Part shown: in pieces, positions 1-64,000 of the stretch
Position numbering within the stretch: the first letter of the stretch is position 1
Layout: every line of letters begins with the position of its first letter
From: Chromatiales bacterium
GTDB taxonomy: Bacteria; Pseudomonadota; Gammaproteobacteria; Steroidobacterales; GCA-2729495
DNA: 64,000 nt
Assembly: GCA_002729875.1 (NCBI GenBank)
Contig: PBZD01000020.1
Span: forward strand, 1-64,000
Direction: 5' to 3'
Notes under the pieces: model-generated
The model's database searches: none
Seen by the model: only the letters and a program-made list of their open reading frames with translations
Told to the model about the DNA's origin: nothing
Translations under genes and position numbers: made by a program

Positions 1-2275
1 AATCGTGGATGCTGTTGCTGGTATTTGGGGCTGCTGCACGTTCGACTTCACGCATGCGCGTGATGACATCGACCGGTGTGGCTTTTTGAAAATACTCAAA
101 GAAATTTTCTGAATCATAAATAAGGTTCTGGTAGCGAGTCGCACTGGCAGCGGTAAGAGTTTCCATGATGCGATGCCATTCACCCCGTTCCTTATCGGTT
201 TTCCCGTGTGGCATGGCCGTCGCTATGGCCACCGAATTCATGGTTTGTTCGAGTGTGCGCAAAGCAATGCCGCGTGCACCGTACTTGGCATTGACAAGTT
301 CACCCTGTTCAGTAGCACGTAACCGACCGCGTACGGTGCCGGGTGGTGAGGCCAGTACTGCCGCATGGGTGCGGCCACCGCCGCGACTGATTGTGCCGCC
401 GCGGCCGTGAAACAGGGTGAAATCTATGTCGGCCCTATCCATGGTTGCGATCAGGTCGGATTGTGCCTGGTGTAATGACCAGCGCGCTGACGCAATGCCG
501 ACATCTCGAGTGGTGTCCGAATAACTGACCATAATGATCTGGTGATTATTGCGTTGTTCCAGATGCTTGCGGTAGATATCGTTCTGCAGCAACTGGTGCA
601 TTGTCGATGAACAGTTGACCAGGTCTGCGTTGGTTTCAAAAAATGGTGTGATATCCAGTGGTATGCCACCATTTTTCTTTTTCAGGTCTGCCCAACGGGC
701 CAGCAATAGCACCGATAAAACGTCGTCAACTCCGTGAGCCATGCTGATCACATAGGGCCCAATGGACCGTTTGCCATAGCGCCGGCGACAGAAAGCGATG
801 GCCTGAAAAGTAGCCAGCGAGCGGCGTGACTGATTATCCGGATCAACGGACGGTGACTCATTGTTTTCCAGCGCTTCCTGCAGGCGCCGGGTTCGCTCTT
901 GTGGCGTCTTGTCGAGCCAGTGTTTTTCACCGAGACAGTGCCCCAATACCCGGCGGTTGATGATTGCACTCTGACGAATATCAAGAGTCAGAAAGTAAAA
1001 GCCGAAAGTTTTTGCCCGGGTAATCAGGCGCCGAGTCGAAAACAGCCCCGCATGTTTGCCGCTATTGGCCACCAGGCTGTCATGTACGAGTTGCAGATCC
1101 TTGATGAATTCATCCGCAGACTCGTAGGGAAAAACGTCATCATCAAAGGTTGCCTGCAGACGTTGTTCTACCAGCTTCAGGAAAGCACGGTAGGGCATGT
1201 CACGGTATCGCAACGAAACCTGGCCGGCGGCACCGGGGAACTGCTTCGCATATTGCTGGGTGCGCTTGAGCATTTCTTCGGAGACGTTGATACGGCTCGT
1301 GCTCTGACTTAATTTCTGCGCCAGTGCACTTACTTCATTAAAATACAGATTCAGGTTCAGAGAGCGTTGTCTGGCCAGTGTTTCACGGATCGTGCGCCCG
1401 GTGATATCCGGTCGGGCTTCAAAATCGCCGCCGATCCATGAAGAAAAGCGGAGTATTGTCGGTAGCTTGAGGTCGGCAGCTTCGTCACCATAGGCAAGCT
1501 TTAGTGAATTGGTTATCCGCTCGTAAAATGAAGGTACGGCACGATAAATGACATCTGTCAAAAAGAATAATATGTGTTCGACTTCATCGAAGACCGTGCG
1601 TTCTTCATGCGGATGTTCTTCCGTTTGCCAGATCGTAGTGATATCGCTACGAATACTTTCGAGATAAGCGTTAACTTCCGGCTGGGTTAGTATCGGATTC
1701 TGGATTTCAACGAGTCGTTTGACGATATTTTGCTGTTTGCGCAGGATGGTGCGACGTGTTGGTTCGATGCTGTCGGCGGCGAATACCGGTTCGATCTGTA
1801 GTGAGTGTAAAAGTTTGAGAACATCATCCAGGCTTAGCCCGGCTTCTTTCAGGCGGAATATGGTTTCTTCAATGCCGCGCGGTTGTCGGGTCGATGAGTC
1901 GTTGAGGTAATCACGCCAGCGGCGAATACGATGAACTTGTTCGGCGGTATTGACGACCTGGAAGTAAGTCGAAAAAGCGCGAATAAAATTACGTGCACTC
2001 AGGGGTGACAGTGACTGCACCAGGGCGTCGAGTTTTGCCCCGGCATGGTTATCGCCTTCGCGGCGGTCAATCGCAGTTCGACGTGCTGCCTCGACAACAT
2101 CAAACAGAGAATCACCGCCTTGTTCCTTGAGCATGTCACCGATCATGGTCGCCAGTATGTGTACATCATGGCGAAGTGCAGCATCCTTCTTTTTAAATTC
2201 TATGTCCTGGCGTTTTTCAGCAGGACGTGCTGTGGGATGCAGTCCCGTCGCTTCGATCGGATTCATGGCAGGCAT
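1..2275 (-). CDS. PEP carboxylase homologue with replaced catalytic motifs (C-terminus beyond window)
   Basis: Phosphoenolpyruvate carboxylase normally makes oxaloacetate from PEP and bicarbonate. The reverse strand is open from an ATG at 2275 to the window edge, giving 758 residues of a family usually 880-930 long. Family landmarks are clear: SSWIGGD near residue 280, LDIRQ, ITPFFET, YVISMA, the FHGRGG loop and ATEQGE. Three active-site signatures differ. TAHPTE, which carries the catalytic His (E. coli His138), reads AADSIE, with Asp168 at the His position. DRDGNP reads DFEARP at 284-289. The lysine of SDSxKDxG (E. coli Lys546) is Arg590 in SDTTRDVG. The frame is otherwise intact, so this is not an ordinary pseudogene. 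I infer a non-carboxylating or regulatory paralogue. The family assignment is secure and the activity is doubtful. A second ATG at 2266 is an alternative start. Confidence 0.9.
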   Translation of the reverse strand, partial: MPAMNPIEATGLHPTARPAEKRQDIEFKKKDAALRHDVHILATMIGDMLKEQGGDSLFDVVEAARRTAIDRREGDNHAGAKLDALVQSLSPLSARNFIRAFSTYFQVVNTAEQVHRIRRWRDYLNDSSTRQPRGIEETIFRLKEAGLSLDDVLKLLHSLQIEPVFAADSIEPTRRTILRKQQNIVKRLVEIQNPILTQPEVNAYLESIRSDITTIWQTEEHPHEERTVFDEVEHILFFLTDVIYRAVPSFYERITNSLKLAYGDEAADLKLPTILRFSSWIGGDFEARPDITGRTIRETLARQRSLNLNLYFNEVSALAQKLSQSTSRINVSEEMLKRTQQYAKQFPGAAGQVSLRYRDMPYRAFLKLVEQRLQATFDDDVFPYESADEFIKDLQLVHDSLVANSGKHAGLFSTRRLITRAKTFGFYFLTLDIRQSAIINRRVLGHCLGEKHWLDKTPQERTRRLQEALENNESPSVDPDNQSRRSLATFQAIAFCRRRYGKRSIGPYVISMAHGVDDVLSVLLLARWADLKKKNGGIPLDITPFFETNADLVNCSSTMHQLLQNDIYRKHLEQRNNHQIIMVSYSDTTRDVGIASARWSLHQAQSDLIATMDRADIDFTLFHGRGGTISRGGGRTHAAVLASPPGTVRGRLRATEQGELVNAKYGARGIALRTLEQTMNSVAIATAMPHGKTDKERGEWHRIMETLTAASATRYQNLIYDSENFFEYFQKATPVDVITRMREVERAAAPNTSNSIHD

Positions 2276-2504
2276 GATGGGATGTTGAGTGAATAATGCG
2301 CTGGTGGCAGAGGGATAAAAGACGATAATTGACTGGCCGGTAAAATTATTCGTGGATCTTATGTCCGAATTGAGTCAGATGGAAGCCCTTTTGTGTATCT
2401 TTACGCAGTTCCTGTCTGTAGGGGGAATCTCAGCCGGATTACAGGTATTCTTACACTGCTGATCAGCATCGGGTTGATTTTGCCATATTTATTAAGGGTC
2501 GATT
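2276..2504. promoter_or_regulatory. divergent intergenic region between the PEPC homologue and the SLC13 transporter
   Basis: This 229-base gap separates two outward-facing genes and must carry both promoters. I see no convincing pair of -35/-10 hexamers or palindrome. The only clear signal is an AAGGG about 9 bases before the TTG start of the transporter. Confidence 0.4.
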
Positions 2505-4322
2505 TTGCCGCAACTGCCTGAACTGCACGCAATCATTGTCATCTGTCTGACCTGCCTGGCGATGTTTTTGTTTACCAAAGACCGGATTCCCCTGGAAACA
2601 ACGGGGCTCGGCGTTCTGTTATTGCTCATACTGCTGTTTATCATATTCCCATATAAGAACATTAAGCCGACCGATTTCTTTATCAATTTCGGTCATGAAG
2701 CGCTGGTAACGATCTGTGCATTACTGATTCTCGGTCGCGGGCTTGAAACCACCGGTGCATTACAGCCACTTGCCACGATCATGTCGAGTTTCTGGCTCGA
2801 ACGACCGACACTGGCCTTGCTGGCGACACTGCTCGTTGCTGCGGTATGCAGCGCTTTTCTGAATAACACGCCGATTGTCGTCATGTTGTTGCCGGTGCTG
2901 GTTGCGGTTTGTATTCGTGCCGGTCGGCCACCCTCGAAGATACTCATGCCGATGGGCCTGGCCACATTAATCGGTGGCATGGCGACAACCATCGGTACCT
3001 CAACTAACCTGCTGGTTGTAGGTATTGCAGCCGATCTCGGTGAACGCCGTTTCGGCATGTTTGATTTTACCCTGCCGGTTTTGATCGCCGGGGGTGCGGG
3101 CTTGCTGTTCCTGTGGCTGGTGGCACCCCGCCTGTTGCCGGTACGTAAGGCACTCATGGTAGACACATCGCCGCGCCTGTTCAGTGCTGTGCTATACATT
3201 AATGAAGACGGGTATGCTCCCGGCAAGATGTTGTCAGAGGTTCGCGCCAAGACCGAGGGTCGTATGCGTGTTGACCGGATACAACGTACCGAGACCTTGT
3301 TTGTGGCGAAACTGCCGTCGATCAGACTACAGCCGGGAGACCGTCTGTATGTCAAGGATTCGGCCGAGCGACTCAAGGAGTTTGAACAAGCACTGGGTGC
3401 GACATTGTTCAACGTGTCGGATGGTGAGCATCCGGTCAGTGATGAGGTGCCCCTTGCGACTGAAGGCCAGCAACTGGCTGAAGTGGTTATTACCCGCGGA
3501 TCTGCATTGCATCATCGGACCTTGAATGCGGCACAGTTCAGTAACCGGTTCGGTTTGTTTCCTCTGGCGATTCATCGTGCCCGATCATCACAGGATGTCA
3601 GCGTTGATCTGGGTACAATTCGCCTGCGCGCCGGTGATGTATTACTCGTGCAGGGTTCACGCGAGTCGATTCAAACCTTGCGTGAGAACGGCTCTATGCT
3701 CGTACTTGATGCGACCACAGACCTGCCGCACACAAAACGTGCGCCAGTGGCACTGGGGATTATTATCGGGGTCGTCGCCTTTGCCGCTGCCGGTATCCTG
3801 CCGATTTCAGTGGCCGCATTATGCGGTGTTGCGCTGATGCTGTTGACCGGCAGCATGCAATGGCGTGATGCGGGTGATGCACTGAATATTCCGGTCATCA
3901 TGATCATCGTTGCGAGCCTGTCACTCGGTTTTGCACTGATGGAAACCGGTGGCGCCCAGTTTATTGCCGAGTGGTTTGTGTTTGTTACTCAACCGTTGCC
4001 GGTGCCGCTGATCCTGAGCGGTTTGATCCTGTTGATGACGCTGTTGACGAATGTGGTTTCAAACAATGCCGCAGCTGCTATCGGGACTCCGATTGCGATC
4101 AGTATTGCACAACAAATTAATGCGCCGACCGAACCATTCATCCTGGCCATTATCTTCGGCGCCAATATGAGTTTTGCGACACCTATTGGCTACCATACGA
4201 ACCTGCTGATCATGAGTGCCGGTGCCTATAAATTTACCGATTTCATGCGCATTGGTATTCCGCTGACACTGGTGATGTGGGCCGCTTTTACGATTATTTT
4301 GCCGTTGTTATACGACCTGTAG
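2505..4322 (+). CDS. SLC13/DASS-type anion transporter with two RCK_C domains
   Basis: This is a 605-residue inner-membrane protein of the SLC13 (divalent anion:Na+ symporter) type. Hydrophobic segments fill residues 5-210 and 410-605. A soluble insert lies between them, at about 215-400. Its repeated pattern (LRPGD/LRAGD, then LYVK or LLVQ) is that of two TrkA-C/RCK_C domains, as in the SAC1-like subgroup. The two symmetry-related substrate/sodium motifs are visible as GTSTNL near residue 165 and SNNAAAA near 520. The start is TTG with an AAGGG Shine-Dalgarno; no ATG fits better. The substrate (sulfate, dicarboxylate or other anion) cannot be read from the sequence. Its divergent neighbour is a PEPC-like gene, so a C4-dicarboxylate is a possible but unproven substrate. 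Confidence 0.88.
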   Translation: MPQLPELHAIIVICLTCLAMFLFTKDRIPLETTGLGVLLLLILLFIIFPYKNIKPTDFFINFGHEALVTICALLILGRGLETTGALQPLATIMSSFWLERPTLALLATLLVAAVCSAFLNNTPIVVMLLPVLVAVCIRAGRPPSKILMPMGLATLIGGMATTIGTSTNLLVVGIAADLGERRFGMFDFTLPVLIAGGAGLLFLWLVAPRLLPVRKALMVDTSPRLFSAVLYINEDGYAPGKMLSEVRAKTEGRMRVDRIQRTETLFVAKLPSIRLQPGDRLYVKDSAERLKEFEQALGATLFNVSDGEHPVSDEVPLATEGQQLAEVVITRGSALHHRTLNAAQFSNRFGLFPLAIHRARSSQDVSVDLGTIRLRAGDVLLVQGSRESIQTLRENGSMLVLDATTDLPHTKRAPVALGIIIGVVAFAAAGILPISVAALCGVALMLLTGSMQWRDAGDALNIPVIMIIVASLSLGFALMETGGAQFIAEWFVFVTQPLPVPLILSGLILLMTLLTNVVSNNAAAAIGTPIAISIAQQINAPTEPFILAIIFGANMSFATPIGYHTNLLIMSAGAYKFTDFMRIGIPLTLVMWAAFTIILPLLYDL

Positions 4323-4343
4323 GCAGGGGTCTGCCTGCCACAC

Positions 4344-4372
4344 TTGACGGCAGGGATGCCTGCGGGGATACT
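4344..4372 (+). promoter_or_regulatory. probable trp operon promoter
   Basis: TTGACG at 4344-4349 and GATACT at 4367-4372 are separated by exactly 17 bases, a good sigma-70 match, and lie directly upstream of the trp leader. The expected transcription start, about 7 bases after the -10 box, falls at about 4379. That is the first base of the leader-peptide ATG. No TrpR-type operator resembling the enterobacterial one is visible. Confidence 0.65.
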
Positions 4373-4378
4373 GCAGGC

Positions 4379-4444
4379 ATGAATAGTACGGTCTATAACG
4401 GAAACTGGTGGTGGTCTTTCTCAACGGAGAGGGTTGCCGGCTAG
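4379..4444 (+). CDS. trpL: trp operon leader peptide (three tandem Trp codons)
   Basis: A 21-codon reading frame begins MNSTVYNGNWWWSF and ends at TAG 4442-4444. Codons 10-12 are TGG TGG TGG. It lies 110 bases before trpE and is followed by a terminator hairpin, the standard layout of ribosome-mediated trp attenuation. When charged tRNA-Trp is scarce, a ribosome stalled on these codons would leave the downstream segment free to form the antiterminator. A GGGG at 4364-4367 could act as Shine-Dalgarno if transcription starts upstream. If the promoter at 4344-4372 is used, the peptide would be translated from a leaderless message. Confidence 0.88.
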   Translation: MNSTVYNGNWWWSFSTERVAG

Positions 4445-4504
4445 CACGTCAGATAGAATAGCCAATAAGCCCATCTCCGCAGAGCGGCGACGGGCTTTTT
4501 TTTT
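4431..4504 (+). terminator. trp attenuator: antiterminator and intrinsic terminator hairpins
   Basis: The terminator runs from AAGCCC at 4467 through a CCGC-AGA-GCGG apex to GGGCTT and a run of T ending at 4504. The arms pair over their length with two mismatches. The competing antiterminator pairs 4431-4443 (GGGTT and GGCTA) with 4459-4472 (TAGCC and AAGCCC). This sequesters the 5' arm of the terminator. The leader stop codon lies inside the antiterminator's 5' arm, so stalling at the Trp codons upstream would expose it. Confidence 0.82.
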
Positions 4505-4553
4505 GGGCGATGATTTTTGCATGTAATTTTCATCAGTTTGAGAAAGCAAGGTA

Positions 4554-5945
4554 ATGGAACCACCCTTTGATATAAGCGCTGATCTCGATACACCGGTTTC
4601 GACGTATCTGAAGTTACACACTTTACAGCCGCGTTATTTACTGGAGAGTGTCGAGGGCGGTGTGCAACTGGCGCGCTATTCATTTCTGGGTTTTGGTAAG
4701 GTGCGGGACTTCCGGCTTGATGCGTCGGGGATGCGTATCAATGGACAGCAATACCCGCGTCCGGAGTCAACAGAAAGATTATTGGCGGCATTGCGAAAAA
4801 CACTGGCGGATACCCCCAGGTTACAGCCTGAACTCACCGAGTTACCGTTTTCCGGCGGACTGGTCGGTATCTCCGGCTACGATCTCGTACGTTACTTTGA
4901 GCAACTTGGCAAAATTCCTTCCGGTGCTGCATTGCCAGATTCACCGGAGGCCGCATACTTTGCGACTGAATCACTCCTGATCTTTGATCATCTGACGCGA
5001 CGTATCGCATTGCTGCATTCAGGTTCGGAAGCGCAACGTTCAGTATTACGTGACAGCATTATTGGTTTGCTGCGTGGCCCTTTGCCGCCCCGGCCGCGCA
5101 GCGGTGGTTATTCTAATCCTGTGTCAAGCCTGTCTGAAGAGGCTTTCAAGGCAGCCGTTGCACGTAGCAAGGATTACATTACTCAGGGTGAGATTTACCA
5201 GATCGTACTCTCGATACGTTTTTCAGGCACGCATGAACTGTCGCCTTTTGAGACCTACCGGGCGATGCGTCTGCTCAATCCATCGCCGTACATGTTCTTT
5301 TTCGATCTTGGTGATCTGCAAGTTGTCGGTTCATCACCCGAAGCTCTCGTCAAGTGCCATAACGGTAATGCAGCACTCAGGCCGATCGCCGGGACGCGAC
5401 CGCGCGGGCGTGATCGGGCCGAGGATCTGGCTAATGAGCAGTCGCTACTCGCAGACCGCAAAGAAAATGCTGAACATGTCATGCTGGTTGACCTGGCACG
5501 CAATGATCTCGGGCGGGTTGCCGCGGCCGGATCTGTTTATGTGGATCCGTTTCGGTCGATCGAGAGTTACAGTCACGTTATGCATATCGTCAGCGGGGTA
5601 CAGGGCAAGTTGGCCGCCGGCAAGGATGCATTTGATCTGTATGCTGCTACATTTCCGGCCGGCACACTGGTCGGCGCACCTAAAATTCGCGCCATGCAAT
5701 TGATTGATGAAATGGAGTCGGTACGGCGCGGTATTTATGCGGGTACCGTCGGCTATTTCAGCACCAGTGGCGACATGGATCATGCCATCGCTATTCGCAC
5801 ATTGGTGCTCAGTGAAAATGAATACAGTTACCAGGCCGGGGCCGGTATCGTTGCCGACAGTGTGCCGCAAATGGAATATGCAGAAGTGCTGGCCAAGAGT
5901 GCAATCCTGCGTCAGGCACTCGCCATGGCGGAGGAAGGATTGTGA
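4554..5945 (+). CDS. trpE: anthranilate synthase component I
   Basis: TrpE converts chorismate and ammonia (from TrpG) to anthranilate, the first step of tryptophan synthesis. The 463-residue protein is a little shorter than the usual 490-520. It keeps the LLES motif for tryptophan feedback binding at residues 29-32. The chorismate-binding domain is complete, with PIAGTRPRGR, DLARNDLGR, PAGTLVGAPK and AGAGIVADS in order. The GTG of trpG overlaps its stop codon, so the two subunits are translationally coupled. Expression is expected to be set by the attenuator just upstream. Confidence 0.96.
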   Translation: MEPPFDISADLDTPVSTYLKLHTLQPRYLLESVEGGVQLARYSFLGFGKVRDFRLDASGMRINGQQYPRPESTERLLAALRKTLADTPRLQPELTELPFSGGLVGISGYDLVRYFEQLGKIPSGAALPDSPEAAYFATESLLIFDHLTRRIALLHSGSEAQRSVLRDSIIGLLRGPLPPRPRSGGYSNPVSSLSEEAFKAAVARSKDYITQGEIYQIVLSIRFSGTHELSPFETYRAMRLLNPSPYMFFFDLGDLQVVGSSPEALVKCHNGNAALRPIAGTRPRGRDRAEDLANEQSLLADRKENAEHVMLVDLARNDLGRVAAAGSVYVDPFRSIESYSHVMHIVSGVQGKLAAGKDAFDLYAATFPAGTLVGAPKIRAMQLIDEMESVRRGIYAGTVGYFSTSGDMDHAIAIRTLVLSENEYSYQAGAGIVADSVPQMEYAEVLAKSAILRQALAMAEEGL

Positions 5946-6538
5946 GCCCGCATTTGTTATTGATCGATAACTACGATTCTTTTACCTACAATCTTGTGCA
6001 GGCTTTTCTCGTGCTTGGTGCGCGTGTAGATGTATTTCGCAATGATCAGATTACGGTTGAGCAGGCGCTGGACATCAATCCGACTCATTTGTGTATCTCG
6101 CCGGGGCCGGGCCGCCCGGAGGATGCGGGCGTATCACTCGAGATGATTGGCGCATTTGTAAAACACATTGCGATCTTCGGTGTGTGTCTCGGACACCAGA
6201 GTCTCGTGCATCATTTCGGTGGCAATATTGTCGCGGCAGAACGACTGATGCATGGCAAAACATCGATGGTTGAGCATGACGGCAAGACCATCTATACAGG
6301 TATCGGTCAGCCATTTGAGGCCGGACGATACCATTCACTGGCCGCCGAGGCCGATAGTATCCCCGATGTTCTGGAAGTCACTGCGCGGACCCGGCGCGGA
6401 GAAATCATGGGTATTCGTCACCGCGAGTTGCCGATCGAGGGTGTGCAGTTTCATCCGGAAAGTGTATTGACGCCCGAAGGTGACGACCTGATGAGAAACT
6501 TTCTTGGGTTGGTAGCGGACCGGCAGCAGGGTACCTGA
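5942..6538 (+). CDS. trpG: anthranilate synthase component II (glutamine amidotransferase)
   Basis: TrpG hydrolyses glutamine and delivers ammonia to TrpE. It is a class I glutamine amidotransferase of normal length (198 residues). The catalytic triad is visible: Cys82 in GVCLGHQ, and His171 and Glu173 in VQFHPES. The start is GTG at 5942 inside the trpE stop (4-base overlap). The NYDSFTYNL start is typical of the TrpG/PabA family; its position in the operon favours TrpG, although a dual role in folate synthesis as PabA cannot be excluded. Confidence 0.95.
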   Translation: MSPHLLLIDNYDSFTYNLVQAFLVLGARVDVFRNDQITVEQALDINPTHLCISPGPGRPEDAGVSLEMIGAFVKHIAIFGVCLGHQSLVHHFGGNIVAAERLMHGKTSMVEHDGKTIYTGIGQPFEAGRYHSLAAEADSIPDVLEVTARTRRGEIMGIRHRELPIEGVQFHPESVLTPEGDDLMRNFLGLVADRQQGT

Positions 6539-6541
6539 GTC

Positions 6542-7564
6542 ATGGCTATCGATGCACATCAAACACTGAATCGTCTGCTGGCAAATGAAAACCTGGCCGA
6601 GGTCGAGGCTGCCGATTTGATGCGCCTGCTGACGGATGAGGCGTTGCCGCAGGTGATGAGTGCAGCATTGCTGATTGCATTACGCGCCAAGGGTGAGACT
6701 GCAGATGAAGTGCGTGGTTTTGCACTCGCCATGCGCGAACTGGCGCAAAGTATAATTTTGCCTGACGACATGCAGGCCGTGGACATCGTCGGTACCGGTG
6801 GAGACGGATCGGGTAGCGTTAATATTTCCACCGGCACCGCGCTACTGGCAGCTGCCTCGGGGTTGCCGGTTGTCAAACACGGCAACCGCTCTGTGTCGTC
6901 AAAGTCGGGCAGCGCCGACGTGCTTGAGGCGCTCGGCATCCCGATACCCGCTGACCCGAAGGCTACGCTGGCCTGTGTTGCGGATTGCGGTTTCACATTT
7001 TTGTTTGCACCGTTTTTTCATCCGGCGATGAAGGCCATCGCACCGGTTCGCGGTGCGCTGGGTGTGCGTACCGTGTTCAACATTCTCGGGCCACTGACAA
7101 ACCCGGCCAGACCGCCGTATCACCTGGTAGGCGCTTTTGATCTGCCGACCGCCCAGCTGATGGCTGATGCACTGGTAGCGATGCCGATCAAACGTGCTTT
7201 TGTTATTCATGGTGAACCGGGTTGGGATGAGGCAACGCCGGTCGGTCGCTTTACGCTGTTCGATGTACAGCCGGGTGAGGTGATCGTGGAGAGCAGGGAT
7301 CCGCTCGACTATGGCATGGCCAGATGTTCGCCGCAGGATCTGGCCGGTGGCGACGCCGGGTTTAATGCCACGGCGCTTGAAGCGGTGCTGAACGGAGCAG
7401 ACCAGGGCCCGCATCGTGATGCCCTGGTACTTGGCGCGGGGCTCGCGCTCGAACTGGCCGGTCGGGCCGGTGATTTGCACGATGGCATCGCGCAGGGTTA
7501 TGCGGCACTCGATTCCGGTGCGGCGCAACAGGTTCTCACGCAGTTACGGGCATTCACGGCGTAG
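6542..7564 (+). CDS. trpD: anthranilate phosphoribosyltransferase
   Basis: TrpD joins anthranilate to PRPP to give phosphoribosyl-anthranilate. The 340-residue length is normal. The glycine-rich PRPP motif GTGGDGSGSVNIST starts near residue 83, followed by KHGNRSVSSKSGSAD and the RTVFNILGPLTNP region. The gene starts 3 bases after trpG stops and runs directly into trpC, so it is one message. It is a separate protein and not fused to trpG as in enteric bacteria. Confidence 0.96.
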   Translation: MAIDAHQTLNRLLANENLAEVEAADLMRLLTDEALPQVMSAALLIALRAKGETADEVRGFALAMRELAQSIILPDDMQAVDIVGTGGDGSGSVNISTGTALLAAASGLPVVKHGNRSVSSKSGSADVLEALGIPIPADPKATLACVADCGFTFLFAPFFHPAMKAIAPVRGALGVRTVFNILGPLTNPARPPYHLVGAFDLPTAQLMADALVAMPIKRAFVIHGEPGWDEATPVGRFTLFDVQPGEVIVESRDPLDYGMARCSPQDLAGGDAGFNATALEAVLNGADQGPHRDALVLGAGLALELAGRAGDLHDGIAQGYAALDSGAAQQVLTQLRAFTA

Positions 7565-7566
7565 CT

Positions 7567-8409
7567 ATGTCTGATGACTTCCTGCAGGGCATGGCGCTGG
7601 CCAGTGCGGAGCGCCTGAGTGAAGCACGCGCAACGGCTGATCTGATTACGCTTGAGCGGCGGGCGGCAGAACACAAGGCGCCGCCTCCCCTGCGCTTGTC
7701 GGCAACAGGATTCGATCTGATTGCCGAACTCAAGAAGCGTTCGCCTGCGGCCGGGCAACTCGCCACAACTGCAGTGTCCCCGGCTGCTCAGGCAGGAAAA
7801 TATGTTGCTGCGGGCGCCGCGGCCATCTCGGTACTGACCGAGCCGCAGCGGTTTTCCGGTTCGCTCGAGGATCTTCAGCAGGTGGTTGCCGGAACCGAAT
7901 CGATACCAGTCATGCGTAAGGATTTTCTTGTCGATCCTTACCAGATCGTCGAGGCCCGGGCTGCCGGAGCCGGTGGTGTGTTGCTGATTGCTGCAATCCT
8001 TGAGCCGTCTCTGCTGCGTGACATGCTGCAGACTGCATTCGAGCTCGGCATGTTCGTGCTCGTCGAGGCCTTTGACGAGGCTGATTTGCTGCGCTGTGTG
8101 CCGGTCATGGCCGACCGGTTGCCGGCCATTAATAATGATGGCTCGTGCCGGATGCTGCTCGGGGTCAACTGCCGCAACCTGCGCACACTCGCAGTCGAGT
8201 TTACTCGTTTTATGGCTTTGGCCGGGCAACTGCCCGACACGATCCCATGGGTTGCCGAGAGTGGTGTCGATACGCCTTACAAGGCCGGACAGGTTGCAAG
8301 TGCCGGGTATCGCCTTGCCCTGGTCGGTACGGCATTGATGCGTAGTGATGGGCCGCAGCATGCCGCGCAGGCATTATTGCAAGCCGGCCGTGACGCCCGA
8401 GCGTGCTGA
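7567..8409 (+). CDS. trpC: indole-3-glycerol phosphate synthase
   Basis: TrpC closes the indole ring, converting carboxyphenylamino-deoxyribulose phosphate to indole-3-glycerol phosphate. The 280-residue (beta/alpha)8 protein carries ELKKRSPAAG (family EVKxxSPSxG), SVLTEPQRFSGS, PVMRKDFLVDPYQ, LGVNCRNLRT and VAESGV, which hold the catalytic Lys and Glu. It is monofunctional and separate from trpF, with 2 bases between trpD and trpC. Confidence 0.96.
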   Translation: MSDDFLQGMALASAERLSEARATADLITLERRAAEHKAPPPLRLSATGFDLIAELKKRSPAAGQLATTAVSPAAQAGKYVAAGAAAISVLTEPQRFSGSLEDLQQVVAGTESIPVMRKDFLVDPYQIVEARAAGAGGVLLIAAILEPSLLRDMLQTAFELGMFVLVEAFDEADLLRCVPVMADRLPAINNDGSCRMLLGVNCRNLRTLAVEFTRFMALAGQLPDTIPWVAESGVDTPYKAGQVASAGYRLALVGTALMRSDGPQHAAQALLQAGRDARAC

Positions 8410-8416
8410 CAGGCTG

Positions 8417-9028
8417 ATGGCAGTTTGCATAAAAATCTGTGGTCTGAGGTCGCCTGAAACCGTGGCTGTGGCGCTTGAGGCGGGCGCGGATGCGATCGGT
8501 TTTGTGTTTGCTAATTCGCCGCGCCGGGTTTCGGTAGACCTGGCGCGCCGCATCACCCGCGATTTGCCCGCGCATGTCGTCAAGGTAGCGGTCATGTATC
8601 ACCCGACACAAACCGAATGGGATGAGGTTGCAGCGGGATTTCGTCCTGATTGGCTGCAGACGGAGGCGGCTGATTTTATCCGCCTCACCGTTGATCAAAG
8701 CGTTGTACACATGCCGGTTTTCCGTGATGCAGAGTCACTCGATGCCGATACGGTTGCAGCGTTACCGCAGATCCTGTTCGAAGCGTCGGTAAGCGGTGTC
8801 GGGCAGCGGGCAAACTGGAACCGGGCCGCCGAACTGGCGCTCACGACCCGGCTGATGCTCGCCGGCGGACTGAATCCGGGCAACGTCGCAGCGGCGATCC
8901 GGCAGGTCTCGCCCTGGGGCGTAGATGTCAGCAGTGGTGTCGAAGTACGTCGCGGGGTTAAGGATCAGGATAAGATAGCGGCTTTTATCGCAGCCGCAAG
9001 GATAACGGAGTGCCCTGATGCAGGTTGA
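8417..9028 (+). CDS. trpF: phosphoribosylanthranilate isomerase
   Basis: TrpF performs the Amadori rearrangement of phosphoribosyl-anthranilate. The ATG at 8417 gives a 203-residue protein starting MAVCIKICGLR, where the KICG motif with the catalytic Cys sits at the normal distance from the N-terminus. A longer reading from 8345 would overlap trpC and add 24 unlikely residues. The C-terminal LAGGLNPGNV and GVDVSSGVE motifs bind the substrate phosphate. It overlaps the start of trpB by 11 bases. Confidence 0.95.
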   Translation: MAVCIKICGLRSPETVAVALEAGADAIGFVFANSPRRVSVDLARRITRDLPAHVVKVAVMYHPTQTEWDEVAAGFRPDWLQTEAADFIRLTVDQSVVHMPVFRDAESLDADTVAALPQILFEASVSGVGQRANWNRAAELALTTRLMLAGGLNPGNVAAAIRQVSPWGVDVSSGVEVRRGVKDQDKIAAFIAAARITECPDAG

Positions 9029-10247
9029 ATTGAGCGATCTTGAGCGCAAGGCGCTGTTGACCCGGCTGCTCGGCGGCAAATTGCCGGACCAACAGGGCAG
9101 ATTCGGGCCCTTCGGCGGTCGTTATGCTCCGGAAACGCTGATGCCGGCGCTCGAGCGACTCGAGGCCGGGGTGAAGCAATACCTGGCTGATCCGAAATTC
9201 ATAGCCGAACTGGGCCGTGAACTGGACACCTGGGTCGGTAGGCCGACGCCGCTGACGCATGCCCGCGGCTTGTCGGCGCGGTGGGGCGCAGAGGTGTACC
9301 TGAAACGCGAGGACATGGCGCATACCGGGGCACACAAGATTAACAACGCGCTGGGCCAGGCATTATTGGCCAGGAAGTTTGGTGCAAAACAAGTGATAGC
9401 TGAGACCGGCGCCGGTCAGCATGGCGTTGCAACAGCCGCAGCATGTGCCCGGGTGGGCATTCCGTGTGTCGTTTATATGGGTGCTGTCGATATCGAGCGG
9501 CAGGCGCCGAACGTCGATCGGATGGCTCAACTCGGCGCCAAAGTGGTAGCTGTGGAGTCCGGCGATCGGACGCTGCGTGCTGCAATCGATGAGGCGTTCC
9601 GTAACTGGGTTGCTGATCCGGAGGGTAGTTATTACCTGCTTGGTTCGGCGGTCGGTCCGCACCCGTACCCGTACCTGGTTCGTGAACTGCAGACGGTTAT
9701 CGGTCATGAAGCGAGGAAGCAGATGGCAGCAATGACCGGCGGCTTGCCCGATGTTGCGTTTGCCTGCATCGGGGGTGGTTCGAATGCAATCGGCCTGTTT
9801 CATCCGTTTCTTGCCGATGAAAAGGTACAGCTGGTTGGTGTCGAAGCCGGCGGTCGCGGCACCGGGCTGGGCGAGAATTCTGCAACACTGGCAACCGGTA
9901 CGCCGGGCGTGTTGCACGGTTGCTACTCGATGTTGTTGCACGATGAGCATGGACAGGTACAGGAGACGCACTCCGTGTCTGCCGGGCTCGACTATCCCGG
10001 TGTCGGGCCGGAACATGCCTTGCTCAAAACTATTGGCCGGGTGACCTATACCTCGGCCACTGATCAGGAGGCACTCGCCGCGCTGCAGGAATGTTGTGCA
10101 GCTGAGGGCGTGTTGCCGGCGCTTGAATCTGCGCATGCGCTGGCCGGGGCAAAAGCCTGGGCACAGGAAAATCCCGCCAAGCGCATGCTGATCGGTTTGT
10201 CTGGTCGAGGCGACAAGGACATGCCTACCTTGAGCAAACTGGCCTGA
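9018..10247 (+). CDS. trpB: tryptophan synthase beta chain
   Basis: TrpB condenses indole with L-serine using pyridoxal phosphate. The 409-residue protein has the PLP lysine at residue 107 in HTGAHKINN, the ETGAGQHG motif and the phosphate-cradling GGGSNAIG loop. It belongs to the normal TrpB1 type that pairs with TrpA. A second, TrpB2-type copy lies at 28466-29827. It is overlapped by trpF and followed 20 bases later by trpA. Confidence 0.97.
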   Translation: MQVELSDLERKALLTRLLGGKLPDQQGRFGPFGGRYAPETLMPALERLEAGVKQYLADPKFIAELGRELDTWVGRPTPLTHARGLSARWGAEVYLKREDMAHTGAHKINNALGQALLARKFGAKQVIAETGAGQHGVATAAACARVGIPCVVYMGAVDIERQAPNVDRMAQLGAKVVAVESGDRTLRAAIDEAFRNWVADPEGSYYLLGSAVGPHPYPYLVRELQTVIGHEARKQMAAMTGGLPDVAFACIGGGSNAIGLFHPFLADEKVQLVGVEAGGRGTGLGENSATLATGTPGVLHGCYSMLLHDEHGQVQETHSVSAGLDYPGVGPEHALLKTIGRVTYTSATDQEALAALQECCAAEGVLPALESAHALAGAKAWAQENPAKRMLIGLSGRGDKDMPTLSKLA

Positions 10248-10267
10248 AGGTAGCGGTAATAATATAA

Positions 10268-11035
10268 ATGCAACCACATGCAAGAATTTCTGCCGCATTG
10301 AACGCCGCGGTTGCAGCGGGTCGGGTTGGACTCGTACCGTATGTAACCGCCGGGTATCCGGACCGGAACACGTTTGTCGACACGCTGAAGAAAATTGCCG
10401 CAGTAGCGGATGTCATTGAGGTGGGTGTACCTTTTTCCGATCCGATGGCTGACGGTGTCACGATACAGCGTTCGAGCCGTATTGCATTGGAGCAGGGGGT
10501 TTCCTTGCGCTGGATTCTTGCCGAACTCGCCCGGGCCGGCACGGTCGGCGCCCCGGTTGTGTTGATGAGTTATCTGAACCCATTGCTTGTCTACGGTTAT
10601 GAGGCACTTGCCACAGACTGCGTCAAGGCGGGTGTCTGTGGTTTTATCGTGCCGGACCTGCCGCTGGAAGAGGGTGAGGATTTTCGTGCCGCGCTCGATG
10701 CGCAAGGTCTTGCGCTGATTCAACTGGTGACGCCGGCAACACCGGACGATCGTATGGCGCGGTTGTGTGCGGCCAGTAAGGGTTTTGTCTATGCCGTGAC
10801 GATCAGGGGTATTACCGGCGGGACCAGCGAATTACCGGCTGCAGTGCCGGCGTATCTCGATCGCATCAAGGCACAGGTTGAGATTCCGGTCTGTGCCGGT
10901 TTCGGTGTGCGGCGATCAGAGCAGGTCAGGGATCTGGGCCGGCATGCTGACGGCGTTATCGTCGGCTCGGCACTCGTGGAACAGTTGGAAGCCGGGAACG
11001 ATCCGGTCGAGTTTCTTAAGTTGCTGCGCAGTTAA
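10268..11035 (+). CDS. trpA: tryptophan synthase alpha chain
   Basis: TrpA splits indole-3-glycerol phosphate and channels indole to TrpB. The 255-residue TIM-barrel protein has the catalytic Glu and Asp in the EVGVPFSDPMADG segment, and the phosphate-binding GFGVRRSEQV and GVIVGSALV motifs. It is the last gene of the operon. An inverted repeat (GTTAACC, two bases, GGTTAAC) overlaps its stop codon at 11031-11046 but lacks a T-run, so I do not call it a terminator. Confidence 0.96.
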   Translation: MQPHARISAALNAAVAAGRVGLVPYVTAGYPDRNTFVDTLKKIAAVADVIEVGVPFSDPMADGVTIQRSSRIALEQGVSLRWILAELARAGTVGAPVVLMSYLNPLLVYGYEALATDCVKAGVCGFIVPDLPLEEGEDFRAALDAQGLALIQLVTPATPDDRMARLCAASKGFVYAVTIRGITGGTSELPAAVPAYLDRIKAQVEIPVCAGFGVRRSEQVRDLGRHADGVIVGSALVEQLEAGNDPVEFLKLLRS

Positions 11036-11080
11036 CCGGGGTTAACCATTGCCGCCGTTGTAGCGTGAGAAAATTGAACT

Positions 11081-12730
11081 TTAGCGGTCGCGGCGGTTCA
11101 GCGGTGGTTTTGGGCGTCCCAGGTAGAGCGCGATGATGCTCACGACCCCGACGACCCAGCCAACCCATTTGGGGTTTGCATCGAGTCCGATCAGTAGTGC
11201 CCCGGCAACGATGCCGGCTGCGCCGCCAATCACCCGGTATTGACGGCGTTCACGACGATACAGGCTTTGTTGATCAGGAATGGGTGACTTGCTTTCAGCA
11301 GCAAGCACCTGATCGATCAGGCGGCGGGCAACACCTGGCAGATGTTCCAGCACGTAGCGGACTTCGGGAAGCTCTTGCCGGATGCGTTCTGCGGTTGCTT
11401 TAGGTCCGGTCTGTTGCGCCATCCATTTTTTCAGTACCGGTTGTCCGGTTTCCCACAGGTCGAGATCAGGGTATAGCTCACGCCCCAGCCCTTCGATTTG
11501 CATCAGTGTTTTTTGCAGCAGAAATAATTGTGGCTGTACTTTCATGTCGAAACGTTGTGCGACCTGAAAAAGTTTGAGCAACACCTGACCGAATGAAATT
11601 TCCTTTAGCGGTTTATTAAAGATTGGTTCGCAGACCGTGCGAAACCCCGATTCAAGTTCGTTGACGCGCGTGTCCGCAGGAACCCATCCCGAGTTCACAT
11701 GCAATTGAGCGACCCGGTGATAGTCCCGCTGGAAAAAAGCCATGAAATTCTCGGCAAGATAATGCCGGTCAGTGTCATCGAGTGTGCCGACGATACCAAA
11801 GTCAACTGCAGCATAACGTGGGTTTTCCGGATCAGTGATATCGACAAAAATATTTCCGGGATGCATATCAGCATGGAAAAAGTTGTCTCGAAAAACCTGG
11901 GTAAAGAAAATCTCCACGCCGTTTGCGGCCAGTTTCCTGAAGTTTGTACCGGCCCGCCGCAGGCTTTCCATGTCATTGATCGGCACACCATGGATGTGTT
12001 CCATCACCATGACCTGTGTCCGGCAGTAGTCCCAGTAGACTTCGGGGACATAGATCAGGGGTGAACCCTTGAAGTTACGCCGCAGCTGAGCCGCATTCGA
12101 TGCTTCACGCATCAGGTCCAGCTCGTTCAGAACAGTGGCTTCATATTCCGCAACAACCTCAATCGGGCGCAGTCGATGGCCTTCCGCCCAGTAACGCTGC
12201 GCAAGTTTTGCGATGAGATAGAGGATTTCGACATCGCGTTCGACATCCTGATGTACATTTGGCCGCAGAATTTTAACGATGACCTCAAGATCGTTATGCA
12301 AAGTTGCGACATGAACCTGGGCGATTGAGGCAGCCGCCATTGCTTCGGGGTTGAATGTGGCAAATACTTCTTCGGCCGGCTGACCGAAGGCATTGTGGAT
12401 AGCGCGCAGCGCCATGGTGCCGGAAAATGGTGGCACCTGGTCCTGGAGTTTTGCCAGCTCGATGCCGATATCTTCTGGTAACAGGTCCTGGCGCGTCGAT
12501 ACCGATTGGCCGAATTTGACAAAAATCGGCCCAAGCTCTTCCAGCGCTTCACGAATGCGTTGGCCACGTGGGGCAGAGGATCGTGTGCGTACCCAGTTGG
12601 CCGGCCACAGGTAAAAAATAAAACGCAGAGGACGAAATAAATGTACCGAGGTGATGAGTTCATCAAGGCCGTGGCGAACCAGTACACGCTGAATATCAAG
12701 CAATCGCAGGAACAGCCGAAGATGTTTCAT
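11081..12730 (-). CDS. ubiB: ubiquinone biosynthesis kinase-like protein
   Basis: UbiB is an atypical ADCK/ABC1 kinase family protein needed for ubiquinone synthesis and thought to help extract lipid intermediates from the membrane. The 549-residue length is typical. Residues 72-75 are the KxGQ signature (KFGQ), followed by ASIAQVH, the catalytic-loop HADMHPGN and the metal-binding DFG. Two hydrophobic segments close the C-terminus (about 495-540). It overlaps ubiJ by 4 bases, and ubiE lies just upstream, reproducing the ubiE-ubiJ-ubiB order of E. coli. Confidence 0.95.
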   Translation of the reverse strand: MKHLRLFLRLLDIQRVLVRHGLDELITSVHLFRPLRFIFYLWPANWVRTRSSAPRGQRIREALEELGPIFVKFGQSVSTRQDLLPEDIGIELAKLQDQVPPFSGTMALRAIHNAFGQPAEEVFATFNPEAMAAASIAQVHVATLHNDLEVIVKILRPNVHQDVERDVEILYLIAKLAQRYWAEGHRLRPIEVVAEYEATVLNELDLMREASNAAQLRRNFKGSPLIYVPEVYWDYCRTQVMVMEHIHGVPINDMESLRRAGTNFRKLAANGVEIFFTQVFRDNFFHADMHPGNIFVDITDPENPRYAAVDFGIVGTLDDTDRHYLAENFMAFFQRDYHRVAQLHVNSGWVPADTRVNELESGFRTVCEPIFNKPLKEISFGQVLLKLFQVAQRFDMKVQPQLFLLQKTLMQIEGLGRELYPDLDLWETGQPVLKKWMAQQTGPKATAERIRQELPEVRYVLEHLPGVARRLIDQVLAAESKSPIPDQQSLYRRERRQYRVIGGAAGIVAGALLIGLDANPKWVGWVVGVVSIIALYLGRPKPPLNRRDR

Positions 12731-13335
12731 GTGGACTGTTCCCCGATTAGGTTTTTAAGCCTTTTTTCCAGCCGTGCGGTTGTGTCGGCGAGTTCATCTA
12801 CTGCGGTAAAATACAGGGCAACTTCGCTGCGCGTCGCCAGTTGTCCGCTGTCTTTGTGCAGGTAGTCGGTTGCCCGCTCGGTCAGGCTCTCGGATACATC
12901 GGCTGCCCAGTCCCTGGTTTCTCGGCTGAAGCTGGATAATTGTGCACTCAGCGATTTACCGAACCAGTCCGTCAGGGTTTTTTCAAGGTCCGGGCGGGCA
13001 CAGAGCAATAATTCACGAAATCGCTCGGCAATGTCCAGGTCGCCGTTAGCCTCAATACGACTTTCGCCGATCGGCGTTTGCTGGTTGTCGAATATCAGCC
13101 GGTTTAGTTCGATAATCGTACCGGTGATTTCGGCATCGGCCTGATGTTGGGTATCGGTTGATAGCTCGATCATGCCGTCGGTGGCAAGAATCAGGATCGG
13201 ACTCGGTATCGATCTGGCGACAACACGTAGTGATTTTCCGTCCAGACCGTCGCATAAGTCCTGTGCGTGCTCGTGGTCATCAATGCCGTGATTTATAATC
13301 GATGCAATGGGGCTGAGTAACAAATTCAATAACAA
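12727..13335 (-). CDS. ubiJ: ubiquinone biosynthesis accessory factor (SCP2 domain)
   Basis: UbiJ is a lipid-binding subunit of the soluble Ubi complex that hydroxylates and methylates the ubiquinone ring. The 202-residue protein has an N-terminal sterol-carrier-like SCP2 region (about residues 15-110) and an alpha-helical tail. It lies between ubiE (14 bases away) and ubiB (4-base overlap), which is the main basis for the name because UbiJ sequences diverge strongly. The UbiJ partner UbiK is encoded at 24580-24876. Confidence 0.88.
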   Translation of the reverse strand: MLLNLLLSPIASIINHGIDDHEHAQDLCDGLDGKSLRVVARSIPSPILILATDGMIELSTDTQHQADAEITGTIIELNRLIFDNQQTPIGESRIEANGDLDIAERFRELLLCARPDLEKTLTDWFGKSLSAQLSSFSRETRDWAADVSESLTERATDYLHKDSGQLATRSEVALYFTAVDELADTTARLEKRLKNLIGEQST

Positions 13336-13349
13336 AGTTGTACCCGGTT

Positions 13350-14102
13350 TTAGTATTTATAGCCGATGTGCAGCGCGACGACGCCACTGGCAAGATTATG
13401 ATAGTGACAGTCTTCGAGTCCAGCTGCAGTCATCATGTTGAGCAACGTTTCCTGGTCGGGGTGCATGCGAATTGATTCGGCCAGGTACTGATAACTTGAT
13501 TCATCTCCGGCAATAATCCGGCCCAGTGCCGGCAATACTTTAAACAAGTGAAATTCATACAAAGGCTCTATGAAGTTCAGGGCCGGTTTGGAAAATTCCA
13601 GGATCAGAAGTCGACCACCAGGTTTAAGTACCCGCTGCATAGATGCCAGTGCTGCATCCTTGTCGGTGACGTTGCGCAGACCAAAGCCGATCGTGACACA
13701 GTGGAATGTGTCGGCAGCGAAAGGCAGGTATTCGGCATTAGCCTGCGCGATTTCGACATTGCCGACAATAGCTTTATTGACCAGCCGGTGCCGGCCCTGA
13801 TCAAGCATTGCAGCGTTAATATCGGTCAGGCAGACCAGTCCGGAATTGCCGACCTGACGGCTCATGCCGGCGGTCAGGTCGGCCGTCCCACCGGCAACAT
13901 CGAGCGCATAATCGCCGCTTCGCAGGCCGGTTTTGGTTAGCGTAAAACGCTTCCATAACCGGTGCAGACCGCCTGACATCAGGTCATTCATCAGATCATA
14001 GTTTTGCGCGACCGAATCGAACACATCGCGCACCCGCCCGGCCTTCTGGCTGGTGGCTACTTCTTCGTAGCCGAAATGAGTGGTGGGAGTGTCAGGGCTC
14101 AT
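13350..14102 (-). CDS. ubiE: ubiquinone/menaquinone C-methyltransferase
   Basis: UbiE methylates the C2 ring carbon in ubiquinone synthesis (and demethylmenaquinone where menaquinone is made) using SAM. The 250-residue class I methyltransferase shows the family signatures: [17 protein letters not shown] near residue 35, SAM motif [12 protein letters not shown] near 65, and GFGLRNVTD. It starts 74 bases downstream of the hslU stop on the same strand and leads into ubiJ and ubiB. Confidence 0.96.
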
Positions 14103-14175
14103 AGGGCTGGCATTATATCGTTTTAATCATGAGACCTGAGTGAATTTTGGTCTACATTCGCAGCCCAGGTCGCTG

Positions 14176-15504
14176 TTACAGAATGTAACGACTCAGGTCT
14201 TCGTCCTTGATGAGTTCACCAAGGTGTTCATCGACAAAGTCGGTATCGATCATAATGGACTGCCCGCTACGATCCGCCGCCTCAAATGAAATAACTTCGA
14301 GCAGACGTTCAAGTACGGTATGCAGGCGCCGGGCGCCGATATTTTCATTCTGTTCGTTGACCTGAAAAGCCACTTCGGCGGCACGCCGGACGCCCGAATT
14401 CTCAAATTTCAGTTCTACGCCTTCGGTCGCCATTAGAGATACATATTGTTCGGTTAGCGATGCATCGGGTTCCGTCAGGATGCGGACGAAGTCATCACTG
14501 GTAAGCGCGCTGAGTTCAACCCGAATAGGAAAGCGTCCCTGTAGTTCCGGAATCAGGTCGGATGGTTTTGATGCATGAAAGGCGCCTGATGCGATGAACA
14601 GTATGTGATCGGTTCTGACCATGCCGTACTTGGTACTAACCGTGCAGCCCTCGACCAGTGGCAGCAGATCCCGTTGTACACCCTCGCGTGAAACATCGCC
14701 GCCCGTCGAGCCGGCCATGTCCGAACGCCGCGCCACTTTGTCGAGTTCATCTATGAAAACAATGCCATTTTCTTCAACATTCTCAAGTGCATGGATTTTG
14801 ATTTCATCTTCATTGATCAGTTGCCCGGCTTCTTCTTCAACCAGCAGCTTGAAAGCATCGGCAACTTTAAGTTTGCGGGTCTGTTTCTTTGGGTTCGACA
14901 GGTTTTGGAACATACCCTGCAGTTGGCTGGTCATTTCTTCCATGCCCGGCGGGGCCATGATTTCAACTCCGATTGAGGTGACCTGTACCTCGAGCTCGAT
15001 CTCTTTGTCGTTAAGCTTGTCCTCGCGCAACATTTTGCGAAACTTCTGTCGTGTCTCGGCAGCGGACGGGTTTACTTCCCCGCCATCGGGCATCGGTAAC
15101 AGCGCGTCAAGAATGCGATCTTCGGCAATATCCTCGGCACGATGCCGTACCTTGTCCATCTCGATCTCACGGGTCAGCGTTACGGATGTGTCCATCAGGT
15201 CGCGCACAATACTGTCCACTTCCCGACCGACATAACCGACCTCGGTAAATTTTGTTGCTTCTACCTTGATAAACGGTGCCTTGGCCAGATTGGCCAGGCG
15301 CCGGGCAATTTCAGTCTTACCGACGCCGGTCGGGCCCATCATCAGAATGTTTTTTGGGGTGATCTCATTGCGAAGCAATTCATCGACCTGCATCCGTCGC
15401 CAGCGATTGCGCAGGGCAATGGCTACAGAACGTTTGGCCTGATCCTGGCCGATGATGTGCTTGTCCAGTTCCTGGACAATTTCGCGTGGGGTCATCTGGG
15501 ACAT
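14176..15504 (-). CDS. hslU: ATP-dependent protease ATPase subunit HslU
   Basis: HslU (ClpY) is the AAA+ hexamer that unfolds substrates for HslV. The 442-residue protein has Walker A GPTGVGKT at residues 57-64, Walker [10 protein letters not shown] and the intermediate domain between them. The C-terminal residues end in RYIL, the conserved tail that docks into HslV. It starts 5 bases after hslV stops, as in most bacteria. Confidence 0.97.
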
Positions 15505-15509
15505 GTTGG

Positions 15510-16049
15510 TTAGTCTACCTCCAGGGTCTCGAGTACAGTGTTGTTATTGGTGTATACACAGATCGATGCGGCAATTTCGAGTGCTTTGCGGACAATGGTT
15601 TCGGCATCAAGATCCGAATTCTCCAGCAGTGCGCGGGCTGCTGCCTGTGCGAATGAGCCACCGGAACCGATCGCCATCAGGTCGTCTTCGGGTTCGATTA
15701 CGTCACCATTGCCGGATACGATTAAGGATGTTTCCTTGTCGGCAACCAGCAGCAGCGCTTCAAGGCGTCGCAGGCGCCGATCGGTGCGCCAGTCTTTGGC
15801 CAGTTCGATTGCGGCGCGGGCCAGGTTGCCGTATTGCTCAAGCTTGGCCTCGAATAGTTCAAATAAGGTAAATGCGTCAGCCGTACCGCCGGCAAATCCT
15901 GCTATGACGCGGCCTTCGGCGAGGATACGAACTTTGCGGGCGTTACCCTTCATGATGGTACTGCCCATGCTGACCTGACCGTCGCCAGCGATGGCGACGA
16001 CGCCGTTGCGCCTGACCGAGACGATCGTTGTACCTCTGAATTGTTCCAT
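15510..16049 (-). CDS. hslV: ATP-dependent protease peptidase subunit HslV
   Basis: HslV (ClpQ) is a threonine protease forming the double ring capped by HslU. The ATG at 16049 gives 179 residues beginning [14 protein letters not shown]. Thr7 would become the N-terminal nucleophile after removal of the short propeptide. An AAGGAAAA Shine-Dalgarno lies 4-5 bases before this ATG, so I prefer it over a start 45 bases upstream. The GDGQVSMG and IGSGGSFA motifs are typical. Confidence 0.96.
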
Positions 16050-16121
16050 ATTGTTTTCCTTGTCGGCAGGACGTGAAATGCTGTCAGGCACCAATTAATG
16101 TCCCCATTTCTTTATCTCACC

Positions 16122-17075
16122 CTATTTATCGCGTCGGCGTGCGCGTGGATGGGCTTTATCGTATATCTGGGCGAGATGCTGAAAATCAAGGTGGGTGTAG
16201 ATTTGCGTGGTGCTGATATCGGCGTGGCCAAGCAGTTCCTGAACCCCGCGCAGATCCTGACTGGACTCAAGTATATGGGTTGCAAAGCTGTGGCGGAACA
16301 GATGCGGGTATACCCGTTGCGGGATACCGGCATTTTTAGCCCAGTGTTTCACCCGGGCTTCGACCATGCGCGGACCGATGCGTCGACCGCGGATGCCGAC
16401 AAACAGGGCTATTTCGTCCTGCTTGGCGAGCAGGGCCCGAATTTCCAGCCAACCCCGCAGAGCAGCTTGCGCTTTGCGCCCGACCGGTACCAGGCGTTGT
16501 TTGCCGCCTTTACCCGTGACGTGCACGAGGTTGTCGCCGAAATCAATGTCCTCGGGGTTCAGGCCGACGAGTTCCGAGAGTCGCAATCCGGACGAATACA
16601 GCAATTCAAGCATTGCGCGGTCACGTTTACTGACCGGGTCATCGCCGCGGATGTCGAGCAGGCGGCCCATTTGTTCGATATCAAGTATATTGGGTAATGT
16701 ACGAGCCGCTTTCGGTGCCGAAACTCCGGCGACCGGGTTTTGCGTCAGCGTATCGTCACCGAGAGTTTCTCCCTCACGGATCAGGTAATTCATAAAGCTG
16801 CGAATACCGGACAGTCGGCGCTGTATGCTGCGAGGACTTAAGCCCCGGGCATGACTCTGTGCCGCGAATCGTCGCAGGTGGTGGATGTTCAGATCCTTCC
16901 AGCGCTCGATATCATTGTGGTCACAGAATTCCCGGAAGCAGGTCAGATCGCGACAATAGCTTTTGGTCGTATGCGCAGACAGGCGCCGCTCCAGCTCAAG
17001 GTGCTGGAGAAACCGCTCGACTAGATGCCATTGTCGGTCATGCATGCAGATGTATGGTGCCGGGGCAGATAGCAC
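16122..17075 (-). CDS. xerC: site-specific tyrosine recombinase
   Basis: XerC with XerD resolves chromosome dimers at dif. The protein has the N-terminal SAM-like core-binding domain (about residues 18-105). The catalytic domain contains Arg165 in GLRLSEL, Lys in GKGGKQR, HLFRH at 258-262, His284 in LLGH and nucleophile Tyr293. An internal ATG at 17045 would remove the first 10 residues and is also possible. It follows dapF and DUF484 as in Pseudomonas and E. coli, which supports XerC over XerD or a mobile integrase. Confidence 0.94.
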   Translation of the reverse strand: MLSAPAPYICMHDRQWHLVERFLQHLELERRLSAHTTKSYCRDLTCFREFCDHNDIERWKDLNIHHLRRFAAQSHARGLSPRSIQRRLSGIRSFMNYLIREGETLGDDTLTQNPVAGVSAPKAARTLPNILDIEQMGRLLDIRGDDPVSKRDRAMLELLYSSGLRLSELVGLNPEDIDFGDNLVHVTGKGGKQRLVPVGRKAQAALRGWLEIRALLAKQDEIALFVGIRGRRIGPRMVEARVKHWAKNAGIPQRVYPHLFRHSFATHILESSQDLRGVQELLGHADISTTQIYTHLDFQHLAQIYDKAHPRARRRDK

Positions 17076-17085
17076 CTGTAACCGT

Positions 17086-17784
17086 TTACCTGGCCAGGGC
17101 CGCGGCGACCAGTTCTCCGATCCGGGTTAGAAAATCTATGCTTTTGCCCGGATGAAAATGATCGGGGTCGCGGCAGCCGATGGCCAGGAAGCCAACTGCA
17201 GCATTTTCACCAAGCGGGATCAGAGCCACCGAGCCAACTTCAATGTCTGCTTCACCGAACAAGAAATTACGTTGTGCGTCACGGACCGTACCACAGCGTG
17301 CCTGGCTGGCTTGCAGGAATGTTTTGAAAGGCCCCATAGAAGGATCTTCACGGCTGACTCGGCGCAAAAACTGGCCGTCAGCGCTAACCACAGGTTCTTT
17401 ACCAAATAACACCAGGACCGGCCGGTCGGCGCTGAATGTGGTCAGCAGCTGGTCTTCAAGAGTGGCAATTACTGCTTCGTATTCAACGGCTTGCATGAGC
17501 AGAATTGCCAGTTCATGGATATTGTTCGCAATTTTGTTATTGCTTTGTGCGACCTGCATGAAGTCGCGCAATTTGGCCTCGATTCGTTCATGGCGTCCGC
17601 GCAGTACGGATACCTGCCGTTCGACCAGCGAGATGGCTGTACCACCAGTGCTATGCGGCAGTCTCAGATCAGCCAGCAGGTCGCTGTTACGAATAAAAAA
17701 TTCAGGATTTGCCCGCAGGTATTCTATGATGGCTTCGTCATTGTGTTCGACAGGTATGGATTCGGCTTGTTCGACAGTATTCAT
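17086..17784 (-). CDS. DUF484 family protein (YigB-operon type)
   Basis: This 232-residue protein matches DUF484: an N-terminal helix (YLRANPEFFIRNSDLLADL), a short coiled coil, and a GAF-like domain ending in LIPLGENAAVGFLAIGC. Its biochemical role is unknown. It overlaps dapF by 4 bases and precedes xerC by 10, the conserved dapF-DUF484-xerC arrangement. A regulatory or ligand-sensing role is suggested by the GAF-like fold but is not shown. Confidence 0.9.
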   Translation of the reverse strand: MNTVEQAESIPVEHNDEAIIEYLRANPEFFIRNSDLLADLRLPHSTGGTAISLVERQVSVLRGRHERIEAKLRDFMQVAQSNNKIANNIHELAILLMQAVEYEAVIATLEDQLLTTFSADRPVLVLFGKEPVVSADGQFLRRVSREDPSMGPFKTFLQASQARCGTVRDAQRNFLFGEADIEVGSVALIPLGENAAVGFLAIGCRDPDHFHPGKSIDFLTRIGELVAAALAR

Positions 17785-18599
17785 ATATTAATTGTGCCCT
17801 CGAAAACGATAACCGCTTCTCCGGTTAGCCAGACAGGCGACCCCGGGCCGTCCCAATTCACAGTGACGCATCCACCGGGAAGTTCGACTTCAACTACGGA
17901 GCCAAGCCTACCTGCGCTTTGGCCGATAACGGCTGCGGCACAAGCACCGGTCCCGCAACCCCGTGTCTCCCCGACTCCGCGTTCGTAAACCCTTAATCGA
18001 ATGCGGTCAGCAGCGACAACCTGCATAAAGCCGATGTTAGCATGGTTTGGAAACTGCTCGTGGCTTTCGAGTAGCGGACCGAGCGTTGCAACCGGCGCCG
18101 TATCAACGTCGTCAACGAAAATAACGGCATGCGGGTTGCCGATTGATACGATGTGGATATTAATGTCCTGGTCCCCTGCCAGGATCGGGTAGGGGGGTTC
18201 GTTGCGCCCGGTGTTAAACGGCAGGGATTCAGGCTTAAAGTCAGGCTCACCGAGGTCGACCGATATGTCGCCATTGTCTTCCAGGCATGCACGAGTCAGG
18301 CCGCCCGGGTGCTCGAGAACCAGTTGCTGGCCTGCTTCCGTGCCGATCAGGCGCGCAATACATCGAGCGCCATTACCGCACTGTTCGACCTCATTGCCGT
18401 CTGCGTTGAAAATTCGGTAGAACACGTTGCCCTGATTGGTTTTTGCGGGCTCGAGCCGCAGCAACTGATCAAAACCAATGCCGGTCTGCCGGTTGCCGAG
18501 ATTGCGGATGGTTTCACCTGGCAGCAGTATTTCACTTTGGGCATGGATGACGACAAAGTCATTACCAAGGCCATGCATTTTTGTAAACGGGATGCGCAT
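17781..18599 (-). CDS. dapF: diaminopimelate epimerase
   Basis: DapF converts LL- to meso-diaminopimelate for lysine and peptidoglycan synthesis. The 272-residue protein has both active-site cysteines: Cys74 in GNEVEQCGNGARC and Cys215 in GETRGCGTGAC. It starts at the family-typical MRIPFTKMHGLGNDF. It heads the minus-strand dapF-DUF484-xerC unit. A perfect palindrome lies 30 bases upstream of its start. Confidence 0.97.
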   Translation of the reverse strand: MRIPFTKMHGLGNDFVVIHAQSEILLPGETIRNLGNRQTGIGFDQLLRLEPAKTNQGNVFYRIFNADGNEVEQCGNGARCIARLIGTEAGQQLVLEHPGGLTRACLEDNGDISVDLGEPDFKPESLPFNTGRNEPPYPILAGDQDINIHIVSIGNPHAVIFVDDVDTAPVATLGPLLESHEQFPNHANIGFMQVVAADRIRLRVYERGVGETRGCGTGACAAAVIGQSAGRLGSVVEVELPGGCVTVNWDGPGSPVWLTGEAVIVFEGTINI

Positions 18600-18629
18600 C
18601 TGGGTTTGCCGGTCACAGGGGTTGAGGTC

Positions 18630-18648
18630 GTAACGATTATATCGTTAC
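18630..18648. promoter_or_regulatory. perfect palindrome in the dapF/parA intergenic region
   Basis: GTAACGAT, three bases TAT, then ATCGTTAC forms a perfect 8-base inverted repeat within a 132-base divergent promoter region. It sits close to the dapF start and about 85 bases before parA. The size and symmetry are those of a dimeric repressor operator. The binding protein is not known. Confidence 0.5.
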
Positions 18649-18731
18649 AGTAGATTTTAGTTGCTAGTATATTGTTAAATGGACGGGTAGTTTTATACGA
18701 TTTGATTAGCAGGCTAAAAGGACAATAAATA

Positions 18732-19370
18732 ATGCGTCATATCATGGTTTTGAATTCCAAAGGCGGTTGTGGCAAGAGTACGATTGCGACCAACCTGGCC
18801 AGTTACTATGCTGATCAGGGCAAGCGAGTGACCCTTGTCGACTATGATCCCCAGGCTTCCAGCCTGGACTGGCTGGACAGGCGTCCGGAAGGTCGGGCCG
18901 CGATCATGGGCCTTAATGGCGCCAAGGATGGTTTGACTCACCTGGCCCGGAATTCCGAGATTGTCATCGAAGATGCCCCGGCTCGCTCACACGGTGCTGA
19001 ATTGACCGCCCTGGTGCGCCGTGCCGAGACGCTCATTGTGCCGGTTATGCCGTCGGCTATTGATATGCAGGCATCGACAAGATTTCTCGAAGAACTGGTG
19101 TCAGTGGGCAAGGTGAAGCGGAAAAAGGTCAAAATTGCCGTCATTGCGAACCGGGTTCGTGAGTCTACGATCATTTTTGAGCAACTGGATGAGTATCTTG
19201 AAGACCTGAACGTGCCGTATATTGCGACGTTCCGTGAGGCACAGAATTATATTCGGGCTTATATCCGCGGGCTTGGGATCTTCGAGCTACCGGAATACCT
19301 GGCCTGGCCGGATTGGGAGCAATGGGATCCGCTGATCGAGTGGCTGCAAAGCCGCAGATCCCGGCCCTGA
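18732..19370 (+). CDS. orphan ParA/MinD-type ATPase
   Basis: The 212-residue protein is a ParA-family deviant Walker ATPase. The motif KGGCGKST at residues 10-17 includes the signature lysine, followed by VDYDPQASS and PVMPSAIDM. Such ATPases position plasmids, chromosomes or protein complexes on the nucleoid or membrane. No ParB, cargo protein or membrane-targeting tail is encoded nearby, so its partner is unknown. AAAAGGA precedes the ATG by about 10 bases. Its short length matches the single-domain ParA (Ib/McdA-like) group and not chromosomal Soj. Confidence 0.88.
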   Translation: MRHIMVLNSKGGCGKSTIATNLASYYADQGKRVTLVDYDPQASSLDWLDRRPEGRAAIMGLNGAKDGLTHLARNSEIVIEDAPARSHGAELTALVRRAETLIVPVMPSAIDMQASTRFLEELVSVGKVKRKKVKIAVIANRVRESTIIFEQLDEYLEDLNVPYIATFREAQNYIRAYIRGLGIFELPEYLAWPDWEQWDPLIEWLQSRRSRP

Positions 19371-19409
19371 GTCTGTTTGCGGGGCTTTCGCCGGCGGGTT
19401 ACAGAAGTT

Positions 19410-20612
19410 TCAGGAACCGGTATTTTCCAGGCGCGGGATGTCGGCTGAGCCCACGGTGCTTAGTGTCAGGCCTTTTGCAAAGGCTGTTGTTGCGGCTGGA
19501 GTGTCGTCGAGCTTAAGCATTAGCTGGCCGAGTTCCTGGTATGCCACCGGTGTAGCTGCAATCGCAAGACTTGATTCGATGTAGCTGCGGGCTTTGCCCC
19601 AGAGTTCGTTGCGGATACAGGTACGTCCGGCAGCCAGCAGGATGATCGGATCTTCAGGATATTGATGCAGCCATTTTTCCGTTTGGCGTAATTGCCCGTT
19701 TTTATCGGCCAGTTTCAGTTTTCCGTAGATTGCCACCAGTTCACTGTCCCAGTTTGATTTCAGTGCCTTGCAGATTGCGCTGGCGGCAAGTTCATTATTA
19801 TTGCCTGCAACCAGCGCCTGAATTCGCGCCCGGAGCAGTCGTTCGTGCTTGCGAAGCGTTCTTGGCAGTTGATTCCAGTATGCCTCGATTGAATCGAGAT
19901 CGAGGTTCGGTGCTGCAAGCCGGGCTTCAAAGGAGGCGATGGTCCAATCGTCAAGTGTGCGAGCCGGGATATTCCTTGCCCGGCGCAATTGAGGTAACAG
20001 GTCGGTCAGCGCATGCCAGTCATGTTCAATATGCAAGAGTTCGCCCAGCAGTTTAAGTGCCTGTGGATGATTTGGCCGGCTATCACGAATATGTGCCAGG
20101 TTCTTACGAGCCGCCTGGTATTCGCCGGCCGCTATCTGCAGTTCGGTCTGGATCAGCAGTACCGCATTAGTTGTGCCTGCATCGCTGTCCTGGGCCATCA
20201 TCAGCCAACCATCACGACGCTGGCGGTCACCCTGTGCCTGTGCGGTGCGGGCAGCGGCCAGGTAGTTCAGCAGCGGCGTTTCGCTGTTGGCAGCGCCTTT
20301 GGTCAGCAGACGTTCACCACGGGCAAGTTTACCCTCGGACAGTGCGATAAAGCCTTTGCTAATGCGTTGGCGGGCACGCTGGGCCCGGCCCCTGGCTGCC
20401 ATCGCCCCGAGTTCACGTGGCGCCCGCCAGATTCTGATCAGGGCGCGGACGGCCAGGTAAGCAAGAAAAGCAACGAAGATCAGTACCGGTACAGACATCT
20501 CAACCGTGTAGCCGCGAAAATTAATCAGTACATAGCCGTTCTGCTCCAGCAGGAAATGTGCAGCGACCGAACCGGTGAGCAGGATCAGGAAGAGAATCAG
20601 GCCGAATTTCAT
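19410..20612 (-). CDS. hemY: heme biosynthesis-associated TPR protein HemY
   Basis: HemY is an inner-membrane TPR protein of the gammaproteobacterial hem locus with an unclear role in late heme synthesis. The 400-residue protein has two N-terminal membrane segments (about residues 2-20 and 40-60) and TPR-like repeats after that. It overlaps hemX by 4 bases and is the last gene of the unit. It is unrelated to the protoporphyrinogen oxidase also called HemY. Confidence 0.92.
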   Translation of the reverse strand: MKFGLILFLILLTGSVAAHFLLEQNGYVLINFRGYTVEMSVPVLIFVAFLAYLAVRALIRIWRAPRELGAMAARGRAQRARQRISKGFIALSEGKLARGERLLTKGAANSETPLLNYLAAARTAQAQGDRQRRDGWLMMAQDSDAGTTNAVLLIQTELQIAAGEYQAARKNLAHIRDSRPNHPQALKLLGELLHIEHDWHALTDLLPQLRRARNIPARTLDDWTIASFEARLAAPNLDLDSIEAYWNQLPRTLRKHERLLRARIQALVAGNNNELAASAICKALKSNWDSELVAIYGKLKLADKNGQLRQTEKWLHQYPEDPIILLAAGRTCIRNELWGKARSYIESSLAIAATPVAYQELGQLMLKLDDTPAATTAFAKGLTLSTVGSADIPRLENTGS

Positions 20613-21751
20613 GGCGCAGCTGCCTCATCGCCGAGATTCAGCAGCAGGTTCAGTGACCCGGAAATATCAGGCAATTCCTCCGCCAGCCTGACCTCGGCCA
20701 GCCTGCTGATAGTCATCCGGGCAGTCTGCACCGATTGCGCAGTGCCATCGAAATAGCGCTCCAGCCGGCTGGCTACTGCCAGTAGTGAAGTTCGGTACAG
20801 GTCGCCTTCGTTGCGGATTACGGCAAGGCGTGCAATTTGCAGTTCGATATCGAGACTGCGGACTAACATGTCCTCTTCAGCTGCGGACATCAACGGGGTG
20901 ATTGTTGTATTACTGCGTCTGACACTGATGATGTTTGATAATGCATCGATGATGACCCGCCGGGCGCGCTGCCAGCCGGTCTCCGTACCCTTGTCCAGCT
21001 CTGCTGAGAAGTGATCCGGGGATCTGCGCGATAGTGGCAGTGTGTGCAGAGCTTCTGCCAGGCTGCCAAGTTCCAGCACGATACCCTCGGTATCCGGTTG
21101 AGGCACAGCCTTGAGGGCGGTACGTTCGTCACTGATTTTGGCTCTTACGCTGGTCAGGCCGGGATTGCCAAGATCCTTGATTTTTGTGTCGGCCAGTTCG
21201 AGTGCGCGCAATGAAATATTGACGTTGCCCCCCAGGATCAATTGTGCGTTGGCGATTTTCAGGAAATATTCCGCCTCGGCCAGCAACCAGGCGGAGCGTG
21301 CCTGTTCTGCAACCCCCGGGATTTTGTCGAGCGTGGTTTCAATGCGGCTCATGCGCGCGGGCAGTTCTTCCAGTTGACGTTCGAAGCGCCGGGTCAGAGC
21401 GATGACGTTGTCATCAAGTTTTTGATCTGCAGCCATGAGATTTTTTATGTCATTGGTTACCTGGCCGAGTTCGGTGCTGCGGGCGGTGAGTTCATGTTGT
21501 GTAGTTACGAATTGTTCGTTCAGTAATTGTTGCTCACGCTGCTTATTCCACAGATAGCCGCCCCCGGCCGCGGTCAGTAATGCGATGAGCAGGCCGACGA
21601 AACCTGGCCATGCAACGGGACGTCGATTTGCTGCGGTTATCCCGGCAGACTCAGCAGCGGGTTCTGTGGCAGGGGTCACATCGGGCGGTGACGATGGATC
21701 CTGTACGGGGGTCGAATCGTCGTGCATTTCTACTCTGGTCTTATCACTCAT
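20609..21751 (-). CDS. hemX: HemX family membrane protein
   Basis: HemX is a bitopic membrane protein of the hem locus, often annotated as uroporphyrinogen-III C-methyltransferase, although it lacks the methyltransferase domain. The 380-residue protein has a disordered acidic N-terminus, one membrane segment near residues 47-65, a coiled coil (about 70-150) and the conserved C-terminal region with SPDHFSAELD. It is coupled to hemY. The usual upstream genes hemC and hemD are absent; the LytTR regulator precedes it by 51 bases. Confidence 0.9.
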   Translation of the reverse strand: MSDKTRVEMHDDSTPVQDPSSPPDVTPATEPAAESAGITAANRRPVAWPGFVGLLIALLTAAGGGYLWNKQREQQLLNEQFVTTQHELTARSTELGQVTNDIKNLMAADQKLDDNVIALTRRFERQLEELPARMSRIETTLDKIPGVAEQARSAWLLAEAEYFLKIANAQLILGGNVNISLRALELADTKIKDLGNPGLTSVRAKISDERTALKAVPQPDTEGIVLELGSLAEALHTLPLSRRSPDHFSAELDKGTETGWQRARRVIIDALSNIISVRRSNTTITPLMSAAEEDMLVRSLDIELQIARLAVIRNEGDLYRTSLLAVASRLERYFDGTAQSVQTARMTISRLAEVRLAEELPDISGSLNLLLNLGDEAAAP

Positions 21752-21786
21752 ATATGCATTATCGGAGTACCGGGTCAGCCGGACAA

Positions 21787-21807
21787 CCTGAATTCACCGA
21801 ATTCAGG
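21787..21807. repeat. perfect inverted repeat over the LytTR regulator stop codon
   Basis: CCTGAATTC, ACC, GAATTCAGG is a perfect 9-base inverted repeat spanning the stop codon of the regulator gene. No T-run follows on either strand, so it is not a typical intrinsic terminator. It may form an RNA hairpin between the regulator and hemX. Confidence 0.5.
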
Positions 21808-22543
21808 CGCGTTTTTTCACACAGGCTTTGACTGCCGTTACATGCCGGCGACTAACCGGTAGTGATTTGGCGCAATCACGAAGCCAGACCTCGTATTGAC
21901 CGTCCGGAGTTTTTTCCATGCGCTCGACCCGCGCCAATGCCACCAGTGCGTTGCGGTGGATACGGATAAAGTGATTGGTGAATTCCTGGGCGAGATCTTT
22001 AAGCGGTTCGTCGATCAGGTCTTCGCCGTTTACATGACGTACCGTAATGTATTTCTGGTCGGCCTGGAAGTACATGACATCTTTGATCGGGATCAGGTGT
22101 AAATTGGTTCTGCGCCGCACGCAGATATTTTTGCGGGTGCCCGGTTGTTGACCGTTGTTAAGCGCCTCGATTTGCGGACGTGCGAGTTGTGTAGCGAAAC
22201 CCAGTGCCCGTTCGAGCTTTTCACGGCGTACCGGCTTTAGCAGGTAACCAATGGCGTGCGTGTCGAAGGCCTTGATCGCATAACTGTCGAAGGCGGTGGT
22301 AAAGATAACGGCCGGGCTGTCGTGGAATGTGGCGAGATGCCGCGCGGTTTCGATACCGTCTGTATCCGGCATGCGAATGTCGAGCAGGATGATGTCGGGT
22401 GATTCGGTCAGGCATATTTGCAGCGCCTCATTACCGTTGGCAGCTTCACCAATGACTTTATAGCCGGTCAATTCGTCCAGCAACCGCCGCAACCGTGACC
22501 GGGCCGGGGCTTCATCGTCTGTAATCAGGACTGTGGTGGTCAT
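21803..22543 (-). CDS. LytTR-family response regulator (AlgR-like)
   Basis: The 246-residue protein has an N-terminal receiver domain with phospho-acceptor Asp55 in LLDIRMPD and the conserved Lys near 107. The C-terminal LytTR DNA-binding domain (about residues 140-245) includes KDVMYFQADQKYITV and IRIHRNALV. This is the architecture of Pseudomonas AlgR. It overlaps its sensor kinase gene by 4 bases and precedes hemX, as AlgR precedes the hem genes in pseudomonads. The regulon cannot be inferred. Confidence 0.92.
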   Translation of the reverse strand: MTTTVLITDDEAPARSRLRRLLDELTGYKVIGEAANGNEALQICLTESPDIILLDIRMPDTDGIETARHLATFHDSPAVIFTTAFDSYAIKAFDTHAIGYLLKPVRREKLERALGFATQLARPQIEALNNGQQPGTRKNICVRRRTNLHLIPIKDVMYFQADQKYITVRHVNGEDLIDEPLKDLAQEFTNHFIRIHRNALVALARVERMEKTPDGQYEVWLRDCAKSLPVSRRHVTAVKACVKKRA

Positions 22544-23673
22544 TCTTTTACCGGGAAAGCAATGCTGACCTGATAATGCGTCTGATCTATGGCTCGTGAC
22601 AAGCTTGCGGATGAGCCGAACGCCAGTTCCAGTCGTTCGCGGATATTTTCCAGGGCGATCTGGTTACCAGTCTCGGACTTGAATTTATTTATTGGCAGCG
22701 GGTTACGCACTGACAGGTAAATCATATTGCCTTTTCTGCGCCCCTCAATCTCGATGATCCCTTTATCGGGCAGCGGCTCTACGCCGTGATAAATGGCATT
22801 CTCAAGCAGGGGTTGCAGTGTCAGGCTCGGGATGTGCGCCTGTTGCGGGAGATCGTCAAGTTGCCACTTGACGATCAGCCTGTCACCAAGGCGCTGTTGC
22901 TCCATTTCCTGATAGACGCGGGTAACTTCAAGTTCCTGTGTCAGCGGCACCAATTTCTTCGAGTCGGCCAGAGAGGCACGAAACAGATCGGACAGGTTGA
23001 CGACGGCGGCTTCGGCCGCCATTGGATTGGTGCGTGTCAGTTCTGCAATGGTGTTCATGCTGTTGAACAGAAAATGTGGTCGAATTCTGGCCTGTAGTGC
23101 ATGAATGCGGGTTCTGGCTTCACTTTCGACGTTTCGCTGCCATTGATGTGAGACATAAAAATAGCGTAATACCAAGCCGGCTATGATAGTGCCGATGACG
23201 ACATTGCTTGACAGGAAGTACCAGTGATTCTGAGGGAACCAGGAGTTTGGCACCGCCATTTGCGGGGTTGAATAAATGCTACCGAGCCAGTAGATGATTT
23301 CTGAAACCATGATGATGATGCTAATGACTGCAGCGAAAGCCAGGGCGCTCGCCCTGGCTTTGGAGAGACGGTTCAGCCGGGTACGCAACAGGCACAATGA
23401 CGTGGAGATAGCGAGACTGGTCCAGACCATCAGCAGCGAGGTTTTGGCCAGATCTGTGAAGAACATGCCCCATTCGTTCTGGCGTGCCAGCGTGAGCGCT
23501 ATGGCGGTCAGCGCAGCAATCAGCACCACGCCGAACACGATTGGCGATGAGCAGAAATTCGGCAGGTAAGTGGGTTGGCGGACATCATCGCCAGAGTTAT
23601 CCCCGGATTTATTACCGACATGTTTGTCATCGGTCCGGCTATCGGGTTTGCGGGTCTCCTTAACCATATGCAT
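22540..23673 (-). CDS. LytS/AlgZ-type membrane sensor histidine kinase
   Basis: The 377-residue protein has a charged N-terminus, four hydrophobic segments (about residues 45-170) and a His_kinase domain. The domain carries the phospho-acceptor box IRPHFLFNSMNTIAEL and an HATPase region with LQPLLENAIYHG. This is the AlgZ/FimS family, which partners LytTR regulators. The downstream regulator gene overlaps it by 4 bases, so the pair is co-expressed. The stimulus is unknown. Confidence 0.92.
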   Translation of the reverse strand: MHMVKETRKPDSRTDDKHVGNKSGDNSGDDVRQPTYLPNFCSSPIVFGVVLIAALTAIALTLARQNEWGMFFTDLAKTSLLMVWTSLAISTSLCLLRTRLNRLSKARASALAFAAVISIIIMVSEIIYWLGSIYSTPQMAVPNSWFPQNHWYFLSSNVVIGTIIAGLVLRYFYVSHQWQRNVESEARTRIHALQARIRPHFLFNSMNTIAELTRTNPMAAEAAVVNLSDLFRASLADSKKLVPLTQELEVTRVYQEMEQQRLGDRLIVKWQLDDLPQQAHIPSLTLQPLLENAIYHGVEPLPDKGIIEIEGRRKGNMIYLSVRNPLPINKFKSETGNQIALENIRERLELAFGSSASLSRAIDQTHYQVSIAFPVKE

Positions 23674-23696
23674 CAGGTCGTCAGGATGATGTCACG

Positions 23697-24158
23697 TCAG
23701 TCACACCAATCAGTGACAAGTTTCTGTGCTTTAGCACGTTCATTATCGAGTTCTTCGTCGCTCAGGTATTTACGCTCGCCGTTTTCAAGCGGTCGGTACA
23801 GGCGCCTGGCCGAGTTGTAAGTCAATAGACGGGTTCTGGCCTTGGCACAATTATCGGCACGAATTAACCGATCTTTCTCGGCCCGGGTTTTGTTTTCGGC
23901 AGCCTGTTCGGCCTCATGTTGTTTGCGGGTGGTGACCGCTGCATTCTGTGCGGCGGCAGCTTTGCTGCGATCTGCCAGTGCCTGTCGGTTGGTGTGCCGG
24001 ATCTTGATGGTCGTGCGCTCGACATCAGTCCCGTTCGGGGGCTGTGCACTAAAGTGAGTCACGTTGTCAGCATCTATCCATTTATAAACTACCTGGGCGG
24101 CGCTGTTTGACATAACGCACAGGGATGCAATGCCGGTGAGCAATATTAACGCTCTCAT
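23697..24158 (-). CDS. secreted DUF4124 domain protein
   Basis: The ATG at 24158 has an AAAGGAG Shine-Dalgarno 6-8 bases upstream and gives 153 residues. It begins with a signal peptide (MRALILLTGIASLCVMSNSAAQ) cleaved near residue 22. The DUF4124 motif follows: VVYKWIDADNVTHFSAQPP. The rest is a charged coiled coil rich in Ala, Lys and Glu. DUF4124 proteins are periplasmic and of unknown function. An in-frame extension upstream to 24305 has no such signals and is rejected. Confidence 0.85.
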   Translation of the reverse strand: MRALILLTGIASLCVMSNSAAQVVYKWIDADNVTHFSAQPPNGTDVERTTIKIRHTNRQALADRSKAAAAQNAAVTTRKQHEAEQAAENKTRAEKDRLIRADNCAKARTRLLTYNSARRLYRPLENGERKYLSDEELDNERAKAQKLVTDWCD

Positions 24159-24579
24159 TAATGGCACTCCTTTCGCAAAACTGCTGGAATTATGCCACTT
24201 TTGATCCTGTGGAATGGAGAATCCGGTCACAGTGCCGAGGCTTGAAATAATCTGCTGTCTTGTGCAGCGCTGTGTCTGCAAGACAAACGATGGTGGTGAC
24301 CGCAAGGATTAATTTATATACTTTTTATCTGTTTATGGATGTTGAGAATGCTGATCGTGGCTGTCACTATTTCGCCACACTGCAGACAAGCCCGGGCAGG
24401 ATTTGCGCTAAGTTTAATAACTGCTTAATATTCAATTGTTTGCGTATGGTTACGGGCATTTAAAGCCGGCAGCGCGCACTGTTTTGGTGCGTGATCATTG
24501 GGTGAATGCGTATAGCAGATGCGCCGACTCTTGGCACACAAACCAGGGCGCCTGAACGAGCGTCGCACATGGAGTAATC
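24159..24579. other. gene-poor intergenic region
   Basis: These 421 bases separate the DUF4124 gene from ubiK. The right half is AT-rich around 24300-24460. I see no convincing gene. The weak reading frames are short and lack ribosome-binding sites. It must contain promoters for the divergent flanking genes. Confidence 0.5.
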
Positions 24580-24876
24580 GTGGATACTAATTTTGTCAGT
24601 GAACTGGCCAGCAAGCTTGCCCGGGCAGTACCGGATGTCGGCAGTGATCTGGGCGTCATGCGTGAAGATCTTGAGAAAAATTTTCACAGCCTGCTGTCCG
24701 CTGCGTTTGAACGTATGGAACTTGTGACTCGCGAAGAGTTCGATGTGCAGCGCAAGGTGCTGGAACGCACACGGGAAAAACTCGCCGGTCTCGAAGTACA
24801 GGTTACTGCGCTCGAGCAGCAGTCTGCGGTCGCCAGCCAGGGCCAGAAGAACCAGCCGAAAACCGAACGCGACTGA
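24580..24876 (+). CDS. ubiK: ubiquinone biosynthesis accessory factor (BMFP family)
   Basis: UbiK binds UbiJ and promotes aerobic ubiquinone synthesis. The 98-residue protein has the family layout: an amphipathic N-terminal region (FVSELASKLARAVP) and a C-terminal trimeric coiled coil (TREEFDVQRKVLERTREKL). Its start is GTG with GGAG 7 bases upstream. It is separate from the ubiE-ubiJ-ubiB unit, and the ComM-type gene follows 20 bases later, as in many gammaproteobacteria. Confidence 0.92.
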   Translation: MDTNFVSELASKLARAVPDVGSDLGVMREDLEKNFHSLLSAAFERMELVTREEFDVQRKVLERTREKLAGLEVQVTALEQQSAVASQGQKNQPKTERD

Positions 24877-24896
24877 TCGCCCGCGCCTGCCCGGCC

Positions 24897-26426
24897 ATGT
24901 CTTTGGCGACGGTTTGTACGCGCGCCCAGCTTGGCATCGATGCACCGTTAGTTACCTGTGAGGTTCAGGTTGCAGGTGGTTTGCCGCGATTAAGGATTGT
25001 TGGCCTGGTCGAGACTGCCGTCAAGGAAAGCCGCGAGCGTGTCAAGGCAGCGATTCGACAGTCCGGTTACAAGTTTCCCGACGGGCGTATTACGGTCAAC
25101 CTGGCGCCTGCAGATTTACCCAAAGGGAGCGGTCGGTTCGATCTGGCGATTGCGATCGGTATTCTAGCGGCCTCCGGCCAGATTCCACTCGAACGACTGG
25201 CAGGCCTTGAGTTATATGGTGAATTATCCTTAACCGGGGCCATCAGGTCAGTTACCGGTTTGTTGCCGGCACTGATGCGAGCACGAGATGCCGGCTGCTG
25301 TTGCATCGTACCCGCTGCCTGCCGCATGGAGGCAGGGCTGTTACATGGCGCCGAGACCCTGTTGGCCGCTCACCTGGTCGAGGTTGTCGACCATCTGTCC
25401 GGTATCGCCGGGTTGCCGGGCTGTCCACAGGTGGACTGGCCGACTGATACCGCGTCGGTTTATGACCTTGCTGATCTGAACGGTCAGGCGGCCGCCCGCC
25501 GGGCACTGGAAATCACAGCAGCCGGCGGGCATCACCTGTTGATGATCGGCCCTCCGGGCACCGGTAAAACCATGCTTGCGCAGCGGTTGCCGGGGCTGTT
25601 GCCGCCAATGACGGATGATGAAGTGGTCGAATTGCTGGTACTGCATTCACTGACCAGGTCCGGATCTGATGCGCTGACCCGGCAACGTTCATTTCGTAGT
25701 CCGCATCACACGGCATCGCCGGTGGCACTGGTTGGCGGAGGTCGGCCACTACGCCCCGGCGAAATTTCACTCGCACATCACGGGGTGTTATTTCTCGATG
25801 AGTTGCCTGAATTTGCCCGGCCCGCGCTCGAGGCTCTGCGTGAACCGCTGGAGTGCGGAACCATCAGTATTGCGCGAGCGGAGCAGACGGCAATATTTCC
25901 GGCCCGGTTCCAGCTCATTGCCGCCATGAATCCCTGTCCGTGTGGTTTTAGCGGTGATTCGAAAAAGTTGTGCCGGTGTACCTCCGGGCAGATTCAACGC
26001 TATCAGCAACGGGTGTCAGGGCCGTTTCTCGATCGGCTTGATATCTGCATTGAACTCGACCGTTCGGGTCTGTCGCTAGAGCACCTGATCGGCGGTACCG
26101 CCAGATCGCATGCAGGTTCGGCAGGTGAGGTAGCTGAAAATGAAACAACGCAAACGGTACGAGAGCGTGTGTGTCGAGCCATTGGATTGCAGTTGGATCG
26201 GGCTGGTACACAAAACGGACGTATTGTCTCGGCCACCCATCATCACTGGTTCCGGCCCGATGCAAAAGGTTGCAAGTTAATGGAGGCGGCAGCAAAGCAG
26301 TTCGGACTGTCGGCACGCGCCTGTGATCGCTGCCTGCGCGTTGCCCGGACGATTGCAGATCTGGACGCAGCGGACACGATGCGCGTGGAGCATGTTGCCG
26401 AAGCGTTATCACTCAGAAAAGAATAA
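24897..26426 (+). CDS. comM: YifB/ComM-family Mg-chelatase-like AAA+ ATPase
   Basis: ComM is a hexameric helicase that promotes branch migration during natural transformation in Vibrio and relatives. The 509-residue protein has an N-terminal ChlI/Lon-like domain (VCTRAQLGIDAPLV), Walker A GPPGTGKT near residue 219, Walker B LFLDELPEF and a zinc-like CPCGFSGDSKKLCRC segment. It closes with the Mg-chelatase C-terminal domain (RACDRCLRVARTIADL). The family assignment is firm; the transformation role is inferred from the family. Confidence 0.93.
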   Translation: MSLATVCTRAQLGIDAPLVTCEVQVAGGLPRLRIVGLVETAVKESRERVKAAIRQSGYKFPDGRITVNLAPADLPKGSGRFDLAIAIGILAASGQIPLERLAGLELYGELSLTGAIRSVTGLLPALMRARDAGCCCIVPAACRMEAGLLHGAETLLAAHLVEVVDHLSGIAGLPGCPQVDWPTDTASVYDLADLNGQAAARRALEITAAGGHHLLMIGPPGTGKTMLAQRLPGLLPPMTDDEVVELLVLHSLTRSGSDALTRQRSFRSPHHTASPVALVGGGRPLRPGEISLAHHGVLFLDELPEFARPALEALREPLECGTISIARAEQTAIFPARFQLIAAMNPCPCGFSGDSKKLCRCTSGQIQRYQQRVSGPFLDRLDICIELDRSGLSLEHLIGGTARSHAGSAGEVAENETTQTVRERVCRAIGLQLDRAGTQNGRIVSATHHHWFRPDAKGCKLMEAAAKQFGLSARACDRCLRVARTIADLDAADTMRVEHVAEALSLRKE

Positions 26427-26484
26427 ACCCTGCTGTCCGTAAGCGGTTTCCCGGTGGCGGTGAACAAAATGAAATGTATACAGT

Positions 26485-27219
26485 TCAGGGTTGCAGGTTG
26501 GCAGACAGATGCCGTGGAGAAGCAAAATCCCGGATGCCGGCTAATTCTCTCAGTGCCGGCAGGTTCAGGATTGATACGTGGCTGTGTTCGTCACGGTGAA
26601 TAAGTGCTCTTTCTTCGAGTTGCCGGAAACCGCGACTGACGGTTTCTTTTTTCAGGCCAAGAAAATCAGCAATGTCCTCGCGTTTCATCGGTAGTGTAAC
26701 CCGGTTAAGATGCGCGTCCTGATCGTCGACAATATTTTCGCAGATCCGGTGCCAATAGCGCAGGTACAGCAGGAACACGGCCAGTCGTTCAATTGCGGTA
26801 CGTTGGCCGAGGCTATAGACGAGATCATAGGCGTCCTCAAGTACCCGGTGCAGCATATTCAAATAGGTTCGTTCGGCTGCAGGATCATTGTTCAGTCTTT
26901 CCATCAGTGCGGACCGCGAGCAGATTGCAACCCGGGTTTCTACTACGGCTTCAACCGTGAAGAAATAATCATCTGTCGATGTAAGCCCAACGAAATTATT
27001 GCGGACGAGGAAACTGAGAATTTGTCGCCGGCCGTCGCTGCCGGTGCGATGTGCCATGACCATACCGTTGAGAATATTGAAAACCTGATCGGCCTTGGTG
27101 CCGGCATGTATGAGTACCTCACCCGGATGCAAATCGAGTACGGGCGCCGCATCAAAAATATCCAGAAACAGGTCATGTGAGCCAAGCGTTAGAATCATCG
27201 CTAAAGCATGACCCCGCAA
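26485..27219 (-). CDS. CRP/FNR-family transcriptional regulator
   Basis: The 244-residue protein has a cyclic-nucleotide-binding fold (about residues 15-130), a dimerisation helix and a C-terminal winged helix (about 170-240). The recognition segment is FLGLKKETVSRGFRQLEE. The N-terminus has no Cys cluster of the FNR type, so oxygen sensing through an Fe-S cluster is unlikely. The effector is unknown. Relatives with this KKETVSRGF motif include Anr/Dnr/FixK types, so target sites may resemble FNR boxes. It is transcribed alone, away from the tRNA-Arg gene. Confidence 0.9.
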   Translation of the reverse strand: MRGHALAMILTLGSHDLFLDIFDAAPVLDLHPGEVLIHAGTKADQVFNILNGMVMAHRTGSDGRRQILSFLVRNNFVGLTSTDDYFFTVEAVVETRVAICSRSALMERLNNDPAAERTYLNMLHRVLEDAYDLVYSLGQRTAIERLAVFLLYLRYWHRICENIVDDQDAHLNRVTLPMKREDIADFLGLKKETVSRGFRQLEERALIHRDEHSHVSILNLPALRELAGIRDFASPRHLSANLQP

Positions 27220-27299
27220 GGTGAAACACGCAACCTGCTATTTCTGGCCGGTTGGACGCTTGGTGCGGAGAGGATTAGAATGCGCCCGCAAATCAGAAA

Positions 27300-27376
27300 G
27301 CGCCCGTAGCTCAGCTGGATAGAGCGTTCGCCTCCGGAGCGAAAGGCCAGGGGTTCGAATCCCTTCGGGCGCGCCA
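27300..27376 (+). tRNA. tRNA-Arg (anticodon CCG), CCA encoded
   Basis: The 77-base cloverleaf starts GCGCCCG and ends CGGGCGC GCCA. The anticodon stem-loop TTCGC-CTCCGGA-GCGAA gives anticodon CCG, and the T arm is GGGTTCGAATCCC. It reads CGG arginine codons. The sequence downstream is AT-rich and gene-poor. Confidence 0.97.
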
Positions 27377-27831
27377 TAACTTATTGTTACTTCAAGATAT
27401 ATTTACAAACAAAATTGATGCTCATCTCTAGAAAATATTGATGCACCCATATTGCACCTAACTGTACCGATTTATAATTGCAGTCATTCATCCAAAAAAC
27501 CGGGTAGTAACGTAAGAATCTATCAACTATTTGTTGCTGGTGCGCAAATAAATCGACTAGTAGATGGATTAGAAATCGCTACTTTGAACTGAGTGAATAT
27601 GTGGATTTGAATGACCGCTTACGAGCAATCACCGGACGTCGTAAATAACACCCGAAAAGAGAACTCTCATCAGGCAGCTGCCGACAGCATATGCTGCCCA
27701 GTTTGCCGGTGACCGGAAATATTGGACTCCGATACGAACGGGCGTGTATTCTGCGCGTCGATGGAATTCCTAATGTTATCCGGCAGACAGAATGATGGCC
27801 TCCTGGTTGTTGTCGTGTCGCGGGGTTGGTG
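27377..27831. other. AT-rich gene-poor stretch behind tRNA-Arg
   Basis: These 455 bases are visibly richer in A and T than the flanks, especially 27377-27600. I find no reading frame with a ribosome-binding site and no integrase. No repeat of the tRNA 3' end is found in it. It could be a scar of an element once inserted at the tRNA, but nothing here proves that. Confidence 0.4.
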
Positions 27832-28413
27832 ATGCGTACCAGTTGGATTGTGGTGGCTATTCTCGCTAGCGTGTCTGCGGGCCTGTTGATTGCCAAGCAA
27901 TATCGATCCCCGTCATCTGTCGAGCCGCCGTTGTCAGTGGTCGAGACGCTGCCTGATTTCACCTTACCCGACCTCAACGACCAGCCCAGGTCTGTCACGG
28001 AATGGTCGGGCCGGTCATTGATTATTAATTTCTGGGCGACCTGGTGCGCACCCTGCCGGCGTGAAATGCCGTTATTACAGAGCCTGCAGGATGAGCATGA
28101 TGAGGACAGTCTGCAGGTTATTGGCGTGGCGATGGATAACCGTGCAGATGCGCAACGGTTCATCACTGAAACCGGCGTGACCTATCCGATACTGTATGGC
28201 GTAGACGAAGCGGCAATGGTTGCAGAATCATTTGGCGATGAGTTTGTTGGCCTGCCGTTTACGGCCTTTATTGTTCCTGGTGGTGAAATTCTTACCTTGC
28301 TGTCCGGTGAACTGGATGCTGCTGATCTGCGTGAACTGGCTGGCGAAATGGATGCAATTGCGAGTGGTCAAAGCAGTGTTGCCGAAGCCCGTAAGCGGCT
28401 CTTGGCAAACTGA
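27832..28413 (+). CDS. TlpA/ResA-like membrane-anchored thioredoxin
   Basis: The ATG at 27832, preceded by GGGG at a good distance, gives 193 residues. One N-terminal membrane segment (residues 5-22) anchors a periplasmic thioredoxin domain. Its redox motif is WCAPC (Cys72 and Cys75), followed by the cis-proline region GLPFTAFIV. Such proteins reduce disulfides in cytochrome c maturation or related periplasmic repair. No cytochrome maturation genes are adjacent, so the client is unknown. Confidence 0.9.
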   Translation: MRTSWIVVAILASVSAGLLIAKQYRSPSSVEPPLSVVETLPDFTLPDLNDQPRSVTEWSGRSLIINFWATWCAPCRREMPLLQSLQDEHDEDSLQVIGVAMDNRADAQRFITETGVTYPILYGVDEAAMVAESFGDEFVGLPFTAFIVPGGEILTLLSGELDAADLRELAGEMDAIASGQSSVAEARKRLLAN

Positions 28414-28465
28414 CAATCGGTACCGGTTCTGTGCATATGTAAACCCAGTGGTTGTTTTGTTCGGG

Positions 28466-29827
28466 TCAGGGGATTGAGGGTAAACCGGACAAGGCCATCG
28501 CCAGCTCGCTGTTATCGTATTGCCCGTCTACAAGCTTGCCGGCGAAGAAGTCGGTGTAAGCCTGCATGTCAAAATGACCGTGTCCGGACAGGCAGATCAG
28601 AATCGAACGTTCAACGCCTTCTTGCTTACACTTCAGTGCCTGATCGATGCCGGCCTTGACGGCATGGCTCGATTCGGGTGCCGGTACGATGCCTTCGCTG
28701 CGGGCAAATTGCACGGCCGCCTCGAAACACTCAATCTGATCATAGGCAACCGGTTCGAGTAAGCCGAGTTCCTGTACATGGCTGATCAACGGTGCCATGC
28801 CGTGATACCGCAGGCCGCCTGCATGGAAGGCAAGCGGCATAAATGTTGAGCCAAGGGTGTGCATTTTAACCAGTGGTGTCAGGTGGGCTGTATCACCAAA
28901 ATCATAGGCATACTTGCCGCGCGTCAATGTTGGACAGGCTTTCGGTTCAACGGCGATGACCTTGACGTCACGTCCGCCGCGCAGTTGATTGCCGATGAAC
29001 GGAAAGGCCAGTCCGGCAAAATTACTGCCGCCGCCCGTGCAACCGATGACAATGTCCGGGTAGTCGTCGGCCATGGCCATTTGTAACTCGGCTTCCTGGC
29101 CGATCACTGTCTGGTGCAGCAGTACGTGATTCAGAACGCTGCCGAGCGCATATTTTGTGTCATTACGCCCGACAGCATCTTCAACAGCTTCACTGATGGC
29201 GATACCGAGGCTGCCAGAGCTATTTGAATCTTTGCTGAGGATTGCCCGCCCGGCTTCGGTCTGATCGCTCGGACTCGGAATGCATTCGGCGCCATAAACC
29301 TCCATCAGTGCACGGCGGTATGGTTTCTGATCGTAGCTGACGCGTACCATATAGACCTTTACATCTATATCAAACAGTGCTCCGGCATAGGCCAGCGCCG
29401 ATCCCCATTGACCTGCACCGGTTTCAGTGGCTATGCGACTGATGCCCGCTTCCTTGTTATAAAAAGCCTGTGCGATTGAGGTATTAGTCTTGTGACTGCC
29501 GGCCGGGCTGACGCCTTCGTACTTGTAATAAATACGAGCCGGGGTATCGAGCGATTGCTCCAGGGCCTGGGCTCGAAACAGGGGGCTCGGGCGCCATTGG
29601 CGATAAATATTGCGGACCGGTTCCGGAATGTCTATGTGACGTTCTGTTGAGACTTCCTGCTCGATCAGTGACATGGGAAACAGGGGTTCGAGATCACCCG
29701 GCGTGATGGGTGCCTTGTTCCCAGGATGCAATGTAGGTGGCAGTGGTTCCGGCAGATCAGCCTGAATGTTGTACCAGGACCTGGGAATCTGCTCTTCATC
29801 GAGCAGATATTTAACCGTTGTAGGCAT
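28466..29827 (-). CDS. TrpB2-type tryptophan synthase beta-like protein
   Basis: This 453-residue PLP enzyme belongs to the TrpB2 branch. The PLP lysine is Lys113 in SPAGSHKTN, followed by ETGAGQWG (TrpB1 has QHG) and the phosphate loop CTGGGSNFAG. TrpB2 proteins do not pair with TrpA and can make tryptophan from free indole or salvage indole. The window also encodes a normal TrpB in the trp operon, so this copy is accessory. It is transcribed alone, with no attenuator upstream. Confidence 0.92.
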   Translation of the reverse strand: MPTTVKYLLDEEQIPRSWYNIQADLPEPLPPTLHPGNKAPITPGDLEPLFPMSLIEQEVSTERHIDIPEPVRNIYRQWRPSPLFRAQALEQSLDTPARIYYKYEGVSPAGSHKTNTSIAQAFYNKEAGISRIATETGAGQWGSALAYAGALFDIDVKVYMVRVSYDQKPYRRALMEVYGAECIPSPSDQTEAGRAILSKDSNSSGSLGIAISEAVEDAVGRNDTKYALGSVLNHVLLHQTVIGQEAELQMAMADDYPDIVIGCTGGGSNFAGLAFPFIGNQLRGGRDVKVIAVEPKACPTLTRGKYAYDFGDTAHLTPLVKMHTLGSTFMPLAFHAGGLRYHGMAPLISHVQELGLLEPVAYDQIECFEAAVQFARSEGIVPAPESSHAVKAGIDQALKCKQEGVERSILICLSGHGHFDMQAYTDFFAGKLVDGQYDNSELAMALSGLPSIP

Positions 29828-30020
29828 TCTTGACTCCGTATTTTTCTGTTTGTCTGCCGTCTTCGCGCGACGCGTGATTATGCCTGAATTTCAGAACCTG
29901 TTTTTATGATGAAAAGAAGCTGAGCAATCAAACGCCATCACTGGCCTGATACTAATTTACAGTGTCAGACCGGGATGGGAGGCAGTTCCACAACCACCCC
30001 ATGCGCTCGCTCACATTTGG

Positions 30021-30491
30021 TTACTTGATATCGAGCAACTCCACTTCAAACATCAGGGTCGCATGCGGCGGAATAACCCCACCGGCACCGCGTGCTCCGT
30101 AACCCATGTCAGGCGGAATGACGAGAACACGTTTGCCGCCGATCCGCATGCCGGCAAAGCCTTCGTCCCAGCCGCGGATTACCCGGCCTGCGCCCAGTGG
30201 GAATGAAAACGGATCACCGCGATCAACCGAACTGTCGAACTTTTCGCCCTTGTTTTCTGGCTGCTCCGGGTCATACAGCCAGCCCGTGTAATGGACCACA
30301 ACCTCCTGTCCGGCTTCGGCCGTCAAGCCGTCGCCATCTATAACGTCGGTAATTTGTAGCCCGGTGATCTGAGCGCCGTCGGCGTTCTCTGGCATTCCTG
30401 TTCCCTCCTGTGGTTGGCAGGCCGTGATGAGTGGGATGCTCAGCAGGCCGATAATCATTGTGGTACTTATGCTTAGACGTTGCCGGATCAT
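30021..30491 (-). CDS. FKBP-type peptidyl-prolyl isomerase lipoprotein
   Basis: The 156-residue protein starts with a lipoprotein signal ending in the lipobox LITAC (Cys25). The FKBP domain fills residues 45-156: [56 protein letters not shown]. It probably folds periplasmic or outer-membrane proteins. It is transcribed alone. Confidence 0.93.
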
Positions 30492-31217
30492 GTTTAGCTA
30501 TTCCTTATTATACATTTGGATTGATTACGGATGATGCCATGGGCAAGGTCCTTAATGCATGTTAAAGATGCCGTTATGGATTACCAACTGACCTGAAGCC
30601 GATATGCTGGTCGTCTCTGCCGTGACAGACCCAAAGGCCCGGCCACACGGCACGCACCTCTGCCCGATGAGGAACTGTTTGGTGTATTGCGGATGTAGCG
30701 GCAGATTATTTTTGTCGGCGACTTTGCGCAAGCAGCATAGCGCGTCGTCTTGATGCAGTGCGCGTTCGTGGTTTGCTGCGGCGTTCTTCAGGATGGGTTT
30801 TTATTCGATCTGCAAAGATTGAGAAAATGTATGGGTCCCAACCGGTGGAACCCGGGCTGTCATTTCTTTCCTTGGGGCGATTTTCAGTTATGTCCGCAGG
30901 TTTATCGTAAGCCATGATTTTTTCTGTCCGTACTCTAATCATTACACTATAGTGATTGGGCTGAAAATACAGGCCGCCTGTTTACATAAATAACCGGCAT
31001 TACAGTAAAACTGTGAACGGTGCATCAACCATTTGTGTTGCCGACATGAAGGGGATCTGCCTTGATCCGGCATCAGGGTTTCCGCCAGACTGGCTGTAAC
31101 CCTGTATCATGCAGATATGCGTTGACTGTTATTATTTGCCTGATCCGGAAATAGTCTGGATATTCAGCAACAGAACATTTACCGGCAGATTTGCCGGTCG
31201 GTGAAATCCAGGAGCAG
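30492..31217. other. long intergenic region with one weak small ORF
   Basis: The 726 bases between the FKBP gene and the next plus-strand gene hold one candidate small gene on the minus strand (listed separately). Next to it is a perfect palindrome CACTATAGTG at about 30946-30955. Nothing else in the stretch is convincing. Confidence 0.45.
30706..30915 (-). CDS. small basic hypothetical protein
   Basis: From the ATG at 30915 this gives 69 residues beginning MAYDKPADITENRP. The C-terminal half is rich in Arg, Lys and Ser. An in-frame ATG at 30942 would add nine residues. A TATAGT hexamer at about 30950 could be its -10 box. No good Shine-Dalgarno is seen and I recognise no family, so the gene is uncertain. 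Confidence 0.35.
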   Translation of the reverse strand: MAYDKPADITENRPKERNDSPGSTGWDPYIFSIFADRIKTHPEERRSKPRTRTASRRRAMLLAQSRRQK

Positions 31218-31577
31218 ATGTTGTTTGGTGTAGCAGAAGATATTGATTTAACCGGACTGGTTGACAGAAAACTGCAGAGTATTTCGGTGGGAGCAGAGCG
31301 TCTCGAGCTGAATTTTGATGATGATTGGTCGCTAAACTTTGAATGTTCGTGGTGTCTTGAAGGTGGCGCCGGTTCGATAGCAGAGGGGAATCGTGAAGCA
31401 TTGCTTGATGACGTCGAAAAGCTGACCCGACTTGTTGGTTTCATGGTCGAATTTGCTGTACCAAGACCACCGGATCGAATCGAGATAGACTTTGGTAAGC
31501 AAGGTCGGTTGGTATTGATTGATGACAGTGAATTACTGGAATCATTTTCGATTGATCCTATAGGTATCGTTGTGTAG
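31218..31577 (+). CDS. hypothetical protein, 119 residues
   Basis: The ATG at 31218 follows an AGGAG three bases away. A TTG at 31191 would give 128 residues. The protein is acidic and has no membrane segment. It alternates predicted strands and helices, ending SFSIDPIGIVV, with one pair of Cys in ECSWC. I do not recognise it. The reading frame has coding-like composition and is followed 45 bases later by the thioesterase gene. Confidence 0.6.
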   Translation: MLFGVAEDIDLTGLVDRKLQSISVGAERLELNFDDDWSLNFECSWCLEGGAGSIAEGNREALLDDVEKLTRLVGFMVEFAVPRPPDRIEIDFGKQGRLVLIDDSELLESFSIDPIGIVV

Positions 31578-31622
31578 GGCATGCAGGCAATGGTTCCAGC
31601 TGCAAGAATGGTAGTAAGGTAA

Positions 31623-31979
31623 ATGAATCACAGAAAACTCGTGCTGCCCGAGCACATGAATGATCAGGGCTCTTTGTTTGGCGGGTATCTGCTTAAGTGG
31701 CTGGATGAATTTGCCTATATAACTGCGAGTATGGAATTCCCGGATCATCGCTTCGTTACGATTGCCCTGAATAATGTTGAGTTCAGGCATCCGATTCGTT
31801 GCGGGCAAATCCTGCGTTTCACTATTAGCCGTGCCCGGCTCGGCGGTTCATCTGTCGAGTATCTGGTTGAGGTATTTAGTGAGAAATCGTGCGGTGCCGA
31901 TGAGCAGGTCCTGTTCGTAACGGGTATTACCTTTGTTAATGTGACAGAAACTGGCGAGAAGCAGCGGATCAAACCGTAG
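31623..31979 (+). CDS. hotdog-fold acyl-CoA thioesterase (YciA-like)
   Basis: The 118-residue protein matches short acyl-CoA hydrolases of the hotdog fold. LPEHMNDQGSLFGGYLLKWLDEFAYITAS holds the catalytic Asn/Gly-rich segment and helix, and NNVEFRHPIRCGQILRF the central strands. The substrate acyl chain is unknown. It begins a tight group with the methyltransferase (6 bases later) and the glycosylase (8-base overlap). Confidence 0.86.
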   Translation: MNHRKLVLPEHMNDQGSLFGGYLLKWLDEFAYITASMEFPDHRFVTIALNNVEFRHPIRCGQILRFTISRARLGGSSVEYLVEVFSEKSCGADEQVLFVTGITFVNVTETGEKQRIKP

Positions 31980-31985
31980 CAGCGT

Positions 31986-32633
31986 ATGCAGCGATTACCC
32001 GAGCCGGAGCTGATGCTTGATGAAGATCAGGTTCGCGCCTATGCAGAAGCGGACTTCGATGCGCCGCATAGTCATTTCATGGAACTGTTATCGGCTCGGT
32101 GTAATGACTTGCCCCCGACTGGCCGCGCTCTTGATCTTGGTTGTGGGTCAGGTGATATTAGTCGCCGTTTTGCCGCACAATTTCCCGGCTGGCGTATCGA
32201 TGGTATTGACGGTTCGTTGACAATGCTTGCTGCAGCTCGGGCGATGACGCCGGATGATGCACAAATCCAATATATTGAAACTTATTTGCCGACACTGTTA
32301 ACCGGTCAGTACGATATGATCTTTTCTAACAGCCTGTTACATCATCTTGATGACCCGGCGGGATTGTGGTCGACGATACGCAGCGGAGCAAACCAAGGCT
32401 GCCGGGTATTCATCATGGATTTGTTTCGACCACCTGACCGGAAGACAGCCGAAGTATTCGTTAAGCAATACGCCGGTGACGAACCTGCTGTATTACAAAA
32501 TGATTTCCTGCATTCTTTGCTTGCGGCTTATGAAGAGGCGGAGATTGTCGAGCAGCTTCGCAGCGCCGGCCTGCCGTTGTGTGTCGAGGTTGTTTCGGAT
32601 CGCCATATCATCGCATGGGGCGGTATTGGCTAG
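31986..32633 (+). CDS. class I SAM-dependent methyltransferase
   Basis: The 215-residue protein shows SAM motif I LDLGCGSGD at residues 49-57, the acidic residue after the second strand (IDGIDGS) and the FSNSLLHHLDDP motif of motif IV. No C-terminal targeting domain is seen. The substrate cannot be inferred from sequence. The gene sits between a thioesterase and a DNA glycosylase gene with almost no spacing, so it is probably co-transcribed with them. Confidence 0.85.
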   Translation: MQRLPEPELMLDEDQVRAYAEADFDAPHSHFMELLSARCNDLPPTGRALDLGCGSGDISRRFAAQFPGWRIDGIDGSLTMLAAARAMTPDDAQIQYIETYLPTLLTGQYDMIFSNSLLHHLDDPAGLWSTIRSGANQGCRVFIMDLFRPPDRKTAEVFVKQYAGDEPAVLQNDFLHSLLAAYEEAEIVEQLRSAGLPLCVEVVSDRHIIAWGGIG

Positions 32634-33159
32634 CAAAGCGGCAGCGCGTATCAGCAGCTTCCCGCCAGTCATTGGTGATCGACCGCGGGTGTTGATTCTG
32701 GGTTCTATACCGGGTGTCGCGTCACTGGCAGCACAGGAATACTATGCGATGCCACGTAATGCATTCTGGCCGATCATGGGGGAATTGTTCGGCGCAAGGT
32801 TAGAACTGGCCTACCAGCAACGACTTGATGTTTTGATGACGTGTCGGGTCGCTTTATGGGATGTGCTTGGTAGTTGCGTTCGGCCCGGCAGCCTCGATTC
32901 ATCAATTGATACTTATTCGGCTGCCGTTAATGATTTAAGTCAAATGTTTACTGATTATCCAACGATTAAGTGGATTTTTTTCAATGGAAAAAAAGCCGCT
33001 GAAATGTATCGGCGGTATGTATTATCGTTGCCTGATCCGGCAACGGTGGATATTTCCTGCAGCACGCTGCCGTCAACGAGTCCGGCTCATGCGGCCATGT
33101 CGTTTGACGAAAAATTGTTAGCCTGGTCAGTAGTTTGCGATGCAGCGAGTCAGGCCTGA
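32626..33159 (+). CDS. DNA-deoxyinosine (hypoxanthine) glycosylase, UDG superfamily
   Basis: The TTG at 32626, with GGGGCGG upstream, gives 177 residues and overlaps the methyltransferase by 8 bases. Motif 1 LILGSIPGVASLAAQEYYAM followed by PRNAFW matches the hypoxanthine-DNA glycosylase (family 6) and Mug-like group. The C-terminal STSPAH is the motif 2 loop. These enzymes remove deaminated adenine from DNA. Longer in-frame readings to 32347 lie inside the methyltransferase gene and are not credible starts. Confidence 0.84.
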   Translation: MASKAAARISSFPPVIGDRPRVLILGSIPGVASLAAQEYYAMPRNAFWPIMGELFGARLELAYQQRLDVLMTCRVALWDVLGSCVRPGSLDSSIDTYSAAVNDLSQMFTDYPTIKWIFFNGKKAAEMYRRYVLSLPDPATVDISCSTLPSTSPAHAAMSFDEKLLAWSVVCDAASQA

Positions 33160-33261
33160 TTTATTTTCATTTCTGGAAAACCTGTCGCAGACAGACTAAA
33201 GTGTATGCGCGATACTTTCCTGAAATGAATTGAGAATCTGAGCGCAGAAAGCCGTTTTGGA

Positions 33262-33462
33262 ATGAGCCTGAAAGACGAAGTAGAGGCATTACTCCCTAAC
33301 TGGGAATCCTGGTATCCGAGCCTGTTTCATGCAGCCGAGGATCTCGGTGTTATCCGCGCGCGCGTTTGTTCCCCATCGTCATTGATGCTGAGTAATCGTC
33401 ATGCTTCCGAACAGGTTGCTGCCGTCAATGCATTCCGGGATAAATGGGGCGGTACAGAATAG
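33262..33462 (+). CDS. small hypothetical protein, 66 residues
   Basis: The reading frame MSLKDEVEALLPNWESW reads like a real soluble helical protein, with balanced charges and Trp/Tyr-rich helices. It has only a weak GGA next to the ATG as ribosome-binding site. I do not recognise a family. It stands alone between the glycosylase and the next unknown gene. Confidence 0.45.
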   Translation: MSLKDEVEALLPNWESWYPSLFHAAEDLGVIRARVCSPSSLMLSNRHASEQVAAVNAFRDKWGGTE

Positions 33463-33606
33463 TCAGGCGTTCTCTGTATTCGATTCAGCCGCACAATAAA
33501 GTGAATGTTCAATAAACAGGGCAGGATCTTTGTTCATGACCAGTTGTATCAGGCTGGTGAAGTGATCATCATATTGATTCATGATCAGTTTTAGGCAAAT
33601 CGCCCT

Positions 33607-34227
33607 GTGACAATCCTTTCTCGTTGGTCGACAGCCCTCGAGTCACTCGATAACGGACAAGTTCAGCGACTGACTTTTTTTACTGAATCAAAAGTTTTGT
33701 CCTGTCATGATGTTTGTGAATATTGGCAGCACGACACCGAGTTTGGTGATTTTTTCAGTAAGATACTTGCGGATATGCCATTTAGGGCATTTTTCTGGGA
33801 GGTCTGCCCGATCAGCACGGCCTCTGTTGCCGCCCCATTCGAGTGTGTTGTCGTAAACAGTCCCGCATTGTCAGGCGTTGCCGCGGATTCCGGGCCATTC
33901 GGCTCACAACTCGACAGGTTACATTCCCCCGACGGAATTGCTACGTTTGAGAATCTCGGCGGTGATGCATTATTGATTGCACCCTGCACCGGTCAGGGTG
34001 CTGGGGCGTACGCACACCTGGCCATATTTGTGCGTCATGCGCCTTTGCAACTGCAACGTACATTCTGGGCTCGTGTCGGTGCTGCGCTTGCAGCAAGCCT
34101 TGCCGGCAACCCGGTCTGGCTTAGTACTTCGGGTCTCGGCGTTTATTGGCTACATGCCAGGCTCGACCAGTATCCAAAATACTATACTTATGCTCCCTAT
34201 CGACAAACAGGGGTAGTTCGGGGGTGA
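33607..34227 (+). CDS. conserved hypothetical protein, 206 residues
   Basis: The GTG start gives a soluble protein with a Phe/Trp-rich segment (FRAFFWEVCPI) and a C-terminal region with FWARVGAALAASLAG, NPVWLSTSGLGVYWLHARLD and YYTYAPYR. This resembles an uncharacterised bacterial family often seen as a stand-alone gene (possibly DUF6940, not certain). It carries no recognisable catalytic motif or membrane segment. The start codon is not well supported by a Shine-Dalgarno. Confidence 0.65.
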   Translation: MTILSRWSTALESLDNGQVQRLTFFTESKVLSCHDVCEYWQHDTEFGDFFSKILADMPFRAFFWEVCPISTASVAAPFECVVVNSPALSGVAADSGPFGSQLDRLHSPDGIATFENLGGDALLIAPCTGQGAGAYAHLAIFVRHAPLQLQRTFWARVGAALAASLAGNPVWLSTSGLGVYWLHARLDQYPKYYTYAPYRQTGVVRG

Positions 34228-34323
34228 TGGCATGCTCTGAGCCGTGTGAGCGGAATAAGCAACGAAATGAAGGTTTTGGGCGTAAATTATGTCTAATCAC
34301 CCATTATTTCTGCCCGTATTTGT

Positions 34324-34351
34324 TTGATTATTAGTATTATTACGGTATAAG
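34324..34351 (+). promoter_or_regulatory. probable panD promoter
   Basis: TTGATT at 34324-34329 and TATAAG at 34346-34351 are 16 bases apart, about 65 bases before the panD start. The surrounding sequence is AT-rich. Confidence 0.5.
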
Positions 34352-34415
34352 AAGCGGCTTGCTTCAGTGTCCGGATGACAATTGGAGTCCGTTACCATTA
34401 ATCAGGAGACTTAAG

Positions 34416-34787
34416 GTGCGCTCAGTCCTGCGCTCAAAAATTCATAAAGCGACCATTACGGAAGCGAATCCCGAGTATGTTGGCAGCATCACGATTGATG
34501 CGGAACTCATCGAGCGGGTCGGTCTGTGGCGGAATGAACGTGTTCTGATTGCAAGCAATACAACTGGCGTACGTTTGGAAACCTACGTTATTGTCGGCGA
34601 ACCGGGCTCAGGACAGATTGCCATGAATGGTCCTGCCGCGCATACCGTCGGGGTTGGTGAAGAAGTTGTCATCATGGGTTTTGAGACAACTGATCAGCCC
34701 ATTGAGCCAAAAGTTATTCTGGTTGATGCGGATAATCGTTTTATTGCCGATCTGACCGAAAAAGCAGATACCACTGTTAGTGTATGA
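34416..34787 (+). CDS. panD: aspartate 1-decarboxylase proenzyme
   Basis: PanD makes beta-alanine for pantothenate and CoA. The GTG at 34416 has a perfect AGGAG 7 bases upstream and gives 123 residues. Self-cleavage would occur at Gly23-Ser24 in YVGSITID, leaving the pyruvoyl group on Ser24. NTTGVRLETYVI and NGPAAHTVGVGEEVVIMGF are the typical substrate and fold motifs. It is transcribed alone and panB/panC are not adjacent. In-frame sequence upstream of the GTG lacks start signals. Confidence 0.93.
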   Translation: MRSVLRSKIHKATITEANPEYVGSITIDAELIERVGLWRNERVLIASNTTGVRLETYVIVGEPGSGQIAMNGPAAHTVGVGEEVVIMGFETTDQPIEPKVILVDADNRFIADLTEKADTTVSV

Positions 34788-34903
34788 GTAAATCTGCTGA
34801 CACGATTCTCAGTGTTGTCGCCGGTTGATTCGATGCATATATTATCGGCATAGAGGGTAACGCACTAGCTCGGGATATGTTGTGCGCTTTATATGGATAG
34901 ATT

Positions 34904-35296
34904 ATGACGGGCTGGATTACTCACTTGTTAGCATTCCTGGCTGGAGCAGGTGCCGTTCTACTCTTGCTGGTCACTCGACGTAACCGAGCCGGTAGTCAGT
35001 CAGACAAAGTATTGCGCAAACTGTATCGGAAATGTCCGGATTTTTTTGATGATGTCCGTACCGAGCTGGGTAAGGCCGAGTTTAAAGATGTCCGCGAGTT
35101 TGCCATCCTCAAATCATCACAGATCACTTTCGTCAGTGAAGATGTTAAATTTGTTTATTATGAGGATGAATTGCCTGATCTGCAGGAAATTGCAGCAGGA
35201 CTGGAAAATCATGGATTCATTGATGATGTCACACGGGGTAAAACACCGCTTTACCGCATGCGTGAGACCTTTGTCATAGCTCTCGGCTCCCTGTAA
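34904..35296 (+). CDS. hypothetical membrane-anchored protein, 130 residues
   Basis: One N-terminal membrane segment (about residues 6-24) is followed by a basic stretch (TRRNRAG) that would keep the rest in the cytoplasm. The soluble domain has an alternating pattern (FAILKSSQITFVSEDVKFVYYEDELPDL). I do not recognise the family. It stands between panD and a GIY-YIG gene. Confidence 0.6.
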   Translation: MTGWITHLLAFLAGAGAVLLLLVTRRNRAGSQSDKVLRKLYRKCPDFFDDVRTELGKAEFKDVREFAILKSSQITFVSEDVKFVYYEDELPDLQEIAAGLENHGFIDDVTRGKTPLYRMRETFVIALGSL

Positions 35297-35333
35297 ACAG
35301 GCCGGCACATCCGCTACAGCGGAACGATTCAAC

Positions 35334-35582
35334 ATGTGGACTGTATATATATTGTGCTGTTCCGATAACAGTTTGTATACGGGCATTGCGAAGAATGTTG
35401 AGCGGCGGATCAGTTTGCATAATGCAGGACGCGGAGCCAAGTACACTCGTTCTCGTCGCCCGGTAAGACTGGTTTATTCCGAGTCTGTCGTTACTCGTGC
35501 TGAGGCTCTGCGACGTGAGAGCGCAATCAAACGGCTCGAACGTGACGAAAAGAAAAAATTAATAGATACTGGCACTGACTAA
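35334..35582 (+). CDS. GIY-YIG nuclease domain protein (YhbQ/UPF0213 type)
   Basis: The 82-residue protein is a stand-alone GIY-YIG domain: VYILCCSDNSLYTGIA is the GIY-YIG signature, Arg in NVERRISLHN and Glu in ALRRESAIKRLER complete the active site. YhbQ-type proteins are poorly characterised nucleases. The length and order of motifs are normal. Confidence 0.9.
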   Translation: MWTVYILCCSDNSLYTGIAKNVERRISLHNAGRGAKYTRSRRPVRLVYSESVVTRAEALRRESAIKRLERDEKKKLIDTGTD

Positions 35583-35679
35583 GTGCTATCAAACTGTCCA
35601 TGGCTGTATATCGATTTGATCAGCTATGTCTGATCGGTTTGTTTGCGGAAAAAATACTCCTCATTTAAGGAATGCGACT

Positions 35680-37356
35680 ATGCCAAACGATCCGGAATTG
35701 GAGCATGACGAACAAACTGTATCACGACGAACCATGCTGGCCGGTGGGGCCGGTCTTGCGGCGCTGTCGGCTACACAATTGGTAAGTGGATGTGCGGCGA
35801 GCAGTGGTCAGGCAGCAGCCGTTAGTGTGGCTGAGACAATCCGGAATACGCCGTGCGCACCGTTCGATTCTTTTCGCGATTATATTGAGGCGATCGAGGC
35901 TCATGGCCTGGTGTTGCGGCTGCCACGCATCGATCAGGATGCCTATGAACTGGCAGCGTTAATGTATCGACTCACTGATGAGTACGGCTGGTATGAGGCA
36001 CCTTGCATCATAGCGGAAGAAGTCAAGATTGATGGTAAGTGGGTTACGGGCCCGGTAATTGTTAATCATATGGGGCATTGGTTTACCGAGGCCATTACGT
36101 TCGGTGTTGAGTTGGTGCCGGATGATGGTGTCGCAACCTATCGCAAGACCATGAAAAAGCTTGAAGGGATGCTGGTAGATGGAGAATATCCGACAATAGC
36201 ACCTGTAGAGGTTGCTCGTGATGAGGCAGCTTGCAAGGAGTTTGTCCTGCTTGGCGATGATATTGATTTGACCAGATTTGCATTTATCCAGAGCAATCCG
36301 GCCGATTCGCGACGTTATGTCAATACCGGATCTTCGTTTACCTATGGTCCGGTTATCGGCAAGAATTTTGGTGCCTATCGGTGTGAGTTGCGTGGTCCGC
36401 GCCTGCTCGGATTCAATCCGGAGCCAAATCAGACAGCCTGGCGTACGTTAATGGCTGCCAAGGAGCGGGGCGAGAAAAGTGTCAGGATTTCAATTGCCCT
36501 TGGCCTGGATCCTGTCATCTGGACGATTAGCAGCTCGCGTATTGTCAATCGCATGAGCAAGAAACAGGTGGACGAACTTGCTGTTGCCGGCGGTATGCGG
36601 GGCAAGCCGGTTAAGGTTGTACGTTCGGAAACCAATGATCATATGGTGCCGGCCAGCGCCGAGATGATTATCGAGGGCGAGGTGCCGCTTGATGATCTGA
36701 TGCCGGAGGGTCCGTTCGGAGAAATGTACGGTTACCTGGGAGATAAGCGTGAGGCCAATTTTATTATTAATGTTCTGGCAGTTACACATCGTAAGAATCC
36801 ATGGATTCTTAACCAGTTCACCGGTGCAACGCGGGGCTATGCAACCGCACCAACCGCAGTGTTATTCAATACGAGTCTTAGGCGTTTGGTACCGAATTTG
36901 ATAGAATTGCATTCGCCGGTGGATGCAACAGGCCTTACTTATATTCGCATCAGGAAGACCAGGCCCGGGGAAGGATTACAGGCAGGCCAGCGTCTTGCTT
37001 CAATTATTCCTATTTTTAAAGTTGTCATTGTTGTCGATGAGGATGTTGATGTGCTCGATACTCAGCAGGTCAATCATGCAATTGGCTCCAGGTGGATGCC
37101 GAAGACAGCAACAAAAATAGTTGAGAATGTACGTGCCATGGGTCTTGACCCAAGCCGCGATATCGATGGAAAAGTCAGTAAAATTGTTATCGATGCGACA
37201 AAACAATGGTCTGAGGAAAATGGACCAGAAGTGTTCCCCAGGCTGAATCGGGCGCTGCTTGAGGAATTGGCACCAGAGTCATTTGAGCTTGTTGACCGCA
37301 AGTGGGGGGGCGTAATCAAGCGCAAAACCCGAACCTTCGGTCCGGTTTCGGGGTGA
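35680..37356 (+). CDS. UbiD-family decarboxylase with Tat/lipoprotein signal
   Basis: UbiD enzymes decarboxylate aromatic or unsaturated acids with prenylated FMN in the cytoplasm. The ATG at 35680 has AAGGA 8 bases upstream and gives 558 residues, about 60 longer than typical UbiD. The extra N-terminus carries a twin-arginine motif SRRTML, a hydrophobic stretch and a lipobox LVSGC. The UbiD domain keeps GAYRCELRGP, the IIEGEV and EGPFGE motifs (the Arg-Glu-Glu set) and a complete C-terminus. No UbiX (prFMN synthase) is nearby. Export of a UbiD enzyme is unusual; the substrate is unknown. A start at 35626 would bury the signal. Confidence 0.88.
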   Translation: MPNDPELEHDEQTVSRRTMLAGGAGLAALSATQLVSGCAASSGQAAAVSVAETIRNTPCAPFDSFRDYIEAIEAHGLVLRLPRIDQDAYELAALMYRLTDEYGWYEAPCIIAEEVKIDGKWVTGPVIVNHMGHWFTEAITFGVELVPDDGVATYRKTMKKLEGMLVDGEYPTIAPVEVARDEAACKEFVLLGDDIDLTRFAFIQSNPADSRRYVNTGSSFTYGPVIGKNFGAYRCELRGPRLLGFNPEPNQTAWRTLMAAKERGEKSVRISIALGLDPVIWTISSSRIVNRMSKKQVDELAVAGGMRGKPVKVVRSETNDHMVPASAEMIIEGEVPLDDLMPEGPFGEMYGYLGDKREANFIINVLAVTHRKNPWILNQFTGATRGYATAPTAVLFNTSLRRLVPNLIELHSPVDATGLTYIRIRKTRPGEGLQAGQRLASIIPIFKVVIVVDEDVDVLDTQQVNHAIGSRWMPKTATKIVENVRAMGLDPSRDIDGKVSKIVIDATKQWSEENGPEVFPRLNRALLEELAPESFELVDRKWGGVIKRKTRTFGPVSG

Positions 37357-37389
37357 TCAAAAGTAATTTTATATTAATCAGGAAGGAAT

Positions 37390-37674
37390 ATGTTTAGTCA
37401 TTCTGTTATCAGTAAAACGCAACAAATGTGGAAATTCTGGGTTGGTGTAGCGGCTTTGATATTTGGTTCTGTAGCACCAATTTTTGAGCAGTCAGGCGTG
37501 TCGTGGACGGTAGGAACGGTAATTGCGGTGGTGGGCTACGGGTTCACGGTTGCTTTTGTTATTTGTCCTGCCTGCGGTCAGCGATGGTTCTACAAAGGAT
37601 TGCTCGATGCCAGCCTTTACAGGCCTTTGTTTAGCAAGTCCAGTTGCCCGGGTTGCAACCATCTTTTCGAATGA
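37390..37674 (+). CDS. small two-TM protein with zinc-ribbon cysteines
   Basis: The 94-residue protein has two membrane segments (about residues 15-30 and 38-57). A short Cys-rich tail follows, with CPACGQRWF and CPGCNHLFE, which could form a zinc ribbon on one side of the membrane. The family is not recognised. It follows the UbiD-like gene by 33 bases with GGAAGG before the ATG, so the two may be co-expressed. Confidence 0.6.
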   Translation: MFSHSVISKTQQMWKFWVGVAALIFGSVAPIFEQSGVSWTVGTVIAVVGYGFTVAFVICPACGQRWFYKGLLDASLYRPLFSKSSCPGCNHLFE

Positions 37675-37806
37675 GCGTATGTTGTGCAGGTATGTATTAT
37701 TGTCCGATGACAGCCTTTTTTCTTCCCGTAGCATCGCTATCTGCGCATTCTTAGTGGTTGAGAATCAACCTCATCATTGATAGGAAGTTTTGCAGGAACG
37801 ATACGT

Positions 37807-38415
37807 ATGCCTGATATGAAAGCTATATTTGCAGCCAACCGTGAATGGGCACGGAGTATGTGTGAATCCGATCCGGATTTTTTCAATCGGCTGGTGAGTC
37901 AACAGGAACCGGAGCACCTATGGATCGGCTGCTCAGATAGTCGTGTGCCGGTTAACCAGGTTGCCGGGCTGCAACCTGGCGAGGCATTTGTCCATCGCAA
38001 CATCGCGAATATAGTGTCAATCGATGATTTAAATTGTCAGGCCGTCATTCAGTACGCCGTTGAAATTCTAGGCGTTAAATACATCGTGGTTTGCGGTCAT
38101 TATGGGTGTGGCGGCGTACTCGCTGCATTACGCGGACAGGCGACCGGCCTGATCGGTGACTGGATTAGCAGTATCGTTGCTTTACGTGAACAACATGCAA
38201 CTACTCTGGCTGCTTTGGCGAGCGAGGCCGAACGCCACGATCGACTGTGTGAACTCAATGTAATCGAGCAGGTACGCTGCCTTAGTGAAACCGAGGCTGT
38301 CAAGACTGCCTGGTCACGTGGGCAAGCTTTGCGGATACATGGCTGGATCTACAGTATCAGGGACGGTTTGTTAAAAGATCTGCATGCCTCGATCGATGGA
38401 CCACTCGGGGGATGA
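37807..38415 (+). CDS. can: beta-class carbonic anhydrase
   Basis: It interconverts CO2 and bicarbonate. From the ATG at 37807 (AGGA about 9 bases upstream) the protein has 202 residues. The zinc ligands and catalytic dyad are Cys42, Asp44, Arg46 (CSDSRVP), His98 and Cys101 (CGHYGCGG), the same numbering as E. coli Can. A start at 37777 would add ten residues and is less likely. It is transcribed alone. Confidence 0.94.
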   Translation: MPDMKAIFAANREWARSMCESDPDFFNRLVSQQEPEHLWIGCSDSRVPVNQVAGLQPGEAFVHRNIANIVSIDDLNCQAVIQYAVEILGVKYIVVCGHYGCGGVLAALRGQATGLIGDWISSIVALREQHATTLAALASEAERHDRLCELNVIEQVRCLSETEAVKTAWSRGQALRIHGWIYSIRDGLLKDLHASIDGPLGG

Positions 38416-38527
38416 AAAATGATCAAAGCTCTCCTGGTGGGCCTGCAAGGTCACTGCACCAGGGTTGTTCCCCACGCCGGCCGTAAAATTTATCGATTGG
38501 CAGCCTGATTGCGGGCAATATCCTGGC

Positions 38528-39010
38528 ATGGAAATGATTCTGCTCACGGTCATCGGTATTTGTCTGGCACTGGCAGGCCTTGCCGGGCTTGCCTTGCCGG
38601 TTTTACCGGGCGCACCGTTGTTGCTTGCCGGTCTCTTCTGTATCGCCTGGGCCGAAGACTTTATTTATGTCGGTACCGGGACGCTGGTCATACTGGCCGT
38701 TCTCGCGACGCTGACTTATGCGGTAGACCTGATTGCGGGAGTTTTTGGTATGCGGCATTTTGGCGCATCGCCACGTGCCATGCTTGGTGCGGCTCTCGGT
38801 GCCGTCGCCGGCCTGTTCTTTGGTTTTGTCGGGATTGTGGTGGGACCCTTCATAGGTGCCGGGATCGGTGAACTGACGGCAGGACGGGATCTGCGTGCGG
38901 CCGGACAAGCCGGCATAGGTGCGACAATCGGTCTGCTGATCGGCGTCGCGGCCAAGCTTACGCTTGCATTTTCGATGCTGGGAATTTTCACCCTGATGCG
39001 TTTTATGTGA
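38528..39010 (+). CDS. DUF456 family membrane protein
   Basis: The ATG at 38528 gives 160 residues with several membrane segments, rich in Gly and Ala: IGICLALAGLAGLALPVLPGAPLLLAG and the repeated GAALGAVAGLFFGFVGIVVGPFIGAGIGEL. This is the DUF456 pattern (YqgC-like), of unknown function. A longer reading from 38465 lacks a good start. Confidence 0.82.
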   Translation: MEMILLTVIGICLALAGLAGLALPVLPGAPLLLAGLFCIAWAEDFIYVGTGTLVILAVLATLTYAVDLIAGVFGMRHFGASPRAMLGAALGAVAGLFFGFVGIVVGPFIGAGIGELTAGRDLRAAGQAGIGATIGLLIGVAAKLTLAFSMLGIFTLMRFM

Positions 39011-39039
39011 TCGCATCGGGTCGGGAGATACTTTGACAC

Positions 39040-39474
39040 ATGATGCCTGGGGGTGGTGAAACCGGGGATACTGCAATCTGTGAGGCACTCAGGGATTATT
39101 CCATTCGTGTTATCCGGTTTGTTTCAGATGGTGCGCTGGATCCACATCTTTATTTTGAAAAAAAATTAACCAGCAATGTGATGATGGCTCAATCTATCGG
39201 GGAATTGCTCGCTATCTTGACCAGCCTTATCGAATTGATCGACACAACATACAGCTTGTCTGGCATAGATCAGGCTATGGGTCGTGACGGGTTACCGTCA
39301 TTGTCAATATTGTGTGCACCTGAGACCCGTTCAGCCGCCATTGTGCTGGCCTGTGGCCGGATCAGGACAGTGGCTGAGTACCGGTTGGTGGGGGAACTCA
39401 GGAAAAATATATCAATATCTGCAACTGATCGATTGGTGGTTGCGCGACTACTGGCTGACCATGAACAGGCTTGA
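39040..39474 (+). CDS. hypothetical protein, 144 residues
   Basis: A soluble helical protein with no motif I recognise. GGGAG lies about 13 bases before the ATG. A glycine-rich start (MMPGGGETGDTA) leads into mixed helix and strand, with LSILCAPETRSAAIVLACGRIRTVAEYRLVGEL. Its end overlaps the DUF2007 gene by 14 bases, which supports it being translated and linked to that gene. Confidence 0.55.
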   Translation: MMPGGGETGDTAICEALRDYSIRVIRFVSDGALDPHLYFEKKLTSNVMMAQSIGELLAILTSLIELIDTTYSLSGIDQAMGRDGLPSLSILCAPETRSAAIVLACGRIRTVAEYRLVGELRKNISISATDRLVVARLLADHEQA

Positions 39475-39799
39475 TGGTTTTGTGCTTATTTATCGTGCGG
39501 CAAATGCACTGGAGGCACATGTCATCAGGGGTTTGTTAGGGCAGCACAATATTCAGGTGCATCTTTTCGGAGAAGGATTGTCTTCCGGTTTCGGCGAGTT
39601 ACCGGCCGAAGTCATCGAGGTCGAAATTCATGTGCCGACAGGCTACCGTCAGCTGGCCGGGCAACTTATTTCTGAGTATGAGGCGCAATCATCTGCGGTA
39701 GATGACCCCGCAAGTGAATGGACATGCAGGGGTTGCGGTGAGAAAAATCCGCTGACGCTTGGAGTGTGCTGGAATTGTCAGCAATCGGGCGGTAATTGA
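39461..39799 (+). CDS. DUF2007 protein with C-terminal zinc ribbon
   Basis: The ATG at 39461 gives 112 residues. The N-terminal DUF2007 domain (GFVLIYRAANALEAHVIRGLL, a ferredoxin-like fold resembling PII signal proteins) is followed by a C-x2-C...C-x2-C zinc ribbon (CRGCGEKNPL, CWNCQ) of RanBP2-like type. DUF2007 proteins are presumed signal transducers with no known activity. The larger in-frame reading from 39284 falls within the previous gene and is rejected. Confidence 0.8.
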   Translation: MNRLDGFVLIYRAANALEAHVIRGLLGQHNIQVHLFGEGLSSGFGELPAEVIEVEIHVPTGYRQLAGQLISEYEAQSSAVDDPASEWTCRGCGEKNPLTLGVCWNCQQSGGN

Positions 39800-39923
39800 C
39801 GATGTATATATTATGAGTGTGCAGTTAAATATTGTTTATCAGTAACCGGCCCATTTGTGTGGCAAGGAGCCGGGTTGAGAACCATAACATGCGCATGAAT
39901 CACGACATTTTACGACGAGCCCT

Positions 39924-40703
39924 ATGATCAATCAGACTTCAGTATGCCCGGTGCGGGTACGTGCCACCGAGTACCGGTTGTCAGTGCGCTTCCGTGAGGA
40001 TGGTGATGATCTGATATTGTTTGTCCATGGGCTTGGTTGCAGCAAGGAAAGCTGGCGTGAAGCGTGGCAGCGTTCTGAATTACGCGGTAAATCCCTGCTG
40101 GCAACCGATCTGCCGGGATTCGGACATACTGCCTGTCCACCGGGCTTCGGCGCCCAGCTCGATGACTATGCCCGTGTGCTGGGAGCATTAATAGATGCGT
40201 ACGCGTTACGGCGAATTCATCTTGTGGCACACAGTATGGGCGGGTCTATCGCATTATTATTGCCGCCACAGGTTTTATCCAGACTCGAGAGCCTGGTGCT
40301 TGTGGAGCCGCGCTTGTTCAGGTCCAGTTGCGGTCTTGCGGCGATGACGGCTGGTGTATCAAAGGATGAATTTTGTCAGTCGGTATTTCCTGAATTTCGA
40401 CAGCGGATGAGTAATGATCCAAAGGTTGTATTCGATCTGGGCAGGGTCGATACAGACGCATTTTATGCCAGCAGTCGATCATTAATGGAATTGTTGGCGC
40501 AGCGAACCCTGCTGCAGCACTACCAACGGGCAGAATGTCGAAAGTTTTTTGTCTATGGTGCGGAAAATCAACATTTGCAGGAATTGGCCTGTATTCTGCC
40601 GGCGCAGACCATTGCGATCGAACAAGCGGGACATTTTGTTATGAATGACAATCCAGACAGTTTTTATGTTTGCTTGTCAGCAATTGTGGATAATCTCCGC
40701 TGA
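39924..40703 (+). CDS. alpha/beta hydrolase
   Basis: The 259-residue protein shows the fold in order: LILFVHGLGCSKESW (oxyanion loop), nucleophile Ser104 in VAHSMGGS, an acidic residue near 216 and the catalytic His in QAGHFVMNDNP. Substrate unknown; the small cap (about residues 125-190) suggests an esterase or lactonase type. It stands alone. Confidence 0.85.
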   Translation: MINQTSVCPVRVRATEYRLSVRFREDGDDLILFVHGLGCSKESWREAWQRSELRGKSLLATDLPGFGHTACPPGFGAQLDDYARVLGALIDAYALRRIHLVAHSMGGSIALLLPPQVLSRLESLVLVEPRLFRSSCGLAAMTAGVSKDEFCQSVFPEFRQRMSNDPKVVFDLGRVDTDAFYASSRSLMELLAQRTLLQHYQRAECRKFFVYGAENQHLQELACILPAQTIAIEQAGHFVMNDNPDSFYVCLSAIVDNLR

Positions 40704-41045
40704 GTTAACGCTTGCGGCATATTCCGAGTATGTTGTACCTTGCAGCATGATGTTTCAGCCTGTTAACAATTCTTCTGCCCTGCGACCTTCAAACGATCTG
40801 TGTTGGAAACAGTATGTCCGACCCCAGGTGGTGATTCGGGTTTTCGTGACCAGGTTCATGTTCATGCTGTAAAGGCAGGCGCTGCCTGCGCCGCGTAGTG
40901 GACACGGTTTGCAATGATGCAGTCCTGATCGACATGGGTGGGCATATGCCCCGGGGCTGCCCACCTCAGGACCTGAAAAAGGGTGCATCACTTGAGTGCA
41001 GCCTGATAAAATTACTCACCGGTGGTTTTAGTAGTGGGAAAAACG
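40704..41045. other. gene-poor intergenic region with hairpins
   Basis: The 342 bases contain a GC-rich hairpin near 40875 (AGGCAGGCGCTGCCT) and an inverted repeat GGTGGGC/GCCCACC at about 40937-40965. Neither is followed by a T-run. No coding frame here has a credible ribosome-binding site. Confidence 0.45.
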
Positions 41046-41447
41046 ATGAGCGGTTACGCAAAAATAAATCTACTCGGCATGTTCTTGATGCCCGCCATAG
41101 CAACCCTGACAGGGATTGTCATATTCGGACCACGTGTTGATACGATGGTTACGGTATTTAGTATAAACGTAATTCCGATGTTGTTTGGTGGTTTATTTTC
41201 CGGTTTGTTGTTGCGTGGCTGCAGGAAGTACGGTGGTGCTGGCAGAGCAATCGCTCTGTGGCCAACTCTATTGCCGGCCATTATAGGTATCGTATGGTAT
41301 TTGAGCGATGCCTTGTTTCCCGCTGAACAGGATCCGGGTCGGGTGTATATCGCCGGGCCGCAGTATCTATTGGCAGCAGCCATAGCTACAGGCTTGGTGG
41401 CCTGGGTTGTGTGTGTCATCGTAAGATCGCAGCGTTCGGCTGCCTGA
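41046..41447 (+). CDS. hypothetical membrane protein, 133 residues
   Basis: The ATG at 41046 gives about four membrane segments (residues 6-25, 32-52, 66-85 and 104-127) with short loops. No family motif is recognised. GGGAAA at 41037-41042 is a weak ribosome-binding site. GTG codons up to 41022 could add eight residues. Confidence 0.55.
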   Translation: MSGYAKINLLGMFLMPAIATLTGIVIFGPRVDTMVTVFSINVIPMLFGGLFSGLLLRGCRKYGGAGRAIALWPTLLPAIIGIVWYLSDALFPAEQDPGRVYIAGPQYLLAAAIATGLVAWVVCVIVRSQRSAA

Positions 41448-41533
41448 GCAATTTAGCGCCACCGTTAACTAACCAGCTTGCTATCAATTATTCACTGGTG
41501 TTAATGCCTGTTTTCTGGCAAATAAGCTGATAC

Positions 41534-42565
41534 ATGAATACCGGTAGTGAATGTCCTGTCAGCTATGTCCCGTACAAAGAAGTAGGATCACGGCCGAACG
41601 CAATTGTTGATGGGCCTCCTCTGGCGTCAACGGTGCTGACATTGTCCCATTGGCCGAATAATCAGACACCAGATTCACTGCAACGTGATACTTCTACGGC
41701 AACGGTATTTGCTTACCTGGATGCGCAAGAAATTGATCATCAGATTGATATCGTATCGAATAATCATTTTGATGAAGATGGTTTGTTCAGTATGTTCACA
41801 TTTTGCAATCCGGATCTTGCGAGTAAACATCGCACCTTGCTTGAATCAGGTGGCTTGGCCGGAGATTTTGGTATCGTCAATGATCCGGATGCAGCGAGAC
41901 TTTGCTTTATTATTGAGGCCTTCACTGATCCTGCCATATCGCCACTGGATAAAGAAATATTCAGTAATTGCGAGGAGCGCCGCGTCGCTTCGTTCTACCG
42001 CGCATTGCTGCCGTTAGTAGCTGGTTTTTTGCAGGATCCCGGCAGCTATGAAAAATTTTGGCGGCACCAGTACGAACATCTTGAGCTGAGTCAGTCGCTT
42101 GTGCAGTCAGGGAAAGTAGCCATCGAGGAACGATCTGAACACGATCTGGCTGTTATCAGGATTCCTGCCGATCTTCCTGAAAAAACGGTACGTCGTTATC
42201 TGAATGAGGAGCAGGCGGCGGTTCACCCATTTGCCATTAATAGTGCGACGCGTTGCAACCGGATCTTGAAAATTTATCGTGGCGGTATCGATCTTCATTA
42301 CCGGTATGAAAGCTGGTTACGCTTTACATCCTGGCGGCCGCAGTTGCGTGTATCCCTGGAAGGGATTGCCGACCAGTTGAATGAATTGGAAAAAGCGCCC
42401 GGCATTTGGCGAGGTGAAGATGTTAATGATGTTATTCCGCGCCTGTATCTTGATGGCTGCCGGCGCACTTCACTTGATGAAGATCAATTCGTGACCATGC
42501 TCGAGGAATATCTTGCTCATGCACCTGTAGCATGGGATCCATATGACTGGCAGGCTACTACCTAG
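41534..42565 (+). CDS. conserved hypothetical protein, 343 residues
   Basis: A soluble acidic protein with predicted alternating strands and helices and no catalytic motif I can name. Segments such as IDIVSNNHFDEDGLFSMFTF, NSATRCNRIL and YESWLRFTSWRPQLRVSLEG are well formed. The N-terminal block that refers to xxNHFDxDG resembles DHH-like metal proteins only loosely (possibly DUF6687, not certain). It ends 3 bases before the VOC-family gene, so the two are probably co-transcribed. Confidence 0.7.
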   Translation: MNTGSECPVSYVPYKEVGSRPNAIVDGPPLASTVLTLSHWPNNQTPDSLQRDTSTATVFAYLDAQEIDHQIDIVSNNHFDEDGLFSMFTFCNPDLASKHRTLLESGGLAGDFGIVNDPDAARLCFIIEAFTDPAISPLDKEIFSNCEERRVASFYRALLPLVAGFLQDPGSYEKFWRHQYEHLELSQSLVQSGKVAIEERSEHDLAVIRIPADLPEKTVRRYLNEEQAAVHPFAINSATRCNRILKIYRGGIDLHYRYESWLRFTSWRPQLRVSLEGIADQLNELEKAPGIWRGEDVNDVIPRLYLDGCRRTSLDEDQFVTMLEEYLAHAPVAWDPYDWQATT

Positions 42566-42568
42566 CCC

Positions 42569-42991
42569 ATGACAGCGTTGCGCCCCTTCCATGTTGCTGT
42601 TCCGGTTGCTGATCTTGAAGCATCACGGGCTTTTTATGTTGGCGTACTGGGTTGTAGCGAGGGTCGCAGCGATAAGCAATGGGTTGATTTTGATTTTTTT
42701 GGCCACCAGTTTGTTTGCCACCTGTGCCTGCCACAAAAAGGTGAAGTACATCGTAATGAGGTTGACGGCAAGCGTGTACCGGTTCCGCATTACGGTATCG
42801 TATTAGCAATGGATGATTGGCAACGTCTGGCAAAACGGCTTACCGAAATCAGGCAGGTATTCATCATCGAGCCGTACATTCGTTTCGCAGGTTTGCCGGG
42901 TGAGCAGGGAACCTTCTTTATCCGGGATCCGAGCGGCAATGCATTGGAGTTCAAGGGGTTCGCAAATCTTAAAACATTATTTGCGCGCTGA
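42569..42991 (+). CDS. VOC (glyoxalase/dioxygenase fold) family protein
   Basis: The 140-residue protein has the paired beta-alpha-beta3 modules of the VOC fold: FHVAVPVADLEASRAFYVGVLG near the start with a metal-ligand His, and FFIRDPSGNALEFKGF near the end with a ligand Glu. The reaction is unknown. It starts 3 bases after the previous unknown gene, so the two may act together. Confidence 0.85.
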   Translation: MTALRPFHVAVPVADLEASRAFYVGVLGCSEGRSDKQWVDFDFFGHQFVCHLCLPQKGEVHRNEVDGKRVPVPHYGIVLAMDDWQRLAKRLTEIRQVFIIEPYIRFAGLPGEQGTFFIRDPSGNALEFKGFANLKTLFAR

Positions 42992-43012
42992 GACTATATA
43001 GATGTGAGGTGA

Positions 43013-43348
43013 TCAGATTGGCGGCAAATTCGCGCAATCGACACACTCATGACTTTCGGGTCTGACAGCCATGCGCTTGGTGCCGATTTCTTCACCACAG
43101 GAGATACAGATGCCGTAGCTGCCGTCATCAAGGCGATGCAAAGCAGCCTTTATTTCGGCCAGTTCTTCAATGGCTTCCATCTCGAGTGCTGCAACGACTT
43201 CGACGTTGCCGAGTTCAGCTGCCTGTTCTGCCGAGTCAGCATTCAACGGATTACGCGCATGGTTATGAATTTTTGAAATGCGTTTTTCCAGCTCTATTTT
43301 TTTTTCGAGCAGCTGTTTTCTGGCTTTATCATACTTCATTTTATTCAT
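43013..43348 (-). CDS. TraR/DksA-type zinc-finger protein
   Basis: The 111-residue protein has a helical coiled-coil arm and a C-terminal four-Cys zinc finger (Cys81, Cys84, Cys102, Cys105 in GICISCG and ECVDC). DksA relatives of this size bind the RNA polymerase secondary channel. The arm lacks the DxxDxA tip of DksA, so its regulatory effect is uncertain. It is convergent with the VOC gene. Confidence 0.86.
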   Translation of the reverse strand: MNKMKYDKARKQLLEKKIELEKRISKIHNHARNPLNADSAEQAAELGNVEVVAALEMEAIEELAEIKAALHRLDDGSYGICISCGEEIGTKRMAVRPESHECVDCANLPPI

Positions 43349-43424
43349 CAGTATGCAGAATCAGAATGACACCATTTAAGTGTACGCTAAGACCCGGTAC
43401 TTCTAAAGCGTTACACTGCACCGG

Positions 43425-44039
43425 ATGAGCGAGAAAGAGCATAATGCTGCGAGCCTGAGCCTGACCGGAATTGTTTTGGCGGCTGGTGCTTCGCTTCGTC
43501 TGGGGCGTCCCAAGCAGCTCGTCGAACTGGATGGAGTGCCGCTGCTGGTGCGGACCCTGCAGTTATTGCTGGCATACTGTGATCGTGATGTGATCTGCGT
43601 TCTCGGTGCTCATGCCGCTGATATCCGGCCGCTGCTGGATCGTATGGATATCCGGATTGTTGTCAATCCGGATTGGCACGAGGGCCTTGGGGCTTCGATA
43701 CGGACCGGTGTAGCACATGTGCCCGGTGATGCGCGGGCCATCTTGCTGTCTGTCTGTGATCAGCCGTTGGTTTGCCAAGCTGATATCGCCAGACTTGGTG
43801 CAGAATGGCAGCTTGACCAGCAGGCGATTGTGGCTGCCGGCTATAGCGGGGGTTATGGCGTGCCGGCAATTTTTCCGGCTGCGTATCGTGACGATCTTGC
43901 TGCTTTGCATGGCCATAAGGGGGCGAAAGGATTGATTGACACCACCCCTGGCCGGCGAATTGTCGAGATGCCTAATGCCGCATTCGATATTGATGACAGC
44001 GCTGATCTGGCTCGGCTGCAAGAGTTCAACCGAAAATGA
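43425..44039 (+). CDS. MobA/MocA-like nucleotidyltransferase
   Basis: The 204-residue protein has the NTP-binding motif VLAAGASLRLGRPKQL at residues 17-32 and the metal-binding CDQP segment. It belongs to the MocA/MobA group that adds CMP or GMP to molybdopterin. The nearby moaD and moaE genes support a molybdenum-cofactor role. Which nucleotide is added cannot be decided here. Confidence 0.82.
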   Translation: MSEKEHNAASLSLTGIVLAAGASLRLGRPKQLVELDGVPLLVRTLQLLLAYCDRDVICVLGAHAADIRPLLDRMDIRIVVNPDWHEGLGASIRTGVAHVPGDARAILLSVCDQPLVCQADIARLGAEWQLDQQAIVAAGYSGGYGVPAIFPAAYRDDLAALHGHKGAKGLIDTTPGRRIVEMPNAAFDIDDSADLARLQEFNRK

Positions 44040-44115
44040 TAATCAGTGGCAAATACCGATGGTGAGGCTGGAGCCTGATGGTAGACTCGACGGTCGTTTT
44101 AACAGGTCACCAATA

Positions 44116-44355
44116 ATGATTACGGTACAAATTGAATATTTTGCGATTCTTCGTGAGCATATCGGCAAGAATACCGAGGCAGTGGATACCGAAGAAAAAA
44201 CTGCCGGCGGGCTTTACGATGAGTTAGCCGCTCGTTATGCATTGCCGCACATGGTGCATATGAAGGTTGCTATCAATGATGAATTTGCTGAATGGGATGC
44301 CGCCCTTACTGAAGGAGATACGATTGTTTTCATTCCACCGGTAGCAGGAGGATGA
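44116..44355 (+). CDS. moaD: molybdopterin synthase sulfur carrier subunit
   Basis: MoaD carries sulfur as a C-terminal thiocarboxylate for molybdopterin synthesis. The ATG at 44116 gives 79 residues with a beta-grasp fold and the required C-terminal Gly-Gly (PPVAGG). An upstream in-frame reading to 43936 overlaps the previous gene and is not used. It overlaps moaE by 4 bases. Confidence 0.92.
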   Translation: MITVQIEYFAILREHIGKNTEAVDTEEKTAGGLYDELAARYALPHMVHMKVAINDEFAEWDAALTEGDTIVFIPPVAGG

Positions 44356-44810
44356 AACGTTTCTCTTTTTCGCATGAAGATGTGTCCGGTGAAACAATAC
44401 GCCGGTTGGTTGCCGACGAAGCATCGGGCGCCTATGTGGCTTTTGAAGGTTGGGTTCGTAATCACAATGAAGGGCAACGGGTTCTGCGGCTTGAATACGA
44501 AGCATTTGAGAGCCTTGGGGCCAAGGAAGGTGAGCGCATCATCCGGGAAGCCGAACAACGTTTCGGGATCAGTACCGTTTATTGTGTGCATCGCCTGGGT
44601 AAGCTTGAAATTGGCGATCTGGCTGTCATTGTCGGCGTCAGTACGCCTCATCGTGGTGAAGCCTTCGAGGCTTGTCGATATATTATCGACGAAGTCAAAC
44701 ATAGGGTGCCGGTCTGGAAAAAAGAGTACTACGTCAATGGTGATAGCGGCTGGGTCAATTGCGAGCGCTGTTCAGCCGCCGCACATCAGCACGATCATGG
44801 CCAGGATTAA
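44352..44810 (+). CDS. moaE: molybdopterin synthase catalytic subunit
   Basis: MoaE converts precursor Z to molybdopterin using thiocarboxylated MoaD. The 152-residue protein has the conserved VAFEGWVRNHNEG, LEYEAFE, VHRLGKLEIGD and VPVWKKEYY motifs, the last with the catalytic lysine. It starts within the moaD stop codon. The moaA, moaB and moaC genes are not in this window. Confidence 0.94.
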   Translation: MKRFSFSHEDVSGETIRRLVADEASGAYVAFEGWVRNHNEGQRVLRLEYEAFESLGAKEGERIIREAEQRFGISTVYCVHRLGKLEIGDLAVIVGVSTPHRGEAFEACRYIIDEVKHRVPVWKKEYYVNGDSGWVNCERCSAAAHQHDHGQD

Positions 44811-44880
44811 TACTTAACCGGCACTGCCAGCACTATTGCGGCTAAAGACTTGTTCCTCGCACGTTATCTATTGGTGCAGA

Positions 44881-45675
44881 TCAGCGACCCTGCTGTTCAC
44901 GGGCAATCAATTCATCGGCTACGGCGAGCATATCATCAAAATTTTTGATGCCTTTACCCGTTGTCAGATAGGTACCATTGATGACAAGTAATGGTACGTT
45001 CTGAATGCGATACCGCTGGGTCAGATTTTTGGCCCGCTTCAGCTTGCTCTCAACGGCGAATGAACGGAAGGTTTTCTTGAAGTCATCAGTAGATACGCCC
45101 TGACTGTCAATGAAGTTCAGTATTTCTGCTTCATTGGTCAGCATCTTCTTATTAATGTGCATCTCTTCAAAAATTTTGCCGTGGACTTCCTCCAGCTTAC
45201 CGAGTGCTTCCAGGGTATAAAACAGCCTGGCATGCATGGCATTTGTCGGGTTCCACATAACCGGGAGCCTAATAAAATTGACCTTGTCGGGTAGATTATT
45301 TGCCCAGTTATTTACAACCGGGTCGAAGCTATAGCAGTGCGGGCATCCGTACCAGAAGACCTCGGCCACTTCGACTACGTCAGGTGGGCTGCTGGTCCCC
45401 TGTGCCGTGGTCAGTTTCACGTAGTGAGTTTCCGCCTTGTATTTTTGTGCTGCGGGCGCGGCAGGTGCTTCGGCCTGGGCCAGAATAATCTTGTCATTTG
45501 CCCCGCTATCAGCACGAGTTACGGTTTTTGCCGGGGTATCTATGCTCGCTGATTTCTCAACGACTGCGACCGGTGCGCTGGGGGCAATCGTTGGTTCTGG
45601 TTCAGTCGTTCCGCCGCAGGCGGCAAACAGCAACGTTAAGGTAGTCAGGGTCAGGAGTTGGGTCGAATTAATCAT
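44881..45675 (-). CDS. dsbA: DsbA-type thiol:disulfide oxidoreductase (lipoprotein)
   Basis: DsbA oxidises periplasmic cysteines. The 264-residue protein starts with a signal ending in a lipobox (LFAAC, Cys20). A low-complexity Ala/Pro/Thr linker (about 25-80) leads to a thioredoxin domain with Cys111-Pro-His-Cys114 in FWYGCPHCYSF. The cis-proline occurs in IQNVPLLVINGTY. Lipoprotein anchoring with a long linker differs from the soluble E. coli enzyme but occurs in other bacteria. It is divergent from engB; a cytochrome c4 gene often found between them is missing. Confidence 0.92.
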   Translation of the reverse strand: MINSTQLLTLTTLTLLFAACGGTTEPEPTIAPSAPVAVVEKSASIDTPAKTVTRADSGANDKIILAQAEAPAAPAAQKYKAETHYVKLTTAQGTSSPPDVVEVAEVFWYGCPHCYSFDPVVNNWANNLPDKVNFIRLPVMWNPTNAMHARLFYTLEALGKLEEVHGKIFEEMHINKKMLTNEAEILNFIDSQGVSTDDFKKTFRSFAVESKLKRAKNLTQRYRIQNVPLLVINGTYLTTGKGIKNFDDMLAVADELIAREQQGR

Positions 45676-45824
45676 ATTGAGTCCTTTGCACTGTTTTGGG
45701 TGACCATCACCGGGAGCATTTTACACAAGTTTACCGGTAAGCTTTAGTTTGCTACTGATTGTTACAGGTAATCTCAGCCGGTCTCGTGCATTATTCGGAT
45801 TAAATAGTGATTAAGAGCAAGCCG

Positions 45825-46433
45825 ATGTCCGATTTTCCCGATGCCCATTTCCTGACCAGCGCCAATGATCCGGCTCAATTTGTCGTTGATGAGGGTGCTG
45901 AGGTGGCTTTTGCAGGTCGCTCAAATGCAGGAAAATCTACCGCCATCAATGCAATTGTCAGGCGCCGAAATTTTGCCCGAACGAGTAAGCAGCCCGGCAG
46001 GACTCAACTGGTAAATTTCTTCAGTCTTGGTGATCAGCTGCGACTGGTGGATCTGCCGGGCTATGGATATGCAAAGGTTAGCCGCTCGATGCGCCGCCAT
46101 TGGCAGGAGTTGCTGGAAGGTTATTTTTACTCACGGCGGTCATTGTCCGGCACGATCCTGGTGATCGACAGCCGGCGCTTACTCGGTGAGTTCGACCGGT
46201 TAATGATCGACTGGTGCCAGGCGATCGACTGTCCGCTACATGTGTTGCTGACCAAGGCTGACAAACTCAAGCGACGAGCTGCTGCTGCCGGACTTGCTGA
46301 AGTACAGGGTGAGCTTGGTGATATTGCAACGGTACAATTATTCTCTGGAACCAAGGGGCAGGGGCTTACTGAGGCGCGGCAAAGCCTGCAGGCGTTATTG
46401 ATCGGGGCTTGCCGAGGTTCAGGATCTGTGTAG
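45825..46433 (+). CDS. engB: ribosome biogenesis GTPase EngB (YihA/YsxC)
   Basis: EngB assists 50S subunit assembly. From the ATG at 45825 the protein has 202 residues: G1 GRSNAGKST, G3 DLPGYGYAKVS, G4 LTKADKL and G5 LFSGTKG. A GTG at 45807 would add six residues and cannot be excluded. In many gammaproteobacteria engB lies next to polA; here about 2 kb of foreign-looking sequence lies between them. Confidence 0.94.
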   Translation: MSDFPDAHFLTSANDPAQFVVDEGAEVAFAGRSNAGKSTAINAIVRRRNFARTSKQPGRTQLVNFFSLGDQLRLVDLPGYGYAKVSRSMRRHWQELLEGYFYSRRSLSGTILVIDSRRLLGEFDRLMIDWCQAIDCPLHVLLTKADKLKRRAAAAGLAEVQGELGDIATVQLFSGTKGQGLTEARQSLQALLIGACRGSGSV

Positions 46434-46515
46434 CAATGAGTTTGCGAGGATGAGCGAAACTCGCCACTACACACTGGTTGTATCAGTCCGAATATAAATA
46501 GCAGCGGTTACTAAG

Positions 46516-46638
46516 AGTTAACGGCAACTTGCGAGCGTCTGGCAGAGCATTGAAACGCAGTTTTTCTGCGCAGATAAATGTCGTGTTGCGGCCAAAAGCG
46601 GTGATTTCCTGGTATCCCTTGCTGGCGCTGGTTAGGTG
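46516..46638 (-). repeat. attC-like site 1
   Basis: On the minus strand CACCTAACCAGCGCC starts at 46638, and its TAA is the stop codon of the 87-residue ORF. A GTTAACT partner ends at 46516. The 122-base length is within the attC range, but the partner is not a perfect GTTRRRY and internal pairing is poor. It is probably degenerate. Confidence 0.4.
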
Positions 46639-46895
46639 AATTTGCCACTCCGGCTAACCAGGATTGCAAACCAAAATATCTCTGCACAGACTGCAATGAT
46701 ACCGAAAGCCGAGTACTCAGCCACGTTGGTTCTGAGTACAATTATGGGCACAAGAATAAATACTATTGCAGTCACCACAATCGGGGTGTTGGAATATTTA
46801 CGTTTAGCCCGTAATTGGATCAGCTGCCTGATTCTATATGTGCCGATTATTCCCCAAATGACAATTGCGAAATCCAGTGGATAAATGGCCGTCAT
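46632..46895 (-). CDS. small cassette-type membrane protein, 87 residues
   Basis: Three hydrophobic segments (about residues 6-22, 38-55 and 62-80) are separated by a basic loop (QLIQLRAKRKYSN). I recognise no family. The start ATG overlaps the boundary of attC-like site 2 and the stop lies inside site 1, so the gene fills one cassette exactly. There is no Shine-Dalgarno, which is common in cassettes. Confidence 0.6.
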   Translation of the reverse strand: MTAIYPLDFAIVIWGIIGTYRIRQLIQLRAKRKYSNTPIVVTAIVFILVPIIVLRTNVAEYSAFGIIAVCAEIFWFAILVSRSGKFT

Positions 46896-46969
46896 CTAAT
46901 GTCTCAACAAGGGGTCGTGCTTTACGCAGTCCCTGTCCCGAAAGGGTGCCTTCTTTGACTGGTTAGGTG
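46894..46969 (-). repeat. attC-like site 2
   Basis: On the minus strand CACCTAACCAGTC starts at 46969 and ATTAGAT ends at 46894, 75 bases apart. The two halves pair: CTAA with TTAG, TCAA with TTGA and AAGG with CCTT, giving a long imperfect hairpin. The first base of the final box is A and not G, so recombination at it may be impaired. Confidence 0.5.
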
Positions 46970-46981
46970 GCGACATAAACA

Positions 46982-47221
46982 CTACCTGGTGCGCATCTTG
47001 CGCCATACAAGAATCGAGCTAAAGAGAGCCAAAAGCATACCCACCGGCATTACAAACAATATCCTGAGTACTTCCAGATTATAATCATCGGCCAGATCAG
47101 ATCGCTGCGCGGCCTCGGTATACCAGACTTCTTATTGCACCACGAGTTATCCAGGCAACCAATAAAAGCAGGTGAAGCCTACGGCGAAGATCAAAACAGC
47201 TGCGACAATTTTTCTGGCCAT
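46982..47221 (-). pseudogene. two-TM small protein gene with two in-frame stops
   Basis: From ATG 47221 the frame encodes MARKIVAAVLIFAVGFTCFY, a membrane segment, then TAA at codon 25 and again at codon 30. The same frame continues as YTEAAQRSDLADDYNLEVL and a second membrane segment to TAG at 46982. The total, 80 codons, fits the space between attC-like sites 3 and 2. I read it as a decayed cassette gene. A 24-residue protein from the first part is the alternative. Confidence 0.42.
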
Positions 47222-47227
47222 AAAGCC

Positions 47228-47262
47228 GCCTAACGCCCGCGCCCTGCTGGCACTGCTTAGGC
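47228..47262 (-). repeat. attC-like site 3 (short)
   Basis: On the minus strand GCCTAAG starts at 47262 and a perfect GTTAGGC ends at 47228, only 35 bases apart. The final GGCGCGGGCGTTAGGC resembles the end of Vibrio VCR repeats. It is shorter than known attC sites and may be truncated. The next ATG follows six bases later. Confidence 0.42.
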
Positions 47263-47326
47263 AGCGTAGTCTGTTTCAGAATCACATATCTCATCTCAAC
47301 CAGTGCAATTGGAGCTGGGTTGCAGC

Positions 47327-47425
47327 CTAAAAGTGATAAGTGAAATACCAGGCTACACTCCAGCCTGCTATAAATATGATTGTTAAAAAGATTAATATTA
47401 AGTTTGTTTTTTTATCGCTATCCAT
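47327..47425 (-). CDS. 32-residue single-TM microprotein
   Basis: ATG 47425 follows an AGGAG Shine-Dalgarno with ideal spacing. The peptide begins MDSDKKTNLILIFLT and ends WYFTYHF, so an acidic/basic N-terminus is followed by one membrane segment. Its strong ribosome-binding site marks it as a real gene. It resembles no small membrane protein I can name. Confidence 0.6.
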   Translation of the reverse strand: MDSDKKTNLILIFLTIIFIAGWSVAWYFTYHF

Positions 47426-47883
47426 ATCTATTCTCCTGTATTAAGCGCTAATCATTGGCCAATTATTGTTTGAAGTTATTGCCAAAATGTTTGCGGTAAA
47501 GACCAAAAGACCTTCATCTGCCATTGTGCACGATTTTTCCATGTTTGCCGATACGCATGTTTGGTTTAACGGCCTAACGTCGGCATCAGGGGCAGCCTGA
47601 TGGTGCCGGAAAAATGCGCTGTTGTTTGACGATCACTTGCTTGTGCTGGATATGGGGTAAACACACCTGTAAACTCAGGTAAGTTCTGCACTTGAACAGT
47701 GTATATCAGGTGCCTTAGCGTGTCTGCTTGCGACTGTAATCTCAAGCAGAAGCAGCCTGCCCGGAAAATAAATACCTGACCACTCTTTGAAGAGTCTCGG
47801 TTTGACGTTTATTCCTGTTAGGAATTTAATTTAAAATATAAAATATCTTTAAAATAATTGATTGCAGATAGACAGGGATTTTT

Positions 47884-48039
47884 ATGAATGTTGACCAGCA
47901 CCTGAAAGTAGCGCATTGGCATATCGAGCAGGCGAGACTCCACTCGACTCAAGAAGGGTACAAATGTGGGTGCCCTCTCAATGAGCATGATCAAAAGGCT
48001 ATTGAATCGGTAGAATCGGGATCAGTTAAAGAAGAGTAG
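47884..48039 (+). CDS. 51-residue hypothetical protein
   Basis: The ATG follows AGGGA with six bases between. The peptide is rich in His and Glu (VDQHLKVAHWHIEQARLHST) and has a YKCGCPL segment. TTGACG at about 47802 with TTTAAT 17 bases later could be its promoter in an AT-rich stretch. It is the only plus-strand gene of the cluster. No family is recognised. Confidence 0.6.
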   Translation: MNVDQHLKVAHWHIEQARLHSTQEGYKCGCPLNEHDQKAIESVESGSVKEE

Positions 48040-48151
48040 CCTGAATAAAGAAATTCTGTCCCGTCCGGGGCATTACATAGCATCAGTTTGAGGCAGGGGC
48101 GGACATGGCTTGGCGTCCGGGCCGGGTTGATAAGGGTCGCTCCTCACGGTT

Positions 48152-48200
48152 GCATAATGCCGCCTGCAACAGGGCCGCGAACTACTTGCGCTGGTTAGCA
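48152..48200 (-). repeat. attC-like site 4
   Basis: On the minus strand TGCTAACCAGCGC starts at 48200, ten bases after the stop of the 86-residue gene, and ATTATGC ends at 48152. It shares CTAACCAG with sites 1 and 2 and, like site 2, has A in place of G in the final box. Weak pairing between the halves is possible. Confidence 0.4.
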
Positions 48201-48210
48201 GGCTGGAGCA

Positions 48211-48471
48211 TCAATTCCTGCTCCTCCGTGCTTTAGCAATTAGCAGGCACCCGGCAAACGCAAAAATAATGGCGGCCAAAGCTGCCAGGCCAAAACGTTC
48301 AGCGTATGAAACGTAAGCAAGTGCATCTATATCAGAACGACACATGCTGCTAGCGTAGTCATATACCTGCCCTGAATCGAGACACATATCTACAGCCATA
48401 ATCTCACTAACGTATTGAAAGATAATAAATAGAATTGAGCCAACGATAAAAATATAACCAGTCAGTCTCAT
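48211..48471 (-). CDS. small cassette-type membrane protein, 86 residues
   Basis: The ATG at 48471 has an AGGAGG Shine-Dalgarno eight bases upstream, better than the ATG at 48495. Two membrane segments (about residues 4-24 and 58-78) flank a loop with two cysteines (VDMCLDSGQ, SMCRSD), likely periplasmic and perhaps disulfide-bonded. No family is recognised. The attC-like site 4 follows its stop. Confidence 0.68.
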   Translation of the reverse strand: MRLTGYIFIVGSILFIIFQYVSEIMAVDMCLDSGQVYDYASSMCRSDIDALAYVSYAERFGLAALAAIIFAFAGCLLIAKARRSRN

Positions 48472-48514
48472 CTGGGCAGCCTCCTCACAGGGCAACGGTG
48501 GGACTTTTACCTGC

Positions 48515-48537
48515 CAGGTACAATAAGTTTGTACCTG
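48515..48537. repeat. perfect inverted repeat downstream of polA
   Basis: CAGGTACAA and TTGTACCTG form a perfect 9-base stem with a 5-base loop, about 40 bases past the polA stop. No T-run follows on either strand. It may be a transcript-stabilising hairpin or a protein site. Confidence 0.5.
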
Positions 48538-48578
48538 ACCAGCCTTGCAGGTTCCAACAGATTCGTGTCGGCAAGATT

Positions 48579-51326
48579 TTAGTGTGCTTCATCCCAGTTC
48601 CTGCCGATACCGGCATCTACTTTCAGAGCTACACGCAGGTCAGCTGCATTGCACATCAGTTCGGTGACCCGGTTGCTAATCTCGTCAGCATGATCCTGGT
48701 GGACCTCAAGAACAAGTTCATCATGAACCTGCATGATCAGGCGGGCATCGGCTTTGCTCCTGGTCAGCCAGTCATCTACCGTGATCATGGCATGCTTGAT
48801 GATATCTGCCGCAGTCCCCTGCATCGGTGCATTAATAGCGCTGCGTTCAGCATACTGGCGGCGTTGCGCCTGGCGTGCATCAATGTCCGGCAGGTACAGG
48901 CGGCGGCCGAATACGGTTTCAACAAAGCCGGTTTCATGTGCGCTTTCGCGTGTTGAGTCCATGTAGTTTTTGACCCCGGGATAGCGGTTAAAGTAAAGAT
49001 CCACATATTCCTGTGCCTGGATACGGTTTATACCAAGCTGACGACCGAGGCCGAAGGCAGACATGCCGTAGATCAGCCCGAAATTGATTGCCTTGGCCGA
49101 ACGCCGCTGGTCTGCAGTCACCTCGTCAAGGGGTACGCCGAAGACTTCGGCCGCGGTGGCCTGGTGGATATCACGGTCTTCGGCAAAGGCTGCCAGCAGC
49201 CCTTCGTCTTGTGAAATATGCGCCATGATGCGCAATTCGATCTGCGAATAATCGGCGGCCAGCAGTAGATAATTTTCCGGAGCGATGAAAGCCTGTCGAA
49301 TTCGCCGGCCTTCTGTTCTGCGAATCGGGATATTTTGCAGGTTCGGATCCGATGATGATAATCGCCCCGTTGCCGCGACGGCCTGATGATAGGAGGTGTG
49401 AATCCGCCCGGTACCTGGTGCAATTTGCAGTGGCAGTTTATCGGTATAGGTTGATTTGAGTTTGCTCAGGCTACGGTAGTCGAGAATAAGTTGCGGCAGC
49501 TCATATTCTTCGGCCAGTTCACTTAATACGTCCTCGGCTGTTGAGGGCTGACCTTTCGGTGTCTTGCGTATGATCGGCAGGTCGAGTTCATCAAACAGGA
49601 CTTGCTGGAGTTGTTTTGGTGAACCGAGGTTGAACGGGTGGCCGGCTGCTTGGTGGACCCTGGCTTCAAGCGTAATCATCTGGTCAGCAAATTCTGTGCT
49701 CAGTTGACTCAGTAATGCTTTGTCGACCAGCACCCCGTTCGCTTCCGTACGCATGAGTACTGCCAAAAGGGGGCGCTCCAGGTCCGTGTAGACCTTTTCC
49801 AGTTCACCGGTTGCCGCAATCTGTGGCCATAGTGTTGCATGCAAACGCAGGGTAACATCGGCATCTTCAGCGGCATACGGTGCGGCAGTTTCAATAGGGA
49901 TCTCATCAAACCGTAACTGCTTGACGCCTTTCCCGGCGACCTCGGTAAAGCTGATTGTCTTCAGGCCAAGATACTTTCGGGCCACTGAATCGAGGTCATG
50001 GCGGGTTGCCGTGCTGTTCAACACATACGATTCGAGCATCGAGTCGAATTGCATGCCGGCCAGTTCAATACCGTAATTGCTTAGTATGTGAGCATCATAT
50101 TTCAGATGATGACCGACTTTGGCCTGTGCCGAATCCTCCAGCCAGGGTCGCAGTTGTTTGAGCGCCGCATCGCGATTGAGCTGTTGCGGAGTCCCGGGAC
50201 AACTGTGGGCCAGTGGCAAATAAGCTGCCGTGCCTTCTGCAACAGCAAATGACAGGCCGACCAGTTCGGCTTCCATGTAGTTAATGCTGGTTGTTTCCGT
50301 GTCGAAACCAACCAGTTCGGCCCGGGTAATTTTCGCCAGCCAGTCGGTCAGTTGCTGATTATTCCAGATGACTTCATAGCCTGATTTCTGGGTTGGCGGA
50401 GCATCGCTTTGCTCGTCCGGTGATTCTGCCAGCATGTCGAGCAGTCGGCGTAATTCGAGTTGCTCATATAAGCTGCGCAGCTTTGCGACATTTGGCAATT
50501 TTGCTTGTAAGGCCGTGGTTTCAGTCTCGAGTTCAACATCAGTCCTGATAGTGGCGAGATTTCTGGACAACAGCAGCGTGTCCCGGTGCTCGTCAATACG
50601 TTGTGCCAGACCCTTTGCCCCACGTATTGACAGACCCGCCACTGCTTTAATGTTATTGAGTATGTCATCGACATGTGCAAAGTGCTCCAGCAGGGCAACT
50701 GCTGTTTTGGGACCGACTTTAGGTATCCCGGGAATGTTGTCGGAGCTGTCGCCGACCAGTGCCAGGTAGTCAATGATCTGCTCGGCGCGTACCCCGAAGC
50801 GTTCTACAACACCCTGTGTATCGGTCTTCCTGGGGGAGCGGTTGGGGCCTCGCGGCATCGTGTCGAGCAGGGTTACATCATGAGTAACAAGTTGCGCCAT
50901 ATCCTTGTCACCGGTCACGATCATGACTTGCATACCGGCGGCAGTGGCATCGTGGGTTAGCGTTCCAATCACATCATCGGCCTCGACGCCAGGAATACGC
51001 AATAAAGGCCAGCCATTTGCGGTGATGGCCTCGAGCAATGGTTCCACCTGCGCCCGAAGCTCATCCGGCATCGGCGGACGGTTGGCTTTGTATTCTTTGT
51101 ATAGATCGTTACGAAATGTTTTGCCGGGAGCGTCAAAAATAACTGCAAAGTATTGCGGTGATTCATCCCGGACCAGTTTGTTCAACATGGCCAGAACACC
51201 ATGGATGGCGCCGGTGGGTTGTCCGGCCGAGTTCTCCAGTTCAGGTAGTGCGTGGAATGCCCGGTACAGGTAGGAGGAGCCATCGACCAGTATCAGTCGG
51301 TTCGTGTCGACTGCTGCTGTGGTCAT
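48579..51326 (-). CDS. polA: DNA polymerase I
   Basis: Pol I fills gaps and removes RNA primers. The 915-residue protein has all three domains. The 5'-3' exonuclease (about 1-300) includes GDKDMAQLV and GDSSDNIPG. The 3'-5' exonuclease (about 320-500) keeps its DTET metal site, so proofreading is likely retained. The polymerase domain has DYSQIELR, the O-helix RRSAKAINFGLIYG and MQVHDELVLEV. It overlaps the lptM stop by 4 bases and ends the long arg-lptM-polA message. Confidence 0.97.
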   Translation of the reverse strand: MTTAAVDTNRLILVDGSSYLYRAFHALPELENSAGQPTGAIHGVLAMLNKLVRDESPQYFAVIFDAPGKTFRNDLYKEYKANRPPMPDELRAQVEPLLEAITANGWPLLRIPGVEADDVIGTLTHDATAAGMQVMIVTGDKDMAQLVTHDVTLLDTMPRGPNRSPRKTDTQGVVERFGVRAEQIIDYLALVGDSSDNIPGIPKVGPKTAVALLEHFAHVDDILNNIKAVAGLSIRGAKGLAQRIDEHRDTLLLSRNLATIRTDVELETETTALQAKLPNVAKLRSLYEQLELRRLLDMLAESPDEQSDAPPTQKSGYEVIWNNQQLTDWLAKITRAELVGFDTETTSINYMEAELVGLSFAVAEGTAAYLPLAHSCPGTPQQLNRDAALKQLRPWLEDSAQAKVGHHLKYDAHILSNYGIELAGMQFDSMLESYVLNSTATRHDLDSVARKYLGLKTISFTEVAGKGVKQLRFDEIPIETAAPYAAEDADVTLRLHATLWPQIAATGELEKVYTDLERPLLAVLMRTEANGVLVDKALLSQLSTEFADQMITLEARVHQAAGHPFNLGSPKQLQQVLFDELDLPIIRKTPKGQPSTAEDVLSELAEEYELPQLILDYRSLSKLKSTYTDKLPLQIAPGTGRIHTSYHQAVAATGRLSSSDPNLQNIPIRRTEGRRIRQAFIAPENYLLLAADYSQIELRIMAHISQDEGLLAAFAEDRDIHQATAAEVFGVPLDEVTADQRRSAKAINFGLIYGMSAFGLGRQLGINRIQAQEYVDLYFNRYPGVKNYMDSTRESAHETGFVETVFGRRLYLPDIDARQAQRRQYAERSAINAPMQGTAADIIKHAMITVDDWLTRSKADARLIMQVHDELVLEVHQDHADEISNRVTELMCNAADLRVALKVDAGIGRNWDEAH

Positions 51327-51502
51327 GGCGTCTGTTCGGCTGTCGGGTCGGATTCTTCAGTGTCTTCAGTGGTTTGGGATTCTGCGGGCACAGCTGCTGC
51401 TTCCTGGTCCGGAAAATACAGGTCATCTTTTAATCCACACGCGCTTATCAGTAAGGCGGCTACGAGCGCCAGCATCAGGCGGCCGGTTTGTAGCCTATTC
51501 AT
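51323..51502 (-). CDS. lptM: LPS translocon maturation chaperone LptM-type lipoprotein
   Basis: LptM (YifL) is a small lipoprotein that helps oxidative maturation of the LptD/LptE translocon. The 59-residue protein has a signal peptide with lipobox ISAC followed by GLKDDLYFP, the family's CGxKGxLYxP motif with Asp in place of the second Gly. The acidic tail (EDTEESDPTAEQ) is not conserved. It overlaps both argH and polA. A longer in-frame reading extends into argH and is rejected. Confidence 0.88.
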   Translation of the reverse strand: MNRLQTGRLMLALVAALLISACGLKDDLYFPDQEAAAVPAESQTTEDTEESDPTAEQTP

Positions 51503-52685
51503 CGCTATCGAGATCTTTGCTGATGTGTCGGTAAGCGTCTCGAAAACTGATGCCTTCCTCCAGTACCAGGCGGTTGGCACGTCCGGCAGCATAGATTGAC
51601 TCATCGAGTTCAATGTTGTCGACATCAAATGATACGCCAGCGATCAGGTGTTCCATGATCTCGCAGGAGTCCATCGTCAGGTCTATGGCCCGGAACAGCG
51701 GGGGCTTGATGCGCTGCAGGTCACGCTGGTAACCCGAACTCAGCTTGGCCGGAATATTCATGATCTCAATCAATGCCGCCTGTAAAGTGGCCGTAGCGCC
51801 ACGGACCAGTTCGAGTACATCCGGATTGCGTTTCTGCGGCATGATCGACGAACCGGTGGTCATTGAATCGGGCAGCGTGATGAAGGCAAATTCCTGCGTA
51901 TAGAACAACATCAGGTCGGCTGCCAGGCGCCCGAGATCCTGCATTAGCAGACACAGTTCGAACACCAGTCCGGCCTCGGCCTTGCCCCTGGACAACTGTA
52001 CGGCCGTGACCGGTTCCTGCACACACTCGAATCCGAGTTCCTCACTCGTTGCGTCACGATCTATCGGCAGGCCCGGTACACCGTATCCGGCAGCGCTGCC
52101 GAGGGGATTCTTTGACAGCCTGCGGCGGCTGGCGGCGATACCGGTAGCATCGTCGCGAAGTTCTGCCGCAAACCCGCCGGCCCACAGCGGCACCGAACTC
52201 GGCATCGCCTGTTGCATATGGGTATAACCGGGCAATGCTGTGCCTGCCTCGCGTTCAGCCAGTGCATCCAGGGCAGCAGCAACCTCATCGGCCAGTGTTT
52301 CCAGTCCATCTGCGGCGTCGAGCAGGTACAGGCGCAGCGCGGCGAGTAGCTGGTCATTCCGCGATCGCCCCAGGTGAATACGTTTGCCGGCATCGCCGAT
52401 ATTTGCCGTCAGTCGTGATTCGAGCGCGGTGTGTACATCCTCGTCTTCAAGGTCGATTGTCCATTCTCCGCCTGTGAATGACTCTGCCAGTTCTTCAAGG
52501 CCGGTTACAATGTCATCGAGGTCTGCGTCGGACAATAATGATTGCTGGTTCAGCATCGTTGCATGCGCGATAGATGCTCGCACGTCATAATCGACTAGTC
52601 GGCTGTCCAGCAAATGATCTTCACCGGCGGTATAACGCAGGATCTGACTATCGAGTTGTTGCCCCTTGTCCCAAAGTCTTTTCAT
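51495..52685 (-). CDS. argH: argininosuccinate lyase
   Basis: ArgH splits argininosuccinate into arginine and fumarate, the last step. The protein has 396 residues, shorter than the usual 430-470. It keeps HTALESRL, the GRSRNDQL motif, PGYTHMQQAMPSS with the catalytic His, and the signature loop GSSIMPQKRNPD. The shortening is mostly at the C-terminus. It overlaps argB by 4 bases. Confidence 0.94.
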   Translation of the reverse strand: MKRLWDKGQQLDSQILRYTAGEDHLLDSRLVDYDVRASIAHATMLNQQSLLSDADLDDIVTGLEELAESFTGGEWTIDLEDEDVHTALESRLTANIGDAGKRIHLGRSRNDQLLAALRLYLLDAADGLETLADEVAAALDALAEREAGTALPGYTHMQQAMPSSVPLWAGGFAAELRDDATGIAASRRRLSKNPLGSAAGYGVPGLPIDRDATSEELGFECVQEPVTAVQLSRGKAEAGLVFELCLLMQDLGRLAADLMLFYTQEFAFITLPDSMTTGSSIMPQKRNPDVLELVRGATATLQAALIEIMNIPAKLSSGYQRDLQRIKPPLFRAIDLTMDSCEIMEHLIAGVSFDVDNIELDESIYAAGRANRLVLEEGISFRDAYRHISKDLDSDE

Positions 52686-53623
52686 GGATTCACTCCCGGT
52701 GCCTGTTCTTCTGCCGACAGCGTATTGATATTTTGCACGACCAGCGTGCCATTGCCTTCATTGGTGAAAATCTCAAGCAACAGGCTGTCAGACAGTTGGT
52801 AGGAAATGACATGGACACGACCGACACCGCCGTTAAGGGCGGCTTCTATGGCAGTCGCCTTCGGTAACATGCCGGCGGCGAGTGAGCCATTCTCACGCAA
52901 CTGCTGCAGTCCCGGCAGGTCGACATATGAAATCAACGAATCAGGATCATTGCGGTCGGTGAGAATTCCTGGCGCAGCGGTGACCAGCACCAGTTTTTCA
53001 GCTTCGAGTGCGGCTGCCAATGCGGCAGCAACGGTATCGGCATTGATGTTCAGCAGGGTGCCGGATTCATCGGCCGATAACGGACTGATAATCGGAACCA
53101 GGCCACTTTCAAGTTGCGTGCGCAGCACATCTGCGGCAACCGAATCGATGTCACCGACAAAACCGTAATCGACCGGTCCCGTAGCGTGTCCTTTAATAGT
53201 AACGGGCGGTCGCTTGTGTGCCTTGATCAGGCCTGCATCAACACCACTGATGCCGACGGCCGGCAGGTCCAGATCCCGGCATACCGCGAGTATTCGGGTA
53301 TTAATTTGTCCGTTCAGTACCATTGCGGCCACTTCAAGCGACTGTTCGTCGGTAACCCGTCGTCCCTCGATGAATTGAGTGGTCAGACCAAGGCTGTCCG
53401 CCAGTTCTGTTGATTGGGGGCCGCCTCCGTGCACGACTACGATACGGATTCCGACCTGGTGCAGGATTGCAATCTGTTCTATCAGCGCTCGGGTCGATTC
53501 GACAGAGGCAAATATTTCGCCACCCGCTTTGATCACAAAGATTTTGTGTTTGAACATCCTGATATACGGTGCGGCATGTTTTAGTGCCGCTACCACGACG
53601 TCTCTGTTTTCATTGTTTTGCAT
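52682..53623 (-). CDS. argB: N-acylglutamate kinase (acetylglutamate kinase family)
   Basis: ArgB phosphorylates an N-acylglutamate, the second step of arginine synthesis. The ATG at 53623 gives 313 residues with VIKAGGEIF, VVVHGGGPQ and LNINADTVAA in order. Unlike the Xanthomonas enzyme it has no C-terminal acetyltransferase domain, so it cannot supply the first step. The C-terminal IFTNEGNGTLVV is a variant seen in several other phyla. Whether it takes acetyl- or succinylglutamate is open. It lies 22 bases after argF'. Confidence 0.92.
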   Translation of the reverse strand: MQNNENRDVVVAALKHAAPYIRMFKHKIFVIKAGGEIFASVESTRALIEQIAILHQVGIRIVVVHGGGPQSTELADSLGLTTQFIEGRRVTDEQSLEVAAMVLNGQINTRILAVCRDLDLPAVGISGVDAGLIKAHKRPPVTIKGHATGPVDYGFVGDIDSVAADVLRTQLESGLVPIISPLSADESGTLLNINADTVAAALAAALEAEKLVLVTAAPGILTDRNDPDSLISYVDLPGLQQLRENGSLAAGMLPKATAIEAALNGGVGRVHVISYQLSDSLLLEIFTNEGNGTLVVQNINTLSAEEQAPGVNP

Positions 53624-53645
53624 GAGTCTGTCCCAAAGGGTGAGG

Positions 53646-54650
53646 TTAGCTGCCGGCCAGTATCTGGTGCAGTATTGCCATCTGTGCATACATTCTGTTT
53701 TGCGCTTCCTGAATTACAACACTGCGTGGTCCATCAAGCACTTCATCTGCTACCACAACGCCACGGCGTACAGGTAAACAATGCATAAATCTGCAATTGT
53801 CCTGGGTGGTGGCGAACCAGGATTCATCGATACACCAGTCAAGAAGGTCTTGTCTTAGTTCCTGGTCGGCTACCCGATTGCCGTAGTGCCGGGTTGACGC
53901 CCAGGACTTCGCATAAATAATCTGCGCATCTTCAAGTGCTTCGTTGCGATTGTCTGTTTCGTTCACAGAACCTCCCGATAGCTCTGCCGCCTGCCGGGCC
54001 TTGTCCATAATCGATGCAGGCAGCTCATATCCTTCAGGGCGCAGCACAGTAACGTCCATGCCGCGCATGGCGGCCATATGCACCGTTGCTGAAGGCACCG
54101 CCAGCGGCAGTACCCGCGGGTGATAGGCCCAGCTCAGCACAAATTTACCACCGTTGCCCGGTATGCCGAGGTCACTCATCGTTTTCCAGTCGGCAAGACT
54201 CTGACAGGGGTGATTGATTGCCGATTCCATGTTGATTAAGGGTATCTGGCAATATTCACGCATATTATTAAACTCACGGTCGTCAAGATCATGCTCAAGG
54301 TTGCGGCGTTCGGCAAAAGCGCGGATGCCGATTGCGTCAGCATAAGAGGCGATAACCGGCACGGCTTCACGAATATGTTCTGCGGCCGCGCCATCCATGA
54401 CGATGCCGGGACGGGTCTCGATACCGTGGATCGACATATCAGGTGAGATGACGAATGAGCCACCGCCGAGACGCGCCATGGCTGCCTGAAAGGAAGCCAG
54501 CGTGCGCAAAGAGGGGCTCATGAATAACAATGCAAGAACCTTGCCCTCCAGCGCACGCGGCTCGGGGCTGGTTTGCAGTCGGTTGGCCAGTGCCAGTAAT
54601 TCCAGTACCTGTTCACTGCTCAGGTCTGCAAGATCGTTAAATTCCTTCAT
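53646..54650 (-). CDS. argF': N-acylornithine carbamoyltransferase, N-succinylornithine type
   Basis: The 334-residue protein belongs to the transcarbamylases that act on N-acylated ornithine (Xanthomonas AOTCase, Bacteroides SOTCase) and not free ornithine. SPSLRT at 45-50 binds carbamoyl phosphate; HPCQSLAD and HCLPVRR follow. The specificity position after MDG is Ala90 (MDGAAAEH). AOTCase has Glu92 there and SOTCase has Pro90; changing Glu92 to Pro, Ser, Val or Ala is reported to turn AOTCase into a succinylornithine enzyme. The AOTCase-specific carboxylated Lys302 is replaced by Val in RRGVVVADE. I infer N-succinylornithine as substrate. The start follows AGGAA at good distance. Confidence 0.88.
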   Translation of the reverse strand: MKEFNDLADLSSEQVLELLALANRLQTSPEPRALEGKVLALLFMSPSLRTLASFQAAMARLGGGSFVISPDMSIHGIETRPGIVMDGAAAEHIREAVPVIASYADAIGIRAFAERRNLEHDLDDREFNNMREYCQIPLINMESAINHPCQSLADWKTMSDLGIPGNGGKFVLSWAYHPRVLPLAVPSATVHMAAMRGMDVTVLRPEGYELPASIMDKARQAAELSGGSVNETDNRNEALEDAQIIYAKSWASTRHYGNRVADQELRQDLLDWCIDESWFATTQDNCRFMHCLPVRRGVVVADEVLDGPRSVVIQEAQNRMYAQMAILHQILAGS

Positions 54651-54690
54651 GCTCTGTTCCTTGCGGCATAGTCGGCGGTGGTAAAGCCAC

Positions 54691-55845
54691 CTATTTATCA
54701 GGTATCTCGGCCAGGCACTCGATGAGCCGGGCAAAGTGTTGTTCTTCAGTGATTAATGGTGGCAGCAAACGGATCACATACGGATCGGTGCTGGTGCCGA
54801 CGAGTATGTTCAGGTCCAATAGTTCGTTACGGATTTCAACCGCAGGTCGCCGACATTTTAGTCCGAGTAAAAACCCCTTGCCCTGCAGGCTGTCGACGGG
54901 TCCGACCTGGCAATGTGCTGCAATATAGTCCGACAGCACGCGTACATTGCCGATCAGGTGATCACGTTCGATGACGTCAATGACAGTCCTGATGAGTGTG
55001 CAGGCCAGCGGTCCGCCGCCAAATGTGCTGCCAAGATCACCCGGTCCGACTGCAGACGCGATGACATCATTCACCATTAAGGCGGCACACGGAAATCCAC
55101 CGGCAATCGACTTGGCAATGGTGAGCATATCCGGCTCGATGTTATACAGGTCCGTCGCGAATGGTTGTCCGCAGCGGCCCATGCCGGTTTGCACTTCATC
55201 GATGATTAGCAAGGCGCCGTTATCCGCACACGCGTCAGCAATGGCAGTTACGAATGCACTGTTGAGAGCAAAACCACCGGCGAGCCCCTGTACGAGTTCG
55301 AGAATCACAGCAGCCGTTTTATTTGAGATGTTTTCGGCAACCTCGGCGAGAGCATTACGCTCGATAAAATCGACCTCGAACGGTGTGTGCGGGAATCCAT
55401 ACCACTTATCTCGGGCACCCCAGCTCACGGCGCCGGCCGCTGCAGTGCGGCCGTGGAATCCGTGCTTAATCGCTGCAACTCGTGACCGACCGGTTAGTTT
55501 GCAGGCCAGGCGCAGGGCGTTTTCATTCGCTTCAGCTCCGCTGTTGGCAAAGAACACATGATTGAGGCCGTCAGGTGCAAAGTCGGCCAAAGCGTCGGCA
55601 GCGTCGGCGCGAACTTCCATGGCAACGGCGTTGCTCTGGAAAAACACGGCCTGAGCCTGTTCATTCAGCGCCATGAGCATGTCGGGATGTCCGTAGCCCA
55701 GTGCGGCGACTGCGTGCCCTCCGTACAGATCGAGAATCTGTCGCGATTCACACGTCAGGTAAACACCCTGGGCACCGGTTGGTTCAATCGGCAACTGGCC
55801 GTAAACCTTGAGCAGATGCTGGGCCTCGTGTTCGCGCGCGTTCAT
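54691..55845 (-). CDS. argD: N-acylornithine aminotransferase
   Basis: ArgD is a PLP class III aminotransferase making N-acylornithine. The ATG at 55845 gives 384 residues, preferred over a TTG at 55863 inside argC. FFANSGAEANENALRLA binds the cofactor phosphate, IIDEVQTGMGRCG holds the PLP-contacting Asp, and the PLP lysine is in LTIAKSIAGGFPCAA. In relatives the same enzyme also serves diaminopimelate synthesis. Confidence 0.93.
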   Translation of the reverse strand: MNAREHEAQHLLKVYGQLPIEPTGAQGVYLTCESRQILDLYGGHAVAALGYGHPDMLMALNEQAQAVFFQSNAVAMEVRADAADALADFAPDGLNHVFFANSGAEANENALRLACKLTGRSRVAAIKHGFHGRTAAAGAVSWGARDKWYGFPHTPFEVDFIERNALAEVAENISNKTAAVILELVQGLAGGFALNSAFVTAIADACADNGALLIIDEVQTGMGRCGQPFATDLYNIEPDMLTIAKSIAGGFPCAALMVNDVIASAVGPGDLGSTFGGGPLACTLIRTVIDVIERDHLIGNVRVLSDYIAAHCQVGPVDSLQGKGFLLGLKCRRPAVEIRNELLDLNILVGTSTDPYVIRLLPPLITEEQHFARLIECLAEIPDK

Positions 55846-55849
55846 CGTC

Positions 55850-56917
55850 TCATGTCCAGGCAAGTGCCGGTGCAGTCAGCCCGGTCGTTTCATTAAAACC
55901 AAGTTTTCTATTCATCCACTGTACGGCTCCACCGGCCGCACCCTTGACCAGGTTGTCGATGACAACGAACATGGCAACAGAGCCGTCCCGGGTGGCGACA
56001 CCCATGTGGCAGTAATTACTGCCGACAATATTTTTGATTTTTGGCGTGCCATCTTGCACCGAGATAAATTCACAGTCGGCATAAAATTCATGCAGTGCGT
56101 TGCGAATATCATCAGCCGTCTGGTTGGCAGTTAATTTTGCCTGCACAGTCATATGAATGCCGCGCGCGAATGGGCCGGAGTGAGGTACAAAGTGCAGTGC
56201 CGGCTGTCTGCCGGTAATCGCAGCACAGATAGTCTTGACCTCCGGTGCATGACGGTGGTCTAACGGCTTGTAGGCAAACAGATTTGACTGGCGTTCGGGG
56301 TGATGGGTGCCGGCCGCCGGGGTGCGGCCCGAACCGGTGCTGCCGGTGATGCCGCAGGCATACAGGTCGGTTTCCGTCAGGCCCAGTTTGATCAGCGGCA
56401 CGGCTGCAATGAGCAGTGCCGTGGCAAAGCAGCCGGGATGAGCGATATGCGGCTGGTCGGTGGTTGCCAGGTGTTCCGGTATGGCGCTGGCAAATTGATC
56501 CAGCAACTGCGGGGCACCATGCGGCTGGCCATAAACAGCGCTGTAGGCATCTGCGTCGGCATAACGAAAGTCTGCCGATACATCGACGACCGTCAGTTTG
56601 CAGCCGGCCGTATCAGCCTGTTCGATAAATTCTGCGATCAGCGCTGCGCTTGCGCCGTGTGGCGCAGCTGAAAACAGCGCCCATTGGTCACCGTTGTTGC
56701 TATCCTTTAGTACTGAGAGCAGGTCCTGTTTACTGCTGAATACCAGTTCACCCAGTCTGTCCTGCAGTTGCGGAAAAATGTCGCGTATCGGTGTACCGGT
56801 CTGGCTTTCGGACATGACTCCGGCAACTTCAAGCTGCGGGTGTCCCGCCAGCAGGCGCAATAGTTCGCCTGCCACATAGCCGGTACCGCCCAGAACAATC
56901 GTAGCGATGCTGCTCAT
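55850..56917 (-). CDS. argC: N-acyl-gamma-glutamyl-phosphate reductase
   Basis: ArgC reduces N-acylglutamyl phosphate to the semialdehyde with NADPH. The 355-residue protein has the nucleotide motif VLGGTGYVAGELLRLL, the catalytic Cys in AHPGCFAT and HVPHSGPFARGIHMT with the general-base His. It overlaps the preceding P-loop gene by 4 bases, so its translation is coupled to it. Confidence 0.94.
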   Translation of the reverse strand: MSSIATIVLGGTGYVAGELLRLLAGHPQLEVAGVMSESQTGTPIRDIFPQLQDRLGELVFSSKQDLLSVLKDSNNGDQWALFSAAPHGASAALIAEFIEQADTAGCKLTVVDVSADFRYADADAYSAVYGQPHGAPQLLDQFASAIPEHLATTDQPHIAHPGCFATALLIAAVPLIKLGLTETDLYACGITGSTGSGRTPAAGTHHPERQSNLFAYKPLDHRHAPEVKTICAAITGRQPALHFVPHSGPFARGIHMTVQAKLTANQTADDIRNALHEFYADCEFISVQDGTPKIKNIVGSNYCHMGVATRDGSVAMFVVIDNLVKGAAGGAVQWMNRKLGFNETTGLTAPALAWT

Positions 56918-57999
56918 GATGGTTCCCCGTTCAGGTCATTTTTCCCGTCAACCTGTAAATTGATAACTTTGGCGACCGCATCACCGAGCTCGGTGCCATG
57001 GGTAATTGCATTAAATGCCGGCAACCCAAGTCGGTCGGTAATCAGGTTGGTGCCGACCAGGTTGTCGGTCGCAGGTCCGGTTATGACATCAGGACTTAAA
57101 GAAAATTCATCATGCAGCAGTTTAACGCCGCCCCATGCTGCAACCGGATCATTCGCGCAGAGTACGAGACAGGTGATGGCGGATCTAATCCCTTCATCCT
57201 TGAGAATTGCTTCGACACCGTAAGCTCCGAGCAAACCGTCGCCGAGTTCAAAGACGATGACATCCGGTTTGTCAGCTGCCAGCTGGGTTAGCATCATGCG
57301 AGTGACCGGAGGACCATTCTCCTCCGTCGTCGTCACGACACCGAAGTCGGTAAAAATAGCCGTCTGTCGTGCCCCCGCATCTTCCATCGCAAGAATATCC
57401 CTGCGCAGGGATACGCCGGTCGCTTTGAAGGCATCAACCGTATGACCATAATGTCGCAGCCTGCTGACAATGGCGCTGGCGGCGGCAGTCTTGCCCGAAT
57501 CCATGCTGGTGCCGGCCAGCACCACGACGGGTACTGCCCGGGTATCTATTGCAGCATTCATTTCCAGCTGATCTGTACCGGCTCTTGCGGGCACCCCGAT
57601 ACGTTCGCCGAGATAGGGAAATTCGAGTACGGTACCGAGTACTTCGGCATCGAACGGTGGACCAAAGTTGGCATTGACCGAATCGCAGATGCCGATTACG
57701 CCGCCAATGTTCAAAACCTGGACTGTGTCGCCCGGACTGAGTTGGGAGGGCAAATGTCCCGAATAGCCGAACAGCGCCTTACGATGTCCCAGAGCACCGA
57801 CAATAATGTCACCGCGGCGTACCTTGGCCATGCGGCCGCTGGTCAGCTCGAGGGTGTTGTATGAACTCTTGCTGTTGAGGATTCTGACGGCCAGCAGTAC
57901 GCCTTCCTCACAGGGAATTTCGGCACTGACCTGCAACTTGCGCTTTAGTCCCCGGTGCTGGGCAACCGAGGCAATTTTGTCGGCGATCACGGTCTTCAT
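56914..57999 (-). CDS. P-loop protein of unknown function inside the arginine operon
   Basis: The 361-residue protein lies between argG and argC and overlaps each by 4 bases. An N-terminal domain (about 25-130) is rich in beta strands (GDIIVGALGHRKALFGYSG, GDTVQVLNIGGVIGI). From 155 on it has a SIMIBI-like P-loop domain: Walker A GTSMDSGKT at 163-171, a dethiobiotin-synthetase-like ATGVSLRRD, and DVIVFELGDG at 245-254 as Walker B. It resembles DUF1611/dethiobiotin-synthase-type NTPases but I am not sure of the family. Its position implies a step of arginine synthesis. The genes for N-acylglutamate formation and deacylation are missing from the cluster, so either step is a candidate. Confidence 0.8.
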   Translation of the reverse strand: MKTVIADKIASVAQHRGLKRKLQVSAEIPCEEGVLLAVRILNSKSSYNTLELTSGRMAKVRRGDIIVGALGHRKALFGYSGHLPSQLSPGDTVQVLNIGGVIGICDSVNANFGPPFDAEVLGTVLEFPYLGERIGVPARAGTDQLEMNAAIDTRAVPVVVLAGTSMDSGKTAAASAIVSRLRHYGHTVDAFKATGVSLRRDILAMEDAGARQTAIFTDFGVVTTTEENGPPVTRMMLTQLAADKPDVIVFELGDGLLGAYGVEAILKDEGIRSAITCLVLCANDPVAAWGGVKLLHDEFSLSPDVITGPATDNLVGTNLITDRLGLPAFNAITHGTELGDAVAKVINLQVDGKNDLNGEPS

Positions 58000-59222
58000 G
58001 AGGATTGGTCCGATCCGGCGGCAGCGCGGGTTTGCAGCATACCGGTGAGCGATAGAATTTTTGCATAGCCCAGCGCATCAGCTGGCGTCCATTCGCCGGC
58101 GGCTTCACCGTATACGCCTTTGGTGGCAGCCATCAGTGAGTGCTTCGTGGTGACGCCTTCGATAAATACGCTGCCGACCCTGAACTGTACGGTAACTTCA
58201 CCCGTAACAAACCGTTGCGATGACTCAAGCAACGCCTCGATATCGCGGCAGGCCGCATCGAGCTGTTTGCCTTCATGCACGTAGTCACCATAGCTTGTAG
58301 CAACAGAGTCCTTGATGCGGGTTTGCAGGGCACTCAAGGTTAGTTTTTCCAGTTCCCGATGGGCAGTGAGCAGTACTTCTGCGGCCGGGGCTTCAAAAGC
58401 GACCCGGCCCTTGGTGCCGAGCACGGTATCACCGACGTGAATGCCACGTCCGATGCCGAACGGGCCGGCCAGCATTTCAAGTTTTTCGATCAGTGCAACC
58501 GGCTCCATCCTGGCGCCATCGAGACTCACCGGGATGCCGCAGCTGAAGCCGACGATATGCGTCTCGGGTGACAGCGGTTGCTCGAGCGCACCAGGCGACA
58601 GAACCCAGGCCTGTTCCGGGATTGTGCCGTGCGAGTCAAGGGTTTCCCGACCGCCAATCGATACGCCCCACAGGCCACGGTTGATCGAATATTCGGTTCC
58701 CTTGGCCGGAATCGGGTAAGCGTGCTGCTCAAGATAAGCAATTTGCTCAGGGCGCACGAAGGACTGGTCGCGCACCGGCGCGAGCACCTCAAGATTCGGA
58801 TTGATGGTGCGCAGGGCAACTTCGAAGCGAACCTGATCGTTGCCGGCCGCCGTACAACCGTGTGCGACGGTATCAGTGCCGCGTTCGGTAGCGATTTCAG
58901 CCAATAGTTGCGCCTGGATACCACGTTCGGCGCCCACGCACAGCGGATAGAGTTGTCCCCGACGGACATTCCCGGCGATCAGGAAGCGGATCACTCGTTC
59001 GAAAAATATTTCTCGTGCCTCGATGAGCAGGTGTTCCTGTGCCCCGAGCTGCATTGCTCTGGCCTGTAGATCTTCGGCCGCCGCAGCATCGAGTCCGCCG
59101 GTGTTGATACAAACCGTCACCACCGGGCGCTGGTAGGTTTCTTTCAGCCACGGGACACAGAAGGAGGTGTCGAGCCCGCCGGAGAAGGCCAGGATGATCG
59201 GTGATTGAGATTCTTTATTCAT
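57996..59222 (-). CDS. argG: argininosuccinate synthase
   Basis: ArgG joins citrulline and aspartate with ATP. From ATG 59222 the protein has 408 residues and starts near the P-loop AFSGGLDTSFCVPWL. It has GCTAAGNDQVRFE and YSINRGLWGVSIGG, like the Xanthomonas-type enzyme. A GGAA precedes the ATG. An in-frame ATG at 59243 adds seven residues. It is the first gene after argR. Confidence 0.94.
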   Translation of the reverse strand: MNKESQSPIILAFSGGLDTSFCVPWLKETYQRPVVTVCINTGGLDAAAAEDLQARAMQLGAQEHLLIEAREIFFERVIRFLIAGNVRRGQLYPLCVGAERGIQAQLLAEIATERGTDTVAHGCTAAGNDQVRFEVALRTINPNLEVLAPVRDQSFVRPEQIAYLEQHAYPIPAKGTEYSINRGLWGVSIGGRETLDSHGTIPEQAWVLSPGALEQPLSPETHIVGFSCGIPVSLDGARMEPVALIEKLEMLAGPFGIGRGIHVGDTVLGTKGRVAFEAPAAEVLLTAHRELEKLTLSALQTRIKDSVATSYGDYVHEGKQLDAACRDIEALLESSQRFVTGEVTVQFRVGSVFIEGVTTKHSLMAATKGVYGEAAGEWTPADALGYAKILSLTGMLQTRAAAGSDQSS

Positions 59223-59266
59223 GGTTCCGCGTTCCGGGTTCAATAGTCTGGATGTCCTGGTATCAA

Positions 59267-59722
59267 TTAATGATGGGTTTGTTCTTGTAATCGGGCCACA
59301 AGCCGACGTTGCCCGGCAGCGTTGCCTGTGGCAACAAATATCGTATCGTCGCCGGAAACCGTACCGATAATTTCCGGCCAGCCACTGCGGTCCAGGCAGA
59401 CGGCAACCCGCTGAGCGGCGCCGATTGCAGTCCTGATAACAGTCAGGTTTGCACCGGCGGTCTGGATGTCACGAATAAAGTCAGCAAATATGGCTTCATC
59501 ACGCTCCTCGTCAGTTGGCAGGGCATCGGGTGGTGCATACCCCTGATCGAGTTTCATTACGCCAAGTTGCTTCAGATCGCGACTTACACTCGACTGGGTC
59601 GCCTCAATCCCTTGCTGTTGCAAGAGATCTACCAGCACGGTCTGTCGGCCCACGGTCTGTTCCCGCAGGATTCTGAGTATCGCAGCCTGGCGTTTTTCAC
59701 GGGTTTCAATTTCTGCTGGCAT
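59267..59722 (-). CDS. argR: arginine repressor
   Basis: ArgR is the arginine-sensing hexameric repressor. From ATG 59722 the protein has 151 residues. The winged-helix domain carries the recognition segment ATQSSVSRDLKQLG (near 49-62). The C-terminal hexamerisation and arginine-binding domain has the GTVSGDDTIFV signature. Two octamers resembling each other lie upstream at 59731-59758, probably its own operator. It heads the arg operon, which fits autoregulated control. A longer reading to 59788 covers the operator and is rejected. Confidence 0.93.
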   Translation of the reverse strand: MPAEIETREKRQAAILRILREQTVGRQTVLVDLLQQQGIEATQSSVSRDLKQLGVMKLDQGYAPPDALPTDEERDEAIFADFIRDIQTAGANLTVIRTAIGAAQRVAVCLDRSGWPEIIGTVSGDDTIFVATGNAAGQRRLVARLQEQTHH

Positions 59723-59730
59723 ATCATTAA

Positions 59731-59758
59731 ATGCACATAAAAATACTTGTATGCGCAT
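59731..59758. promoter_or_regulatory. pair of octamers upstream of argR
   Basis: ATGCACAT at 59731-59738 and ATGCGCAT at 59751-59758 (a perfect palindrome) begin exactly 20 bases apart, two helical turns. ArgR sites are paired 18-base boxes with about this spacing, so a repressor operator is plausible even though the match to the E. coli ARG box is poor. Confidence 0.45.
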
Positions 59759-59895
59759 ATTATCAATATAAATGGTATTGTCAAGCACTTAGTGCCCTTG
59801 CCCGATACAGGTTTGCCACTGGATTCATTATCGAGATCCTGACCTCGGCCTGCGGTAAACTCCGCGCTCGCAGCATGGACAGGGAGCCTGGTAAC

Positions 59896-60561
59896 GTGAC
59901 AAAACTGCAAACCGTGGAAGTCGAGAGCGGACCGGAACCCGCATCCAGCATTATCTGGATGCACGGTCTTGGTGCCGATGCGCATGATTTCGAGCCCGCC
60001 GTACCGATGCTGCAGCTTGATTCCGGACGGGCGATCCGGTTTGTATTTCCGCATGCCCCGGTCAGGCCGGTGACATTGAATGGCGGTATGCAGATGCGGG
60101 CCTGGTATGACCTGGTGTCGCTCGATCGTAATGCACCGGAAGATGAGGACGGAATTCGTGCCAGTGCGGTCGCCATCGAAGAGTTGATTCAACGGGAACG
60201 GGACCGTGGTATCGCCACGGATCAGATAGTGATGGCGGGTTTTTCAATGGGCGGTGCCATGGCGCTGTTTACGGCTTTGCGTTATCCGGAAAAACTTGCC
60301 GGGGTACTCGCATTATCGACCTATGTTCCGATTGTACGCTTTGTTGAAGCCGAAGCCTCTGCCGCCAATCTCAGCTTACCGATATTTATGGCACACGGAC
60401 AAGTTGATGATGTCGTTCCGTTCAACTTTGCGCGTAATTCACGCAAGCGCCTGCACCAGTTGGGTTATGACGTAGAGTGGCATGAATACCCGATGGCACA
60501 CTCGGTTATTCCCGAGGAACTGCAGCATATAAAAGGATTTCTTGAGCGGATAATTGCTTAG
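59896..60561 (+). CDS. carboxylesterase/phospholipase family (alpha/beta hydrolase)
   Basis: The GTG at 59896, with AGGGAG 9 bases upstream, gives 221 residues, the normal length of the YpfH/EstA-type esterases. IIWMHGLGADAHDFEP is the oxyanion segment, AGFSMGGAMALF holds the catalytic Ser, and the Asp (GQVDDVVPF) and His (PMAHSVIPEE) complete the triad. An ATG at 59875 would add seven residues. The substrate is likely a short acyl ester. Confidence 0.92.
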   Translation: MTKLQTVEVESGPEPASSIIWMHGLGADAHDFEPAVPMLQLDSGRAIRFVFPHAPVRPVTLNGGMQMRAWYDLVSLDRNAPEDEDGIRASAVAIEELIQRERDRGIATDQIVMAGFSMGGAMALFTALRYPEKLAGVLALSTYVPIVRFVEAEASAANLSLPIFMAHGQVDDVVPFNFARNSRKRLHQLGYDVEWHEYPMAHSVIPEELQHIKGFLERIIA

Positions 60562-60583
60562 AATGTTGCCGCGCAGGTGCTAT

Positions 60584-61246
60584 TTATGGGCTGAGTGGAA
60601 CTGCGTAGAACAATATGGAGAAAAAGTGCAGCACACTGCCGGTAAAGACAAACAAATGCCAGATGGCATGATGATAGGGTAGCGTCTTCCAGACGTAGAA
60701 GATCACTCCAAACGAGTAACAAAGTCCGCCTGCCAGCAGCAGGATAAGCCCATTGGTTTCCACTGCTCGCAACATGGGTTTGATGGCAAGCAGCACCAGC
60801 CATCCCAGGCCCAGGTAGAGACCGATCGACACCCGCTTGTAGCGTTTCTTACTGACCAGTTCCATCGCGATGCCGAGGCTGGCAATACTCCAGACCAGGC
60901 CAAGCAGGGTCCATCCCCAGGCACCACGCAGATTGACCAGTGTGAAAGGTGTATAGGTGCCGGCAATGAGCAGGTAGATGGCGGCATGATCGAGCCTTTG
61001 CAGCACCAGCTTTGTCTTTGCGTGGGGGATACTGTGATAAAGCGTTGAGGCGGCATAAAGCAGTATCAGTGTGGTGCCATAGATACTGGTACTGACAATA
61101 TGCCCGGCATCGCCATGCTGCGAAGAAAACATCACCAGCACTATCAGGCCGCCAATACTAAGAAGTAACCCCGCCCCGTGGCTTACCGTATGGGCAATCT
61201 CCTCCCCGATACTGTAGTGACTTTGCATCCGCTCACTGTATACCAT
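60584..61246 (-). CDS. trhA: hemolysin III / TrhA family membrane protein
   Basis: The 220-residue protein has seven membrane segments and the PAQR-like motifs: EEIAHTVSHGAG at the start, STLYHSIPH, LDHAAIYLLIAGTYTPF and, near the end, HHAIWHLFVFTGSVLHF with metal-binding histidines. Family members are implicated in membrane homeostasis and some in lysis. It overlaps the nudC stop by one base. A start at 61228 is also possible. Confidence 0.92.
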   Translation of the reverse strand: MVYSERMQSHYSIGEEIAHTVSHGAGLLLSIGGLIVLVMFSSQHGDAGHIVSTSIYGTTLILLYAASTLYHSIPHAKTKLVLQRLDHAAIYLLIAGTYTPFTLVNLRGAWGWTLLGLVWSIASLGIAMELVSKKRYKRVSIGLYLGLGWLVLLAIKPMLRAVETNGLILLLAGGLCYSFGVIFYVWKTLPYHHAIWHLFVFTGSVLHFFSILFYAVPLSP

Positions 61247-62190
61247 TATCTTGCGGATCTTGGTGAGAGGAATGGTGGCTGGTGCAGGTTGAGATTTTCC
61301 AGTGAGGGCCCGTCGTATTGATCGAACCAGGTGGAAACCAGTTGGTAGGCTATCGAGAACCGGGTCGGCAGGAAGATATCGCCGGAAATAATTTCCTTGC
61401 GTGACACCCAGCGCGCTTCAATCAGTTCTCCGTCGTTAAGTTTAATGTCTTCAGATTGACCCTGGGCATGAAAGCCGATCATCAGAGACGTAGGAAACGG
61501 CCACGGTTGTGATGCGTAATAGGTGACATCACCAGTCTTGATATTGGTTTCTTCTGCAACTTCCCGCCGGATGGCATCTTCAAGGCTTTCACCTGGCTCG
61601 ACGAAACCGGCAATTGTTGAGAATCGCCGTTCGGGCCAGTCGGCCTGGCGGCCCAGAAGTGCGCGGTCTTTATTGTGTACGAGTACGATAACGGCCGGAT
61701 CGAGGCGTGGAAAGCTGCGGTGGCCGCAAACAGGGTCTGTGCAGGCCATGACGAAACCGGCTTCGGACATAAGATTCTGTGTCCCGCAGACGCCGCAGTG
61801 CTGATGATTGTGTTGCCACTCGACCATGGCCTTGGCAAAGGCAGCCAGCCCCGCATCAGCGGCATCAACTAATGAGCTTATTTTTCGCAGACCGACAAAT
61901 TGAGTGCCAGCCCCGAAGTCAGGTTCATCCTGAGTATTGAGTGCGAGGGCAAAAATATTGCGTTTGTCGAGTTTGCCCAGGTAGGTACTGGCGGGCAGAT
62001 ATTGCCTCCAGGCAGCAATATCTGCGGGGGTGAGCAATGCAATGCGTGCTTCAACGATCAGGCACTGATTTTGCCAGATAGCTACAAACCGGCTCGACGG
62101 ATTGGCGCGGGCTTCCTCCAGGGCTGCCGGGTTGCTGCGTAACAAGCTGTGGCGATCGATATAGTCACCGGATAGGAGGATCTCGGACAT
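61246..62190 (-). CDS. nudC: NAD(H) pyrophosphatase / RNA-decapping enzyme
   Basis: NudC cleaves NADH and removes NAD caps from RNA. The 314-residue protein has an N-terminal domain, a zinc ribbon (HCGVCGTQ and DPVCGH), the Nudix box GFVEPGESLEDAIRREVAEE and the NudC-specific SQPWPFPTSLM. All expected residues are present. Confidence 0.95.
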   Translation of the reverse strand: MSEILLSGDYIDRHSLLRSNPAALEEARANPSSRFVAIWQNQCLIVEARIALLTPADIAAWRQYLPASTYLGKLDKRNIFALALNTQDEPDFGAGTQFVGLRKISSLVDAADAGLAAFAKAMVEWQHNHQHCGVCGTQNLMSEAGFVMACTDPVCGHRSFPRLDPAVIVLVHNKDRALLGRQADWPERRFSTIAGFVEPGESLEDAIRREVAEETNIKTGDVTYYASQPWPFPTSLMIGFHAQGQSEDIKLNDGELIEARWVSRKEIISGDIFLPTRFSIAYQLVSTWFDQYDGPSLENLNLHQPPFLSPRSAR

Positions 62191-62244
62191 GTCGGAACCA
62201 TGCCGAAGAAATCAGAGAGACACAAGGATGAATGGCGTGAGGGA

Positions 62245-62850
62245 TTAGCGTTGTGACACAGATCCCTGACCTCTGGCGGATCGTCCGGTTTTACTGATCA
62301 GAGCTTTTTGCTCACACAATGGGCAACGTCGGTAGTCGAGCGCATACGTATCCTGAATATAAGGACCATGACAGGTGTCGCACCAGGAAAAATAAAGCTC
62401 CCTGGTTTCAACGAGTGCATGATAGAGATTCCAGGTCCACTCGAACGAAAATTGCGGGCGCGGACAAAGTAGCTGATAGGTCTCAAATGCATCGCACAGG
62501 CGAGTACCCAGAGTAACATCATCGAGTGAGTTGATCGGCTGAGCGCGTTGGCGGTTGCTTAGTTTGAAAGCATTGCAGAGTCGGCACAGGCAGGCCAGCA
62601 AGGTTGCTTCGGTATGGCGACAGGTACTGTTCACAAAGCGCGCTATCTGGCGCGGAGATTTGCCACGTCGGCGCAGAACTTTCTCACCGGTCACTGATTT
62701 GAAATAGGCGCCGTATAACTTGCGAATCCGGTCTTCAGTAAATCCGGTGAAGCGGCGAATAGTTCCGGTGCGGGCTTCGTGTCGGATCAGGCGTACGGCG
62801 AGGTCGAAGCGGTCAATTTCTCCGCGGTAACGGTTGTCTGTAATGCGCAT
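62245..62850 (-). CDS. FlhC-like transcriptional regulator
   Basis: FlhC with FlhD is the master activator of flagellar genes in enterics and some Betaproteobacteria. This 201-residue protein follows the FlhC plan: FDLAVRLIRHEARTGTI with TEDRIRKLYGA (DNA-binding start), a middle segment and a C-terminal zinc site with FSWCDTCHGPYI and RRCPLCEQ. Identity to known FlhC is modest by eye. No flagellar gene is in the window. It is divergent from an FlhD-like gene 116 bases away, which supports the assignment. Confidence 0.72.
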   Translation of the reverse strand: MRITDNRYRGEIDRFDLAVRLIRHEARTGTIRRFTGFTEDRIRKLYGAYFKSVTGEKVLRRRGKSPRQIARFVNSTCRHTEATLLACLCRLCNAFKLSNRQRAQPINSLDDVTLGTRLCDAFETYQLLCPRPQFSFEWTWNLYHALVETRELYFSWCDTCHGPYIQDTYALDYRRCPLCEQKALISKTGRSARGQGSVSQR

Positions 62851-62966
62851 TGTAAAACTCCATAATTTGGCTCAAAACACTACTGGCACCCAAATCCAGT
62901 CGAAAATTTCATATTATGGTCGATAAAACCCATATATAGTACTTTATTCCCCTGCTAAGCTGGAGA
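62851..62966. promoter_or_regulatory. divergent promoter region of the FlhC-like and FlhD-like genes
   Basis: The 116-base AT-rich gap is shared by both starts. CATATATAGTACTTTATT around 62929-62946 contains -10-like boxes for the rightward gene, and GGAG at about 62961-62964 serves its start. No strong palindrome is seen. Both genes could be controlled from here. Confidence 0.5.
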
Positions 62967-63566
62967 ATGAATATGCGACCAAATCATTCGGATATGCGTA
63001 TGTATGCCGACCTAATGGATCTGAACCGCGGGTTTCTTGGTTTGCTGACTGCACCACGTTCCCAACAGGCGGTTCCGAACTTCGGACTTGAAGCTGCGAT
63101 TATCGATCAGTTGAGCCGGTTGTCATTGGCGGAACTGGAGTTCATAGCCGCTACCCCGGGGTTGCTGGCCTGTTTTTCACAGTGGCCGACGGTATCGATG
63201 CACTGGGTTGCCGAGGTGGGGACAACCCGGACATCGAATCAAGCAGCCTGGCGCGAGACTGCGCGGTTATATGTCACCGGGCTGCTGACTTATTTATGGC
63301 AGATGGAAAAACGCGACTGGCCTTGTTGCGCGCTCTGTGCCGGATCTGCCGAGCTAAACTCAGGGTCGATGGAAAAATTTGATTTTACCCGGATTCATGT
63401 ATCGGCCGATATTGCAGTGGACCAACTGCAAGCCCGGTTCAACAATTATCCATCATTCTGGACAGACCTGATTTGCAGCGCCCGCAGCGGTAACGAGGAT
63501 TTTCGGGCGTTATCACAGTTGACGATTATTCCACTCGCGTTAGCCGAAGAGTGCTCGGCTGAATAA
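62967..63566 (+). CDS. FlhD-like regulator with extra C-terminal domain
   Basis: The first 80 or so residues match FlhD in order: YADLMDLNRGFLGLLTA, FGLEAAIIDQLSRLSLAELEFIAATPGLLACF. FlhD is about 116 residues, but this protein has 199. The extra part holds CCALCAG, which could bind metal, and a helical tail. A second ATG at 62973 has better spacing to GGAG and may be the true start. With the divergent FlhC-like gene it probably forms a heteromeric regulator. The target is unknown. Confidence 0.62.
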   Translation: MNMRPNHSDMRMYADLMDLNRGFLGLLTAPRSQQAVPNFGLEAAIIDQLSRLSLAELEFIAATPGLLACFSQWPTVSMHWVAEVGTTRTSNQAAWRETARLYVTGLLTYLWQMEKRDWPCCALCAGSAELNSGSMEKFDFTRIHVSADIAVDQLQARFNNYPSFWTDLICSARSGNEDFRALSQLTIIPLALAEECSAE

Positions 63567-63619
63567 TTTAGGGCTGCCGCGGTTGGTTTGCCGGATCACC
63601 CGTTGCACAATGTGGCTTG

Positions 63620-64000
63620 ATGAATGCGCTGTCTATCAGAAACCTGGTCAAAGTCTACGGCAACGGGGTTCGGGCACTAAAGGGTGTCGATCTTGACGTA
63701 TCCGAGGGTGATTTTTTTGCCTTGCTGGGGCCTAACGGTGCCGGCAAGACAACCGCAATTGGCATTATCACCTCACTCGTAACAAAAACCTCCGGCAAGG
63801 TGCATGTTTTTGGTCATGATATCGATACGGAGCTGAATGCGGCGAAGGCCTGTATTGGTATCGTGCCGCAGGAAATCAACCTGAATTCCTTTGACCGGGT
63901 TATGAATATTGTTATCAACCAGGCCGGGTTTTACGGGCTGTCTTTACGCCGTGCAAGGCCGCGTGCACAGCAGGTACTTGAACAATTGAGGTTATGGGAT
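63620..64000 (+). CDS. ABC transporter ATP-binding protein (C-terminus beyond window)
   Basis: The 127 visible residues start MNALSIRNLVKVYGNGV and include Walker A GPNGAGKTT at about 38-46 and the Q-loop region IGIVPQEINL. The pattern fits the YadG/ABC-2 export family. The downstream permease lies outside the window, so the substrate is not known. Confidence 0.9.
   Translation, partial: MNALSIRNLVKVYGNGVRALKGVDLDVSEGDFFALLGPNGAGKTTAIGIITSLVTKTSGKVHVFGHDIDTELNAAKACIGIVPQEINLNSFDRVMNIVINQAGFYGLSLRRARPRAQQVLEQLRLWD

Follow-up and report, generated by a model that had tools for sequence, protein, structure and literature searches.

A phosphoenolpyruvate carboxylase homologue with replaced catalytic residues and its probable retention as a pseudoenzyme under purifying selection

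The window analyzed here, a stretch of 64,000 nucleotides (bases 1-64000 of the 88-kb contig C10 in G000, a genome that is 78% complete), carries at its edge a gene for a phosphoenolpyruvate carboxylase (PEPC) homologue in which several catalytic residues are replaced. We consider this protein to be, probably, a pseudoenzyme of PEPC origin that has been retained for some non-carboxylating role, most plausibly ligand binding or scaffolding. This reading builds on orthology, locus, pattern of loss, selection and the occurrence of alternative carboxylases, all of which were observed directly. PEP carboxylation is probably absent in g1, the genus of the window, to judge from the residues present. 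More tentatively, the protein may act as a ligand binder or scaffold linked to the dehydrogenase that the next gene downstream encodes.

The gene is a single open frame of 758 amino acids that starts with ATG and runs to the contig edge, the C-terminal ~170 residues of the protein lying outside the window (Table 1). Homology places it in the PEPC protein family. It matches Pfam PEPcase (PF00311) with an E value of 4.5e-177 over profile positions 1-734 of 919, the remainder being lost beyond the contig edge; its match to E. coli PEPC (1fiy) has an E value of 3.3e-83. The cut-short protein scores 586.5 bits against the PEPC equivalog model NF000584, below its cut-off of 815 bits. Three full-length members of the host family also fall under 815, at 800.5 (a g1 congener), 807 and 643, the shortfall being small for the first two, whereas the scores of intact orthologues lie above it, at 887-918, as does that of a canonical second copy, at 1139. 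To judge from its sequence, the degenerate protein probably retains the PEPC fold; an AlphaFold2 model from a five-sequence input was of very low confidence, with a mean pLDDT of 39.5 and a pTM of 0.28.

Table 1. Positions in the window of the PEPC-like gene, its altered and kept motifs, and its divergent neighbor.
Feature	Position	Strand	Remark
Putative PEPC-like pseudoenzyme CDS	2..2275	-	residues 1-758 of about 925, ATG start, C-terminus off contig edge
AADSIE for TAHPTE (E. coli 136-141; H138 to D168)	1763..1780	-	
DFEARP for D(R/M)DGNP (E. coli 252-257)	1409..1426	-	
SDTTRD for SDSxKD; metal ligand D543 = D587 kept, K546 to R590	503..520	-	
Metal-ligand Glu547 kept (E. coli E506)	635..637	-	
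HGRGGTISRGG kept (H579, R581, R587 equivalents)	377..409	-	
VERA for GSRP loop (E. coli 697-700)	35..46	-	
NES......N...R motif (N472, S474, N481, R485)	821..862	-	invariant in 35 family sequences, not in intact orthologues
Divergent CitMHS/DASS-type anion transporter with TrkA_C domains	2505..4322	+	conserved neighbor, context only, outside pseudoenzyme

Residues were mapped onto E. coli K-12 ppc (L070), and the mapping bears out two of the replacements named in a preliminary description of this DNA, that of the catalytic His138 by Asp168 and that of the catalytic Lys by Arg590. Next to His138, P139 and T140 have become S169 and I170. Lys to Arg is a conservative change, and the replacement of K546 on its own would not be decisive. 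The third replacement that had been described, DRDGNP to DFEARP, is real (R253, D254, G255 and N256 correspond to F285, E286, A287 and R288, and the wider motif GGDRDGNP reads GGDFEARP), but its first altered letter is not a catalytic loss because position 253 is naturally Met, not Arg, in many PEPCs of the host order. The meaningful losses in this motif are thus D254, G255 and N256. The earlier statement that the frame and the other family landmarks remain holds for the open frame, for the metal ligands E506 and D543 (E547 and D587), for R396, R581 and R587 (R434, R625 and R631), and for R144 and H579. It overlooked the GSRP loop with R699, which is also lost, the aligned Arg standing in another context.

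These changes are not artifacts of one assembly. A full-length orthologue of 925 amino acids in a congener (L041/L032) is 89% identical to the window protein and also has AADSIE, and two further congeners have TASRIE (L036/L033, 78% identical to L032) and TADNIE (L024/L034, 71% identical to L032) at the His138 motif. In all three of these g1 assemblies the gene is intact to the C-terminus (925 amino acids). Because independent assemblies share the changes or show parallel ones, sequencing error, which had been named as a possible refutation, is excluded, and so is a frameshift.

The gene is also not a lone aberration of the genus, as the degenerate copy is found throughout the family. Of 40 family genomes, mainly draft assemblies, 39 carry a member of the PEPC family, in nearly all cases a degenerate orthologue at one locus. 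Upstream and transcribed away from it are trp genes and the CitMHS/DASS-type transporter, and downstream is a D-2-hydroxyacid dehydrogenase gene. In sister families of the order, including Woeseiaceae (L035), this locus or its vicinity holds PEPCs with intact motifs. The alignment and tree that had been proposed as a check place the degenerate copies of the family in one well-supported clade nested inside the intact orthologues. A long-branched sequence from another family, L065, also falls in this clade, and its position is unsure. A recent duplicate of a normal ppc can be rejected, given that the degenerate copy is the orthologue at the locus and the normal second copies lie elsewhere on the tree.

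Several other observations concern the order and the window. In members of the family and of the order, the transporter is often separated from the PEPC-like gene by a gene for an uncharacterized protein of ~430-490 amino acids (for example L035:4608-6026, reverse strand, and L056:4116-5588, forward strand), with only a weak ribonucleotide-reductase-like match. Degenerate PEPCs also occur in other families of the order, namely L048 (G055), L065 (G048), L040 (G059), L044 (G039) and L026 (G053). Their changes include H138P with K546D in L048, D543A in L040, and K546R or K546Q in L044 and L026, and active-site loss in PEPC seems to recur in the host order. Elsewhere in the window, a UbiD-family decarboxylase (35626-37353, forward) has an N-terminus resembling a twin-arginine export signal (SRRTMLAGGAGLAAL); an exported UbiD enzyme, if this is one, would be unusual. 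It is followed by a carbonic anhydrase gene (Pro_CA, 37777-38412, forward). A separate gene encodes a 343-residue protein of the uncharacterized family DUF6687 (Pfam PF20392; 41534-42562, forward). Arginine genes at 51498-59243 (reverse) include an N-acetylornithine carbamoyltransferase of the Xanthomonas-type route that scores above its NCBIfam cut-off. Within this cluster, a 361-residue ORF (56917-57999) that matched neither Pfam nor NCBIfam might supply a missing step of the arginine pathway.

Across the family, catalytic residues have been lost repeatedly and differently from genus to genus. The comparison set 35 sequences from the family against 13 intact relatives, the two groups having similar mean pairwise identity (0.56 and 0.54, respectively). 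Conservation of 34 catalytic columns was 0.537 in the family, against 0.995 in the intact set and a family mean of 0.570 over all columns. Of the 217 columns invariant in the intact set, 108 are still conserved in the family; for the 33 catalytic columns among them the number is just 4 (hypergeometric p 1.2e-6). The minimum numbers of state changes along the tree, with reversals counted and a few degenerate PEPCs from other families included, were 4 at H138, 6 at D254, 8 at K546, 8 at R713 and 2 at R587. H138 is lost and R713 varies in g1; H138 or K546 is lost in g6; g8 has V254, V546, mostly A587, and G713; g9, g7 and g5 have lost D254 and K546, with D543 often changed to Glu. Mostly only E141A, R396K and C-terminal changes are seen in g4, where an SRP remnant offset by one residue in the alignment makes a claim of GSRP loss across the whole family too strong. 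Positions 506 and 543 are acidic in 39 of 39 family sequences and H579 is universal. The pocket is as variable as an average column, and the lack of a fixed new set of pocket residues across the family argues against one shared new chemistry, which was among the roles guessed earlier and is unlikely family-wide.

Since g1 keeps the metal ligands together with R396, R581 and R587, its protein may still be capable of ligand binding or of part of the reaction. One possibility, to which we give a minor share of our belief, is that the g1 protein, though unable to complete carboxylation, can bind Mg/Mn, PEP and bicarbonate and either form carboxyphosphate or hydrolyze it, which would make it a PEP phosphatase dependent on bicarbonate or a sensor of PEP and bicarbonate. 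All four g1 genomes keep E506, D543, R396, H579, R581 and R587 while having lost H138, a residue that the title of Terada and Izui (1991), as referenced in PMC11832675, ties to the second partial reaction. However, D254, G255, N256 and the GSRP loop are lost as well, R713 varies, and PEP hydrolysis would waste energy. It would also not be a family-wide function, as other genera lose K546, R587 or R396. The PEP sensor proposed in the preliminary description is likewise possible in g1, where R396, R581, R587, E506 and D543 remain, but doubtful for the family as a whole, in which R699 and R713 are poorly kept.

Whatever the protein does, its sequence is under strong constraint. Nei-Gojobori dN/dS values were 0.117 (G000/G002), 0.122 (G006/G024), 0.078 (G010/G022), 0.072 (G033/G035), 0.114 (G007/G014) and 0.074 (G009/G016); the resulting range of 0.07-0.12 rests on unsaturated pairs, values with dS above about 1 being taken as saturated and not relied on. 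The values for the PEPC-like gene resemble those of trpE in the pairs measured for both genes, and in G007/G014 its value falls below that of the dehydrogenase. Purifying selection thus acts on a catalytically degenerate protein whose catalytic columns have been released, the combination expected of a pseudoenzyme. A gene decaying without function after replacement by other anaplerotic enzymes might also show many different catalytic-site losses, and alternative enzymes do exist. We nevertheless reject a functionless relic, and give decay hardly any credence, on account of these dN/dS values and the open frames: no internal stops were seen in the PEPC-like copies among the 39 family genomes with the gene, half of the ancestral invariants are kept, and overall identity is as in the intact orthologues.

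Other carboxylases are present in many of these genomes. G000 has an intact pyruvate carboxylase (1164 amino acids, 1797 bits against a cut-off of 965); it also has a match to isocitrate lyase and, at the end of a contig, a fragment of GTP-PEPCK. The second, normal ppc whose presence had been raised earlier was not found in G000, a weak negative at 78% completeness, and the congener G003 has a canonical PEPC (994.8 bits) besides the degenerate one. Second PEPCs occur in 11 family genomes on several tree branches (L002, L003-L005, L006, L009, L011, L017, L018, L082 and L083), all motif-intact save L082, which has Arg at 546. Their separate branches suggest that a replacement ppc may have been acquired repeatedly. 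Nine other genomes have pyruvate carboxylase, and the two enzymes never occur in the same family genome (p 0.037, uncorrected for shared ancestry). Of the 11 genomes in g1, g6 and g2 together, 10 carry one of these two enzymes; the remaining genome is 73% complete. G029 (87% complete) has pyruvate carboxylase and no PEPC match. GTP-PEPCK or ATP-PEPCK is usual in the remaining family genomes. Together with the lack of internal stops, the low dN/dS and the released catalytic columns, the frequent presence of another carboxylase supports the earlier suggestion of selection for a role other than carboxylation.

The genus g4 may be an exception. Its genomes are mostly without another carboxylase; in closed ones the copy at the degenerate locus is the only PEPC, pyruvate carboxylase is missing and almost every catalytic residue is kept. 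The g4 protein, being close to intact, could still have activity; the pseudoenzyme label is strongest for g1 and may not be valid for the whole family. A slow but working PEPC, with the lost residues compensated by others, would also agree with the high sequence conservation and low dN/dS. Yet His138 is reported to be essential, the pocket varies like an average column, and many family genomes have other, mutually exclusive carboxylases, and as a general account we find slow carboxylation improbable. The canonical PEPCs raise a different alternative, that the degenerate protein serves an active PEPC as its regulatory subunit. There is a precedent in plant bacterial-type PEPC (BTPC), a homologue that has a regulatory role besides catalysis in Class-2 complexes (PMC5854131). 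Such a role is very unlikely here and was rejected as a general one, because co-occurrence is seen in only 11 of 40 family genomes, and most, nearly complete ones included, are without a canonical PEPC.

If the degenerate protein is a pseudoenzyme, its closest candidate partner is encoded next to it. In about 25 family genomes the D-2-hydroxyacid dehydrogenase starts about -3 to +38 nt from the PEPC stop, five g8 genomes among them showing a short overlap, whereas in intact orthologues of the order it lies 460 to 4000 nt off, in several with a YcgN gene between. The dehydrogenase scores 412.6 against NF005069 (2-hydroxyacid dehydrogenase), below the cut-off of 448 yet close, and its Arg/Glu/His triad is intact in all sequences but one, in which the search pattern was unmatched. 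It was not found near the PEPC-like gene in part of g4 and in G020, nor was a close copy found in G000, where C10 ends before the expected place of the gene. An intact dehydrogenase beside a degenerate PEPC suggests a functional pair, and the adjacency may be mere compaction. A second observation is that all 35 family sequences share, without variation, the pattern N-x-S...N...[KR]R at E. coli 437-453, which is never complete in intact relatives. After rarefaction, about 31 columns outside the active site were gained in the family against 26 lost; an excess of newly invariant residues over normal clade gain is therefore statistically unsupported, and only the N-S-N-R clustering is notable. It is conceivable, if speculative, that a new conserved surface (E. 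coli N437, S439, N449 and R453) serves throughout the family in metabolite-gated regulation of the adjacent and probably co-transcribed dehydrogenase.

For the preferred reading, a pseudoenzyme with a non-carboxylating role, we propose that the ancestor would have been the resident functional PEPC of the order, whose descendant still occupies the ancestral locus. The constraint of carboxylation would have been lifted in the family while the protein was kept for another job, and the catalytic residues would then have drifted separately in each genus, while strong purifying selection continued to act on reading frame, length and the remaining sequence.

Textbooks present PEPC as an entry point for carbon, and finding it in a genome is routinely taken to mean anaplerotic carbon fixation. 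A conserved ppc that is probably non-carboxylating in several genera would make such annotation-based pathway calls wrong for this family. The family also shows an active site being lost step by step and in parallel while the rest of the protein stays under selection. Forms that are near-intact (g4), intermediate and heavily altered (g1, g8 and g9) are all extant, and this makes the retention of dead metabolic enzymes directly testable in the lineage. In the literature searched, which left out most subscription papers, we found no precedent for a PEPC pseudoenzyme.

Compared with bacterial PEPC (PF00311; NF000584; E. coli ppc), the window protein shares full-length homology, length, many family landmarks, metal-ligand acids and the HGRGG loop, and its gene is orthologous to the intact PEPCs of the order. 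It differs in that H138, D254-N256, K546 and the GSRP loop are replaced, and a full-length congener falls narrowly under the NCBIfam cut-off. Among PEPC homologues known to have regulatory roles, plant BTPC comes nearest; BTPC, however, stays active and pairs with plant-type PEPC, whereas here catalytic residues are lost and usually there is no active PEPC. With metabolic pseudoenzymes that act allosterically or as scaffolds, the protein has in common strong constraint despite lost catalytic residues, such proteins often being linked to an active enzyme. In contrast to them, the PEPC-like copy derives from the resident orthologue and not from a recent duplicate.
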